Shown: positions 1 through 64,000 of the stretch, one piece after another
Position numbering within the stretch: position 1 is the first letter of the stretch
How the letters are laid out: the number at the start of each line of letters is the position of its first letter
Assembly (NCBI RefSeq): GCF_000315915.1
Contig: NC_020194.1
Span: 62,001-126,000 of the forward strand
Source: Henningerozyma blattae CBS 6284
Taxonomy: Eukaryota; Ascomycota; Saccharomycetes; Saccharomycetales; Saccharomycetaceae
Direction: 5' to 3'
DNA: 64,000 nucleotides
Made by a program: the position numbers and the translations under genes
The notes under the pieces: model-generated
The model's input: only the letters and a program-made list of their open reading frames with translations
Databases searched by the model: none
What the model was told of the DNA's origin: nothing

Positions 1-466
1 ATCAAGAACACCTGAAGTTTGTTTTCTCAATCGTAAAATATCTTGATCAGATGGAATAAAGTTTTTCTTTGAAATTCTTGAAATATGGTGTAAAAAGTAA
101 GGTGCTGAATCCATTAAATAGAATTTATTTCTATCTGGGCCATTTATCAGTTGTTTAGTTTCAGGTAAATGCCATATTTTGTATAATGTAACGTAATACT
201 CTCTGGGGAATTGATTTACCTTTGACATTTTTAACTTATTTTCCCTTGCATAATCCAAGAAGCGTTTTATTTGATTTTTAGTTAATTGTGAACGTTTATT
301 ATGATGATCTGTAGGATTATCCTTTGTATTGGAAACATCTTTATTTTCATTTATGGCATCCTCCTCCGTGTTAGATTGAGTTTTTACATTAATTTCTGAA
401 TTTGTTATCGTATTTATTTTTGTATTTTCCGATCGTTCAGATTCTAACTCCTCTTCTATTTCTCCT

Positions 467-498
<32 letters not shown>

Positions 499-1329
499 TT
501 CCTCTTCCTCTTCTTCCTCTTCTTCCTCTTCTTCCTCTTCTTCCTCTTCTTCTTCGTCATCTTCTTCAGATTGGCTAGAATTTTTTTCTGACATTTTTTT
601 AGTATTTGAATTTTTAATTTTTTTCTTTGAAGTAATTTTTAAAAATAAAGTCTTTATATGTATATCATCTTTATCACCGAATTTCCTTAATGCATTAATT
701 AAATCTTGGCCAATCTCTAATAGATTATCGTATATGCAAGCTCTATAATGAATTCTTTCATCAATAGAAAATCCATTTTGATGTATAATTTTTAATTGTC
801 TTAGAATAGTTGATTTACCACTTTCACCTGCACCTAATAGCAGTACTTTTACTTCTTCATTTGAGTCATTTGAATCTTGGAAATTTATAGAGGTAGGTAT
901 GGAACTATCCAAAGCATTATTACTATTAATATTACTGTTCCTATCACTTATATTATTATTATTATTAAATTCATTTATATCATTATTGTTATTGCTATTG
1001 GTATTATTGGTACTATTATTATTCTTATGGTAGTTATTCATTATATTTGAATTATTTGTTTTCGTATTATTGCTTGTTGAAGTGGTTATGTTATCGTTAT
1101 GGTTTTTATTATCATTATAAATATGGGAATTGTCATTAGTAGTATTATCATTGTAACTTGTAGTTTTCGACGTTGGGTTATTATTCGCCGTATTCTTATG
1201 TGAAGAGTTGTGTTTTGTTGTGGAAGATTTTGTCCTACTTCTTGCTGTAGTAGTCTCTGTTCTTGTATCCTTTCTATTGACTGAATCATATCTCGGAGTA
1301 TCATCCTCTTTCGAACCACATAACCCCAT
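1..1329 (-). CDS. GPA2: GPA2-like G-protein alpha subunit (5' part)
   Basis: This is the N-terminal 443 codons of a heterotrimeric G-protein alpha subunit; the gene runs off the left edge in frame. The protein begins MGLCGSK, so Gly2 and Cys4 are probable myristoylation and palmitoylation sites. An Asn/Ser/Thr-rich linker follows, then the P-loop GAGESGKST near residue 166, followed by LRQLKIIHQNGF as in yeast Gpa2. Near the edge, a segment including DILRLRKQTSGVLD matches the Gpa2 switch I region with its ADP-ribosylatable Arg. In S. cerevisiae, Gpa2 couples the Gpr1 glucose receptor to adenylate cyclase. The helical domain carries a long charged insert that includes 30 consecutive Glu codons (466-555). 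The guanine-binding C-terminus lies outside the window. Gpa2 rather than Gpa1 is judged from the N-terminus and the P-loop flank. Confidence 0.93.
466..555 (-). repeat. GAA/GAG trinucleotide tract encoding 30 Glu
   Basis: A run of TTC/CTC triplets on the plus strand encodes 30 consecutive glutamates in GPA2. Two Asp and two Glu codons precede it and a Gly codon ends it. The mix of GAA and GAG codons means it is not one pure microsatellite, although it probably arose by slippage. Confidence 0.9.
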
Positions 1330-1632
1330 TTTAACGATGAATATAAAAATGTGTAGATGAGAATTTAAGTGTGGGTTAATGAGGGTGGTTCTTTCAGTTA
1401 TCAATTTATTGGAAGTTTTAACGTTTAAAACTAAACAAAAATATAATAAAAAAGCTTGGTGAAATGTCAATTGGTAACTTAATAAATGTTAATTATAAAT
1501 ATATTATCCAATTCAAAAAAAGAAAAAAAAAAAAAATAAAAAAGAGTTGAGATGGATTAACAGAGAGAGAATTTAAGAATGTAAGAAACAAATAATTAAA
1601 TTTGATATACTGTAAAAATAGAACAAAATAAA

Positions 1633-2010
1633 TTGGCCTTAGTATCCATCCAATCCTTAATTTTTTTAAATAGAAAGCTTTCTGTTATCAAATATTATAT
1701 AATATACATTTTTCAACTTAATTTTAAATTTTCAAATGTATCTATTTTACCAAGGAAACTGAATCTCCCTCACTTTGGAGTCAATACCGAAATCATCGTG
1801 ATTACCCGGACAGGCCATCGGATCGTACAAAAGATTCAAAAATTAGATGAGATCCCCTGCAATCATTGGTTGAAACAAAAGTGTGTTAGAATGCTAAAAG
1901 AGCGGTTATAATAGGTATCTGTAACAATTGCTATGAGAGGGTCTTCAGATGTCATAAAAGAGATGTATTTCTATGTACAACAGGAAGATTATGATATGTT
2001 TTGGAAGTGA
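1633..2010 (+). pseudogene. Unidentified reading-frame relic, possibly frame-shifted
   Basis: A 92-codon frame (1633-1911) ends in a stretch that reads like real protein from about 1750, for example GHRIVQKIQKLDEIPCNHWL, and has higher GC than its surroundings. A second short frame from an ATG at 1933 to 2010 also has protein-like composition (ending YVQQEDYDMFWK). The two could be pieces of one decayed gene joined by a frame change. I do not recognise the family. The first part of the long frame looks like ordinary AT-rich spacer, so the start is unlikely to be genuine. It could also be a chance open frame. Confidence 0.25.
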
Positions 2011-2290
2011 GCCAAAAATGAATCTATCCCATGAGGTCTAGTAATTAATGAAATTATCTGTTCTTCTATATCAAGATAATTAACTGTACTTCAGTTTTAA
2101 TGTAATTCTATATATACTCGGTGCTTATCGTGTTTCACGTGACATGTCTCAAGCACCATTTTGACATAGCTCAGAAGATATGTGTGCATAGTAGTGTACA
2201 ATGTCTTTGTCTAGACATCATATATTTATCTATCAGATTTTTATAGGGATTCAATTATACAATGTGTATACCGTTGTACAACATACAATA

Positions 2291-2692
2291 TGTTGAAAAT
2301 GAATGTTAATAAATATAATAGGTCTTTATGCGTAAACAAGTAATAATTACTAGTTTAGGAATAATAGAAGAGTATGATGTACAAATAATAATACTAATAA
2401 AATCCCAATTAGATAATCCATGTGTCATAAGATTAACTATTAAAGTAAATGATGTGTCATAATATTATATATCAAATTATAAGTATCATGATACACTAGA
2501 CAAGTAAGCTAAGTGAAAATATTTTCATTAGGTATAGAACATGAATTGGCCCTTCTCGTCCAAAATTGAAACGTATAAATAGCCTGCATAAATTCGTTTA
2601 TAAGTTTGTATTTCTTATATTTATTTTTATATATTTTATTCCTACTCAGAAGGGTAGGAGGTTTCTATAATATAACGTTACTATTAACAACA
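2291..2692 (+). mobile_element. Possible solo LTR (TGTTG...CAACA)
   Basis: The segment begins TGTTGAAAATG and ends ATTAACAACA, the inverted TGTTG/CAACA tips usual for yeast Ty LTRs. Inside is a TATA-like TATAAATAG at about 2574. At about 400 bp it has LTR size. No matching 5-bp target duplication is visible (caata versus gaatt), and I found no second copy in the window, so the call is weak. Confidence 0.3.
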
Positions 2693-3759
2693 GAATTATT
2701 CTCTAAATAATGTCGGACTCTAATATTAATACAACTTATACTTTCGATAACAATATGTGATATTTCCTTAAGTACTTCGCAATAAATTATAAAAGGTTGC
2801 ACTAACAAGTACAAGTTATATGAGCAAAAATTGAGTATAAAAGGTATTAACTTTGTATACTCCTTATGGCTCTCTTGAGAAAAATATTTTAAAATTTCAG
2901 GTTTTTATCCTTTGTATTTGTAATGAACAACATTATCAACTAATTATAAACGCGTAAGAAAAAAATAGAGAAATATAATAAATAAAGGGAAAATTATTAT
3001 TAGTGGTTACAACAGCTTTTTGAAAGAGCCAGTAAAACCAGAAGTAAAATAACAATAGATATAGAAAAAAAGTGAAAATTAAAAGTATTTATTAGGCCTT
3101 TCTGAAGAAAAGATAAGAGCGTTATTGAATTCATAAATAAAATATTTTCAAGTTGAAGACACTCGAAAAGATTTAAACAAATTATAAAAAAACTAAACTA
3201 TTGAAAAGCTAGTGAATAAAAACTTCTGAAACTAAGAAATAACACGTGCGAAAATCATAAGCACATTGTTTTAATTCTTTTAATCAACTAATTCTTAAAA
3301 ATAACTTAAATTTAAAAAAATAAAAAATAAAAAAAAAGATTAATAAAACACAATAATAATAATAACATGGGTATATCAATCAAAAGCAAACCAACAAATT
3401 GAAAACATTACATTCATTTATTATGAAAGCCATCTAATACTCAATTTTTTTAAAAATATTTTGTTGCTTATTTTTACTTTAACTAAACCTTTACAATAAC
3501 ACTGAGTTTCAAAATTCCATTAAGTTTCTTATACCCTTAACGTTGAAACGATAATCTACACTTTTAAAGAGATTTTCTTTCAATTTATTTAGACAGTTTT
3601 CACTAATATTGTACATTTTTCATCATTTTAAACGATCTCATCGGGAATTTTAAAAATTTTGTCACTTGCAACTTTGATGAAAAAAAGACGTTTAGAAATT
3701 ATAGTAGAAAAAAAAAAATAATAACTTACAAATACATTGAAAACAAGTAAACATACAGA

Positions 3760-4203
3760 ATGTCCAACGTATTATTTGACGATATTTTCTCCGTTTCAGA
3801 AGTGGATCCAGGTCGTTACAACAAAGTTTCTCGTATTGAAGCAACTTCCACTACTCAAGACCAATGTAAGATTACTCTCGACATAAACACAGACCTTTTC
3901 CCAGTACAACCACAAGAACAATTAACAATAACAATTGCTTCTTCATTATCATTTGATGATGATTCAGAAAACAAAAACCAATCAGTTACAAAGAGTTGGA
4001 GACCACCTCAACCAAATGAAAGATCGTTGGCTGATGATTACGATTACGTTATGCACGGTGTCGCTTACAAATTTGAAGAAGTCTCTAAGGAATTGATTGC
4101 TGTGTATATCTCTTTCGGTGGGTTATTGATGAGATTGGAAGGGAATTATAGAACTTTGAATAACTTGAAACAAGAAAACGCTTACTTATTAATCCGTCGT
4201 TAA
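3760..4203 (+). CDS. RPB8: RNA polymerase subunit ABC14.5 (Rpb8)
   Basis: This is a shared subunit of RNA polymerases I, II and III. The 147-residue product is almost collinear with the S. cerevisiae protein of 146 residues. It starts [20 protein letters not shown] and keeps the invariant blocks [33 protein letters not shown] and [13 protein letters not shown], ending NAYLLIRR. The fold is an OB-like single domain. The gene is convergent with DSC3, the same arrangement as YOR224C/YOR223W. Only about 170 bp separates the two stop codons, so the 3' ends may overlap. The start is well supported by the conserved N-terminus. Confidence 0.98.
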
Positions 4204-4371
4204 ATTCCCAAAAACAACAACAAAAAACTATGCATCATTTATTATAGCACATCCATTCTCACGCATGCCCAAATATATGTTGTATTAGCATTGTCTATGT
4301 ATATTTTGTATATTTATTAAAAAAAACATCATTAAATCACATACATAGAATTATTGTGTAAAAAATGCACG

Positions 4372-5253
4372 CTAAAAACCCCTTGCAAAACTAAATACAA
4401 TATTACCAATCACACCAGCCCATATAGCCATTTTCTGACGTGTATTGAACAACCCTTCATATCTTAGTAATAACAATGCAAATAACCCTAATGATAACCC
4501 AATACACAAACCAATCAGTAGATCTCGATTTTGCTTATAATTAGCAATAGGAACTGAATTGAATCGATCATCTTCTGTATTTATTGGATTACCCATGGCA
4601 TCGGTGCCATTACTTGTGCCTTGATTCATCCATTGTTCTTCTAATTGTCTAATATCCGTCTCTCTATTCCCATTTCCTTGTGAATTATTCCCTTCATTAT
4701 GATTGGCATTATCTTCTAAATCACCATAAGTTTCTCTAAATTGATTTCTAATCAGTTCAATTTCTTCTTCAGAAAACCCTAACGATTGTAATCTATCAAA
4801 GCCAACAGCCTGTGTAGTAATACCATCGCTAGAGGGCCCGGCATCATCTAGTGTATCCTCATTTTCTAATTCACTCGCGCTCAAAGGTTCTGCACCTACT
4901 GTACAATGTATGAAAAATTGCTCTTCAGTTGAACTTGTAGCTCGTTCGCCCAATAAACTTTCATCAGGTATATTTCCATTATTTGTATTACTAGGTTGAT
5001 TCTGGTCTTGGCTATTAGACCGTGTAGTATTGAAAAATGATGTTAATTGTCTACTTAAATCACTATTCGAATTCAATAACCCACCAGCCCTTATAAACCG
5101 CAGTCTTCTATTCTTTGTAACATCAGGCCGTCTATCTCTACATATTCTTCTTAGCCATTTTGTATTTATTATATTAAAATTAATATTTGTCACATCCAAC
5201 ACTAAATCACTTATATGATCATCTGAAAACCGGATTACTATTTGCTGTACCAT
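4372..5253 (-). CDS. DSC3: Dsc E3 ubiquitin ligase complex subunit 3
   Basis: The 293-residue protein matches Dsc3 in length (about 292) and layout. A ubiquitin-like N-terminal domain comes first (QQIVIRFSDDHISDLVLDV onward), then a basic segment with FIRAGGLLN, an acidic Asn/Gln-rich linker, and a conserved DUF2407-type part (EEQFFIHCTVG; GFDRLQSLGFSEEEIELIR). Two C-terminal membrane segments follow (LLIGLCIGLSLGLFALLLL; MAIWAGVIGNIVFSF). In S. cerevisiae the Dsc/Tul1 complex ubiquitinates membrane proteins in Golgi and endosomes. The RPB8 neighbour supports the orthology. A short antisense frame at 5030-5218 is a shadow. Confidence 0.92.
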   Translation of the reverse strand: MVQQIVIRFSDDHISDLVLDVTNINFNIINTKWLRRICRDRRPDVTKNRRLRFIRAGGLLNSNSDLSRQLTSFFNTTRSNSQDQNQPSNTNNGNIPDESLLGERATSSTEEQFFIHCTVGAEPLSASELENEDTLDDAGPSSDGITTQAVGFDRLQSLGFSEEEIELIRNQFRETYGDLEDNANHNEGNNSQGNGNRETDIRQLEEQWMNQGTSNGTDAMGNPINTEDDRFNSVPIANYKQNRDLLIGLCIGLSLGLFALLLLRYEGLFNTRQKMAIWAGVIGNIVFSFARGF

Positions 5254-5870
5254 TTTTTATATGCTAATGTTGTGACTTTTATGTCTATCTAAAACCCATC
5301 AGAGTTACCAATGTTTTTATCCTTATTCTAATTAGCCTTCTTGTTTTATCCCATATGATCTCCTTTATTATTTATAATTCGAAATAATAATTATTTAATA
5401 TTATAAGTTTCTTAATCTTAGAGTTGATTAACCCTAAATTCCTAAGCCCAGAAATCCGGGTTACTCACAATAATCTTCTTTTTTTTTAGATCAATAAAAA
5501 TTTTTTATATAAAAAGCGATGATTGAAAAATATATGATATTGTCTTTTAAGTATGTTTTTCTTGTTGTTTAAAATTTAAAAAAAGTAATAAAAATTAATC
5601 GTGCGGATTAATAATCCAAGACTATAAAACCGTGTTGCCTATTTGCTTTTCTTTAGTGGATTAGGCGTCAAGTCTAACGGAGAGATTGAATTCGATCATC
5701 TTAATGCCCTTTTATGGCGATTCACGTAATTATGGAGTAATTTATAATTATGGAATATATCATCGTAAGGGCTGGTAGATCGGACAGTATTTTTTCATTC
5801 TTATCGTATTAAATTATTATTATTATACAGTCTATATGTGTAAGTGTAAAATTAAACTTAAAATGGCTTG
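5254..5870. other. Spacer between DSC3 and RDS2
   Basis: About 620 bp of AT-rich DNA holding the DSC3 promoter and the RDS2 3' end. A CCGGGTTAC near 5457 resembles, but does not exactly match, a Reb1 site. ODC1/2 and MCT1, which neighbour these genes in S. cerevisiae, are absent here. Confidence 0.5.
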
Positions 5871-7427
5871 TTAATTTGTGTCAGAAACTGGAATAAAATT
5901 TCCAATTATGCAAATTGGCATATTATAAGAATCTCTAGCGATTGTATAAGTAACGCAACATGGCTTCTTAACATTAGAATTCCAAACCTTTAAATTACAA
6001 TGGGTCAGTATGCTCTTTTGCGAACTGTCAAATGATAAAGCTGCATATTTTTCCCATAGATTAACATTGCTTTCTAATGTTAATAATTGATATATTGATC
6101 TTGATCCTGCTCTTAATTCATCAACACTACAACCAACAAGAGTGGCAAATTCTCTATTGGCCCTAAATATCTGACCTGTTCTCCTCCAAAGACATGCAGG
6201 AACTGCCATTGAAGAAAATACTCTATCATAGCCCATTAATAATCTTTCGAAGTTCTCTTCAATTAATAATAGTTCTAACGGTTGTAATGATTCAGTAATA
6301 GCTTGTAATGCAGGTTTCACTGTATTAATAGCCTTGATAATACGATTTTTAGATTCTTCATCATTTAATGCTTCTTCATCTTCACTCAAATAATTAAGAA
6401 ATTTCTTATAGCTGAGTTGATGGTCGTATGGCTGTAAAAGGCCCGCTTGATGCTTGGCTTCAAGAACTAATCTTAATCTTTGTTCCGGTGCCGATTCAAA
6501 TGATGGGTCTGCAGCAGTCAAAAAGAAATGATCTCTGGTTCTTTTTGCGTTAATCGTATCTGTAGAATTTTTATTTATTGCAGTTGATATAGAGTTTGAT
6601 CTATTGGTAGGCGTACCTATTGGAATAACATTTGTAGATGGTACTGGTAATTTTTCAACTTTATTTATAATGTTATTAGAATTATTTGATAATAATTCTT
6701 CAGAAGGCGGCAGAAGTGGTCCATTTTGGATTGCAGTAGATTGTGAGTTAATTACTGGTGGTTCTATATTTGTTTGTGTAGATACCTGAGGAGTTACAAC
6801 ATCATCTGTTTGAGATTGAGTTTGCAATTCTGATTGTGGACCTAAGAGCTGGTTCTGTGATGGGTAAAAATCATATGTTAACAGAGTATCATCTAGCATT
6901 CCTAAGAATTCATTCAATGAACCAAATTCAGAGCCCACATTTTGTGAAATAAACATAGGTGTTTGCTGTAATAGACTATTAATGGTATTAGAAGTACCAT
7001 TTGTATCACTTGTAGAATGTTCACTATTTGAAGTCCTATGTTTATTATCCTTTCTTGAAGTAGGTAGTTTACTTGCATAATGGACTTTATTTCGTGTAAC
7101 TGTACCAGTTATTTGCGATTCATCATTGGGAGTACATAAGTGAGAAATCCCTCTCCTTATACACCTTTGACATGGTGTTTGCCCACTGCAAACTAAATGA
7201 GATCGCCTACAAAAGATGCAAGATTTTCCAGTTTTCCTTTTTTTATGAGATATGCCAGTATTAGTGATGCTAGAGGTATCATTCATATTGATAATGTCAT
7301 TTCTGGTATTAATATTAGTAGGAGTAGAGTTATTATGTATAGCTGTATTTTCTTGATGTGGTTGTAATTTAATTTTCGATTGTATATCCAAACTTGATGA
7401 TCCACTAGTGTCTGTGCCAGGGTCCAT
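5871..7427 (-). CDS. RDS2: Zinc-cluster regulator of gluconeogenesis Rds2
   Basis: This is a Zn2Cys6 transcription factor of 518 residues (S. cerevisiae Rds2 is about 446). The binuclear cluster is CIFC-x6-C-x5-C-x2-C-x8-C, at Cys70, 73, 80, 86, 89 and 98, preceded by a KKRK basic patch. A low-complexity middle follows, which includes the Rds2-type block VGSEFGSLNEFLGML. The C-terminal half has FFLTAADP and then a PAS-like domain with YDRVFSSMAVPACLWRRTG and NMPICIIGNFIPVS. Rds2 activates gluconeogenic genes in S. cerevisiae. The paralogous family includes Ert1 and Gsm1, but divergent pairing with COX11 reproduces YPL133C/YPL132W and favours RDS2. The extra length is mostly Asn/Ser/Thr-rich linker. 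Confidence 0.93.
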   Translation of the reverse strand: MDPGTDTSGSSSLDIQSKIKLQPHQENTAIHNNSTPTNINTRNDIINMNDTSSITNTGISHKKRKTGKSCIFCRRSHLVCSGQTPCQRCIRRGISHLCTPNDESQITGTVTRNKVHYASKLPTSRKDNKHRTSNSEHSTSDTNGTSNTINSLLQQTPMFISQNVGSEFGSLNEFLGMLDDTLLTYDFYPSQNQLLGPQSELQTQSQTDDVVTPQVSTQTNIEPPVINSQSTAIQNGPLLPPSEELLSNNSNNIINKVEKLPVPSTNVIPIGTPTNRSNSISTAINKNSTDTINAKRTRDHFFLTAADPSFESAPEQRLRLVLEAKHQAGLLQPYDHQLSYKKFLNYLSEDEEALNDEESKNRIIKAINTVKPALQAITESLQPLELLLIEENFERLLMGYDRVFSSMAVPACLWRRTGQIFRANREFATLVGCSVDELRAGSRSIYQLLTLESNVNLWEKYAALSFDSSQKSILTHCNLKVWNSNVKKPCCVTYTIARDSYNMPICIIGNFIPVSDTN

Positions 7428-7710
7428 ATTTCTAGTGGAGATATTGCTCTGTTAGAAAATATTTTTAAAAAAATAAAAAAACCACCACTATAACTGTAAA
7501 GCGCTCTAATATATTTTATTAAGATTTTTTTTGTTATATTATTAATATTATGATGATTATGGTGATAATGACGATGATGATGAATTATTTTTCTTACTAC
7601 AACGGAACTTTAGATGCTTGGTATAAAAACGACTTTTAAGAAAACGAATATACGAAATATATCTATGGGATAAAAAAACAAGATATTGAATTTGTAAAAG
7701 AAAATATACA

Positions 7711-8463
7711 ATGATTAGAAATATATTTAGTAGAAGGATAACGTATTATTTATCGAAAGTTAATTGTAAAAATAATACTATTAATTTTAAGAGTAATAAA
7801 ATAAATTGCCGTCGGTATTCAAACCAAAGCCATTACCGTACGTTTGAAGAATATCAAGCAGCTAGAGCCAAGCGTCAACAATATCGAGTACGTACCACAG
7901 CATTTTATTTTAGCAGTGTAGCAATTGTTGGTTTAGGAATTTCGTATGCTGCTGTTCCATTATATAGAGCTATATGTGCCAGAACAGGGTTTGGTGGTAT
8001 TCCTATAACAGACAAGAGGAAATTTACTGATGATAAATTAATTCCTGTAGATACTGATAAGAGAATTCGTGTGAGCTTTACCAGTGAAGTTTCAAAGATA
8101 TTACCTTGGGAATTTACACCTTTACAACGAGAAGTCTATGTATTACCTGGTGAAACTGCACTAGCATTTTATCGTGCCAAGAATAAGAGTAAGACAGATG
8201 ATATAATAGGGATGGCTACATATAGCATAACCCCTGGTGGTTCAGCACCATATTTTAATAAGATTCAATGTTTCTGTTTTGAAGAACAAATGCTGAAAAA
8301 GGGTGAAGAAGTAGATATGCCTGTATTTTTTTTCATAGACCCTGAATTTGCAAGTGATCCATCTATGAGAAATATCGATGATATTATCTTACATTATACA
8401 TTCTTTAAGGCTCACTATAGGAAAGGTGATGAGGGAAAGATATTATACCCAAGTTCAAGTTAG
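7711..8463 (+). CDS. COX11: Mitochondrial copper chaperone Cox11
   Basis: Cox11 is an inner-membrane protein that delivers copper to the CuB site of Cox1. A basic N-terminus (MIRNIFSRRITYYL) looks like a mitochondrial presequence. One membrane span lies at about residues 63-84, followed by the intermembrane-space CtaG/Cox11 domain. The copper-binding CFCF motif is at about residues 187-189, followed by FEEQMLKKGEEVDMPVFFFIDPEF. A further conserved Cys lies just after the span (RAICARTG). At 250 residues it is shorter than my recollection of the S. cerevisiae protein (about 300), the difference being in the N-terminus. It shares a 283-bp divergent promoter with RDS2, as in S. cerevisiae. Confidence 0.97.
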   Translation: MIRNIFSRRITYYLSKVNCKNNTINFKSNKINCRRYSNQSHYRTFEEYQAARAKRQQYRVRTTAFYFSSVAIVGLGISYAAVPLYRAICARTGFGGIPITDKRKFTDDKLIPVDTDKRIRVSFTSEVSKILPWEFTPLQREVYVLPGETALAFYRAKNKSKTDDIIGMATYSITPGGSAPYFNKIQCFCFEEQMLKKGEEVDMPVFFFIDPEFASDPSMRNIDDIILHYTFFKAHYRKGDEGKILYPSSS

Positions 8464-8611
8464 AAGAAACACGAAAAGATAAAAAGAAAACGAAGTTTTT
8501 TTTACGTAAGTATTATGTAAATATATATTTAAATGACAAACAACATCAACATCAGCAACAATACAAAAACCAAATAAATAATAATTCTATGAATCACAAG
8601 TAATTCAACCG

Positions 8612-9334
8612 TTATATCTCTTTTAAAGTAATACTAGGATTCCTCCTCTTAGCATTAGATGGATCAACATCATCTGCAGGATGTAGTATTGTGCTATTGT
8701 TAGTACTAGAAGTCGTAGTTGTGGTGGTATTTGGTTCAGGCTCTTTATAGCAATGCAATTTTGTATCATTGTCATCAAATTTCAACCATGTTGGGGAACG
8801 TAAGGCCATTCTGTCAGGGGATAATGAAGGCGACCCCATATTAAGACTATGCGAATCAATTCCTGTAGATTGAGGATCAGTATCTACTGACAACACTGGT
8901 GTATCTTTATTAATTATATTGGAAGTATTTATGACACTATAAGTATCATTCTTAGCAGTCAAATTTGATAAAGGATTAACATGTGTAATGGTAGGATCTG
9001 TATTGGATAGTGGATCTATATCATCTACAGACTTAGCTCTTTGTCTGGTGATCAATGGCTCATTAATAAATATCTTGGCTTCCTGTAAATTCCTAGAGTT
9101 CACATTATTTTTCATAGATTGAAAATTTTTCAAGAAATCATAGATTTTTAGCGTATTTTCTTCATTACCAAATATCAAAACTATTCTATTCATAAATGCC
9201 AATGGCGTGTAATACAACAGATCTGATTTGATTAAAGGAAATTTATCCACAAATAAAAGATTATATAATGTACTAGGCCAATCCGATTTGAAGGCTTGCT
9301 GTGGAATATCTGTGATAAGAATTTGAGTTTTCAT
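8612..9334 (-). CDS. RCN2: Calcipressin-like calcineurin regulator Rcn2
   Basis: The protein has 240 residues. An RRM-like N-terminal half (MKTQILITDIPQ; NRIVLIFGNEENTLKIYDFL) is followed by a Ser/Thr/Asn-rich C-terminal half. That half has SP motifs (SLSPDRMALRSPTWLKF) and ends with a calcineurin-docking-like PSITL near the C-terminus. This is the layout of calcipressins, which bind and modulate calcineurin. I did not recognise it from sequence alone with certainty. The position between COX11/RDS2 and RPL5/RFC1, and the strand, match RCN2 (YOR220W) in the merged ancestral order. RCN1 is the alternative. Confidence 0.7.
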   Translation of the reverse strand: MKTQILITDIPQQAFKSDWPSTLYNLLFVDKFPLIKSDLLYYTPLAFMNRIVLIFGNEENTLKIYDFLKNFQSMKNNVNSRNLQEAKIFINEPLITRQRAKSVDDIDPLSNTDPTITHVNPLSNLTAKNDTYSVINTSNIINKDTPVLSVDTDPQSTGIDSHSLNMGSPSLSPDRMALRSPTWLKFDDNDTKLHCYKEPEPNTTTTTTSSTNNSTILHPADDVDPSNAKRRNPSITLKEI

Positions 9335-10382
9335 AAGCGGCGATATGGTAATCTTATATTGGATCTACTATGATAGGTATAATTGCCATATATATTTATA
9401 TATAAGCCCTGACAGCTTAAACAATGAGTCATGATTAATATCCTATTTATACAAGATATTTTCCAATTAAGATTTAATTATTTTTTCTTATTTATTAGCA
9501 TTGTTGGACAAATTGCAAGGGGCGCAAAAGAACAAGGCTGAGAATGAGGGTTAATAGGGTTTTCCACGGGGAAAATTAGGTATGTAGACTGTGCTATGCA
9601 GCCCTATTGAAAAGTAATGTCCTCATTAGGTAAGTCCGAGATTAACATTTGCTATTTCAGGTAGATATGGTAATTTATCAAAAGACCTCTAGAATTTATT
9701 TATGAGTTAAAGAGGACATAACAGAGGCATGGAAACGCTGATAATAATCATATGTGAATCAAAATAGTGATATATAGATTTGTTGGTGTAGATATTCTTT
9801 TGTAATATTCTGAGCCCTACAGCAATGGCCAAGAATTCTCACCATATTAAAATCGATGTTGAAATACTATACTAATAACTTTAACCTTATTATTATATGA
9901 GCATAATATTATTTTTAATTTTATTGTGAGTTAATGACTAATTAGTTATTTAATGTGCATGCATAAATATTTTAAGATTATTCCTGTCCACCCAAACACC
10001 ACTCGGTGGAAATTTTTCAGAATATATTTTTTTCTATTTTTTTCCAATTTGTCTTAAAAAATTCGGCCTGTTTCGGGAAATTTTTGGTTTCTTTTTTTTA
10101 GATGAATCGAACCAAAATTATATCTAGTTACTAGATTTGGACATTTCCAGTCGAGAGCTCATCGCGAACGAAAATAATGAAAATTTTGAAAATTCAGATG
10201 GAAAATTTTTGTCAAATTTGCTAACATTAATTTCAATATTATACTACCAATAAATATATTTATAAAAATATATAAAACTATGGGTATTTCTTGAGACATC
10301 ATCATCAATCTTTTTGTAATTTAGCCCTTTCTATTTTTTTTTAAGTTAACTGGGACTATTTACTATCACCATAGCGTACAAA
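9335..10382. other. RCN2-RPL5 divergent intergenic region
   Basis: About 1.05 kb. The RPL5 side carries a possible Rap1-like C-rich element (CCACCCAAACACC, 9988-10000), a perfect PAC motif and an RRPE-like motif. The rest is AT-rich, with no short gene seen. STE13, expected near RCN2 in the YOR track, is absent. Confidence 0.5.
10156..10187. promoter_or_regulatory. PAC and RRPE elements upstream of RPL5
   Basis: AGCTCATCGC at 10156-10165 is the exact reverse complement of the PAC consensus GCGATGAGCT. TGAAAATTTT at 10178-10187 fits RRPE. The pair sits 196-227 bp before the RPL5 ATG. In S. cerevisiae this pair (bound by Dot6/Tod6 and Stb3) marks ribosome-biogenesis genes. Confidence 0.75.
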
Positions 10383-11276
10383 ATGGCTTTCCAATTAAAC
10401 TTAAAGACCTCTGCTTACTCTTCTCGTTTCCAAACTCCTTTCAGAAGAAGAAGAGAAGGTAAGACCGATTACTACCAAAGAAAGAGATTAGTCGCTCAAC
10501 ACAAGGCTAAATACAACACTCCAAAATACAGATTGGTTGTTAGATTCACCAACAAGGACATTATCTGTCAAATCATCTCTTCTACCATCACTGGTGATAT
10601 TGTCTTGGCTGCTGCTTACTCACACGAATTACCAAGATACGGTATCACCCACGGTTTAACTAACTGGTCTGCTGCTTACGCTACTGGTTTATTGATCGCC
10701 AGAAGAACTTTAGCCAAGTTAGGTTTGGATGAAACTTACAAGGGTGTCGAAGAAGTCGAAGGTGAATACGAATTGACCGAAGCTGTTGAAGATGGCCCAA
10801 GACCATTCAAGGTTTTCTTAGATATCGGTTTACAAAGAACTACCACTGGTGCTAGAGTCTTCGGTGCCTTAAAGGGTGCTTCCGATGGTGGTTTATACGT
10901 TCCACACTCTGAAAACAGATTCCCAGGTTGGGATTTCGAATCCGAAGAATTAGACCCAGAATTATTGAGATCTTACATCTTCGGTGGTCACGTCTCCCAA
11001 TACATGGAAGAATTAGCCGATGATGATGAAGAAAGATTCTCTGAATTATTCAAGGGTTACATTGCTGACGACATTGATGCTGATTCTGTTGAAGACATCT
11101 ACATGGCTGCTCACGAAGCTATCAGAGCTGACCCAACCTTCAAGCCAACTGAAAAGAAATTCACCAAGGAACAATACGCTGCTGAATCTAAGAAATACAA
11201 GCAAGTTAAATTGACCAAGGAACAAAGAAAAGAAAGAATTGCTTCCAAGATCCAAGCTTTGGCTGGTGCTCAATAA
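10383..11276 (+). CDS. RPL5: Ribosomal protein L5 (uL18)
   Basis: This is the large-subunit protein that binds 5S rRNA and, with Rpl11, forms the 5S RNP assembled into pre-60S particles. The product has 297 residues, the same as S. cerevisiae, with near-identity over YSSRFQTPFRRRREGKTDYY, the HGLTNWSAAYATGLLIARRT block and the KVFLDIGLQRTTTGARVFGA block. Codon use is strongly biased to optimal yeast codons (AGA, GGT, TTG, TCT), as expected for a highly expressed gene. It has no intron. Convergent antisense frames inside it are shadows. Its neighbours match the YPL131W context. Confidence 0.99.
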   Translation: MAFQLNLKTSAYSSRFQTPFRRRREGKTDYYQRKRLVAQHKAKYNTPKYRLVVRFTNKDIICQIISSTITGDIVLAAAYSHELPRYGITHGLTNWSAAYATGLLIARRTLAKLGLDETYKGVEEVEGEYELTEAVEDGPRPFKVFLDIGLQRTTTGARVFGALKGASDGGLYVPHSENRFPGWDFESEELDPELLRSYIFGGHVSQYMEELADDDEERFSELFKGYIADDIDADSVEDIYMAAHEAIRADPTFKPTEKKFTKEQYAAESKKYKQVKLTKEQRKERIASKIQALAGAQ

Positions 11277-11470
11277 GCAAATCGTTTTTAAATATCTTTT
11301 ATAAATATATAAACCTTTATTTAATCACTTTTTAATCATTCCTTTACCATCTTAAAATGAGAATCATTCGAAAATATATATATCCTTTAGGGCATAGAGA
11401 TTATTTAGAAGTATAGAAAGGATTTATATAGTAGTTACTTCTATAGTACATGATGTCTGTGTATATATGA

Positions 11471-14185
11471 TTATTTTTTAACTTTCTTGGTTACACGGCC
11501 CTTTGCTGTTGTTGTCTTAGTTGATTTTCTCTTGGTTGGCCTGGCTTTAGCTTTAATTAGTTTATCTTTCTTTAAATCAATAGTATCCTCATCTTCTTTT
11601 ACTTCTTCTTTAACCTCTTCATCATCAGCATCAACTACATCTTCGAAATCAGGTTTAGCTTTGGATCCACCATTACTATTTCCTATACTCATACCTGCTC
11701 TATAAATAGCAACTGGATGCGTCATACTATTATATTTTCTTGTAAAGCTACTTTTTACAGATGATGGTATTTTCTTTAGTTGGGTGATTTCAGTATTATT
11801 AAATTCCATAATATAATCCCAATCTTCTTTAGTTAAATAATATTTATCCATTAACTCAATAATTTCATCAATACCATCTGATCCATTATCCAAAAGAGGC
11901 TTTAATAATCTCCTTCTTAACAATGGCATATATTCTAATCTAAAACTTGTCTTATCACTGGAAGTACTTAATCTTGTATGATATTGTAACTCTTGTAAAA
12001 TTCTCAAATATTTATTCATTTTGGAGTTTTGACCTAACCATGTAGTAAAATTAATTCTACCAGCCATTTGACCTGCAACCATTGACGATGGACGAACAGA
12101 AGACATAACTGCATGTAATGGCAAAAGACTCCATAGTTGTTCATTACTACGAATTTTTCTTTCTACCAAATCACCTTCAGAGATGCTATTAGCGGCATTT
12201 GCTACTGCTTCTAAATGCGATTGACCTCGTGGCAAGACACTTGGCCGTGTCGACAAATAATTTTCCTGGATCATCAATGGTGTAAAATCAAAATCATCAA
12301 AATATAACCCCATCTTATCATTTAATGTAAAGGTTTTAGAACCCAATTCCGTGTATATGCTTCCGCTTAATAATTTACTTGTTATATCAAATGGTTTTAA
12401 TGCAATTTGTTTTTCCCATTCCTTTGAAATTGTAAGAATATTCTCATGGTTAATTGATTTTGTAGTTTTTGACACTGTTGACAATAAATTAATAATTTGT
12501 CTAATATCTGCCCTTGTGGCCTGAACTAATCTATCAATGATATTTGGATCTAATTTAAAACCTTCTCTTACAGCAATTGTCATTAGTCTTGATTTGATAC
12601 TGTTAGCATCTGGCCTCCTAAATGGTAGATCTAGGCATACTCGATCAAATGGTCTCATTTTGGGTAAATTACGTTCATTGCAAATCAAAATCATTGGTGT
12701 TTCAGTCTTACGGCAAAACTGAGCTAATTGACCAACACCACCACGATCACCACCACTCATCCCATCAACTTCATCCATAATAATTAAGAATTTTTTAGCA
12801 TTACCGGTAATATCATGATCTTTGTTTTCATGTGTTTTAAAGAAACCAACAACGGACATATTGTCTAGGGCATTCTTGACACCAGCATTCAATAGTGATT
12901 TTGATCTAACATCTGAGGCATTTTGTTCAAGAATATCGTATCCAAGGTCCTTTGCAACAAGGTGTGCAGCAGTAGTCTTACCAATCCCAGGTGGTCCATG
13001 TAACATAGCTGCTCTATATATACCATTACCATCTTTACCAACAACTTTAAAACCTTTTTTCTTGTTATCATCCCAATTTGCTAACCAAGTCGTTAATCTT
13101 TTAACAACGGTCTTATTACCACAAATTTGAGAGATATTTGTAGGTGCATATTTAACTGTCCATAATTTATCTTGTTCTCTAACGTCAACCTTATGCGGCG
13201 CATCATTATTAGAAGCTTTTAACTTTGATTTCTTAATCTCTGCCTCTTTTTCCTTCTTTGCAATTTCTTCCACTTCTTTCATTACTTTTAGTTCTTCAGC
13301 TTCTTGTTTCAATCTTGCCTTTTCAGCTTCTACACCAGATCCACCTCCACCTGGCATTCCAGATATCAATTGCTTTAATCCATCTTCATCAATTGCCTTG
13401 ATACCTAATTGCTTAATTTTTTCTAGCTTTTTTGGACCTGCCTCATCACCAAGAACTACAACAGATGTTTTACCAGAGATAGATTTTGTGACTCTTGCAC
13501 CATAACGTTTTGCTAAATTTTCAGCTACTCCTCTTTCAATGGTCGGTAGCTGGCCTGTGAATACCATAGTAAGCCCTAATAAACAATTTGGCTTCCCCTC
13601 AGGAAGCCCCAGATCAGAAGCTTCTGACATGTCTACGTCTTCAGTATTGCTGTTTCCTTTGAAGTCAAATGAAATATTCTCCTTAACATGTACAGTGTCT
13701 AAGTCAACAGAAGGTATTTTACTGAGAACATCCTGAGCTGTAATGCCAGAACTATTTGGTGATGATGAAGTTGTGACTGATGTCTCCTTCTTAACCTTTC
13801 CAGTAGTTTTTATTGGAATTTCATTCGATGCCGTAGTTGACCTTGTAGACTTTCTAATAGCTGAGCCTGCTGGCTTAGGAATAACTGCTGCCTTTTTAGC
13901 TTTCTTTGGTGTTGAATCTTCGATCTCAATACTTTCAGATGATCTTTTAGTTGAGCGTCTGCTCGATGATGTTGAAGAAGGAGGTTTTGAAGCTAATTTC
14001 TCTAAATCATCATCTAAATCATCTAAATCAATGATTTCAACAGACTTTTTGCCTGTCTGATTTTTACTATTTCTGGTGGTTGTAGACCTTGATCCAGATT
14101 GTGAATTAGATGAACTAGAATTGTTTTTGGTAGCTAAACTTGAATTTCTTTTATTGGATTTAAAAAATTCATCGATACCTACCAT
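11471..14185 (-). CDS. RFC1: Replication factor C large subunit Rfc1
   Basis: Rfc1 is the large subunit of the RFC clamp loader, which opens PCNA and loads it at primer ends. Its length of 904 residues compares with about 861 in S. cerevisiae. The N-terminus MVGIDEFFKSNKR resembles a PCNA-binding box. A disordered basic region follows, then a BRCT domain at about residues 197-275 (GLTMVFTGQLPTIERG). The AAA+ domain has Walker A GPPGIGKTT near residue 397 and Walker B IIMDEVDG near 470, followed by an RFC box and collar (YFDDFDFTPLMIQENYLSTR). The C-terminus is a basic NLS-like tail. Here the Walker A Thr-Thr and the sensor region look intact. The gene is divergent from RUD3, as with YOR217W/YOR216C. 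Confidence 0.98.
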   Translation of the reverse strand: MVGIDEFFKSNKRNSSLATKNNSSSSNSQSGSRSTTTRNSKNQTGKKSVEIIDLDDLDDDLEKLASKPPSSTSSSRRSTKRSSESIEIEDSTPKKAKKAAVIPKPAGSAIRKSTRSTTASNEIPIKTTGKVKKETSVTTSSSPNSSGITAQDVLSKIPSVDLDTVHVKENISFDFKGNSNTEDVDMSEASDLGLPEGKPNCLLGLTMVFTGQLPTIERGVAENLAKRYGARVTKSISGKTSVVVLGDEAGPKKLEKIKQLGIKAIDEDGLKQLISGMPGGGGSGVEAEKARLKQEAEELKVMKEVEEIAKKEKEAEIKKSKLKASNNDAPHKVDVREQDKLWTVKYAPTNISQICGNKTVVKRLTTWLANWDDNKKKGFKVVGKDGNGIYRAAMLHGPPGIGKTTAAHLVAKDLGYDILEQNASDVRSKSLLNAGVKNALDNMSVVGFFKTHENKDHDITGNAKKFLIIMDEVDGMSGGDRGGVGQLAQFCRKTETPMILICNERNLPKMRPFDRVCLDLPFRRPDANSIKSRLMTIAVREGFKLDPNIIDRLVQATRADIRQIINLLSTVSKTTKSINHENILTISKEWEKQIALKPFDITSKLLSGSIYTELGSKTFTLNDKMGLYFDDFDFTPLMIQENYLSTRPSVLPRGQSHLEAVANAANSISEGDLVERKIRSNEQLWSLLPLHAVMSSVRPSSMVAGQMAGRINFTTWLGQNSKMNKYLRILQELQYHTRLSTSSDKTSFRLEYMPLLRRRLLKPLLDNGSDGIDEIIELMDKYYLTKEDWDYIMEFNNTEITQLKKIPSSVKSSFTRKYNSMTHPVAIYRAGMSIGNSNGGSKAKPDFEDVVDADDEEVKEEVKEDEDTIDLKKDKLIKAKARPTKRKSTKTTTAKGRVTKKVKK

Positions 14186-14556
14186 CGTTAACTCTGTCTT
14201 TTATTATGGATTCCAAAGGAGTAGATATTATGCTTCTTACGAATTTGTTGATTACTGATTATTTCATATACTTGCTAGTATTTCGCATTTTTTTTATATA
14301 TTTCCTTTTATAATTAAATCACCATTCTTGGTATATTTTCATTTTTTTAACGTATCTGATTCTGAAATTTCAGCGAATAGCCGTTTAAGAAACATTAAGA
14401 GATAGTTCTGAAGAGCCAAGAATTTTAAACAAAAATATTCATTTCTTAAAATTGACTCCAATGGAATATAAATTTATATTATAAGCTTAACATCGTCGTG
14501 ATTTAACAATAGGAAGAATCACTATTAGAATTGAAAAAAAGAAATAACGTGTTATA
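14186..14556. other. RFC1-RUD3 divergent promoter
   Basis: About 370 bp. A TTTCGCATT near 14280 is a weak MCB/SCB-like element. No ACGCGT box is seen, although RFC1 orthologs are usually G1/S-induced. Confidence 0.4.
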
Positions 14557-16136
14557 ATGGCTAAGAACAAGAAAAAAACAATAAGAAGAATAACAATAGT
14601 AACAGCAACAACAATAACATCAATGCTTCGAATATTAATGCCTCTACAAATGAAGCGACTGAACAAATTACAGAAAAAATTACTTCTACAACTATAGTTG
14701 ATCCGAACATGAATACAGCAGTGAATATCAATTCGGGCCAGAAAACTGATGAAGAACAAGTAAATAAAGATTCTGAAGGCGAAATAGAAGATAGTTCCAA
14801 TCCAGCAGAGAACAATATTACAGCTGAGACAGGTCTTAAAGTCGTAACTGACACTATTATTCATGATAATGCTTTAATGAAAGAGAAAGATGAAGAAATT
14901 TTGCATCTTCGAGATGAACTTGAGCAGTTGAAGGTTAGATTAGATGCAGCTACCAAAAATAAGAATAATGCTGACGATGAAAGTAATACTACACCAGATA
15001 ATAAGGATAGTAATTTGGAAGAGCTTTCAAAGTTAAGGGAAGAGCGTGACCATTTTGAATCTCAATATACTACTCTTCTGAGTAGACTATCTTCCATGAA
15101 AGATGTATTTAATAAAATGAAGCAATCCCAACATGAGCTAGAAACTGTTCAAGAACAATTGAGTGAGTATGAACAACAGAATTTACGATTGAAAAAAAGG
15201 GTAGATGCTTTAACGTATGAAAATGCATCATTGGAAAAAACGGTTGTTAGTTTAAATACTGAGTTTGATGATTTAAATAAAGATATAAGACAAAAGGAAA
15301 AGCAGTCCATTAAATTTGAATTTGAAAAGGAACAATTCGATAAAAACGTTCATAAGATGAAAATTGAGCATGAAAAGCAAATCGAACAATATGAAAGAAA
15401 ACAGAATGAGTTAAAGAAGGAAAATTCACAATTAAATTCCAAGATTGAAGAATTAGAGGTCCTTTTAAATGAAAAATCACAAGACTTAACAACATTAAAA
15501 GAAGAAAAGCTCTATGTAGAATCAAATTTTAATGCGTTAGAGAATGAAAAGGTTACATTAATTGAGACAATTAAAAATTTGGAAGAAGAAATCGACACAA
15601 TTGAAGATAAAAATAAAAATGAATTAAATCAAAAAACAATGGAAGTCAATGCTCTAAGATCTCAACTAGATATTTCCACAGAATCTAATCAAGAGAGTAA
15701 ATTACAAATCGAGTCTTTGAATGACAAAATATCCAAATTGAACGACGAAATATCTCAAACTTCAAGAATCTTGGAAGAATCCCAAGATCGCGCTGCTCAA
15801 ATTCAAAAGTTACGCCATGAATCTATTATTTTAAATGAGCATCTAACAAAAGCTTTGACGATGTTGAAACAAAATAGTGAATCTGACAATGTTGATAAAG
15901 AATTAATATCAAATCTATTAATTTCCTTCGTTTCAATACCACGTGGTGATAATAGGAAGTTTGAAGTATTACAATTAATTTCTAATTTTCTAAACTGGGA
16001 TGACGACAAGAGACAACAAGCGGGTTTAATCCATGGACCATCAAAAGATAGTAGTGGTAAGAGAAAGCCAGTCTCTAAAACTGAGAGCTTTGTTTCAATG
16101 TGGACCGATTTCTTAGAACGTGAAAGTGAAAAATAA
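14557..16136 (+). CDS. RUD3: Golgin Rud3 with an apparent N-terminal frameshift
   Basis: This is a cis-Golgi coiled-coil golgin. The long frame opens with an ATG at 14709 (475 residues) but stays open back to 14565 without an ATG. In another frame, 14557 begins MAKNKKK, matching the S. cerevisiae start MGKNKKK, and then hits a stop near 14697. A shift at the A7 run (14572-14578) would join the two and give about 526 residues (S. cerevisiae about 484). The body is heptad-rich coiled coil, and the C-terminus has the Arf-binding GRAB domain (SFVSIPRGDNRKFEVLQLIS). If the break is real, translation from 14709 would still keep the coiled coil and GRAB domain. Confidence 0.88.
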
Positions 16137-17395
16137 TTCATAACATTCGATTTTAACACATTTATAATTCTAGGCAATCCATTCTAATAGAATTTTTGAA
16201 CAGTACTTCCAGTAACTGATATTCTAACTAGGTATTAAATTACACTAGAAATTAGAATCTGAATTGTCTATTGTATTCATATCCATATATATGCTGCTCA
16301 ATATATATTTGTCTACCTTTCATTTTTAATTATATAAATGTAAGTTTTGAACTTTTGCAAAATCACCCTTTTTTTCAAAGAGAAAATTAGGCACACAGAG
16401 TTTATAATCTTCAATTGTAAAATTATTACTAACAATAAAGTGTGAATTCACCTATGCTTTGCTTTTGCTTGTGTCGAAATTTTTGATTGTCATATGAAAA
16501 TTATATCTGTGCAATTAATGATATAGATTTAAGTTCTTAACCTAATGGTTTAAACATAACCTATCATTATGAGATTTTGCTGGATGCGAACAAAATATTC
16601 TACTCCAAAAACAAGAACAAAGAATATGACATAAAAATTCAACGTATAAAACATACTAAAGCTGAATTTCTTATCCTATTTTTCTAGAGTATACTACTGT
16701 GTATTACTATTAACAAAAAACACAGTATCCTACATAGTTAAAGTGTCTCCAATGATTCTTGTTCTGATCTTTTCTCAAGACTAATTTTGAACCAATTACT
16801 TTTGTTCAGCTCTTTTATCAATCAACTTTTTTTAACACGAAATGAATAATTTTTCTAGTAAATTATCAATTTCTACTGAATGTAATAGAAGTAAGCAAGG
16901 AAAATAGTGAGGAAATTCTATGTTTGCTTTTAAATATGGTTGCATCATCGAGTACAGTAAAACTAGTTAAAATATTAGCTTGCTTCTTATTATAATAGTA
17001 GTGCCCTTGAAGGCAGACCTTCTATTTTGCAATAATAGGATAACTTTTCAAGAAAAATAGCTATTTTTAAATATTCAAAGTTTATGACTCAGCAATTATG
17101 TATGAATAAAATATTTAAAGTGCAGAATCTACAAAGTCTAGTTTACTATTTTTATTTTTATCAAGAATACATAATGCATTTACAGAAAGCAGGTCTTGGT
17201 AATAAGTAATAGCATTTTTTGTAAAGTTTTCAACATTTTATTGCTGTCGTTTAGAACTCCGAAAACCTAAACTTGAATATATTTTTACATCTATTATAAT
17301 TGTCTACATTCTTCGCATTCTTCGCATTCTTAAAAAATATATATTAAGGAAGTTACAAAATTCTTTAAAGCTTCCTCCTATTTATCCTTGACACA
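16137..17395. other. 1.26 kb spacer before the GNAT gene
   Basis: AT-rich. I see no tRNA, no long frame and no clear repeat. A duplicated CTTCGCATT (about 17312-17330) lies upstream of the next gene. Confidence 0.45.
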
Positions 17396-18049
17396 ATGTT
17401 TAAAGCAGTTAATGTGCAACAAACTGCCAATGTAGTTAAGGCATCTCGTACTTTAGAACTTGCCTTTCGTTCGAAAGCTACAGATTATCTTACCAAAAAA
17501 TTCTTCGACGTTCCAGTTCAGGAAAAATATTCTAGACAAAGAATTGATGCTATGATCCACTATTTTACAGCTGTTAATTACGATTATGGGGCTCATATAA
17601 TGGAAGCTAATGATTTGATTGGCGTTATGATATATACTGCTCCAGGGAAACATTTACCTGTAAAGTTAACATCAGATCTTAAGTTCAATAAGCAATATTT
17701 AGAAAAAATTAATCTTCGCAAAAAAGAAATTATACCTAAAGAAATTGATTATTATTATTTATTTATGATCGGTAAGAATCCTGAAAATCCAAACGTCAAA
17801 GGGTCTACTAGGGCACTTATAAATGACTTAAAAAATCGTGCTAATAACGATAATTGTGCAATAGTACTGGAAGCTATATCTGAACAAGCAAAAGAAGTGT
17901 ACAGATATTTCGGTTTTAAGACATATTTAACCTATAATTATGGTGTTGGCGAAGTTAATAGCAAAGGTGAACTAGACTCTCAAGGATGCGGGTTGACTGC
18001 ACATTTGATGGCTTACCATAAAGATGGTGACAAGATTCTAAGAAATTAA
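17396..18049 (+). CDS. GNAT-family N-acetyltransferase, unassigned
   Basis: The protein has 217 residues. The C-terminal half has the GNAT pattern: a beta strand YYYLFMIGKNPENPNVKGST in which VKGSTRAL sits where the acetyl-CoA pyrophosphate loop (Q/R-x-x-G-x-G/A) is expected, then a helix, CAIVLEAISEQAKEVYRYFGFK (the typical 'LEA...Y...GF' motif), and a final strand HLMAYHKDG. The N-terminal half with FFDVPVQEKYSRQRIDAMIHY is less typical. I do not recall an S. cerevisiae ortholog at this place. RUD3 and AIM41 are direct neighbours there, so this gene is an insertion or was lost in S. cerevisiae. The substrate is unknown. Confidence 0.7.
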   Translation: MFKAVNVQQTANVVKASRTLELAFRSKATDYLTKKFFDVPVQEKYSRQRIDAMIHYFTAVNYDYGAHIMEANDLIGVMIYTAPGKHLPVKLTSDLKFNKQYLEKINLRKKEIIPKEIDYYYLFMIGKNPENPNVKGSTRALINDLKNRANNDNCAIVLEAISEQAKEVYRYFGFKTYLTYNYGVGEVNSKGELDSQGCGLTAHLMAYHKDGDKILRN

Positions 18050-18322
18050 GTTAATATAATTATATAAATTCATTCATTTACATCATTTCAAGCTGAATGC
18101 TACTTTATAGCACTCTGGCGTAGTATATAAAATTCGCTAAAAATATTACTTTTCTTTCATTTTGTCTTTATGGTAGTTTTACGGGCTAAAACAACGAGAA
18201 AACTCCATCATCTAAAAATATATCCAAGAAAAAAAGGTAACTTTTATTTAATTTGATTTTGTTTCGTTTTATATCTACTCTTCTCTAAGTTCTGCTTTAG
18301 AAATTCAAATACATTTATAATA

Positions 18323-18895
18323 ATGTACAACTCTGTATTAAAATACTCACTTAAAACACAATTAAGGACGCTTCAGCGTCCAATGTGGCGTTATCAAAGT
18401 AGTGTGGCATATATTAATGCTATGAAATCATTAAAGCTAGGCTTAAAAAAGGCAATGATAGCTAAAGATGAAGCACGTAAGACTACTATTAGATCAATTT
18501 TATCTGCCGTTAAAAATGAGGAAATTGATAAGAATGAGAAATCTGACATGGATGAATATGCACTTTTTGAAGTTTATGAGAAATTAATAAAACAGAGAAA
18601 GGTATCGATAGAAGATTATAAAAAAAACAAAAGGGATGATTTAGTTGAAAAAGAAGCTACCGAAATGAGTATAATTGAGCAATATTTGAAAGAATTGCCC
18701 GTAGCAACAGAAGAAGAGATTGCCTTGAATGCCGAAAAGTTGCTCCAAGGTACTTACAAAGAAAATCCAAAGCAATCATTAAAAGATATAATAAAAACTA
18801 GTAACATTAAAGAAATCTCTCAGGCTTGGAATTGTTCTGAAAAAGCTGTAAGAGCAGCACTAGCTAAGCACTACAAGAAAGTTTTCTCCGAATAG
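18323..18895 (+). CDS. AIM41: Mitochondrial YqeY-family protein Aim41
   Basis: The 190-residue protein (S. cerevisiae about 185) has a basic, hydroxylated N-terminus typical of a mitochondrial presequence (MYNSVLKYSLKTQLRTLQRP). A YqeY/GatB-like helical domain follows: LKKAMIAKDEARKTTIRSIL, YEKLIKQRKVSIEDYKK, EMSIIEQYLKELP. YqeY domains resemble the tail of GatB amidotransferase, but the function of Aim41 is not established. Its place after RUD3 on the same strand matches YOR216C-YOR215C, apart from the intervening acetyltransferase gene. Confidence 0.93.
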   Translation: MYNSVLKYSLKTQLRTLQRPMWRYQSSVAYINAMKSLKLGLKKAMIAKDEARKTTIRSILSAVKNEEIDKNEKSDMDEYALFEVYEKLIKQRKVSIEDYKKNKRDDLVEKEATEMSIIEQYLKELPVATEEEIALNAEKLLQGTYKENPKQSLKDIIKTSNIKEISQAWNCSEKAVRAALAKHYKKVFSE

Positions 18896-19165
18896 ACACT
18901 CAGGTATATTCCTTTAATGATTAGTAATACATATAGTCTTGTAAATAAATAATGGATTTCTTTAAATGAAAATATATGAACATTAATTCTTTTGTAGATC
19001 AATCGTCGTATACTTTTTTTATGAGTAACTTTTAACTTGTATTATATGTCACTCTTCATCGCTTACTATATATAATTTCTCTGAAAAACGATAAATGAAA
19101 TTGTTTGAAAATAGCCTTAAATAAAAATCTGAAAAGGAATCAAATATTCAACATTGCAAAATAAC

Positions 19166-20017
19166 ATGAATGATATTGTATGTATTAAGAATATTTAATA
19201 TCTTTGAGCTTGATGTTTTTCTTTTTTTTATTTCTATAAGTCCTTTAGTTTATTATAGATAAATACTAACGTTTTGCTTTCTGTTTCATTAAAATATATA
19301 TAGCCTACACATGAAGCTACACTCCGTGTTAGAACAATCCAACACTTAAAAGGATCTGCTAATTCGGTTGACGAATATCCTATATGGCAATGGAGCTTAC
19401 AACTTTATTTATTAGATAAGAATGGCACTCAAATACCGTGCAACATTATTAAATCTTGTGAATATATTCTACATCCATCATTTGAAAAGCCTAATAGGAT
19501 AGTCGATACAATACCCTATCTACTAGAGGAAGAAGGATGGGGTGAATTTAATATTAAGATCAAATGTCAATTTTTATTTGGTTTAGGTTTATTTACAATT
19601 AATCATGATATAAATTTTGATAACACAGAATACCTGGTAGATTATTCAATTCAGGTACCTTATAATCATCCAATGATGTATAAGCTCTTAATAGATAATA
19701 ATATCATAGAAGTATATGGGCAAAAACAACCAAAAGAAAGTCAACAACAAAAATTAATGGACACACCTATAACACCTCAAAATTCTATGGCATTACTTAA
19801 CTGGATTAAAGAAATACCATCACTAGATGAGCAAACCTTAACTGAAATAGTCCAAATGATCATAAATCATCCTGCAATGAAGCATGAATTGTCATCTTCA
19901 AACATGCAAGACGATTTTCGAATATTAACGTCTCAACTCCCTGATGACTTATTAGAGGCAATTCAGAAGTTATTTACTGAAGCTGCTAAAAATGATAAGT
20001 TGAAAAGTCTAAGATGA
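19166..20017 (+). CDS. TAF14: YEATS protein Taf14, spliced (two exons)
   Basis: Exon 1 is only 12 nt (19166-19177, MNDI) and is followed by GTATGT. A TACTAAC branch point is at 19264-19270 and the acceptor TAG ends at 19303. Exon 2 (19304-20017) continues in phase as PTHEATLRVRTIQHL. The spliced product has 241 residues (S. cerevisiae about 244): a YEATS domain (WQWSLQLYLLDKNG; YILHPSFEKPNR; EEEGWGEFNIKI) and a C-terminal ET domain (LDEQTLTEIVQMI; LPDDLLEAIQKLF). Taf14 belongs to TFIID, TFIIF, SWI/SNF, INO80 and NuA3 and reads acylated histone H3. S. cerevisiae TAF14 (YPL129W) also has a 5' intron. An unspliced reading would start at 19673 and lose the YEATS domain. SAS5 was considered, but the ET domain and the synteny favour TAF14. 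Confidence 0.93.
19178..19303 (+). other. TAF14 spliceosomal intron, 126 bp
   Basis: The intron has donor GTATGT, a perfect branch site TACTAAC, and acceptor TATATAG 33 nt downstream of the branch site. It is phase 0. The spacing and motifs are those of Saccharomycetaceae introns. Confidence 0.93.
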
Positions 20018-20353
20018 AAGAATGGTTTTTCTTTAATAGTAACGGAACATTTGATTGACCTAATATACCATTGTTTATACATTTATTTAATTTAAATTAA
20101 AGAAAAATTACAAACGTAATTTATTATATCATTTTATTTTCAAAAAAAAAGCACTAATTAAAGAATTACAAATATAATATTTAAAGTTTAGTTTTCAATG
20201 AAATATTACCTGTTTTTGTTTTCATAGAATCTAAGGTTACAAATTTTATTATAGTTAAATATTTTTTTAACCGTTGGATAAAAAACCACAATGTATATTG
20301 TAATATTTCTAGCAATATTCAACTTTTGATAGAAACATAATACTAATTATTAC
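20018..20353. other. TAF14-TBF1 convergent 3' region
   Basis: About 335 bp of AT-rich sequence between two stop codons. It holds only terminator-like A/T runs. Confidence 0.5.
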
Positions 20354-22747
20354 TTACATGAGATGTGGATCATACTTATTCGATTCATGTGTTTCGGCAT
20401 TATTGAATAAATTATCATTAGATTGCTGTGAAGTATGGTTATTTTTGCTATCTGTTCCATTGATGTGATCTGTATTACTACCACTGTTATTATCTAGAGG
20501 ACTTGATGGGGAATCAGGTGAAGAACTAGCTTCCGATTCAAAAGAATGCGAACTTTGCAATTCAGAATTACTATTAGGATTACCTGCTGAATCATCTCCT
20601 ACGGCTGAAATATGATGAGATTTATTACCCGAATTTGAATAATGCGTAGGGAATAAAACATTGTCATCTTTATTTGAAATTGAGGGTGAGTTAGGAACCA
20701 AAGGAATTTTATTTGGCATATCTGAAGTAGCTGCTGTAACTGCAGCTGCAGCTACTACTGTCGATAAACTTGGTGTGTTTGCGGCTGTGTTTGAATGAGT
20801 TGATGAAACACTCATATTATCCATATTTAAACTTTGATCTTTCTCAATTTTTGTTACAACTGGTGTTCCCTTTTTTCGATAGCTTAAAACATTTTCTAAA
20901 TTGCCTGTTACTTTTTCTAAATAAAATGGTAATGGTTCCTGATGCTTCAATAGACTAATTTTCCAATTTCTTGCCTTATCCTTTAATTGTATTTGAGTTC
21001 TATTTTTCAAAACTTGATTAATCTTCCCATGTGGGCCATAAGAATCCAAAATCTTTGACCATGAGGTCCCGTATTCTTTTAATCCTTCTCTTAATACGCT
21101 TTCTTCAAATTTTGACCATGCTCTTCTTGTTGGTAATTTTCTCATATTATGCTGTTTTGGGGATGTCGCTATTGATAGATTATTTGCTAAAGATACATCG
21201 TTAATTATTCTTTCCGCTGTGGTAGATAAACTAGCGACATTCTCATCTTGACCTTGGAGCAAATCATGATTGTTATTAGTCAGTACTGATGTAGAAGATT
21301 TATGATGTTTATTCGAGTGGTGATCATCATGCGAGTTTGTGGTACTATTGATATTGTTATTGTTAGATATTGCGGTATCAATCGAGTCAATTGCATCAAC
21401 GCCTATAGCTTCCGATGTGTGAAATCTGGTAGTTTCAGATCCAATCAATATTGGGCTCATGTTGGAATATTTGTCGTTAAATGGGATATATAATAGATGT
21501 GGGTTAATTTCATCAGGGGGCGTAGAGCTATTAGCAGATGTATTTGGAGATGCGTTTTCAGGTTGCATGCTATCAACGTTACTACCTGATATATTTATTA
21601 CTGAGCTAGAATTATTATTATCTAGCCTTATAGTAAAGTTTAAACCAGTTGCATAAAATATATTTCTATCAAAGTTTTGGAAGTTTGAATAGACAGTTGA
21701 TAACAGTAGTTGATTTTTGGTTTCAATAAATGGAGTTGAAGTGCTGGCATTAGTTGGTACAATTAAATTAACATCGGTACCAAACAAAACGGTAGGTAAT
21801 TCATTGTAAGAAAATTTTAAAAGATCCATTAAGAATTCCTTATAATTATATTCATTTCTAATAGACTGTAAAGTTGTATATCTTGATAATTCATTTTTAA
21901 TTTTATTATATTTTAATATTAATAATTTTTGAGAATCATTTAACTTCCTAGTTGAGTCATCAACCAAGTGGCTCTCATTTAAATCAGTACTATCGCTGAT
22001 CGTAGCATTGATGTCATTATGAGGTTTAAGTGGGACCTTTAACAACAATTCGTAAGAAAACCCAGGAGAAAAGACATCATCTAAGATGCTATCAACAACA
22101 TTTTGATCTAATAGAGTGTTTAATGGCTGATCTATTTCATTTAGATATTTTTCTAAAAGGTAACAATAATGCTGGATTTTGAAACTAATAAAAATTGAAA
22201 TCTGTTCATTTGACAATTTAGAATTATTTAAATAAAGATTGGGGCATAATAAGTCTAATATTCCTGGAGCAATATCATCTAATGTGGATGATTTAATTGA
22301 TTTGAAAGCTGTCAAAATTAAAAGTGCTAGATTAGCTTTTCTTGTAGCAGAAATCCAAAAAGGATGATGGTTACTCATCAATTCTGGCAAATTATCCTCT
22401 GTTGTCCAAATAGATGGTAAAGTATCATAGACAGATAATAGATTTTGAGAGCCGTCTCTTTTATTATTTTTGTAAATGGAAACAGTACTTTCGAATATTT
22501 TTAATAAAGATTGAAACACATAAGTTTCGCCTGACTCTAAGCGCTGTGTAGGATCAGTCATCACAAACAACAGGCTAATATTGTTTCTATATTTTAAAAG
22601 CAACTGTAATAACTGGGAAGTAACATTATTCAAAATCGGTAGAGATGATAACGCAAGGCGTGTCGTTAAAGGTAAGCCAGGTAGCATAACTTGACTCAAT
22701 AAAACATTTGGTATTTCTTGGTCTACTAATCTTCGTTCTAAGCTCAT
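20354..22747 (-). CDS. TBF1: Telobox factor Tbf1
   Basis: Tbf1 is an essential TTAGGG-binding protein that acts at subtelomeres, as a boundary factor and as a promoter activator (snoRNA genes in S. cerevisiae). The N-terminal half (residues 1 to about 350) is the helical TRFH-like dimerisation region. The Myb/telobox domain is at about residues 540-597: RRAWSKFEESVLREGLKEYG, TSWSKILDSYGPHGKI, then the telobox QIQLKDKARNWK. Long Asn/Ser/Asp-rich linkers bring it to 797 residues, against about 562 in S. cerevisiae. It is convergent with TAF14 as in YPL129W/YPL128C. The conserved MSLERRLVDQEIPNVLLSQVM supports the start. Confidence 0.95.
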   Translation of the reverse strand: MSLERRLVDQEIPNVLLSQVMLPGLPLTTRLALSSLPILNNVTSQLLQLLLKYRNNISLLFVMTDPTQRLESGETYVFQSLLKIFESTVSIYKNNKRDGSQNLLSVYDTLPSIWTTEDNLPELMSNHHPFWISATRKANLALLILTAFKSIKSSTLDDIAPGILDLLCPNLYLNNSKLSNEQISIFISFKIQHYCYLLEKYLNEIDQPLNTLLDQNVVDSILDDVFSPGFSYELLLKVPLKPHNDINATISDSTDLNESHLVDDSTRKLNDSQKLLILKYNKIKNELSRYTTLQSIRNEYNYKEFLMDLLKFSYNELPTVLFGTDVNLIVPTNASTSTPFIETKNQLLLSTVYSNFQNFDRNIFYATGLNFTIRLDNNNSSSVINISGSNVDSMQPENASPNTSANSSTPPDEINPHLLYIPFNDKYSNMSPILIGSETTRFHTSEAIGVDAIDSIDTAISNNNNINSTTNSHDDHHSNKHHKSSTSVLTNNNHDLLQGQDENVASLSTTAERIINDVSLANNLSIATSPKQHNMRKLPTRRAWSKFEESVLREGLKEYGTSWSKILDSYGPHGKINQVLKNRTQIQLKDKARNWKISLLKHQEPLPFYLEKVTGNLENVLSYRKKGTPVVTKIEKDQSLNMDNMSVSSTHSNTAANTPSLSTVVAAAAVTAATSDMPNKIPLVPNSPSISNKDDNVLFPTHYSNSGNKSHHISAVGDDSAGNPNSNSELQSSHSFESEASSSPDSPSSPLDNNSGSNTDHINGTDSKNNHTSQQSNDNLFNNAETHESNKYDPHLM

Positions 22748-23712
22748 TTTTGTATATATTTGTCTCTGGTATATTTATTTTTTGCTCGGTGTTTGTGGAT
22801 GATTCTATTAATCCAATAATTTGTTTTTGTATTTAAATGTAGTGTCAGCGCAAGCAAATTAACCTCAGATAAATAAATATAACACTATCAAACGTATCCA
22901 ATATAATATTTATAATTGAAACCTAATTTAGGTTAATTATTAATTTCCTATTATATAGGTTGTAGATTTACTGGAAATTGAATTAACCTTCTGGGGTAAT
23001 TAATTCTATATTGTGTTTGTTTTCATTTTGACGTTTTCATTATTTTTCAATATTTTCAATTCCGGAAAATATGGATATGGTCACGTGAGTGTAAATATAT
23101 ATCATGAAGCCAGTAAACTAGTTTGTACAATTCTAGCAATTACTGAGTAATTTTATTTTATATATTTTCCAATATTAGCCTTAGGAAATATTTTTAAGTT
23201 TTATCTATGCGATGTGGTGTTAGTGGAGATTTGAGGATAACCCTCGTTGAAATTATTTCAGAAAGGAATTATAATAGTAAGATATGAATAATGGATATAA
23301 TATAGAGATATATTTACTACGCTTGTGATTTTATTAAGATTATATCGTACATTAATGCTAGTTATCTATTATTTGTATTACAGTAACAATGGCAGATGTA
23401 TAATTCTTTTCAATGTGCGGGTAATAGCCCCGGATTTTTAAAATTTCTAACTTTAAGATACTGAATTTGGCTCATCGATTTACCTAATGAAAAAATATAT
23501 ATACTTATAAAAATATTATAAGGACTTGTCAATGAAAAAGCTTAATATAAAAGCTAAATGGCGTTCTTTTATGAGCTGAAAATACTAAAGTAATTATTTA
23601 TAAGCCAATAAAATATTTAGAGTGTGTGAAAGAAAAATATATCGAAAACTTTTTCAGTAATCTAGAGATATCAATATAAGATCATTAGCATCGTTTCCTG
23701 CATTTTCTCAAT
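22748..23712. other. TBF1-KAP120 divergent spacer
   Basis: About 965 bp. It contains GTCACGTGA, a Cbf1-type E-box, near 23081. HHO1 and NAN1, which lie between these genes in S. cerevisiae, are missing. No other gene is seen. Confidence 0.5.
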
Positions 23713-26700
23713 ATGTCTTCTAGTATAACTAATTTAACAGAGTTGAATTTAGTTACTATTCTTCAACAAGCTAGCGATGTTAATATTGCAAATCCAAATG
23801 CCCAAAGATTAGCTGAACAGCAATTAAAGCTTTGGGAAACTGCACTGGGATTTCATTATCTGTTACAATCAATCTATTTAGACTTATCTAATCCTTTACA
23901 AGTCAGATGGTTAGCTGTAATACAATTTAAAAATGGTGTTGAAAGGTACTGGAGATCAACTAGAATTAATGCTATCAGTAAGGATGAAAAAGCATCTATC
24001 CGAAATAGATTATTTGAGGTTCTAGACGAACAAAATAACCAATTATGTATCCAAAATGCACAAGCTACTGCAAGAATTGCTAGATTAGATTTTCCATCGG
24101 ATTGGACAAATTTATTTGAAACTATAGACTATATATTAAAGAGAATTCAATCTCCAAGCTCTATATCGGATAAGATTCATCTTTATAATTTAATGATTCA
24201 TCTAAATCAAATTATTAAGTTATTAAGTGCAGCAACTATTGGTAGATGCAAACCGGCAATGCAAAGTAAAATGCCCTTAATTTTCCCATCTATTGTAAGA
24301 ATTTATCTTTTTTGTTTTAATGAATGGACTTCAAGTAGTGATTCTATGAATCCTGATTTAATTGATTTGCAATTATCCTATATCACTTTAAAAGTCCTTA
24401 GAAGGATTGTAACTGGTGGATATGATTCCCCTCATAAGGACGAGACAGTTTGTGAATTTATGAAGTTGACCTTATCACATTTTGAACTTCTAATTGAAAA
24501 CCAAGCTAATTTTAGTAAATTTGATCAATATGAAAAATTTATTAGATGTTATGGTAAGCTATATTATAATTTAATTTCCAGTTCCCCAGCATATTTTATT
24601 CTATTTCCTTGTTCAATACAGATATTAATTTCTTATACGCAGATATTAATTGAAAAAGCGCCTGAAGTTTATAATGAAAATTCTGATATAACTGGTGATT
24701 TTTGGGAACAAACCACTATACGTGGGTTTTTAATTCTAAAGAAAATAATAAACTTTGTCAATAAGAAAGGAGTTATTACTATAAAGGCAAGAAGTGATAA
24801 GGCAAGTATTGATTCATCCATTGAGAAAATTAATAATGATTTCTTGAATGAGCAACTCATTATTAAATTATTAGATATTCTAATTGAATGGTATTTAAAA
24901 TTAAGACCTATTGATTTACAAAATTGGTTTGCAGATCCGGAGGAATGGATTAATGAGCAAATGTCAACGAGTTACGAATATCAAATTAGACCTTGTGCTG
25001 AGAATTTCTTCCAAGATTTGATGAATTCTTTCCCAAAATTATTGGTACCTTATCTTTTAAACAAAATTCAAAACAATTCTTCGGCTTCAATGGTTAATAC
25101 CCAAGAGGCTTTCTTATTGAGAGATTCTTTATATTCTAGTTTCCAATTAAGCGCCTCTGTAGTTAGTGATATGGTTGATTTTGATAAATTATTTGTTGAA
25201 GTGTTTTTACCAACTGCAACAAATGTAAAGACTCCCAAAGACCAACTTAGAATTATTAGAAGACGTGTATCATTGATAATTAATGAATGGTCTATTGTAA
25301 AATGTTCAGAAGAAACAAAAAAATTATGCTATGAATATTTTAATGATCTTCTTATGTCTGATGATGATAAAGTAGTTCAATTAACAGCAATCCAATCTTT
25401 GAAGACTATGATTGATGACTGGAATTTTAAAAAAGATTCGTTTGAACCATTTTTGAAAAATGTGGTCAATATCTTGTTAAGAAAAATCTTGCCAACAGTC
25501 TCATTAACGGAAACAAGATTATATGTTTTAAATACCTTAAGTGATATTATTATACAAACAAAGCCTTTAATATCAAATGATCTTCTAATTGAAATATTAC
25601 AAATCGTACCACAATTGTGGGAAATTTCGTCCACAAATCCAAGTGAAAGTATTTTATCTAATGCATTATTAAGATTATTGAAAAATCTTGTAAACTCATT
25701 GGGTCCTAAATCTCATTTAACTTGGGATATTGCCATACCTGCTTTTACAATAGCATGTGATCCTACCTCACCACAATACGCTTTACTGAATGAGGATGGG
25801 TATGAATTATGGAGTTACCTTCTACAGAATTATTCAGAAAAGGAAGTTAAACTTTCAAGTAAATTTATTGATGCCTTACCATTCTTGGAATCGGGTGTTG
25901 AAATGCATTCCGAAATCTTGCCAACTTTGTTAGAGTTGGTTAAAAGTTATACTTTAATTTTAAATCAGCAAGAATATTTTTCAATTCCAGTTTTCTCAAA
26001 TATCTTTGGTAAATTATGTGTACATCTACTAAAATTAAGGGATGATTCATATTATTTGTTGTTACAAATTTGGGAAATCTTAATCTTATCTAATGAATCG
26101 GATTACGAAAAATATTTATTGCAGAATTTTTTTTCAACAGGTATATTAACTGCAATCTTTGATGGTATTTTCCAAGAAGAATCACTATCTAGTTATCAAT
26201 GTAATCAATTGTTACAATTAATTGGTAGAATTGCATATGTCAATCCTAATGCATTAATCGAATTCTTACAGTCCTATCATCAGAACTTACCATCGTCAGT
26301 CGAAAATATGGAATTGCCAATGATGGAACGTAAGATTGTGTACAAAGATATGACTTTTGACTCGATTATAAATAAATTACTATCCATTTGGATCAACTGT
26401 TTCAAGGATCTATATGATCCGAAACAAAAGAAATTACATATTTTGGGTATGTCAAGTTTATTGAGAACAGGTTTAATAACGATATTTGTAGAATTTCCTA
26501 ATATTGCTTCAATTTGGATCGAAATGCTTGAAGAAATTAATGAAACTAGTAATGGTGATTGTGAGAAGTACCATTTGAACGACGTAATTACCGAGCAAAG
26601 TGCTGAGTTCTTTCATCTCACATGTGAACAGGTAAGACAGCATGAATTAAATAAAAATAACGACCCTGTTCATAATATTAGTCTAAAAGAATGTATTAAG

Positions 26701-26823
26701 CAAACAATGCAATTCTTAGAATCTCATCTTGGTGAAAAACGGTACAATGAGTTTATTTCCAATGTACCTGTTCATCTAATAGAAAATTTAAGATTGTTTT
26801 TGGGAATTTCTCCAAGCAAGTGA
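23713..26823 (+). CDS. KAP120: Karyopherin Kap120
   Basis: This is an importin-beta family transport receptor of 1036 residues (S. cerevisiae about 1032). The importin-beta N-terminal domain is at about residues 35-105 (AEQQLKLWETALGFHYLL; NPLQVRWLAVIQFKNGVERY), followed by HEAT-like helical repeats to the end with no low-complexity insertion. In S. cerevisiae, Kap120 imports Rfp1, Swi6 and ribosome-assembly cargo, and affects 60S export. Order and strand match YPL125W between TBF1 and SPC29. Confidence 0.97.
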   Translation: MSSSITNLTELNLVTILQQASDVNIANPNAQRLAEQQLKLWETALGFHYLLQSIYLDLSNPLQVRWLAVIQFKNGVERYWRSTRINAISKDEKASIRNRLFEVLDEQNNQLCIQNAQATARIARLDFPSDWTNLFETIDYILKRIQSPSSISDKIHLYNLMIHLNQIIKLLSAATIGRCKPAMQSKMPLIFPSIVRIYLFCFNEWTSSSDSMNPDLIDLQLSYITLKVLRRIVTGGYDSPHKDETVCEFMKLTLSHFELLIENQANFSKFDQYEKFIRCYGKLYYNLISSSPAYFILFPCSIQILISYTQILIEKAPEVYNENSDITGDFWEQTTIRGFLILKKIINFVNKKGVITIKARSDKASIDSSIEKINNDFLNEQLIIKLLDILIEWYLKLRPIDLQNWFADPEEWINEQMSTSYEYQIRPCAENFFQDLMNSFPKLLVPYLLNKIQNNSSASMVNTQEAFLLRDSLYSSFQLSASVVSDMVDFDKLFVEVFLPTATNVKTPKDQLRIIRRRVSLIINEWSIVKCSEETKKLCYEYFNDLLMSDDDKVVQLTAIQSLKTMIDDWNFKKDSFEPFLKNVVNILLRKILPTVSLTETRLYVLNTLSDIIIQTKPLISNDLLIEILQIVPQLWEISSTNPSESILSNALLRLLKNLVNSLGPKSHLTWDIAIPAFTIACDPTSPQYALLNEDGYELWSYLLQNYSEKEVKLSSKFIDALPFLESGVEMHSEILPTLLELVKSYTLILNQQEYFSIPVFSNIFGKLCVHLLKLRDDSYYLLLQIWEILILSNESDYEKYLLQNFFSTGILTAIFDGIFQEESLSSYQCNQLLQLIGRIAYVNPNALIEFLQSYHQNLPSSVENMELPMMERKIVYKDMTFDSIINKLLSIWINCFKDLYDPKQKKLHILGMSSLLRTGLITIFVEFPNIASIWIEMLEEINETSNGDCEKYHLNDVITEQSAEFFHLTCEQVRQHELNKNNDPVHNISLKECIKQTMQFLESHLGEKRYNEFISNVPVHLIENLRLFLGISPSK

Positions 26824-27368
26824 TTGTTTTTTTCAATATATAATTCTATTAAGCATTACATATTTTTATATAGTTAATCTTCATTATCAATTTATTTATA
26901 TTTATTAATTTCTCATTTTGATAATATAATGCTGTGTAGGATTGATATTGTTTGTTTACTTTTTTTTTATAACTTACAGTAGTTTTCGATAATTTTTAAA
27001 TCAATAAAAATGTATATATAACTATATCTGAACTAAAGAATCCACTCAAGTATATATTAAAGTTATGATAGCGTTATATTTCAAACATAGTTCTTTGTTA
27101 TATGTCAAATTATTTTTGTGTAACTTTTTTTAACATTTTAATTATTTTATAGCGTATTACTATTTGTTATTTTGCATTTTTGGCGTCAATGATAAACGCG
27201 AAAATATACAATTAACGATTCTCGAATGTAAATTAGATAGATATACTTTTTGTCAAATAAAACTTCCTACAGATACTAGTTATCTTTGCAAGCATTCTAT
27301 TAGATCTCTGAGGCTTGCAATTGAAATATTTTGTCACTATAACTGTGAAAACTAAATAAGAAGTATTA
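26824..27368. other. KAP120-SPC29 spacer
   Basis: About 545 bp. AAACGCGAAAA near 27192 is an SBF/MBF-like element, fitting late-G1 expression of a spindle-pole gene. A short frame at 27164-27355 overlaps this promoter and is not supported as a gene. Confidence 0.45.
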
Positions 27369-28219
27369 ATGGGTGAGCAAACTAGAAGACTAAACGATCT
27401 TGAGAGAGATCACGATTCCTTTTGTGAACAGGTACGGCAAATGGCTGGAGATACTACAACTACATATACCCCTGCTAATAAGTCATACGATGAATTACTC
27501 CGAAAACAACTACGAGATGGTGACAAAGTTTTGGATAATCCTATATTTCCCAGAAATGAAAGCTTTTCCCGACTCAATAATCGAAGTAATGAAATAAATA
27601 TTAATCATACTGCTGGTAGCGGAAGTAGCATTATGAATCAAAATATCGAAGATAAATTATTCTTCTTGGATAGAAAGGTAAATGACATGCAAAAGCTTTT
27701 AAATCGTTCAGCTCAACGAGAAAATGAAATGTTATCGATTATTAAAGATTTAGAAGCACGTCAATCTGAATTATTTAGAGCTATTGTTCAACTAAATGAC
27801 AGAAATGAAAGAAATATGGATCGAATCTTAAATAGTATTTCATCAATTTCAAAGCAACGTCAAATACAATCCTCACTTACTAATGGGTATAGCTCACGAA
27901 ACATGTTGGATGATGATGAGAGATCGAGTTATAATGAATATGAGCCTCTGGATGATAACAACAGTATAAATTCTAGTAAAAACTTTACAAAATGAATATT
28001 CGACCATATAAAACCAATACTAATCGTTACACTGATAGCCTAGATCGTGGTCAGCATAATTACACAAGTCAAAGTAGCCCTATAAGGGATAGGCATTATA
28101 TGGATAATGAGATTAGTCCTAGTGAACGGTTTGGTCGTAGGACTATTGATCTAGACAGACTTAATAACACAGATGATACCACGTCAATAGAGAATTTGAT
28201 ATCCAAATTAGATAGATAA
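27369..28219 (+). CDS. SPC29: Spindle pole body protein Spc29, split by a frameshift
   Basis: Two overlapping frames (27369-27995, 208 residues; 27992-28219, 75 residues) together look like Spc29 (S. cerevisiae about 253). The first has YDELLRKQLRDGDKVL, matching the Spc29 DDKLRRQLREG segment, and a coiled coil. The second is Arg/Ser/Asp-rich and ends DDTTSIENLISKLDR, like the STEDILKILSS tail. The second frame is open only from 27980, so the shift must lie at 27977-27995, where an A5 run (27978-27982) is present. One missing A would explain it. Spc29 links the central plaque of the spindle pole body and is essential, which favours sequence error, although a truncated product is possible. Synteny YPL125W-YPL124W-YPL123C supports the name. 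Confidence 0.82.
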
Positions 28220-28364
28220 ATAGTTAATTAATTAGAAAAAAATAAAAATGAAGAATAAAATAGTCATATATACATTATGTTTCTATTTGTTATTTTAATC
28301 CTCATTGGGCATAAAAGTGGGGGGAGGGGATTTGTAGCTGAATAGCAAAGGTAATTTTAATAGA

Positions 28365-29699
28365 TCACGGAAATCTTAAGAATTTCAATTTGTAATTATA
28401 TGTATATTCATCACCCAAGAAAACATCACTCTGTTTGTTACCGCTAGGATAAGAAGTTGAACCCCAATCAAAAATATTTGAGTATCCTAAATGACCAGTC
28501 TTAGAATCATATTCAAATTGAACAGCGTTATTATAAGATTTATTGCAAACGAGTTTTTTTAATCCATTTATGCCACAATAACCATTACGAGATTTTAAAT
28601 AGTAGTTGCCAAATGGAGAGGTTATTAGTTCAAAATTTGCAGGTGTTCCTCTATTATACCAATGGCCATTCCTAATTAAAAATCCATTAAACCCTGATAA
28701 TCTTATTATACCTCTTAACCGTGGTAAAGTTTTATCAGGAGGTTGTGGTTTAGAATGCTTTGGAAAATATCCTTTTGGGTAAAATTTGATATTTGTTGGC
28801 TTACAATTTGAAAATTTTGAATCTAATGAATCGATTGGAATAAATTTTTCATTTAATAAAGAGCCACTAATTAGATTAAAGTACCAAATCTCTTTTAAAG
28901 AATTCTTATTATCACAAGAAATCAAAACTTTTTTGTTATCGAATTCTTTTGATAAAGCATCTGTTATTTCTTTTAATGTATAGGATTTATCAATACTTGG
29001 AACAATATTATTCGATGCAAGAATTTCAAAAGTGTCTAATTTTTTAAATAAATTATAGGTGGTTTTGAAATAATCAAAAACAGCTTGTTTTTTATATTGT
29101 TTAAATGAATCATCTTTATCTTGTTGATATTGAGAATTCCACCTATCATAGCATTTTGGTTTTAAAGATGAAATGCATGAACCATGTTTATTAAATTCAT
29201 GAATCCATAGAGATTCATCATCATTTCTATCAGATTTCCAATATGTATTTAATAAATGTAATAATTCTTTACCAGAAATGTCATTATTTGAATTTGGATC
29301 ATTAAATTGTTTAGAGTTTAATAAATTTGATACATCATCAATCATTAAAGATTGATCACAGAATTGTTCATATGTTCCATCACAATTATCAGGCCATAAA
29401 CCGTGAATTGTAAAAGAGTCTAAGGGGCCCAATTCTTTTTCAATTTCAGTCTTATTTAAACCTTTTCTTGAAGGCTGATAATCCCAGAATTGTGTTTGTA
29501 AGAAGATACCTCCAGGATATTCAAAACAACAAGAATCTTCTACAAATGTATTATTATGGCAACTTAATGGTATTTCAATTGGACATGTGGCATTTGCAAT
29601 TACGTTTGGAATTAGATTTTTGTCTTGGAAAGTCACCTGAGGATCTGTATTAGTATCCCTTAGAGAGAAAAGTATGTTGGCTAGATTAGATACTAGCAT
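28365..29699 (-). CDS. RNY1: Vacuolar RNase T2 Rny1
   Basis: This is a secreted or vacuolar T2-family ribonuclease of 444 residues (S. cerevisiae about 434). Both catalytic segments are intact: CAS I FTIHGLWP with His99, and CAS II HEFNKHGSC with His167, Glu168 and His172. The family Cys pattern (CPIEIPLSC; DSCCFEYPGGIFLQTQFWDY) is kept. A C-terminal extension with RGIIRLSGFNGFLIRNGHWY is as in yeast Rny1. The N-terminal MLVSNLANILFSLR is a weak signal peptide, and an in-frame stop precedes this ATG, so no upstream start exists. In S. cerevisiae, Rny1 is released on stress, cleaves tRNA and promotes cell death. Confidence 0.96.
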   Translation of the reverse strand: MLVSNLANILFSLRDTNTDPQVTFQDKNLIPNVIANATCPIEIPLSCHNNTFVEDSCCFEYPGGIFLQTQFWDYQPSRKGLNKTEIEKELGPLDSFTIHGLWPDNCDGTYEQFCDQSLMIDDVSNLLNSKQFNDPNSNNDISGKELLHLLNTYWKSDRNDDESLWIHEFNKHGSCISSLKPKCYDRWNSQYQQDKDDSFKQYKKQAVFDYFKTTYNLFKKLDTFEILASNNIVPSIDKSYTLKEITDALSKEFDNKKVLISCDNKNSLKEIWYFNLISGSLLNEKFIPIDSLDSKFSNCKPTNIKFYPKGYFPKHSKPQPPDKTLPRLRGIIRLSGFNGFLIRNGHWYNRGTPANFELITSPFGNYYLKSRNGYCGINGLKKLVCNKSYNNAVQFEYDSKTGHLGYSNIFDWGSTSYPSGNKQSDVFLGDEYTYNYKLKFLRFP

Positions 29700-30490
29700 T
29701 GGAGTAATTGGCTAATAAAAGAATTAGATACGTTGGTTTACTATAGTAATTAATGATTTATTGAGTAGAGTTAATTTTTTTATTTAACCAAACTATGTAA
29801 TTCTTAGAACTCCATTATGTTTATATTTTAAAATTTCCCCTTTTTATAGCACGGAGTTGCAACGCTTTCGGAGTTTTTATTTAGAAACAATGGAAGTTAA
29901 AGGCACGTTCAAAATAAAATTCATTTAGCATTTTAAAATATCAAGTTCAAGCTTTACTTGACAAAATTATTGATTGAAGAATTCAATATTTTTTATTATG
30001 TAAAAGAGTACATTTATTTTGTAACCCTGAGAATCTCTATTTGAATGGTACAGCGGGGAGGGTGAACTATTAAATACACAAGAGAGAAGGTTTAATTATA
30101 TTGAATATAAGATTTTAGGTTTATAATGAATACAATTAAACTAATTCGATTAGATACTATTTATATTCTCTTTTATTTGTATATTAGACCATTTGTAATT
30201 GTTAACTCTTATAATAAGTATGAATTTCTATTTCTACTTTCAAAAGTAGGAAACATGTTTTACAGTAAAAATATTATTATAAAAGAATAATCTCGTGTCT
30301 TTTAGAAAATCATATATCTAAAAGCAAATAAAAAATATAATGTATTTTTATATAATATTCGAATCAGTAAATATCTGTATTATTACAAGTAGTACGAGGT
30401 TTTAATGTACTATGCCCCCAGTTGAAGTACAAGTGAAGTAGAGTATGAACACTTACACTAAGAAGACCATGTATTAAATTAAAAGTTTTA

Positions 30491-30526
30491 AAAGTCACCA
30501 AAGTCACCAAAGTCACCAAAGTCACC
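30491..30526. repeat. Tandem repeat (AAAGTCACC)x4
   Basis: Four perfect 9-bp units lie in noncoding DNA. Function is unknown. Confidence 0.95.
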
Positions 30527-31325
30527 AATTTTCTTCTTTTTTCAAAATTGAATTATTATTTAATGACGTTTTTTACATTGATGAATTGAAAAGGTTTTTG
30601 TAAATTATTATCTGGCTGAATATTTACAGTGTTTCAAACTAGACAAAAGAAATTATTAAGACGTTCTTTACTTACTATATAGTGTAGTTATTTTGTACAA
30701 AAATCTTAATTAGACGAACTATCTCTTTTTGCTTTTAATTTTTCATTTGTTTTTTTATTTATACACAATGCGACTCTATTTTGAGTGGACATTAACAAAT
30801 TAGGAAATCTCCGCAGAGTTCTACATTCTCAAGCGACGAGTATTTTTCCTAAACTGGAAACTGAGAAAAGTTAACAACAAATACATATACTCAAATAGAA
30901 GTTGATACTATTCTATACTTGAAATATAGACTTCTGCTTTTATATTTCAGATATTTCACATAATCAAAGAAATTTGATAGATCACTCTTCAGGTTCTGTT
31001 TTGACTAAAATCAATTGCCTTTCTATAAATAAGATTATCCATTAATTCTCATTTGAATTACGTTTGTATAAGAACTTCACCGTACGTTACTTTTATTTTT
31101 TTTCTTTTCCATATATATATATATTTTTTGAAATATATAACCTTTATTGACGCATTGTTCTTTGACATACTATTTTTTTTATCCTTCAAAGGGGAACTAC
31201 TCAATTTATCAAGTGAAATATTTGAAAATATAGGCAACATTGTACGCAGAGTGTGGATATAGTTTGTAATGATTTCAATTGAAATAGTATTTGCATGTGT
31301 GCTGTGCTTCCACTTTTGGAAAGTG

Positions 31326-31387
31326 CACCCGGACACCGGGTTTTCTTTTATATTGAAAAATTTATCATAAAGAAAAATCGATGAGAT
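31326..31387 (+). promoter_or_regulatory. RRP1 promoter: CCGGAC palindrome, RRPE- and PAC-like sites
   Basis: ACCCGGACACCGGGT (31327-31341) is a perfect 6+3+6 inverted repeat. TGAAAAATTT at 31354-31363 is RRPE-like, and TCGATGAGAT at about 31378-31387 holds the PAC core GATGAG. The last two are expected for a ribosome-biogenesis gene. The palindrome recurs in degenerate form upstream of BUR6. Confidence 0.65.
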
Positions 31388-31463
31388 GGAATAATACTTA
31401 CTTTAAGATAAATTGTGGGTTTAAAGCACAAAAGAAAGCATAGTACCATTATCAATAATAATC

Positions 31464-32300
31464 ATGGAAACCAGTCCATTCGTGAAACAATTAGGGTCTA
31501 ATAACAGAGTTGTTCGTGAAAATGCCTTGGAAAATGTCAAAAAATACTTAAAGAACAGAAGATTAGGCAAGACGAAACAAATTGAATTTGATAAATTATG
31601 GAAAGGTTTATATTTTGCCATGTGGTTCAGTGATCGTCCAAGACCTCAGCAACGTCTTGCCGATGAACTTGGGTCATTGTATGGGTTGTACATGGAAGGT
31701 GCAGATGGTAGTGAGGAAAAGATGACTGAAAATGATAAATCATTTATCAAGTTTTGTAAGAGTTATTGGAGAGTGATGTGTCTAGAATGGTATAATATCG
31801 ATCATCATCGTTTGGATAAATATTTATTGTTGATGAGACGTGTGTTGTTCAACCAATTGAAATATTTGAAGATGAGAGAATGGAACGAAGAATTGGTACA
31901 AGCATATATTGACAAGGTGTTGAAAAAATTACCCTTAAGTGGTGATAGAAAAGTATATACTGGTATCCCCATGCATATTGTGGATATTCTCTTGGATGAA
32001 TGGGTAAGGTTATTAACCGAGGAAGACGACGAAGATGATGATGATGAAGAAGAACCAGACGAAGACGAAGCTGCTCTGATTGAATCGATCAAAGAAACTC
32101 CATTGGATAAGATTATTGCCATCTTCCAGGATATATGCAGCGACGAAGATGTGAGTAAAGTCTTGAAAACAAGAATCAAAGAAGAATTATTGGAAGATGT
32201 AAGATTGGTGAAATGGGGTATTATAGAGCCACTTGAAGAAGACCCCGCTGAAGAACAAGAAAGTGACAACGACGGTACAGAATGGGCTGGTTTTGACTAG
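31464..32300 (+). CDS. RRP1: Ribosomal RNA processing protein Rrp1 (NOP52 family)
   Basis: Rrp1 is a nucleolar 60S-assembly factor needed for 27S pre-rRNA processing. The product has 278 residues, the same length as I recall for S. cerevisiae. The NOP52 domain covers most of it: [76 protein letters not shown]. An acidic Asp/Glu tract follows at about residue 190 (encoded at 32020-32075), then a conserved tail ending EWAGFD. It lies next to SSS1 on the same strand, as with YDR087C/YDR086C. Confidence 0.97.
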
Positions 32301-32427
32301 ATCGGTATGTATGGCATATTTGCATGTTGCATGTTTTGTATAGTATATCCTAAATAGTTTGTATTCCCATAATATAATATAATATAATATAAGGTATATA
32401 TATATGTGTATCCCAAAATATTTCATG

Positions 32428-32439
32428 CCGGACGGGTAA
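32428..32439 (+). promoter_or_regulatory. Reb1-type site upstream of SSS1
   Basis: CGGGTAA (32433-32439) is an exact Reb1 core, about 150 bp before the SSS1 ATG and downstream of RRP1. It overlaps a CCGGAC hexamer shared with the RRP1 and BUR6 promoters. A role in separating the tandem transcripts is plausible. Confidence 0.6.
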
Positions 32440-32590
32440 CTCGCCGATTCTCGTGTTCCGGAATCGACTATATATAAGGCAGTTGGAAATGCTTGAAAAA
32501 TCCTCTACGTGTCCCCATATTATATATAACACGAAACATATATAAAAAAAGAGACTATCACTCTCACAACCCACACACACACAAGACATA

Positions 32591-32803
32591 ATGGCCAAAG
32601 AAAGCAGTGCAATGGACAAGCTCTCGGAAAGTCCAATCGAATTTATCAGAGAAGGTAGCCAATTTCTATCCAAATGTAAGAAACCAGATGTCAAAGAATA
32701 CACCAAGATTATCCGTGCTGTGGGTATTGGTTTCGTTGCTGTAGGTGCCATCGGATACGCCATCAAGTTGGTGCATATTCCTATCCGTTACTTAATTGTG
32801 TAA
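32591..32803 (+). CDS. SSS1: Sec61 complex gamma subunit Sss1
   Basis: This is a tail-anchored ER translocon subunit of 70 residues (S. cerevisiae about 80, with a longer N-terminus). The conserved cytosolic helix SPIEFIREGSQFLSKCKKPD is followed by the SecE/Sec61-gamma motif EYTKIIRAVGIGFVAVGAIG. One membrane span runs to the C-terminus (KLVHIPIRYLIV). It lies between RRP1 and BUR6, all three on plus. A run of CA dinucleotides just precedes the ATG. Confidence 0.98.
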   Translation: MAKESSAMDKLSESPIEFIREGSQFLSKCKKPDVKEYTKIIRAVGIGFVAVGAIGYAIKLVHIPIRYLIV

Positions 32804-33034
32804 TTGCATAGCCATATCCGTATATTCATATATCCATATATATATATATCTTTATAGCTTTTGATATACTTGTGTACTACTTAGATATATTTCCAGTACT
32901 TAGACAGTTAACAACGTGACCACGTGACCTCAAATTAACGGAAACAAAAAATCCATGAGAAAATTTCAAATAGAAAATTCCACAAGAAAAAAATATGAAA
33001 AAAGAAAAAAGAAACGACACGTTTCAGTCGTTTC

Positions 33035-33149
33035 CACCCGGACACCGAGTTTTCTCCGCTCAGCGTGTTTTCCTTGAAGATTGTCTCAACGTATATAAGC
33101 GGACGCTCCAACAAGAGACTCTTCGCGCCGAAACGGCTTCGCGCCGAAA
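33035..33149 (+). promoter_or_regulatory. BUR6 promoter and leader: CCGGAC element, TATA, GC-rich repeat
   Basis: CACCCGGACACCGAGTTTTC (from 33035) matches the RRP1 element with one difference. A TATATAA lies near 33093. The leader then holds a 12-bp direct repeat TTCGCGCCGAAA (33122-33133 and 33138-33149) that resembles E2F/MBF sites. This patch is far richer in GC than its surroundings. Confidence 0.6.
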
Positions 33150-33160
33150 ACCAGTGCACC

Positions 33161-33568
33161 ATGGACCCTAGCCCTGAACAACCCCATAACGCAACCCTCG
33201 CGCACGTGAGCAGCCCTGACGGCGGCAATGAGCATATGCATCAACTTGTGGATGAACCATTAACACAAGTGTTTGATAGAGTTAAGACACATTTTCCCCC
33301 TGCTAAGATTAAGAAGATCATGCAGACTGATGAAGATATCGGTAAAGTATCACAAGCTACGCCTGTGCTGGCGGGTAAAGCGCTTGAATGTTTTATAGCT
33401 TTATTGGTACAACGTAGCTGTGCTGCTGCCGGTGAAGCAGGTGCTCGTCGTGTTAGTGGCGAGATATTACGTGATACGATTTTGCATGATGAACAGTTTG
33501 ATTTCTTACGTGATACTGTTTGTGGAGGACAAGCGCGTGATGTGGCGGATGATTCTTCGACTGTATAA
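33161..33568 (+). CDS. BUR6: NC2 alpha, negative cofactor 2 subunit Bur6
   Basis: This is the histone-fold subunit of NC2 (with Ncb2), which binds TBP-DNA and represses or redistributes TBP. The core VFDRVKTHFPPAKIKKIMQT, DEDIGKVSQATPVLAGKALE and FIALLVQ is nearly identical to S. cerevisiae Bur6. The product has 135 residues from the ATG at 33161 (S. cerevisiae about 142). An in-frame ATG at 33065 would add 32 residues but would place a TATATAA box inside the gene, so 33161 is preferred. Arginine is mostly CGT/CGC, unlike neighbouring genes that favour AGA, and the N-terminal coding part is GC-rich. YER159C is the S. cerevisiae counterpart. Confidence 0.95.
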   Translation: MDPSPEQPHNATLAHVSSPDGGNEHMHQLVDEPLTQVFDRVKTHFPPAKIKKIMQTDEDIGKVSQATPVLAGKALECFIALLVQRSCAAAGEAGARRVSGEILRDTILHDEQFDFLRDTVCGGQARDVADDSSTV

Positions 33569-36287
33569 TTAATTAATTTTATGGGTTTAAAAAAGGGAAA
33601 AAAACACACACAAAAAAATAAAATATAACGAATCAAATATTTATATGTATATGTATATACCTATAATAATTTTCACTATATAATCATTTCTATTGATATA
33701 AAAAAATAACCATTGCAACGGGCCGTTCTAGATTTGTCAAGGTTAGCCGCGGAGCCTTTTTCCGATGAGCTATTTGATAGGGGGGTGGTTAAGAAGATAT
33801 ATTTTTAGGTTTGGGTTGTTTTTAAATAACTTTTTTTTTTAGTTGGGTCTCGACTGAATGAATAATTTTTGTTTTTTTATTTTATAATTGAATTAGGGCA
33901 TTCTGTTATTCATTGATAAATATCGTGGAGTTGTATCAAGATGGTTTGAACTTATACGTTTTCATTGCCTTGCTCGAATAAAAAAATATTCAGATAAATA
34001 TCAGTTGTGAATCTAATATATGGTTCATAGTAACGGGTGAGTAGCACTTGCAGTGCTATGAATCTTGAAGTAAGCTTCTGACGAATGGTATCTTGTAAGC
34101 TATAGGCAAATATTATAGAAAAGAGATTTAATCCCTATTCAGTGGTTTTCTTTAGCATTAAAAAAAGTTTTTATAAGAGAGGGATGTATTAAAGTATTTA
34201 TGACTATTTGGGTTCTTTATGTAATCACTCTATGATATTAAACGTATTATGAGGCTTTTCATGTTTATGCATTTAATACAAAGGGTTTTTCATTTTGGAG
34301 GGGGGGGTCGGAGATAAATAGCATAGTTAATATGCAAGGAATTACATCAGTTGCAATGTTTTCGGTGGAAGCTGAAGGTCCCCTATAGACTCACAAATAG
34401 GATCGAAAAACACATGACCACCTTACCTTATTATTCCTGGTTATCCTAATGGCATATTATCTAAAAGTCTCAATCACTATGCTGGAATTTGGGAGAGGCT
34501 GACATTATCTAGTAATGATGTTTTTGATGTAATACTGGATTATTTCTTTCACATAATTTATAGGCATCTATATTCATTTTACAAAATATGCTATTTAGAT
34601 AATAAAATAAAACAAGGTTCATTTATAAACGTTCTTTAACACCAAAGAGCATTTCTTCCGAGTAATCAATACCTTAATTATAAACTAAACTAGACAGGTC
34701 AAAATTAAGATGTAATATGAAAAAATAGTAATAATAATTATTTTCATGATAGATATTGTGGCACACTTGTACGATAACATCTTCTTGTTTGACCTTATCG
34801 ATCTCTGATATCGCTACTATAAACCATAAACAATACCAAACATATCAACACCTGTAATTAAAGCCACATATGAAATAAATTAATGAGTCATTAATGCCAA
34901 GGCTCGTAAATATGCAAGTACTATTATATATTTCCAAGATAGAAATTGAAAATGAACTCTATAATTGTTGGATTGTAATCATAGAACCATAATCACTTCT
35001 TGAACTTGGAAGTTCTTACCATCTTTACTATGAAATATTTTTATTTAATATATCCATATACTTGTATTGAGAACTAATTATTTGACATATATTATGTTAA
35101 AATAAGTAGATGGCTTGATACAAGCGATAGTCAATGTTTATATTTGGTTACGAGATTATATAGCACTATAAATATATATAACGTTTGATCTTAGTACAGA
35201 TCTCAATTTTTATACAAAGAACAGAAATTATTGCTATCTAATTTATTTATTTATCTTCTTGTAATTTAAAGATCATAAGAAAATAGGGAAGAGTTGTTAG
35301 CGTTCATTATTGAGTTAGAAAAAGTGTTGGCGGCAATTCCACTTGGTCTAAATTTGTCTCATTTGTTGATAAAGCTTCTTAATATTATTTTTTTGATTAA
35401 ATCTTTTTCAACTTTTATGATATGAGTATCAGTCATCTGATATGTATAAAATGTTATAAACAAATATTTAGTGTAAATTGGCTACTAAAAAAATTGAAAA
35501 AAATAAATTTAATTGAAGTACAAACTAACCTCATAACCACTGACCTTAGAATTAATCAATTATTTCTTTAAGTACAGTCATCTGAAACTACGAAACCACA
35601 CTCTAGTTTTAAAAACATTACAAAATCTTACTAAAATTATTTCTTAAGCTATATTAAAGCTCGTCTATGCAAATAAGACTAGCAAGCCAATAATATGGAT
35701 TCCAGTACCCTTTTTGGATACTTTATTATACCATTTTTCAATATATACCGAAATACTTGTCAGGTAAGAATAAAAGTATAGTTTCAACTCCCTCCAGATC
35801 TTATTTTAGTCTGTTTAAGTAGTAATTAGCTCTCTTATTTTATTAATTGACTATATAAAAAAACAAAAAGAAAAAAACGAGAAAATGTCCTGAGCAGTTC
35901 CCTTTTGATACCATTTTGCTTTCAAATTCTGTTCCTCTATTTCCATTAATATTTTTATGGGCAACTTGCAAGACTAAATTTTAAAATTCTTGCAGGGTGC
36001 ACAATATCAGGTACATTTTACAATACAAAAATGCATATATTCTTTTTTCTTCTTTATAATAATTGTAACTGATAATATGAGCAAGATATAGTGTACAACT
36101 AAATTGATTTTTACTAGACTTTGCGAGTAATTTTTATAAATAAGAATAAAATTTTTAAAATATATTGAAAATATACACTTGGTATGTATATATGCTAGAT
36201 AAAAAATATACAGTTTAGAATCGCTGTTTTGGTATGTTGTGAAAATGAATGCAGAATTAGATCGAAAGTTAGAAATGTTTGAAAAAA
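33569..36287. other. 2.7 kb gene-poor region between BUR6 and metallothionein
   Basis: No supportable gene. An orphan PAC-like CGATGAGCT lies at 33763-33771, and a GCACTTGCAGTGC palindrome lies at about 34047-34059. The rest is AT-rich. Decayed LTR material is possible (a TGTTGGATTG near 34966 and a TATA-rich stretch near 35170), but no paired ends were found. Confidence 0.5.
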
Positions 36288-36725
36288 TTAGCATGAGCAT
36301 CCCTTCTTTGTAGGACATTTACATTCTTCACACTTGCATGGAGAGCAAGAGCCACATTTAGCTGGAGCACAGGAGCAATCTTGGCATGTACAACTTGAAT
36401 CTTTACTGCCATTACATTTGCAGGCAGTACTCTTTTCAGCTGAGCATTCACAACTGTTTTTTTTCTCAGAGCATTCACAATTGTTTTTTACCTCAGGACA
36501 TTCACAATTGTCTTTTTTCTCAGAGCATTCACAACTGTTTTTTGGCTTTTCAGAACATCCACAGTTATTATTGTTCTTTTCAGAACATTTGCAATCTGTG
36601 CATTTGCAATCTATGCATTTACATGATTTTCCTGGGCATTGAGAACATTCACATGTTGAACATTCACAGACATTGCATTGGCAATCTTGGCAGTTGTTAC
36701 AGTTTGAAGTATTAGTTGAAGACAT
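36288..36725 (-). CDS. Cysteine-rich metallothionein, copy 1
   Basis: The 145-residue protein contains 39 cysteines, almost all in C-x-C or C-x2-C spacing, with no aromatic residues. This composition is diagnostic of a metallothionein that buffers copper, cadmium or zinc. The N-terminus MSSTNTSNCNNCQDCQC is followed by short CxC modules, a central array of about ten-residue units (SEKKDNCEC type), and a C-terminal CxC block ending KKGCSC. It is longer than S. cerevisiae Cup1 (61 residues) and not clearly homologous to it. It is one of two tandem copies; this one has an extra TDCKC module and an extra SEKKNSCEC unit. The metal specificity is not readable from sequence. Confidence 0.9.
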   Translation of the reverse strand: MSSTNTSNCNNCQDCQCNVCECSTCECSQCPGKSCKCIDCKCTDCKCSEKNNNNCGCSEKPKNSCECSEKKDNCECPEVKNNCECSEKKNSCECSAEKSTACKCNGSKDSSCTCQDCSCAPAKCGSCSPCKCEECKCPTKKGCSC

Positions 36726-36828
36726 TGATATTAGTAGGATTTTGTGTTATTTTGTTGATGATATCTTATTCTTTACAATAAACTAAACTTCAAATATAAT
36801 TTTTCTAAAAACCAAGGTTCTTGCTTCT

Positions 36829-36836
36829 CTTTTATA
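36829..36836 (-). promoter_or_regulatory. TATA box of metallothionein copy 1
   Basis: TATAAAAG on the minus strand, about 104 bp before the ATG. Further upstream, TTTGCTGTC on the plus strand resembles an Ace1/Amt1 metal-response core with one mismatch. Confidence 0.6.
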
Positions 36837-36898
36837 TCAAATATTTTTCACTCATTGCGTATTATTTGCTGTCATCGATGATCAGTGCGAAGTTTTAC

Positions 36899-36918
36899 NN
36901 NNNNNNNNNNNNNNNNNN
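36899..36918. other. Assembly gap (20 N)
   Basis: Twenty N bases lie between the copy 1 promoter and the copy 2 stop codon, inside a tandem duplication. The true length and content are unknown. The sequence left of the gap ends in the same bases (gcgaagttttac) that continue at 37465 in the other copy. Confidence 0.98.
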
Positions 36919-37293
36919 TTAGGTACATTTGCATTCTTCACACTTGCATGGAGAGCAAGAGCCGCATTTAGCTGAAGCACAGGTACAATCTTGGCATGTA
37001 CAACTTGAATCTTTACTGCCATTACAGTTGCAGGCAGTACTCTTTTCAACTGAGCATTTACAATTGTTTTTTTCCTCAGGACATTCACAATTGTCTTTTT
37101 TCTCAGAGCATTCACAACTGTTTTTTGGCTTTTCAGAACATCCACAGTTACTATTGTTCTTTTCAGAACATTTGCAATCTATGCATTTACATGATTTTCC
37201 TGGGCATTGAGAACATTCACATGTTGAACATTTACAGACATTGCATTGGCAATCTTGGCAGTTGTTACAGTTTGAAGTATTAGTTGAAGACAT
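36919..37293 (-). CDS. Metallothionein, copy 2, 3' end broken at the gap
   Basis: This copy has 124 residues and 33 cysteines, nearly identical to copy 1 apart from two missing repeat units and scattered substitutions. Its last codons read TGT ACC TAA directly beside the gap, where copy 1 reads TGT CCT ACA and continues for eight more residues. An extra A shifts the frame to a premature stop, so the end is probably an assembly artefact. The promoter to the right (37294-37465) is almost identical to that of copy 1, with TATAAAAG at 37396-37403. Confidence 0.85.
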   Translation of the reverse strand: MSSTNTSNCNNCQDCQCNVCKCSTCECSQCPGKSCKCIDCKCSEKNNSNCGCSEKPKNSCECSEKKDNCECPEEKNNCKCSVEKSTACNCNGSKDSSCTCQDCTCASAKCGSCSPCKCEECKCT

Positions 37294-37465
37294 TGGTATT
37301 AGAGGATTTTGTGTTATTTTGTTGATGATATCTTATTCTTTACAATAAAACTAAACTTCAAATATAATTTTTCAAAAACCAAGGTTCTTGCTTCTCTTTT
37401 ATATCAAATATTTTTCACTCATTGCGTATTATTTGCTGTCATCGATGATCAGTGCGAAGTTTTAC

Positions 37466-38438
37466 AGCGAATCTCTCGCGCCAGCAATATGCCGCACTAG
37501 ATTCCCAGAGCTAAAACTCCGCAAATTGAAAAAAAAGCACAACAACCTGTCAGTGAAAATTTCTCAAAGAGTAATTTTCATCTACAAAGAATTCCCCTAT
37601 AGTGTTTGGCATTTGCCTGATTTGAACCCTTACTTTAGTCTTGGAATTATCTAGAAATGGTTTTCTTCAAGTTAAATACGATACGTAATTAAAATTTATT
37701 TTACCTGGAATAAATTATACATTTATAATGCTACATTGCATGTGAAATTAACGTAATACTATAATATTCTATTGAATAAAACACTTAAAAGTTTAGTATT
37801 ATTTACACTCATAAGTACTTCTATCAAATGTGGAACATTAATAAGCATTACCATATATCTGTTTTTAAGTATCCCGAATCATCTAAATATTTAGGTTGGT
37901 TTAATCAATACATTCATATAGAATTGAATTAACGCAATAAAATGTCTTCAGATACAGTATAATTAGTTATAAGCTAATAATAAGATGTAGTTTTTCATTC
38001 ACATATAGTCCTTTAGAATTAGATGAATAATCAATAGGAGCTCTTACAATATGTTTTTTTCATCAGGAACATATTCTTTGTTGATAATTAAATAGATTGT
38101 AGTCTGACATGTGAAAAAAAAGGAATTCCATAGCATACCATGATCATTTTTAGTTTTTCAAAACACTCTTTATTATTTAGATATAAAATCAAAATTCCTA
38201 TTATATAGTGATCTGGCTAGTATTTTACAGATGACTATAACCCTGATTATTCTTATAACTATAACTTACTTATCTTATTCTGTGTAATTCTATATAGATG
38301 TCTCATGGGTATCGCTTTATATACAAGCGAGTTTACACGTCGCAATATGTTGACGCGAACGTCTCTGATTTAGTTAGGGCTTGTAAGCTCCTAACCCTTG
38401 ACACAGTGTACTGACAGTATCACTATGCCACAAATTTC
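37466..38438. other. Spacer right of the metallothionein array
   Basis: About 970 bp. The first part (AGCGAATCTCTCGCGCC) is the upstream promoter of copy 2. The remainder is AT-rich, without a gene. Confidence 0.5.
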
Positions 38439-38863
38439 TGTTGTAATACGAGACTGACAGGACAAGGATGGTGTTTCAGAGTTCGGATGGTACTGAGATC
38501 AGTAGTTACAGGTTGTATTACACAAGATTATTGTACCTCCCATTGGTCCTTCTCTTTATAGTATATAATAATATATTGATCTATACATGCTCCTTATATA
38601 CTTCTTTAGAGCTGGACAGTTCCGGGTGCATAGTTACAAGATGCGGTACACTCATTGAAACCTGGGTGTCATTCTTACTAATAGGTGTCCGAGATGAACC
38701 AGAAGTGGGTGCAGATTCAGTGGTTACAGTTGATGTTCTACACCAGCTGAATAGTTGTTTCTCAGCTGTGGTCAGCTGATCTGTCCTCTCTCGAGGCTTC
38801 TCTTGTACTGATTTCTTGTAAGTATTACGTGAAATGCAACAGCGCTTAGACAGTTTTACAACA
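38439..38863. mobile_element. Possible LTR-like element with TGTTGTAA / TTTACAACA ends
   Basis: The segment starts TGTTGTAATACGAG and ends CAGTTTTACAACA, giving inverted tips like Ty3-type LTRs. Seven bases beyond its right end, TGTTGTAAAC begins again, forming a palindromic junction. It contains open frames on both strands (38468-38779 plus; 38581-38901 minus) that match nothing I know. There is no perfect target duplication (atttc versus aaatc). Higher GC than the flanks suggests foreign origin. Confidence 0.3.
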
Positions 38864-38983
38864 AAATCACTGTTGTAAACCAACTTAGAAGTACGATACA
38901 CTTAATTAGTAACTACCAAAACTTAACTTAACAATCTTATTAACTTAACACCAGTTAATACTTCGAACTTACGAATATAATTG

Positions 38984-39200
38984 TGCTGGAATATGATTAT
39001 ATCATTTTCTATTAAGTGGTAAAGGACTTTTTATCCGTGACTTATTGTTTAAAATGTGTTTTTCTTATTATATCGAAAAACACTATTTAAGAAATATATT
39101 CATTTTATTTATAGTATTTACTATATATTTCTAAAAAAAAGTAATCGTCTTTACATCTTAAACACTGTATAACAGTGTCTAACTCTCTTGAACCCCAGTA
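38984..39200. mobile_element. Solo LTR A (Ty1/copia-like)
   Basis: The 217-bp element begins TGCTGGAATATGATTATA and ends AACCCCAGTA. It is flanked by a perfect 5-bp target duplication AATTG (38979-38983 and 39201-39205). It is homologous along its length to the element at 43966-44180. The ends resemble the Ty1 delta ends TGTTGGAATA...CCCAACA with substitutions. It lies about 320 bp upstream of tRNA-Met, fitting Ty1-like targeting to Pol III genes. Confidence 0.88.
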
Positions 39201-39521
39201 AATTGTTGTTCTGTTTAAACTAAATAACTATATAAAAGAACTATAAATTTATATCTTAAGTCTGAAAAGCTGGCCTTAAAATACTTTTCAAAGGTCAACG
39301 CCAGCTTTTCCATTTTACTTTAATTGGACTGTTTATAAACTTACTTACAAGGGTAGGAGTGCACAGTTTGAGTAATGTTGGCTAACTAGTAGAGATTATG
39401 CATCGAACCGATATTCACAGGTATGCAACTAGCAGTTGCTCAGTGTTGTGTATAATTTCTAGTTAGCAACTTGTAGATGAGTATAATGTTGATCTCGTCT
39501 ACAATAGTCACAATAACAAGT

Positions 39522-39593
39522 GCTTTGGTAGCTCAGTCGGAAGAGCGTCAGTCTCATAATCTGAAGGTCGAGAGTTCGAACCTCCCCAGAGCA
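39522..39593 (+). tRNA. tRNA-Met(CAU): tRNA-Met (CAT), elongator type
   Basis: A 72-nt intronless tRNA. Acceptor GCTTTGG pairs with CCAGAGC (one G-T), with discriminator A. The D arm has TAGCTCAGTCGG (A box), the anticodon CAT is at 39555-39557 in loop CTCATAA, and the T arm has GAGTTCGAACC (B box). It differs from S. cerevisiae elongator tRNA-Met mainly in the acceptor stem. The initiator type is excluded by the A1-U72-lacking acceptor and by loop sequences. Confidence 0.97.
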
Positions 39594-39607
39594 TTTATTT
39601 TTTGGAA
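39594..39607 (+). terminator. Pol III terminator of tRNA-Met
   Basis: A T-rich run with TTTATTTTTT directly follows the tRNA 3' end. Confidence 0.8.
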
Positions 39608-39784
39608 AAATTAGTTATCATGTGATACATATTCTAAGGATGCGTATCACGTGATTTCAAGGATTAATAATTATGTATAGATTCATCAAGGTCAGACATA
39701 TATCACGTGACACGAAAAACAAACATAGAACAAGAACTCGAGAATGTGAATATAAAAAGGAACAATCTTACACGAAGAACAAAT

Positions 39785-39832
39785 GAAGAAAGCAACGAAC
39801 GAAGAAAGCAACGAACGAAGAAAGCAACGAAC
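39785..39832. repeat. Tandem repeat (GAAGAAAGCAACGAAC)x3
   Basis: Three perfect 16-bp units in noncoding DNA downstream of tRNA-Met. Confidence 0.95.
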
Positions 39833-41253
39833 GGGTTGAGTTTCTAAGTCTAGAGTAAAATATTAATATCTTAATTACCATACACAGTTAGATAAATAGA
39901 GCCTTTATACCAAGTATAATATAGTTAGAACTCCGACTTGCTGTAATAGAAGAAGGAGGAGGCATTTACAAGATACATAGATTGGGACCACAAAAATTGT
40001 GACATGATGTCTCTTTTGGCATGTGGTAAAATAATATAAGAAGGTATTAAATATTATATCCATTAAGTTTAACTTTTCATTCTTATAAAAAAATGAATGT
40101 TTTATAATCTAACTTTAGTAAAAAAAAGAAAAAAAAAGTACAAAATATTATCATAGAGAAAACTATTTAAGGTATGATTGCAAATACATTTACTTTATAT
40201 CGTCTAACCTTTTATCTGTTGTAATTATCCTCTATTAAGTAATAAAACATTGATTTTTTTTAAAAAAAATACATATATCCACATATATATTTACATGAAA
40301 AAAAAGAAATAAAAATTATGAAATATAAAATTTAGATTTTCCAAATCAATCCAATACCTTAAAAAAAAATCATTAAAAGAGTGACCAAACAAAAAAGCTA
40401 TAGCATGAGCTTAAATCAGGAGAACATTATGAAATATATTCGTAAACTAGTCGTTAATCTTCATTATTCGTTAGCAAAATTCAGAATTATTATGTCTCGT
40501 ATGAAACAGATAAAAATTGATACTCTTTATCTTGCATCTCTATTATGTCTTGTATAGTAATCACCGTATGATTATCTTTATGTATTTTAACGACGTATTT
40601 TTTAAAGTTACTGACTTGCTTAATTGGATTAAAATATTTGAGAATCCTTAATAATGTCAGCATGGTAATTTTATTTTTTGGCAGTCAATTATTTATTACT
40701 ATTTCAGACTTCATAAGAGCATGTGTGAATTCACTCTGATATATTAGTAGTCAGGCTTGTTAATATTTTTTTTTCACTTCACTTCTTAAAACAAAGTAAT
40801 TACTATGTGTTACGAAATAGACAAGAAAATACAACGTTGCATGATAGATATCATAAATTATACGTTGCATTATATATATGTGTGTATATACTGTTATGAC
40901 TACCTGATCAGTAGTAGTGTTGCTACACCAGATTTGTGATTACTTTTTTTAATAACAGACATCACGAACCTGCCATGTGAGTAGTACCTTTTCGGACAAA
41001 ATCTGACAAAGCATATTCCGATCCGATGTCTTACCAAGCGGTTTTTGTCAAACGGAGTTATATTTTAAATTTTAACTTGAGCTTAGGTAAGAAAGTCCGT
41101 GTAAGGAAAAGTTTAACGCACTATATATAAAATAAATAATGGGAAGTTAAAAAAATGCTATAAATATTTCCAAAAAGTGCTTATAGTGGTTATGTCTAGT
41201 ATGTAATAGGAAAATATAACAGCGGAAATGGCTGTAGTGTAGTATATGTGGCT

Positions 41254-43242
<1,989 letters not shown>

Positions 43243-43506
43243 CTATATAGACCCAATCATATAGAAACCGCTTAAATATACTGAGAAACCAGACAATCCA
43301 ATTGCTACATACGACGCAGCTCTAAATCCATGCAATAAATCTTGGCCATGATAATTATGAGTAACATTAGCAGTCCCAGCCATACCTACATAAATTGAAG
43401 TTGCATAATTGATTGCAACATTTACTAGAGAGCCTGCCATACTTTTATAATCAGTAGGTAATGTTTCTGCAGTCATCATGGAAGCGGCTGGGAAGGAAAA
43501 TACCAT
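43243..43506 (-). pseudogene. C-terminal relic of a 14-span MFS transporter (ATR1-like)
   Basis: The 87 codons resemble the last two membrane segments of DHA2-family exporters such as Atr1: FSFPAASMMTAETLPTDYKS, MAGSLVNVAINYATSIYVGM, then HGQDLLHGFRAASYVAIGLSG. Full-length members have about 540 residues, so some 450 residues are missing. The sequence to the right (5' on this strand) has no transporter-like frame. The preserved frame suggests recent decay or truncation by rearrangement, close to an LTR and tRNA. Confidence 0.7.
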
Positions 43507-43965
43507 ACCTATATATATTATAATTTTATTCTTTATGTTTTGAAATTTTGGATATAGAATTTCTTGAATGCAACTAATATGTCAGATATATTACACGGTA
43601 CAGCCTCTCTTAATCCATTAATTTATACCTCTGGAAAGTCTCAGTCCTTTGTGATAATAATTTTCACTATTCTACTAGACTATTCTTTATCGTTGTAATA
43701 TGGCCCCTTAATTGGTATTTATATCATTTACATACCTTCTGGACAACACATCAAAGGCTCATGTATATTTTATAATTTTGATTATATATAAAACGGTATT
43801 TAAAATTTTGTAAAAATATTTTGTAAACTTTTAATAAGTCGAGTCTAGTAATATCATATAGGTTATCTACTTCTAACTCCCTAGCATATACTTTCTTAGA
43901 ATTACTAAAGTATTATCTTTTGTGACACAATACCCGAAGGTGTTTTTAAAATAAGAGGTTGAAAC
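43507..43965. other. Spacer between the MFS relic and LTR B
   Basis: AT-rich, with no further transporter fragments recognised on either strand. Confidence 0.45.
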
Positions 43966-44180
43966 TGCTGGAATATGATTATAGAATTTCCTATAGAGTG
44001 GTAAAATACTTTATCAGGTGACTTATTGCTAAGAATGTGTATTTCTTTTATGTCGAAAAACACTATTTTAGACAAATATTCATTTTAGTTATATGATTTA
44101 CTATATATTTCTAGAAAAAAGTAATCGTCTTTACATCTTAAACACTGTATAACAATGTCTAACTGTCTTGAATCCCAGTA
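43966..44180. mobile_element. Solo LTR B (Ty1/copia-like)
   Basis: The 215-bp element begins TGCTGGAATATGATTATA and ends AATCCCAGTA. It has a perfect target duplication GAAAC (43961-43965 and 44181-44185). It is clearly homologous to LTR A, with the longest identical stretch around AGTAATCGTCTTTACATCTT. It lies 100 bp upstream of tRNA-Lys. Confidence 0.9.
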
Positions 44181-44279
44181 GAAACTACCGTATATTGCTC
44201 TTCCCACCAATAATTTCGGAAACGACATTACACTTATAATTTTAAAACAACTCTCAAAGGAAAATTTCCGAAGAACTCA

Positions 44280-44373
44280 TCCTTGTTAGCTCAGTTGGTA
44301 GAGCGTTCGGCTTTTAAGAAATTTCTTAAGCAAGGATACCGAAATGTCAGGGGTTCGAGCCCCCTATGAGGAG
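44280..44373 (+). tRNA. tRNA-Lys(UUU): tRNA-Lys (TTT) with a 21-bp intron
   Basis: The gene is 94 nt long. Anticodon TTT is at 44313-44315. The intron 44317-44337 begins one base 3' of the anticodon at the canonical place, and the stem TTCGG pairs with CCGAA after splicing. The A box TAGCTCAGTTGG and B box GGTTCGAGCCC are intact. The 73-nt mature sequence appears identical to S. cerevisiae tRNA-Lys(UUU). Confidence 0.97.
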
Positions 44374-45380
44374 TTCTTTATTTTTTTGAAAATAGTAGTA
44401 TTCACGTGACATCATGGTGCTAACATTTTTAGTAATTCTCACTATAAATATGTTTATGTTACCCGGGTTTTAGTTAGAACCAGGAATTAATATAAAATTA
44501 GATTGTTTTGTTAAACAGAATACTCATTCTGAATATCCATCTTCACAGAACGTTCCTCTTATGTAAGACCTATGTCTCGTCAGACACAAGCTTCCCGGAC
44601 ATAATACATATGTTCTCATCAGAACCGGCGTTCTGGAAGATAACTCTTAACGAGCCGAATTGTAACAGCCGTTCTAATTCGTAGAGTACACCTTCCGCAT
44701 AGTCTCTGCCAATGATAGTAGTATGGTACCTAAACATTTACCTATCATCCCATTTTTAGGGGTAAGCTTCTAAAAGCTACTCTGTCCTTTCCTAATCGTG
44801 AGCCTATCGCCCCACACCTTCGGTTACCTTAGATCTCTTGTGATCTCTGACTCCTCAGATATCTCTATATCTCTTAAGTCTTCCTTTTGTCTCTGAATAT
44901 ATTCTTTCGTGCACCTTTTAGTATAAACTTATTCACAAGTATACTATTTTATTTATATCCTCTCGATCACATGACTTGACCAACTGTCCGTCACATTCCT
45001 CGTCTGGATCTACCATATTTTGGTTAACCAAAGGTTGGTTGATAAATATTTCTTAGATTCATCCCATCTTGGTAGCTGAAAATGATACTACTGTCTCTTT
45101 TAGTTTGTTATAAAAATGGCTATTAACAAGACAACTCAGCCAACTTGGAAATATAAAACAATAAGTATCGTAGAATGCTGACTTGGAACTAAATGTCGTT
45201 CCTCCATCCTATTTAAGCTAGATAATTTAACGATTTAATAATCCTTCAATTCCACATGAGTATCAACAAAATTCAATTGAAAATTTGACGTTTATATTCC
45301 GCATTTAATATTAATAGGATATGTTGTATTGATATTTATAAAATTTCCTTTTTCAAATATTATATAATTGTTTTTATGTT
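44374..45380. other. 1 kb spacer of higher complexity after tRNA-Lys
   Basis: It begins with a Pol III T-run, then TTCACGTGAC (44401-44410) and TGTTTATGTTACCCGGG (44451-44467). From about 44540 to 45010 the GC content and complexity rise (for example CAGAACCGGCGTTCTGG, a hairpin), hinting at decayed inserted DNA. No open frame or LTR ends could be assigned. Confidence 0.45.
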
Positions 45381-46037
45381 CTATTTAGCATTAAAACAAG
45401 ATTCAAAAAATTCATATTCTAATTGAGTAACCTCAACAAATGTTTTTTCAACTTTCTCAATAGTATAATTATCAACTTCTGCCCTCAGAAAGTTACACCA
45501 TTCAATGAAATGTTCACCATCATGTAAGTCAATCCATTTTTGATACTTCCAATGAAGATTGTCAGCTTTTGGTAAGAAATGAGCCCATTGAAAATAAATA
45601 TGTTCAGCAATCCATGCAGAAGTGATTAATTGTGGGTAATCAATTGATTCATCATAGGTTAGCATTTTTATATATTCAATATATTTTTTAACAGAGTCAA
45701 GTTCATTATTGTTATAAAATTCAATTTCATTTTCTGTCATTGCAGGTTTTAATAACTGTAAACAGTCATGAAAATAAGTGTTTTCATCATTAGACAAAAA
45801 ACCTAATTGTCTAGCTAATATTAGTAGCCTTTTAACATCTGGACTTAAAAAGATTGTTCTACACATATTTCTCATCCCAGCTTCAAAGAACTGTAAATCT
45901 TGAGCCAAATAGATATATAAAGCCCTATCAGTTAAAGTACCTAGACATAATTGTTTAGTTAATTCGTGCTCAGTAGCTTTTGTAAAGAGTTTAGCATGTT
46001 TTGCCAATAACTGTTCTGTTGTTGATTGTGGAGACAT
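45381..46037 (-). CDS. TENA/THI-4 family protein (Pet18-like)
   Basis: The protein has 218 residues with an all-helical TENA fold. Recognisable blocks are RALYIYLAQDLQFFEAGM, ENTYFHDCLQLL, ITSAWIAEHIYFQWAH and the C-terminal WIDLHDGEHFIEWCNFLRAE. TenA-type enzymes hydrolyse aminopyrimidines in thiamine salvage. In S. cerevisiae the domain occurs in Pet18 and at the C-terminus of Thi20/21/22. This stand-alone form resembles Pet18. I cannot assign catalytic residues with certainty. It is not in the S. cerevisiae PET18 context. Confidence 0.8.
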   Translation of the reverse strand: MSPQSTTEQLLAKHAKLFTKATEHELTKQLCLGTLTDRALYIYLAQDLQFFEAGMRNMCRTIFLSPDVKRLLILARQLGFLSNDENTYFHDCLQLLKPAMTENEIEFYNNNELDSVKKYIEYIKMLTYDESIDYPQLITSAWIAEHIYFQWAHFLPKADNLHWKYQKWIDLHDGEHFIEWCNFLRAEVDNYTIEKVEKTFVEVTQLEYEFFESCFNAK

Positions 46038-47602
46038 ATTAATGCTTAATTTTTAACTAATTCTATTTTCCTTAATGAAAAGTAAATGTATATAAATAAT
46101 ATATAAAAATCAAAGTAAAGAAATATCATAAATCAAGTACGACTTATATATAAATAGGTTTGCGATAACTAAAATTCATTATAAAGGCACGCTAATGCCT
46201 ATCTTTAGTACTGCGCAGTCCTTTGTCCAATTATAGTCAAGTAAAGAATGAAATAAGTTGAATTCGTTCAACAAGAAGCAGGCATCAATAATGGCTACTG
46301 AAACTGTGTAAAAGAATTAGTAATGATTCCAGAATAAAGCCTTTAATCGTTGCAAGATATAGTGATAGGTTCCTTCACTGAAATCTTTTAATAAAGAAAT
46401 GAACCTTTTTCCTTGTACGGACATAAAATATGTAAGCGAAAAAAATATGCATAGAAAAGTAATTTGCGGTGATTAAGTGTAATGCCAATCTCAAGGAAAA
46501 ACCAAGGTTAGTTCCTAATGAACTTAGACAATGCAGCGTATTATATGTTCTCTTTATTCTATTCATACATTTGCAAACGATTCTATTATATATATTTTGA
46601 AATAATTTCCAAAACAAACTAATCCATATACTGCTATTGGAACTTTGCTCGTGACTTAATACTGCTTACAATTCTCATAAGATAGCAGCTTCATCTATGT
46701 CAAAATTTAGTTATACAGTGTCTGATGTAAGTCTCTTAATATCCTAGTTTAATAGAAAAAATGATTCAATAATTTTACTCCATAGCATTCTTTTTAAAAA
46801 TGATATGTAGTCTGACATGACAAATTTTAAGACTAGTATCCCATAGATCTTGTGTGAACTTAATGATTCTACTATTAAAATCTCAATAGACCTTGAAAGG
46901 TTGTAAGTATTGTTAGGTCTAATTAGATATTGCCTTACTATTCATAATACTAAATACAAAATAACTTCTAAATACTTGTATTTTTTGAAATCCTCAAAGA
47001 AGCTTCAGTCCTTTGAAAATACCTATAAAATTTTGTAGTTAGGTATTCCAATTTACCCCAATAAGCAATAGTTTGCGTAATGTAATTCAGTCTTGAGTAA
47101 ATATAGCCGAAAACCTAAACATTATTTTACAAATCTTATACAAGACAAAGTAACTATATTTAAAATTGAATATTAATATCTCAATGAGGATTTGTCTTGA
47201 CGTAATGTTCATAGATCCAGCTGTAAAAACCATTTATTGCAGTTAATTTTTTTAACATGTCAAATTTCGGAAACTTATCTAAAAACGGAAAAGTTGGGTG
47301 ATTTTTGTTTAGTAATTGGATGAAATGTTTTAAAATTATCAAATACTAACATTAAAAATTTTATCAAAAAAATTTTGGAAGTTAATATAACTATATTTAC
47401 TTTTGCTAAATATATAAAAAAAGATCGATGGAAAAAAAATTAAGAATTAAAAAAGGTATTAAATTAACTAAATAAATTTATATTAAAAATAATAAATCTA
47501 TGTGCTAACTATATGCTATATGGTAAAAGAATGTAAAAAAGAATTCATGATGAGCGTTAAAAAACTAAGATCATTAATTATGAAAAATAGAAAGCATTAT
47601 TT
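46038..47602. other. 1.57 kb spacer between the TENA gene and the a-factor gene
   Basis: AT-rich. An 80-codon minus frame (46375-46617) has no coding features. TTTCGGAAAC near 47265 was tested as a centromere element and rejected. Confidence 0.45.
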
Positions 47603-47707
47603 TTAAACGATAATACATGCTGGATCCCAAAACAAACCAGGAACAATATAATTATCTTTGTTTTCAGAGGAGTTATCTTTTCTTGTAGCTTGAGTAGTTG
47701 GTTGCAT
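47603..47707 (-). CDS. MFA1: Mating pheromone a-factor precursor
   Basis: A 34-residue precursor that begins MQPTTQATRKDNSSENKDN, closely like S. cerevisiae Mfa1/Mfa2. The predicted mature peptide YIVPGLFWDPAC follows, then a CAAX box CIIV. By analogy the Cys is farnesylated and methylated, the N-terminal part is removed by Ste24/Axl1-type proteases, and Ste6 exports the peptide. The prohormone Asn-Tyr cleavage junction (N19/Y20) is kept. The mature peptide differs from S. cerevisiae YIIKGVFWDPAC at three positions, including Pro for Lys at position 4. A TATA box and an a-specific operator lie upstream. MFA1 versus MFA2 cannot be decided. Confidence 0.95.
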   Translation of the reverse strand: MQPTTQATRKDNSSENKDNYIVPGLFWDPACIIV

Positions 47708-47820
47708 ATTGTAATGAAGGAATATTTATTGAATAGTTTATTTTATATTTTTTGATTGAATTATTCTGTAACTTAGGAGAAAATTACAAGATATTTTTGT
47801 GTGAATTGTTTGATTTTTTG

Positions 47821-47830
47821 GCTTTTTATA
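47821..47830 (-). promoter_or_regulatory. TATA box of the a-factor gene
   Basis: TATAAAAAGC on the minus strand, about 115 bp before the ATG. Confidence 0.65.
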
Positions 47831-47973
47831 TTATTTTATTTCCAAAACAATACTCTATTTCTAATAAATAATTACTATTCTATTAAAGGTATTTTTGATT
47901 TGAAACATTATTGCTTTCAGCATTTTGTCAATACTTCATTCTATTTTGTAATGTAGAGTCGCATTATTTGAAC

Positions 47974-48004
47974 CATGTATTTTTCCTATTCGGGCTATTA
48001 CACA
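47974..48004. promoter_or_regulatory. a2-Mcm1-a2 type a-specific operator
   Basis: The 31-bp element consists of CATGTA, five bases, the CArG-like Mcm1 core CCTATTCGGG, then TTACACA near the right edge, which is the inverted a2 half-site. Its length and symmetry match the S. cerevisiae STE6/MFA operators, except that the core is shifted by one base. It lies about 267 bp upstream of the a-factor ATG, where it would repress the gene in alpha cells. Confidence 0.75.
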
Positions 48005-50602
48005 ACATAACCGAAAACCTCAAAAGAATCATATTACCGAGTAAAGAAAAAATACTAATACAATGCAAGAACAAGTTGAATAATGATGTTACGTTAATAA
48101 GATTGGAAAATGCATATTATTGAGGCAATTACGAGAATCTTGCAAACTATCCTTGAGGATACTACTTTTTTATGCAAATTACGGCTAATACATTGTCATG
48201 AAGTTTCTCAGCTTTGCCGCCCATGCTCTTCTAACTTCTCGTTATTTAAAAAAACAAACAAACCTTTTTTATTAATTAGGGGATAGTTATGATAATATTA
48301 CATACAGAGTAAAGCTAGGGATGTCTACAACTTTTTTTTTGCACATGACCTCTACTCAAAGATATTACAATTTGCTTACTTTTTAAGACACGAAAATAAA
48401 TTTTTTATTACGGACTTAAATAGAATAACACTGTTTAACGTAACTCACTCTTACTAATTCTTTAATATACAAAGTTATTTACTCAATAATTTATCTTGAA
48501 AAGATGAGTATAATAAAAATAATTAATTAACTCTATTTGACGTTTGAAACTTCAGTTATAGTATCAGAGATTGTCATAATATAGATACTAACTGCCGAAC
48601 TTTAACGGTTCCTAAAAAGCTTATCCTATATCTAACTAATCCAAATATAGATATATACTTTTATAAAAAAGCATTGTACTTATATGTCGGGGAATGTAAG
48701 TACTATAAAAAGACCATTTCTTCATTTTTTATACTCAATAATAATATTTTGTTATAAGAAATTAATAGTCAAGATACGTCCTACCTTTTGAGTGGGAAGA
48801 AAAACTGTATATAAGTATAGGAAAATAAAGATATATCTTAAATGTTAAAGGAAGATTGAGTATTTAGATGTTATTCTTTGGATAGTAGATGGGTAGTTCA
48901 TTTCTGAAAAGATATAAGAATGTTTTTTTGTTCTCTGTATCATGTAAGTATTGTACTGGGTTACTGACACCTTAGTTTTTTAAGTGAATCTTTAGCAATT
49001 CAGGTTTTGAATTTTCTGTTCTTCTATTTCTCCTAAACTGTGCTATTAATACCTTATCTATAAATACTAGGTCTCAACTATCCAAATTTTTATGTGAAAT
49101 TTTCCAAAAGATTTTTGACTTGCTAAGAAAGATACCTAATTGTTTCTGCTAACTCAGAATATTTTTCAAGAAAAGATTAGTTCATTTACGTTATAGCTAC
49201 CTTTAACATATATTTAGTATGTGTTGACTGCTTTGAACCAAAAGTTTCAAATGGCACTAGTCTAATGTAGAATAAAACATGGAAGACTTTTCAACTCATA
49301 GGCAAAACTCTAAAGAATGGTTTACCTAGCTAATCTAAGACTAGCACTTCGAAGACAATATATTTTATCTATTGACAGCATAGATAAATATCAAAGTTTA
49401 CATATTTATTCCCAAATTTATAATCATAAGACATACAATAACTATTCTAGGATTAATTGAGTTTCTATTCGAAGTATTTCTGCTATCTTGTTTTATTATC
49501 GATAAACAATTTTAGAGTAGCAAACGGACATTTCTGACAACAATCTTATACTAAGGCAATGCAACTAATTGTATTCCCAGATAGCTACGTGTGGGTTTTC
49601 TTAGGATGCAGAAAGAATATTACGACCTTATCAGTGATTTATGTGTTGCTATAACAGCTATAACTCATCAAATTATAATTGAATAAATGAAAAAGTTTTG
49701 CACTTAATGATAATATAGCATACATCAGGAAAAAATAATTAGAATTTTTTCTGATGGTCTTAGTTTAGAATAAATACACCCCACTGGAGAATAAGATTGC
49801 CTTACAGAATTAATACAACAGACACAAAAATATATAGTATATATTTAATATCCCTAAGTAAAATTCTTTATAATATTATTTTCGCAGTATAACCATGAGA
49901 AATAATACAGGCGAAAAATAACAAAATGGTTTTGTAAGTTTTTAAATATCAACGATAATAGTTCTCATTGATATATCATTACTAAAAAAGAACAGTTACT
50001 AACAAGAAAAAGATGCCACAGTAGATATGCGTATTTTTCTTCGTAAAAAGTAGGAAATCACCAACGTTTAGTTTAGAATAAAATACTATTAGAAGTAATA
50101 GATATAGGCTAGCAGTTATATTTGCTAATGAAATTTATGTACTAAATTTGTTCAGAATTTTCCTCCTTTGAACCTCATTAACAAATGTTAGAATAAAATT
50201 TTCCTATTAATCGGAACAATTTTCATATTTTGAGGATATAAATTTACTGTTACTAAATTCTCCATCATATGAATATGGGAATTTTCAATATATAGTTTTC
50301 GCAATTCGGCTAAATTGCATTTCCAACTACAGAAAAACAATACACAGATTTATTTTGATACTAGAATAGTAGTTTGATTACGTATACCACAACAATATAA
50401 TAGGAAATTAATTTAAAGTGGAAAATTCTTCAAAAACACAGCAACTTAAGAGACACATTCTTACCTCTTTGGAATGTTTTCCTCCTCCCCTTAGTTCAAA
50501 TGACAGATGGCTTCATTAAACAATACGGAAACTTGATCCACTACCGATCTTTGCAGATGTAATACTTTAACATATTTAATTTATACTATTCTACTAAGCA
50601 AA

Positions 50603-50650
50603 TTGTTTCATCGACTTGTTTCATCGACTTGTTTCATCGACTTGTTTCAT
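50603..50650. repeat. Tandem repeat TTGTTTCATCGAC x3.7
   Basis: Three perfect 13-bp units plus nine bases of a fourth, in noncoding DNA. Confidence 0.95.
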
Positions 50651-51972
50651 TTAAACCTAATAAAATAATATAACAGGCTCTAAGAATTATCATATATTAC
50701 GATCGCAAATTAAGTATGTGTTCTATATCTTGCCTTTAATGTTAGGAACCCCTTGATAAACAAAGACGTTTTTTACAGAAACTCTACTTTACTACTTATT
50801 TGTCTCTATAGGTGAATTGGGGAAATTTTTTTTTCTGTTTTATCCATTGGATATGAATAATAAATAGTAGTATCAATCACTTCCCTTCCTAAAATTACCT
50901 GAAAAAGTCATTTCAACTTTATTTTATTTATTTATTTATTTTTTTTGGATATATCGTTATCTTTCAAACTTACAATCTACTTGTTATTTCATACGAAAAA
51001 CATTATAAACTTTTGATTTATTTTACCCGCCAATTTCTAGTATTTTTAATTTTGTTTTCTAAAATTTTTTATTCTTTTTGAACTTACTGACATTAAGTGC
51101 TTGAAATTTGTTTTGTAATATTTCTCGAAGTAAAAAAAAAAATTATACACTACTCTGAAGTTCTAAAAAACAAAAAAACATAATTAATATCTCTCCAATT
51201 GCCGTACATTTTAGGGTATAAACTTGATAATACAATCTGAATTAGTTTTTACGTCTTTTATGACTTTAAAAGACACTGGCACGTGATGTCCGGGGTTTCC
51301 CAGAATGGAAATCAGACAGGAGCGAAAATTGTAAACAGATCGCGAAAAGGTTGTTGAAATTTTAGAACTCAGAAAGCCTCCATTTAGTTGTTGAATGTTT
51401 TGAAATTTGATGATGGTTTGTGTCAAATATTACGTTCTTATTGCTATACACCAACATTATATTCTGTTTTAACTCCTCTTAAAGCTTTACTGTTCTACTT
51501 TAAACAAGTTTGTAAAAGAGAATTGAGATTCTTTACTGCCCTAGATTTCACAGCTATTGTGAAAATATAATTTATCTGTTGAATGAGACTTTAACGTACT
51601 AATTTATTTTTAAAGACAAACTGACAAACACTAGGTATAGAATTCCCAAAAAATAAATAGTAAGCATATCATAATTCCATTCTATCGTTTATTTTTAGTC
51701 AATTTGATATTCCAGCAAATATTGCATTCATTTTTTCCCAAATTTATTTCATTTCTCGTGTATATTAACAATCATCAATACTGGAACTTTTTTTTTATCT
51801 CTATACCTTTCACGTCTCTTATTTAACGACATTTAACACATAATTATTCATAACATTTGAAACAGCTCTTGTTATATTATAACATTGATACCAACATTTT
51901 CATATACATTCCTAGCTATTCCATTTCCCGGTTTTCCCAAGATACCCATCGATTTACTAATTTTCCTTACAA

Positions 51973-54054
51973 ATGATTGACATTAATATCAATGACATAT
52001 TTTTTAAATCGTATTCTGTAGACCCGATTACAAAGCAATCGATCTATGTTTTTGATTCTACTTATTTACCTTCGCCTGAAGAAGTTGGAGATAAACAAGT
52101 ATATGATTTGCTGATTAATGAGTTAATGGATAGATTGATTACTAAATTACCCGCATCCCCTTATTCCTTGGTTGTATTCACTTCTGGGTTTTCACAAAAA
52201 AAAATTAGTTGGGTATATGCTATTAAGATGTTCAATAAGTTACCAATTGAGGCACGTCATTATTTACAACAAACTTTTATTGTCCATGAATCTTTTTTTA
52301 TTAGGACTGTTTATCAAGTCCTATCTAATGCAATGAGTATGAAGTTTCTCCGAACCACCAATCAATCTAATAATACTGAATCAATTGAATATAGTAGCGA
52401 TAATAGTACTTCAAATAATGATCCCGTAATAACACATGTAGCGGATTTAACACAACTATCACATCTTATAGATATAACTAGATTGCGTATATCATTGAAC
52501 GTTTACCTATATGATTATCAAATTACTGAATATATCGATGTACCAAAATCATATTTTGAAAGACTAACAGTAAATTCTAATAAGCATTATAAACAATTAG
52601 TATTTGATAAAATATTTCAAAGATTGAAAAAGGAAGGAATGAATACCGAATTAATTTTTCAGAAACCAGGCTCATATAAGAAAGTTAATATTCTTTTGGA
52701 TATTATTAATAGAAATAATTATATTGATCTTTCACAATGGGATATTTATTCACTAGCAACAATATTTTTACATTTTCTAAAAAATAAAAGTAAACCATTG
52801 GTACCAATAGATTTAATAAAGCTCCCAATCTATGACACTTTTAGTTATACGTACAAGATATTTATTGATATAATCAAGTTTAACAATTATCAAGATTTTT
52901 ATTTCTCCATATTCCCTCTTTTCCAGAAAATCATTAACAATAAGGCTACGAGCAAATTAGATCCAAGATTATTAGCCAAGGCATTAGCACCTACGCTCTG
53001 TAAAGAAAAAATATCGTTAGCAAATTCGGACGTATTAGCCATTGGAGCAAGATTTATTAGAAATTTGTTAAACCATTATGATGAAGTTAAACTAGCATAT
53101 GATACAAATAAAATTCCAGACGATACCCCACCAAGGAGATCTATTTCAGAAGTGGTTCAATCTCCAACTCGAAAATCAAGTTATACCAATCTTAATGTTG
53201 TTAATAGTTCAAGTAACAATATTACCACAAACGGTAAATTAACGTTAAGAACAGTTTCTCAACCTCCATTATTACCCAAACCTCGTAAGAATATTAGCCC
53301 CATTAGAATTGATTTAAGAAGTCGTAGCCCAAGTCCAAATCGTGCTTCTAGTAATGGTAGTAAATCCCATGAGATTCATTCGATACGTAATAGTAGTAAC
53401 GGCAGTGTGGGTGAAAGTTCAATACAAGCTACACTAACATCAACACCAATACAATCACAAAATCAAAACTCTAATCAAAACCAAGACCAATCAAAAAAAG
53501 ATATCCCGGGGAGCACTTCAAATGAAAAAAGAAATAACTCACCTACTAGACCTCCTCCTCGTAAAATCTCTAATGAACATGCTATGCCTGCGGTACCAGT
53601 TTTAAAACCAAAATCATCAGCCTCATCATTAATGCCAAGCTCCAAGAGTATTTCTAGTGGCAGCACATTAGGCTCTAATAGCACAACAAATAGTTCCGTA
53701 TCAGGCTCAAGTACCACTGCAATTTCAAAACCTAAAACTGCAAATATCTATGATACATATGTTAACGATGATTCCATGATTCTAGGAGATGATCGGGATG
53801 TAGAAGAATTAGTCATCAATAGCCAAAAATTATCTTTAATTGTAGACAAGAATCAAGAAAAGATTATATTATTTGATAAAGAGTTACAGAAAAAGAAGAA
53901 AAAAGAAGGGTCCAACAAGAGTGAGATCCAAAACAAATTCTCAACTGATGGCTATTCAGGAATTAAAACCGGTAACAGGGTGAGCAAACTGGCGGCATTA
54001 TATGAAGAGAGATTGATGGGTATCCAAGCTTTGAATGAAATGAAACGAAGTTAA
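51973..54054 (+). CDS. ECM25: RhoGAP-like protein Ecm25
   Basis: The protein has 693 residues (S. cerevisiae about 599). The N-terminal MIDININDIFFKSYSVDPIT and the block YDLLINELMDRLITKLP form a CRAL-TRIO/Sec14-like part, followed by a RhoGAP-like helical domain (VNILLDIINRNNYIDLSQWD; RLLAKALAPTLCKEK) at about residues 230-370. A Ser/Pro/Asn-rich tail has proline motifs (RPPPRKIS; PPLLPKPRK), likely SH3 ligands. In S. cerevisiae, Ecm25 is a non-essential protein linked to cell-wall and polarity functions. The RhoGAP arginine finger is not obvious, so GAP activity is uncertain. Pairing with ACO2 and PHO90 fits YJL201W. Confidence 0.93.
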   Translation: MIDININDIFFKSYSVDPITKQSIYVFDSTYLPSPEEVGDKQVYDLLINELMDRLITKLPASPYSLVVFTSGFSQKKISWVYAIKMFNKLPIEARHYLQQTFIVHESFFIRTVYQVLSNAMSMKFLRTTNQSNNTESIEYSSDNSTSNNDPVITHVADLTQLSHLIDITRLRISLNVYLYDYQITEYIDVPKSYFERLTVNSNKHYKQLVFDKIFQRLKKEGMNTELIFQKPGSYKKVNILLDIINRNNYIDLSQWDIYSLATIFLHFLKNKSKPLVPIDLIKLPIYDTFSYTYKIFIDIIKFNNYQDFYFSIFPLFQKIINNKATSKLDPRLLAKALAPTLCKEKISLANSDVLAIGARFIRNLLNHYDEVKLAYDTNKIPDDTPPRRSISEVVQSPTRKSSYTNLNVVNSSSNNITTNGKLTLRTVSQPPLLPKPRKNISPIRIDLRSRSPSPNRASSNGSKSHEIHSIRNSSNGSVGESSIQATLTSTPIQSQNQNSNQNQDQSKKDIPGSTSNEKRNNSPTRPPPRKISNEHAMPAVPVLKPKSSASSLMPSSKSISSGSTLGSNSTTNSSVSGSSTTAISKPKTANIYDTYVNDDSMILGDDRDVEELVINSQKLSLIVDKNQEKIILFDKELQKKKKKEGSNKSEIQNKFSTDGYSGIKTGNRVSKLAALYEERLMGIQALNEMKRS

Positions 54055-54105
54055 CTTATGGTGTAAATTCACATACACACATACGCAGACACAGGCACAG
54101 ACACA

Positions 54106-54106
<1 letters not shown>

Positions 54107-54172
<66 letters not shown>
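54107..54172. repeat. Dinucleotide microsatellite (AC)24(AT)9
   Basis: A perfect compound microsatellite, preceded by degenerate ACACAG units from about 54070. Confidence 0.95.
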
Positions 54173-54173
<1 letters not shown>

Positions 54174-54303
54174 CCATATCGTACCGTATACAAGTATATG
54201 TACCATATTATATGCACATATATAATACAACAACATCATACACTTTTATAATACGTTCTATATTTATTTTTTATTTTCTCCTTATTATTTGAAATCTCCG
54301 AAA

Positions 54304-54328
54304 GTCGCGTCGTTTTTCGTGACGCGAC
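54304..54328. promoter_or_regulatory. GC-rich inverted repeat upstream of CDC25
   Basis: GTCGCGTC (54304-54311) and GACGCGAC (54321-54328) form a perfect 8-bp inverted repeat with a 9-base centre. It is rich in CGCG and includes MCB-like ACGCG. It stands out in AT-rich DNA about 410 bp before the CDC25 ATG. Confidence 0.55.
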
Positions 54329-54737
54329 GCGCTAACCTGCGGATCCGAAACTAAACAGGAAAAAATCACTCTACATTTCTTTACACATTGAACGTCAAAA
54401 AGTGAAGATCTCAGATATTAAATAAATGATGAGCTGGTCTTAAACAAAGACTCAAAATAGACTTTAGCTATAACTGCTCACCATTATTATAATCAACAGG
54501 ACAGGAGTACATAGATATCCCATATAACACACATACAGAGTTTCTCCACCTACACCAGAATTACCACTAGCAAGAACAATTACAAATCAAACTTGCAAAT
54601 CTTACGCGACTCTGTTTTTATCGATACCAATTATTTAACAAACAACCTTACAAGACACTAAATACATCCAATTTTAGCAATACTAGAACTATTATTTAAG
54701 TTCTGAACGGACATTTGACACATTTTCTCTCTCACAG

Positions 54738-57700
54738 ATGCAGAGCTCTACTTCCACACAAACCATCCGCCAGGAGGATGAAGAATGGCCCCTGCATGCA
54801 ACACAGGAACCAACAGACTACACTTCTAATATACCATCTCAACCACGATTATCAACTGCTGCTGATGATACACCAATTGTAGGTTCTACACAGCCTGTTA
54901 TTGACGAGGCTGGTCTCGTGACTCCGCGGGTCAACCCGCCAACTCCTGCGGGTGAAAATATCCAGGGCTCTACGGGTACAAAATTTTCTACGGGTTCGCA
55001 ACTCCGACCTCTTTCATTCATGGGCAACCGTTTCCCGATCCCGCTACCTTTAAATGGCAAAAATAGTGGTAACCCGGGCTCTTCTGAGCCTACAAGGCCT
55101 TTGGCAGGCTTGGGCATTTCTACAGGCCATCTCAATTCTGCAATGGACCAGACACAAGATCATATTGGACCTACTAAATTTGGGGATGTGATGAGGAAAG
55201 AATTGGTTAGTACACGGGATGATGACAGCCATTATTTAGACGCTATTGATAGCGAATCCAACCTCACAAGTCCATTAAGAACTAGATCCATTGGAAACTC
55301 ACGAGCCAATTCAAAAAAAAGTTATCCATCAAATACCCATATCAGTAATCATTTAAATAGTAATACCACCCATCAGGATCATATAAATACACGAGGCTAT
55401 TTGAATTCACCAGAATTGGGGAATTCTAGCCCACAATCATGGCTTGATGATCCTACTTTTTCTACTCAGTCAAGAAATAACATCCAAGACTTAGATTCAA
55501 AAAACGACATACATCACACACCAATTGTCAATTCCACAAAACAAGTCTCTAGAAAAGTTTCTATTCAAACTCCTACACAATCTTCCAAACAAATATCAAG
55601 ACAAAATTCATTTCAAAACTCTACTCCAAGACAAAGATCACCCTCCATGCTTTCCATCCATTCCAACATCAACGTTAATAATCAATTACCAGGAATTTTT
55701 CCAACCACTAGTACTTCTACAAGTGTCTACAGTTCCCCTGATATACCTGTAGAGACTGCGACTGATTTACATATGTTTCACCAAAAGACAAATAATACAT
55801 TAACTACAGTAACTACTGCTGGTAATACAATTGCTACTGCATTTATTCAAGATGATTCCTCATTCTTAGATGAAACGAAGGATACTTTTTATTTAGATCC
55901 TAAAAACTCAAACCATTCTCGTGATACATCGTATATTTCTAAAGAACCAATACTGGAAAATACAATGGAAGATGAAACTATCATTTCAAGCACCACCAGG
56001 TCAATCTCTCAATTGAATTTATCCGATTCAAATTTATCATACCTTTTCATATTAGCCATACATTCATTCAATTCAGAATCATTACAAAACCCTGATGATA
56101 TCGAAATTTGCCTGTCATTTGAAAAAAATGATCTTGCATTTGTACACACTGTAGACGAATCTGGTTGGGGTGAAGTCACTTTAGTTAAAAACGGTTTACG
56201 AGGTTGGGTACCTTTCAATTATTTCTCTGATTCTATTAAATCCACTTCCAAGAGTGTTATACCACCTAATATTTCATCCTCTTCACCATCATCAAGATCT
56301 TCAATTTCATCATCAGATTTAATAGAATCAAGAGCTCCTTTAGAACCATTATTAAATTCATGCGCGAGATTTTTATTATCTCCAAATGATCTTGAATTCA
56401 AACCTATTCCTAACCATTTTACTTTCAATATCAATTATATCAATGCAATTAGAGACGGTGTGAAACATTTATTAGAATCTACAAATTGTGTATCAAGATC
56501 AAATGAAATGGTTCAATTAAATCCACAAATCCGTAGATCTAGAAAAAAATTATTAGCTGATTGGTATAATTTAATGTTAAAAGCTGATCATTATAAAAAT
56601 ACTACATCCGAGAAAAATATTACACTTCTAATCTCTATGATCTTTAAAGTATTACAAAGATCGATGGAATTCTTTAATACATGGTCTTTCACAAAGAAAA
56701 ATTATAATAAGATTACATCTCCTCTAACAAAGAATAAATCAAAATCTAAAGCAAATAAGAAACCAACTTCCACTGACTCCAGAAACTCCATACCATATCT
56801 TAACACCCCACCAAATGCAATGGCAAGATTGCATGAAATATATGATATGCTATTCTCTTATATTGGTATTATTATGGGCAGATTAGATATGATTGAATTC
56901 AATCCGAAGGGATGTGAATATTTAGAAATTATGACCCATCAATTGATTATATTGTTAAGAGAATTAATTTTTATTAGTAAATCGTGTTCTGCTATCATTG
57001 AACAGAAATATAAAAATGAATATGAGAATAATTTAGAGAAAAGTTTAGATCCATTATTAACTTACGTCTCAGAATTAGTTTCATGTGTGAAATTCTTAAT
57101 TACCGAATCATTGCAATATAATCTTTCAAATACGAAAAACACTCTCAAAAAAATTAATGAACAAAATTATATTTACTCTAACCAAGGTGAACGTCTTTTA
57201 AATATTTTATCACATATGCTAATTTTAATTACCACCTCAGTAACTGGTTGTAATAATTATTTATTGCTAATTGGGGATTTCACTTTGCATAACGATAGAA
57301 AATATCCAGATTTCAAACAAATTAGACTAACCCCAACGGAATTTATACAAAACTGTTCTAAAAATCTAATAAAAGATATTTTAAAGAATCCTACCTTATA
57401 CGATAAGTTTCAAAGTATATCAAATAATAAGACAGACACAATTAGAGCCACGTCATCAATATACAGTGGAGATACTCCAAACGCTTATAAGTCATCAGCA
57501 AGATTTTCAAGAATTCGTTCTACAATGTATAATGATGCTAATAATATGAATGAAAATGACTGGGGGCTTACTCAACAAGGTACTCAATTCCTAAACGATT
57601 TAATTACCAATGATTATTCGTTTGCGAATGATAGCTCCTTTGCTAAATTTAAATTAAATGATGAAGAAATGCAAAATGCTGCTAATCTAAATTCTAATAA

Positions 57701-59573
57701 TTCAAATAATGAATTGTCTGAGGCAGAGGCTGTTAATGATAAAGAGACAATGCAAGGCGAGATGCTATTGAATAAAAATGGTGATATTATTGGAGCATCA
57801 TTTAGAGCTTTGGTTTTCAAATTAACTGACGAAATGGATAAATCCAATGATTTTTTTACAGCCACTGTATTATTAAACTTTAGAACTTTTGGAAGTTTAT
57901 ATGAATTAATTGAACTGCTAATCTCAAGATTTGATTTGTCAAACAAGTGTATCAATTACGATTATGGTGAGACAAATGGGAAATTTTATTCAAAGGCCTC
58001 ACAAATTAAGAATAGACGTAAATTAGTAGCTAGAATATTCCAAAATTGGATGGAAAGTTATTGGGACTATTCTACAGATTATAAACTGTTACCAACTATG
58101 ATTAATTTCTTCAATGAAGGAGTATCTCAATATCTACCCGTCGAATCAAAGATGCTACTAGAGCTGGCTGCAAAATTAACCATTACTGCGTTTAGAACTA
58201 GTCATACGGTCTCTAAATATTCAAAAGAGATTACTTCATCACATACTGTTACTAATGAGTCATTAGTCACTACTCATCAATTATTACCTAAGGATATTCG
58301 CCATTCAAGAACGAATTCAATTATTTCTGATGTTTCGACTATTTCAAGCACTAGCTCTCTCAGATCTAATGGGTTTTCATTTGATGAAGGAATTATTGGT
58401 AGATACGAATTAACTCATATTTATTCTGAAGATGATCCAAATTCCATGTCTTTGCCCATGCCGATATTGAATATTGGGACATCCTCTCTTTTAACAAAGG
58501 TTAATATCACTGACATTGAGAAAACTATTACAAAGTATAGATCTATTACTGCAGTTGCTTTCCAAGCAGAAAGCAACCAATCTAATATGATCAAAAGAGT
58601 TGATCTCAAGGGTCTAATTTCCAAGTGGAAATTATTAAATGATAATAACTCTATACATCCAAGTGATTTAATTTTAAATAAGCTTTCTCTAACTGATATC
58701 AACCCATTAGAAGTTGCAAAACAACTTACATTAATTGAATCTGCACTTCTAATGAATGTGCAGGCTAATGAGTTACTTAATGAAAACTTTTTAGAGAAAA
58801 AGGCTAAATTTAAAAAGGCTCCTAATGTTAATGCAATCATTACATTCACAAATCAACTTTCAAATTATGTCCTGGATTGTATCTTAAATACTGAAATATC
58901 TACAAGCCAAAGAGTCAGAAGATTTGAGAATTGGTTAAAGATTGCTTTATCAACTTTATATTTCAGAAATTTCAATTCTATTGGATCGATTATGATTGCG
59001 TTACAAAATCATGCTATTTCAAGATTGAAATTCATTTGGGACAATTTATCAGAAAAAGATCAAGAATTATATGATTATCTAGCCAGAATTGTTCACCCTA
59101 GCCATAATTACAAGGTTTATAGAAAAAAATTGAGAAATTTAATGGATGAATACTTCCCAGGCAATATCCAAATATCGAAATCACCCCTTCCAGTTGTCCC
59201 ATTTTTTAATCTATTTTTACAAGATTTGACATTCATTAATGAAGGGAATCCAAATTACCGTAATCCTGATTCGTTTAGGCCTCACAAATTAATTAATATT
59301 GAAAAATATTTCCAAATAACCAAAACTTTAAGTGTTATTCAATTTTTCCAAGTAAGTTATGAAACACAAAGTAACTATATCCAAGATAATAGCAACACCA
59401 CCACAGCAAGCTATCCCTTCTCAGATAAATTAGACATAGACACTAAATGCATTTCCCCAATTCCATTATTACAAGAATTTATCTTACATGAATTTTGGAG
59501 AGTCAATACTTTATATAAACAAAATTCTGATAGAGCATACCAAATGAGTTTAGAAATAGTTCCAAGAAATTAG
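54738..59573 (+). CDS. CDC25: Ras guanine nucleotide exchange factor Cdc25
   Basis: This is the exchange factor that loads GTP on Ras, driving adenylate cyclase. It has 1611 residues (S. cerevisiae about 1589). A long disordered Ser/Thr/Asn-rich N-terminus comes first, then an SH3 domain at about 434-497 (DESGWGEVTLVKNGLRGWVP), a middle helical region, a RasGEF N-terminal (REM) domain from about 1014, and the catalytic Cdc25 homology domain at about 1320-1580 (LTLIESALLMNVQANELL; STLYFRNFNSIGSIMIALQN; PLPVVPFFNLFLQDLTFINE). S. cerevisiae has the paralog SDC25. The ECM25-CDC25-ACO2 order merges YJL200-201 with YLR310. Confidence 0.96.
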   Translation: MQSSTSTQTIRQEDEEWPLHATQEPTDYTSNIPSQPRLSTAADDTPIVGSTQPVIDEAGLVTPRVNPPTPAGENIQGSTGTKFSTGSQLRPLSFMGNRFPIPLPLNGKNSGNPGSSEPTRPLAGLGISTGHLNSAMDQTQDHIGPTKFGDVMRKELVSTRDDDSHYLDAIDSESNLTSPLRTRSIGNSRANSKKSYPSNTHISNHLNSNTTHQDHINTRGYLNSPELGNSSPQSWLDDPTFSTQSRNNIQDLDSKNDIHHTPIVNSTKQVSRKVSIQTPTQSSKQISRQNSFQNSTPRQRSPSMLSIHSNINVNNQLPGIFPTTSTSTSVYSSPDIPVETATDLHMFHQKTNNTLTTVTTAGNTIATAFIQDDSSFLDETKDTFYLDPKNSNHSRDTSYISKEPILENTMEDETIISSTTRSISQLNLSDSNLSYLFILAIHSFNSESLQNPDDIEICLSFEKNDLAFVHTVDESGWGEVTLVKNGLRGWVPFNYFSDSIKSTSKSVIPPNISSSSPSSRSSISSSDLIESRAPLEPLLNSCARFLLSPNDLEFKPIPNHFTFNINYINAIRDGVKHLLESTNCVSRSNEMVQLNPQIRRSRKKLLADWYNLMLKADHYKNTTSEKNITLLISMIFKVLQRSMEFFNTWSFTKKNYNKITSPLTKNKSKSKANKKPTSTDSRNSIPYLNTPPNAMARLHEIYDMLFSYIGIIMGRLDMIEFNPKGCEYLEIMTHQLIILLRELIFISKSCSAIIEQKYKNEYENNLEKSLDPLLTYVSELVSCVKFLITESLQYNLSNTKNTLKKINEQNYIYSNQGERLLNILSHMLILITTSVTGCNNYLLLIGDFTLHNDRKYPDFKQIRLTPTEFIQNCSKNLIKDILKNPTLYDKFQSISNNKTDTIRATSSIYSGDTPNAYKSSARFSRIRSTMYNDANNMNENDWGLTQQGTQFLNDLITNDYSFANDSSFAKFKLNDEEMQNAANLNSNNSNNELSEAEAVNDKETMQGEMLLNKNGDIIGASFRALVFKLTDEMDKSNDFFTATVLLNFRTFGSLYELIELLISRFDLSNKCINYDYGETNGKFYSKASQIKNRRKLVARIFQNWMESYWDYSTDYKLLPTMINFFNEGVSQYLPVESKMLLELAAKLTITAFRTSHTVSKYSKEITSSHTVTNESLVTTHQLLPKDIRHSRTNSIISDVSTISSTSSLRSNGFSFDEGIIGRYELTHIYSEDDPNSMSLPMPILNIGTSSLLTKVNITDIEKTITKYRSITAVAFQAESNQSNMIKRVDLKGLISKWKLLNDNNSIHPSDLILNKLSLTDINPLEVAKQLTLIESALLMNVQANELLNENFLEKKAKFKKAPNVNAIITFTNQLSNYVLDCILNTEISTSQRVRRFENWLKIALSTLYFRNFNSIGSIMIALQNHAISRLKFIWDNLSEKDQELYDYLARIVHPSHNYKVYRKKLRNLMDEYFPGNIQISKSPLPVVPFFNLFLQDLTFINEGNPNYRNPDSFRPHKLINIEKYFQITKTLSVIQFFQVSYETQSNYIQDNSNTTTASYPFSDKLDIDTKCISPIPLLQEFILHEFWRVNTLYKQNSDRAYQMSLEIVPRN

Positions 59574-60088
59574 GAACTTTAAACCAAATAATAATTATTT
59601 TTTTCTAAACGTTTAATAAATACAAGGAAACAGTTATATTTTAGTAATAAAATAGTAGCAGAGTTAGAGATTATTCTTCCTGTAGTAAACTTTTCCATTT
59701 CATGGACTTATAATTAATTATATAGAGATTAATAAACATAATTAATTATATAGAGATTAATAAACATAATTAATTAATAATTTATTTTGTACTTATATTT
59801 GCATTTCATCGTAGACTATGTATATGATAATATCTTGAAGCAAGACGACGGCAGTTTCTTAAACTCATTTTACTGTAGATGAAGAAATGCCAATTAGTAA
59901 AGAAATCTTATCGTTTTATTAAACACTACAACACTAAATGATACGCATATTGACTATGTAAAGGATCGGAACACAAAAAAAATCGAATAAATAAATTAAA
60001 TAAATAAATAAATAGAATGTAAATAATGTGCATGATCTATAGAAGCGTGTCGCTAATTATAAAATACAAATATATAATGTTATGAAAA
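59574..60088. other. CDC25-ACO2 convergent 3' region
   Basis: About 515 bp, AT-rich, with a two-copy 28-bp tandem repeat at 59712-59767. Confidence 0.5.
59712..59767. repeat. 28-bp tandem duplication
   Basis: Two exact 28-bp units containing TATATAGAGATTAATAAACA, followed by a partial third (AATTAATTA). Confidence 0.93.
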
Positions 60089-62416
60089 TTAAGCAGACAT
60101 ACAATTAACTGCAGACCCTTGTTTAAAAAAATCCAATTGATCGTTAGACATTGTATGTTTAACATCAATAATATGTTCATTTCCATCAGGTTTTGTAATT
60201 TTCAATTTTAATAATCCTCCATTTACAAACTCACCGTTATCAACACCCATTTTAATCAAATCTTTCAAACCGATAGTTTCTAAAACATCCCCGCTACCAA
60301 TCAAATCATAATCGGAATCCTTAGTAAACCATAATGGTAAAATACCTTGTTTTTTCAAATTTGTTTCATGAATCCTTGCAAATGATTTAACTAATACCAT
60401 TTGACCACCTAAAAATCTTACACTCAATGCAGCATGCTCTCTAGCAGAACCTTCACCATAATTATGTTCTCCAACTACAGACCAAGGAATATTTTCAGAT
60501 TTGTATTTTTTCATTAAACCTGGAACGGTGTATTGACTACCATCTAAATCATAACAAGTATTAGTTTCATTAGTTTCAGCATTAATGCTTCCAATTAATG
60601 TATTTTCTGAAATATTTGTTAAGTGTCCCTTATATTTTAACCATGGACCAGCTGGTGAAATGTGGTCAGTAGTACACTTACCTTTAATCTTTAATACAAC
60701 TAAAGTTTTCAATTCATTACCTGACCATTTTGGGAAAGGTTTTAACAATTCTAATCGGGAAGAATTTGAATCAACGCTAATTTGTACATTTTCATCTGGA
60801 TTTGACCAAATCGCAGCCACTGATTCATCAGTTGGCTTGGCAAAATTTGAATCTGGCAATTCTTTCCCCGTTGGAGGTTTAAATTTGAATGATTCATTTG
60901 TACCTTCTATTGGGATAGAATCAGTTATTGGATTAAAATTAACGTTATTAGAAAAGGCCATTGCAGTAACAATTTCAGGAGATGTCAAGAAGTTATGAGT
61001 TTGTGGATTACCATCATTACGTCTACTGAAGTTTCTATTAAAAGAAGTCAATATCGTGTTTGGACCTTCAACTTTTGGATCTCTTTCCCATTGACCAATA
61101 CAAGGACCACATGCATTAGAAAGAATGATAGCACCTGCGTTTTGGAAAATATCAAGTACACCATCACGTTTTAAAGTTTCTCTAACAGCAGCCGAACCTG
61201 GCGCTACATAAAGAGGGATTTTTGGTTTCAATCCCACAGTTTGTGCTTGTTTTAGAATATTTGCAGCTCTTGACATATCTTGGAAGGAAGAGTTTGTACA
61301 AGAACCAATTAAAGCAGCTGAAATTTCTTGTGGCCAATTATTTTCTTTAGATGTTTTACCAAATTTTGAAATTGGAGTTGAAAGATCAGGCGTGAAAGGT
61401 CCATTTAATTGTGGTTCCAATTTTGAAAGATCAATATCCATAACATTATCATATACAGCATTATCATCTGATTTTAAGAGAGTATCTTTATATTTTTTAG
61501 CTTCTTCCACGATAAATTGACGATTTGTTTTTGCCAAATATCTTTCATGAGCTGGTAAGAAGGGCATTACACTTGAAGTAGCACCTACTTCTGCACCCAT
61601 ATTACATATGGTAGCCATACCGGTACTACTTAAATTATTCAAACCTGAACCGAAATATTCCAAGATGAAACCTGTACCACCTTTAACACCTAATTTCCCA
61701 ACAATATTCAAGATAATATCCTTTGCACTACACCATTCATTTAGTTGTCCATACAAATGAATCCCCATTACTTTTGGACATTTCAATTCCCAAGAATTCC
61801 CTGTCATAATATCCACAGCATCAGCACCACCAACCCCAATAGCAATGGCACCAAGACCACCAGCATTTGGAGTATGAGAATCTGTCCCCAACATTAATAA
61901 ACCAGGCGCAGAATAATTTTCCAAGACTATTTGATGAATAATCCCTGAATTTGGTGGCCAATATTCTATACCAAATTTCAAAGAAGCTGATTTCAAGAAA
62001 TCAAATACTTCATTATTCTGTTGTACAGAAGGTAAAAGATCATTAGAGAGACCCTTAGAACCTTTAATTAAATGATCACAATGAATAGACGTGGGGACAT
62101 GTGTGAATTTATGGTTTGTAGTAATGAATTGTAAAATAGCAGTTTGTGCAGATGCATCTTGCATAGCCAATCGATCCGGTAATAATTTTAAGTAATCATT
62201 ACCACGCAATTCAATTGGATTATTAATTTTTTCAAAAGTCTTCTCTGCATCTTGCAAATGTGAAAATAAAATTTTTTCAGTTAAAGTTAAAGGATGTGAA
62301 TTGTTTGTTAATTTATAAATATTGGATAAATTATTGGATAATTTGTTATAATTAGGAACATTGGTGCGTAAATTTTGAAATGTCTCTGTTGCCAGAGTTC
62401 TTTTAAAACGAAGCAT
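60089..62416 (-). CDS. ACO2: Mitochondrial homoaconitase-type aconitase Aco2
   Basis: This 4Fe-4S hydratase has 775 residues (S. cerevisiae Aco2 about 789). A basic presequence MLRFKRTLATETF leads the protein. The iron-sulfur cysteines are in GSCTNSS and ACGPCIGQW. Other active-site blocks are SIHCDHL, GTDSHTPNAGGLGAIAIGVG, RNFSRRNDGN and SFARIHETNLKKQG. It resembles Aco2 more than Aco1 (LMLGTDSHTPN; KCTTDHIS; EHNYGEGSAREHAALS), and its ECM25/PHO90 context matches YJL200C. In S. cerevisiae, Aco2 converts homocitrate to homoaconitate in lysine synthesis. An ACO1 ortholog is not in the window. Confidence 0.95.
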   Translation of the reverse strand: MLRFKRTLATETFQNLRTNVPNYNKLSNNLSNIYKLTNNSHPLTLTEKILFSHLQDAEKTFEKINNPIELRGNDYLKLLPDRLAMQDASAQTAILQFITTNHKFTHVPTSIHCDHLIKGSKGLSNDLLPSVQQNNEVFDFLKSASLKFGIEYWPPNSGIIHQIVLENYSAPGLLMLGTDSHTPNAGGLGAIAIGVGGADAVDIMTGNSWELKCPKVMGIHLYGQLNEWCSAKDIILNIVGKLGVKGGTGFILEYFGSGLNNLSSTGMATICNMGAEVGATSSVMPFLPAHERYLAKTNRQFIVEEAKKYKDTLLKSDDNAVYDNVMDIDLSKLEPQLNGPFTPDLSTPISKFGKTSKENNWPQEISAALIGSCTNSSFQDMSRAANILKQAQTVGLKPKIPLYVAPGSAAVRETLKRDGVLDIFQNAGAIILSNACGPCIGQWERDPKVEGPNTILTSFNRNFSRRNDGNPQTHNFLTSPEIVTAMAFSNNVNFNPITDSIPIEGTNESFKFKPPTGKELPDSNFAKPTDESVAAIWSNPDENVQISVDSNSSRLELLKPFPKWSGNELKTLVVLKIKGKCTTDHISPAGPWLKYKGHLTNISENTLIGSINAETNETNTCYDLDGSQYTVPGLMKKYKSENIPWSVVGEHNYGEGSAREHAALSVRFLGGQMVLVKSFARIHETNLKKQGILPLWFTKDSDYDLIGSGDVLETIGLKDLIKMGVDNGEFVNGGLLKLKITKPDGNEHIIDVKHTMSNDQLDFFKQGSAVNCMSA

Positions 62417-63752
62417 ATTATTTATCAGACAAGTCTGGTAGCGCGTATTAGTTTTTTTATTGTTACTTGTAGTGATAAACTCAAGAATTCTCTACTAGTA
62501 TATACTATCCCCTTATATACAACTCTAAAACAAAGCATATATCACTGACTCATTTTTAAAGCATTCTTTTTTATTTTACAATCCACAGGAATAATAAACC
62601 ATTACCAAAATTTAATAATAGCCAATAATTAATACCTTTAATTCTAACTGGAATTTTAAAGCTCATCCATCTGTTATCATATACTCATTACTCATATTTT
62701 GTATTGTTTATTTTTTTACTTAATACTACTAATTTTTGTTTTAAAAATCCACCGGAACTTTTAAACCTTATTTTTATACCTATTGATGAACCTTTTACTG
62801 TCATTTTAAACAATAGTAATAAATATATATTCTGTCATAAGAAAAAAAACAATTCCCCCGGAATACAACCCTGAGGGTTACACCACCAAACCCTAAAGAA
62901 GAAATAAGAAACCCTCAAACCCTCAACATTAACCCTAAATCACGCCACATTTCATAAACCCTAATTTAAATATACGAGCCCTCCATTTTTATAAGCACAA
63001 ACCCTGTAACCCTGGCCAATCCGCACCGGCATTTCTTTTTCCTTCTTTCTAATTCCTTTTTTGGACACTCAGATCCAGCAAAGAAGAGGAGGTTAATTTC
63101 TGTACATTCTCCACAAAAAGCACCGCAGCAACAAAGAATGCGCCCAAAAAAAAGCCCCCGCACACATTGTGCGGCTGTTTCTGGGACCCTCGTTTCTTTT
63201 GGCCGTCGCGTTCTGTTTCAATCTTAAATTCTTCTTTTAAGACGGTTTAGTGTTGCTTCATCATCAATAGAAAATTTATTTACCTTAAGGAAATTTAATT
63301 TTTTTAACCAATTATTATTGTTATTTTCATTTGCCCATTCCCACGTGGTAGTATCAATAATAATTATAATTAATTGTTTAATCAGTTTTCCAATTTGTTT
63401 TAAAATTCTGTAATTCCATTTGCTTATCAAATTTGTACTGGAAACAGGCATAGGTAATCAACAGATAGGAATTTTTCAGATGTCACCATTGACACTTTAC
63501 ATGTAAATGTATATATATATATTTTTTCATTTTCGTAAATAATACAATAAGAGAAGAGTGCTAACTGCTATATAAACAACTCTTATTTGTTTAATTTTTT
63601 TTAATCACAAATTTAGAACAAATTCCTTCTCTTCCAATTATTATTAGCAACTTTCATAATTAATACTTGGTCCTGTACTTTTCTGTTTTAAATTTTGAAA
63701 GTACCTACTCTAAAATAAGAGCAACCAAGAATAGTCATTTCTTTATCTTCGA
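62417..63752. other. ACO2-PHO90 divergent region
   Basis: About 1.34 kb, with the telobox-like cluster described separately and a C/G-rich patch (63125-63215, including CCGCACACATTGTGCGG, an inverted repeat). A 75-codon minus frame (63224-63451) is not supported as a gene. Confidence 0.5.
62872..63014. promoter_or_regulatory. Cluster of telobox-like AACCCT/CCCTAA motifs
   Basis: Within 143 bp there are three CCCTAA sites (AAACCCTAA near 62888, AACCCTAA near 62931, AAACCCTAA near 62956). About five more AACCCT or GCCCT variants and one reversed AGGGTTA add to them. Tbf1 of S. cerevisiae binds ARCCCTAA, so this is a probable Tbf1 array. Confidence 0.65.
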
Positions 63753-64000
63753 ATGCGTTTCTCTCATTTCTTAAAGTATAATGCAGTTCCTGAATGGCAG
63801 TCACATTATTTAGATTATAATTCTTTGAAAGATTTGATTTATACTTTACAGACAAAAGAATTGCAATTAAATGACCAGGGCGCTGAGGATACATCAAATG
63901 AGTTGGATATTTCTTTGAAAGAAAAATTGAAGAAAAAATTATTATTCAAAAAGAAAAGAGCCAATTCTAGTGGTACTGACAAGACTGAGCAGGCTCCAAA
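63753..64000 (+). CDS. PHO90: SPX-domain phosphate transporter, 5' end (Pho90/Pho87)
   Basis: The first 82 codons of a gene that continues past the right edge. The product starts MRFSHFLKYNAVPEWQSHYL and DYNSLKDLIYTLQTKELQL, the typical SPX N-terminus of the yeast low-affinity phosphate transporters Pho87 and Pho90, then a charged linker with KKKLLFKKKRAN. The SPX domain senses inositol pyrophosphates and restrains transport. Position next to ACO2 and ECM25 matches PHO90 (YJL198W). PHO87 is the paralogous alternative. Confidence 0.9.
   Translation, partial: MRFSHFLKYNAVPEWQSHYLDYNSLKDLIYTLQTKELQLNDQGAEDTSNELDISLKEKLKKKLLFKKKRANSSGTDKTEQAP

Follow-up and report, generated by a model that had tools for sequence, protein, structure and literature searches.

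A Probably Active a-Factor Gene of Henningerozyma blattae, One of Five Intact Copies in the Genome

The a-Factor Precursor Gene

A short gene on the minus strand of the window, that is, the whole 64 kb stretch of Henningerozyma blattae DNA analysed here (C10:62001-126000), is very probably a working a-factor gene and one of five in this yeast, whose older name is Tetrapisispora blattae. An earlier note on this DNA had described a 34-codon a-factor gene, and its coordinates and peptide proved correct: the frame translates to MQPTTQATRKDNSSENKDNYIVPGLFWDPACIIV (34 residues, C-terminal CIIV), which matched the Pfam family PF17317 (MFA1_2) over profile positions 1-34 of 34 (E 6.1e-24, 83.9 bits, cut-off 25). 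On the same profile, S. cerevisiae Mfa1 and Mfa2 scored 66.4 and 76.8 bits. The locus was also recovered by a profile search of the whole genome, and translation of 47603-47707 on the plus strand gave nothing resembling a-factor. Besides the profile score, the gene combines a short CAAX precursor and the FWDPAC end with predicted a-specific elements upstream, and by its sequence the frame is a genuine a-factor precursor gene. A sequence search of a structure library with the a-factor returned no match. That an open frame of only 34 codons arose by chance has practically no probability, since such an E value lies far beyond chance, and four paralogues and selection on the amino acids already refute it.

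Table 1. Features of the a-factor gene in the window, its neighbourhood and its paralogues. Positions are those of the window unless another contig is named.
Feature	Position	Strand	Description and basis
a-factor precursor gene (MFA copy C10)	47603..47707	minus	34 codons and TAA stop; mature YIVPGLFWDPAC, CAAX CIIV; translation, PF17317 match, genome profile search
Leader MQPTTQATRKDNSSENKDN, codons 1-19	47651..47707	minus	boundary predicted from that of the S. cerevisiae a-factor YIIKGVFWDPAC
Mature peptide YIVPGLFWDPAC, codons 20-31	47615..47650	minus	sequence
CAAX box CIIV, codons 31-34	47606..47617	minus	sequence; Cys31 is also the final mature residue
Operator-like site TGTGTAATAGCCCGAATAGGAAAAATACATG, at -297	47974..48004	minus	alpha2-Mcm1-alpha2 type; pattern match
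Exact TGAAACA, at -200	47901..47907	read on other strand	Ste12-type pheromone response element (PRE); pattern match
TATA-like box, at -123	47825..47830	minus	pattern match; weak evidence in AT-rich DNA
TENA-like gene	45381..46037	minus	downstream of the window MFA, same strand; counterpart beside C1a
MFA copy C1a	C1 near 304,900		mature YIVPGLFWDPAC, CAAX CIIA
MFA copy C1b	C1 near 425,269		mature YIIPGLFWDPAC, CAAX CIIV
MFA copy C1c	C1 near 573,085		mature YIIPGLFWDPAC, CAAX CIIV
MFA copy C2	C2 near 1,161,118		mature YIIPGLFWDPAC, CAAX CIIA

Like MFA1 and MFA2 of S. cerevisiae, the window copy belongs to the same length class, has a leader of the same type ending in KDN, shares the core YI.xG.FWDPAC and carries a CAAX box that is aliphatic; Lys4, Ile3 and CVIA there are replaced by Pro4, Val3 and CIIV. 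The S. cerevisiae a-factor, YIIKGVFWDPAC, is given in PMC7035247.

By analogy with S. cerevisiae biology, the transcription of the gene would be driven by Mcm1 and Ste12 in MATa cells and shut off by alpha2 in alpha cells. The 34-residue precursor would be farnesylated at Cys31, lose its last three residues and then be carboxyl-methylated, and its leader would be removed before Tyr20, so that a 12-residue lipopeptide would be exported and would bind Ste3 on alpha cells. Of the genes expected for this route, the ICMT/STE14-type gene, the Peptidase_M48_N/STE24-type gene and STE3 were sought, and each gave one match in the genome, the STE3 match being 100% identical over 281 residues to TBLA_0J01070. 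One match was also found for STE2. The 13-position profile of MF-alpha found no match here nor in any control genome, and its silence in the controls makes its miss here uninformative.

Five Genes and Two Peptide Forms

The earlier note had called for a look for a second MFA locus, and four further intact copies were found. Across the 14,041,469 bases in 10 contigs that were searched, five intact a-factor genes without internal stops were identified on three contigs, with protein and Pfam-profile searches in agreement (Table 1). The FWDPAC end of the mature peptide was found in all of them. A scan for a sixth copy used a DNA pattern for FWDPAC with up to two mismatches, the reversed pattern serving as control, and returned 18 sites against 6 with the control. 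The five perfect sites were the MFA genes, and 12 sites, as counted by the pattern, stood at two mismatches; the profile search yields five genes. A one-mismatch site on C4, considered as a possible sixth copy, encodes FLDPACEK and was discarded on its sequence.

The distribution of substitutions along the five copies indicates constraint on the peptide. Among the 34 codons, 13 vary synonymously only, 10 by replacement, and 11 are invariant. The 19-codon leader holds eight of the ten replacement codons, and the other two are codon 22, where Val and Ile alternate, and the codon of the C-terminal residue; of the 12 mature-peptide codons, eight show synonymous variation, one replacement and three no change. 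For the mature part plus CAAX box, dN ranged from 0 to 0.059 against a dS of 0.57 to 2.23 over the 10 pairs, in a stretch so short that individual values are noisy (dS was undefined for one leader pair). This substitution pattern is nevertheless that of genes in use.

It was claimed in the earlier note that the gene encodes a variant pheromone, with Pro4 as a possible contributor to mating specificity. Pro4 and Val3 do differ from S. cerevisiae, but Pro4 occurs in all five copies, and Val3 is also carried by C1a, Ile3 being found in C2, C1b and C1c. Pro4 is therefore the residue of the species and not a peculiarity of the window gene. Val3 for Ile is on sequence grounds a conservative change, common to one sibling, and Leu6 also occurs in S. 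cerevisiae Mfa2. Pro4 is also found in the a-factor of K. lactis, so Lys4 may be the derived, newer state and Pro4 the older one. Pro4-Gly5 would favour a turn, and any effect of Pro4 on mating specificity is a guess. It appears improbable that a cells secrete a mix of Val3 and Ile3 peptides, both with Pro4-Gly5 where S. cerevisiae has Lys4-Gly5, and that the mix or the stiffer turn sets which species' alpha cells respond.

The number of copies has counterparts in other yeasts. S. cerevisiae has two MFA genes against the five of T. blattae. In PMC3161974, MFA genes of related yeasts are described as duplicating and relocating frequently, and N. castellii is reported to have five MFA genes, three of them at sites unique among the 11 species studied; the likeness between these two post-duplication yeasts is one of gene number. 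PMC6156195 describes two a-factors of K. marxianus, KmMFA1 and KmMFA2, which differ by one residue within one genome, as here, in two genes instead of five.

The most likely role of the copies is to raise the a-factor dose. A different reading is that the Val3 and Ile3 forms, each with Pro4, differ in their effect on the receptor and that the copies were kept for signal quality instead of dose. The two forms, encoded by two and three genes, agree with this, as does the persistence of the Val3 form in both C10 and C1a at a dS of about 0.57-0.59, and so does the one-residue difference between the K. marxianus a-factors in PMC6156195. The conservative nature of Val for Ile and the single STE3 match in the genome argue against it, and it is considered unlikely beside a contribution to dose.

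As a gene finding, this is an ordinary one, scattered multiple MFA copies being already known from other yeasts. The window gene belongs, judging from these comparisons, to a known multi-copy family and is probably active. What the set offers is a post-duplication yeast with five a-factor genes, two peptide forms and, within the scope of the search, one receptor gene, which offers a modest case in which to ask what causes MFA genes to multiply and relocate; it could also show how much position 4 of the ligand matters to Ste3.

Upstream Control Elements

The strict operator pattern had a single match in the 64 kb window, the site at -297, and a looser pattern returned the same site and four others. 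In 40 shuffled windows, the strict pattern matched 0.05 times on average, with any match in 1 of 40. An exact PRE was present at least once within 600 bp upstream of all five MFA genes.

Operator sites were also scored, out of 32 bases, against the operator-like site found before STE2 in this genome, with 500 shuffles each, a control that is not fully independent, since the operator pattern had served to locate the STE2 site in the first place. The best scores were 26 for C1a and 23 for the window copy (equalled by none of 500 shuffles in either case), 22 for C2 (3 of 500), 19 for C1c (125 of 500) and 18 for C1b (374 of 500). The alpha-specific STE3, taken as negative control, reached 17 (496 of 500), and its upstream 1000 bp contained no operator-like site. 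Hence, by this score, the sites of C1b and C1c do not exceed what chance would give; C1c matches the strict operator form with variable spacing, and C1b has at -187 what was judged by eye to be a degraded relative of the site.

Together, the operator-like site at -297 and the Ste12-type element at -200 make the window copy look live. The earlier note had named, as the case that would speak against its reading, a silent copy beside an intact MFA pair elsewhere, and given this predicted promoter, silence is less likely. The four other intact copies could supply the pheromone and leave the window gene as a redundant or silent relic; yet its frame is intact, replacements are few, and the DNA just upstream holds an exact PRE and the one place in the window that fits the strict operator pattern, which together leave the relic with a small probability. 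A working gene is thus the preferred reading of the window copy.

Duplication History and Neighbourhood

The Val3 form links the window copy with C1a, and downstream of each, in the same orientation, lies a TENA-like gene; the two loci look like a duplicated block. The two TENA-like genes are 72% identical over 218 residues and lie 1.6 kb from the window MFA and 3.8 kb from C1a. It is therefore probable that both copies derive from one duplicated block that included the TENA-like gene. The window gene scored 20.6 bits on TENA_THI-4, just below the cut-off of 22; its twin on C1 (L029:8834-9490) scored 33.8 bits, above that cut-off. The present surroundings comprise genes for a CRAL-TRIO/RhoGAP protein and a RasGEF in the window and for a ubiquitin-conjugating enzyme at C1a. 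When the proteins of the C1a region were compared with the window (tblastn, E<=1), the matches were the TENA-like gene and one repeat-borne frame only, and neither the ubiquitin-conjugating enzyme nor a 103-residue frame lying between MFA and TENA at C1a was matched.

C1b and C1c would form a second pair: both leaders start with MQYN, and an alignment of 421 columns with 73% identity spans the gene and upstream DNA. These two duplicate pairs fit the picture of duplicating and moving MFA genes given in PMC3161974.

A dispersed repeat at 44430-45015 of the window, solo-LTR-like in length, gave 32 match rows in the genome, and another copy of it lies about 1.7 kb from C1c. A spread of MFA by this repeat was considered and rejected: the repeat is downstream of the gene at one locus and upstream at the other, which indicates that it was not copied along with MFA, and its proximity was taken as a coincidence. 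No inverted repeat of at least 14 bases was found in or around the window MFA copy. At 38400-38900 of the window lies another dispersed repeat, about 430 bp long, for which at least 54 match rows were obtained; many of them are 90-95% identical, and the count is a lower bound with 40 of 99 candidates scored.

Annotation and Earlier Literature

The label of an uncalled gene, also given by the earlier note, is unconfirmed either way, and it is made doubtful by two siblings that are already in NCBI: C1a and C1c correspond letter for letter to the hypothetical proteins TBLA_0A01280 and TBLA_0A02390. A protein search with the a-factor frame returned two candidates, both from T. blattae, and the clusters of these two proteins comprise 3 and 2 member sequences, respectively. 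Such sizes would fit an annotation of all five copies. With 3 of 34 residues changed relative to C1a, both C10 and C2 would suit membership in the TBLA_0A01280 cluster; C1b and C1c differ at 4 of 34 residues, and their identity of 88%, below the stated 90%, speaks against the five cluster members being the five genes.

Literature searches combining a-factor or pheromone with Tetrapisispora blattae, and a-factor genes with copy number, found nothing, and a search with the peptide strings found only that of S. cerevisiae; an earlier publication of the gene set is possible.

Two Cys-rich neighbours on the minus strand of the window (36288-36725 and 36919-37293; 145 and 124 residues) are 84% identical over 137 residues and metallothionein-like in look, and the 145-residue protein had no Pfam match at E 0.01. 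An old-yellow-enzyme gene lies at 41254-42456, also on the minus strand, and T. blattae has at least five further proteins of this type (TBLA_0A10550, 0B02130, 0C01370, 0D03290 and 0I03570).
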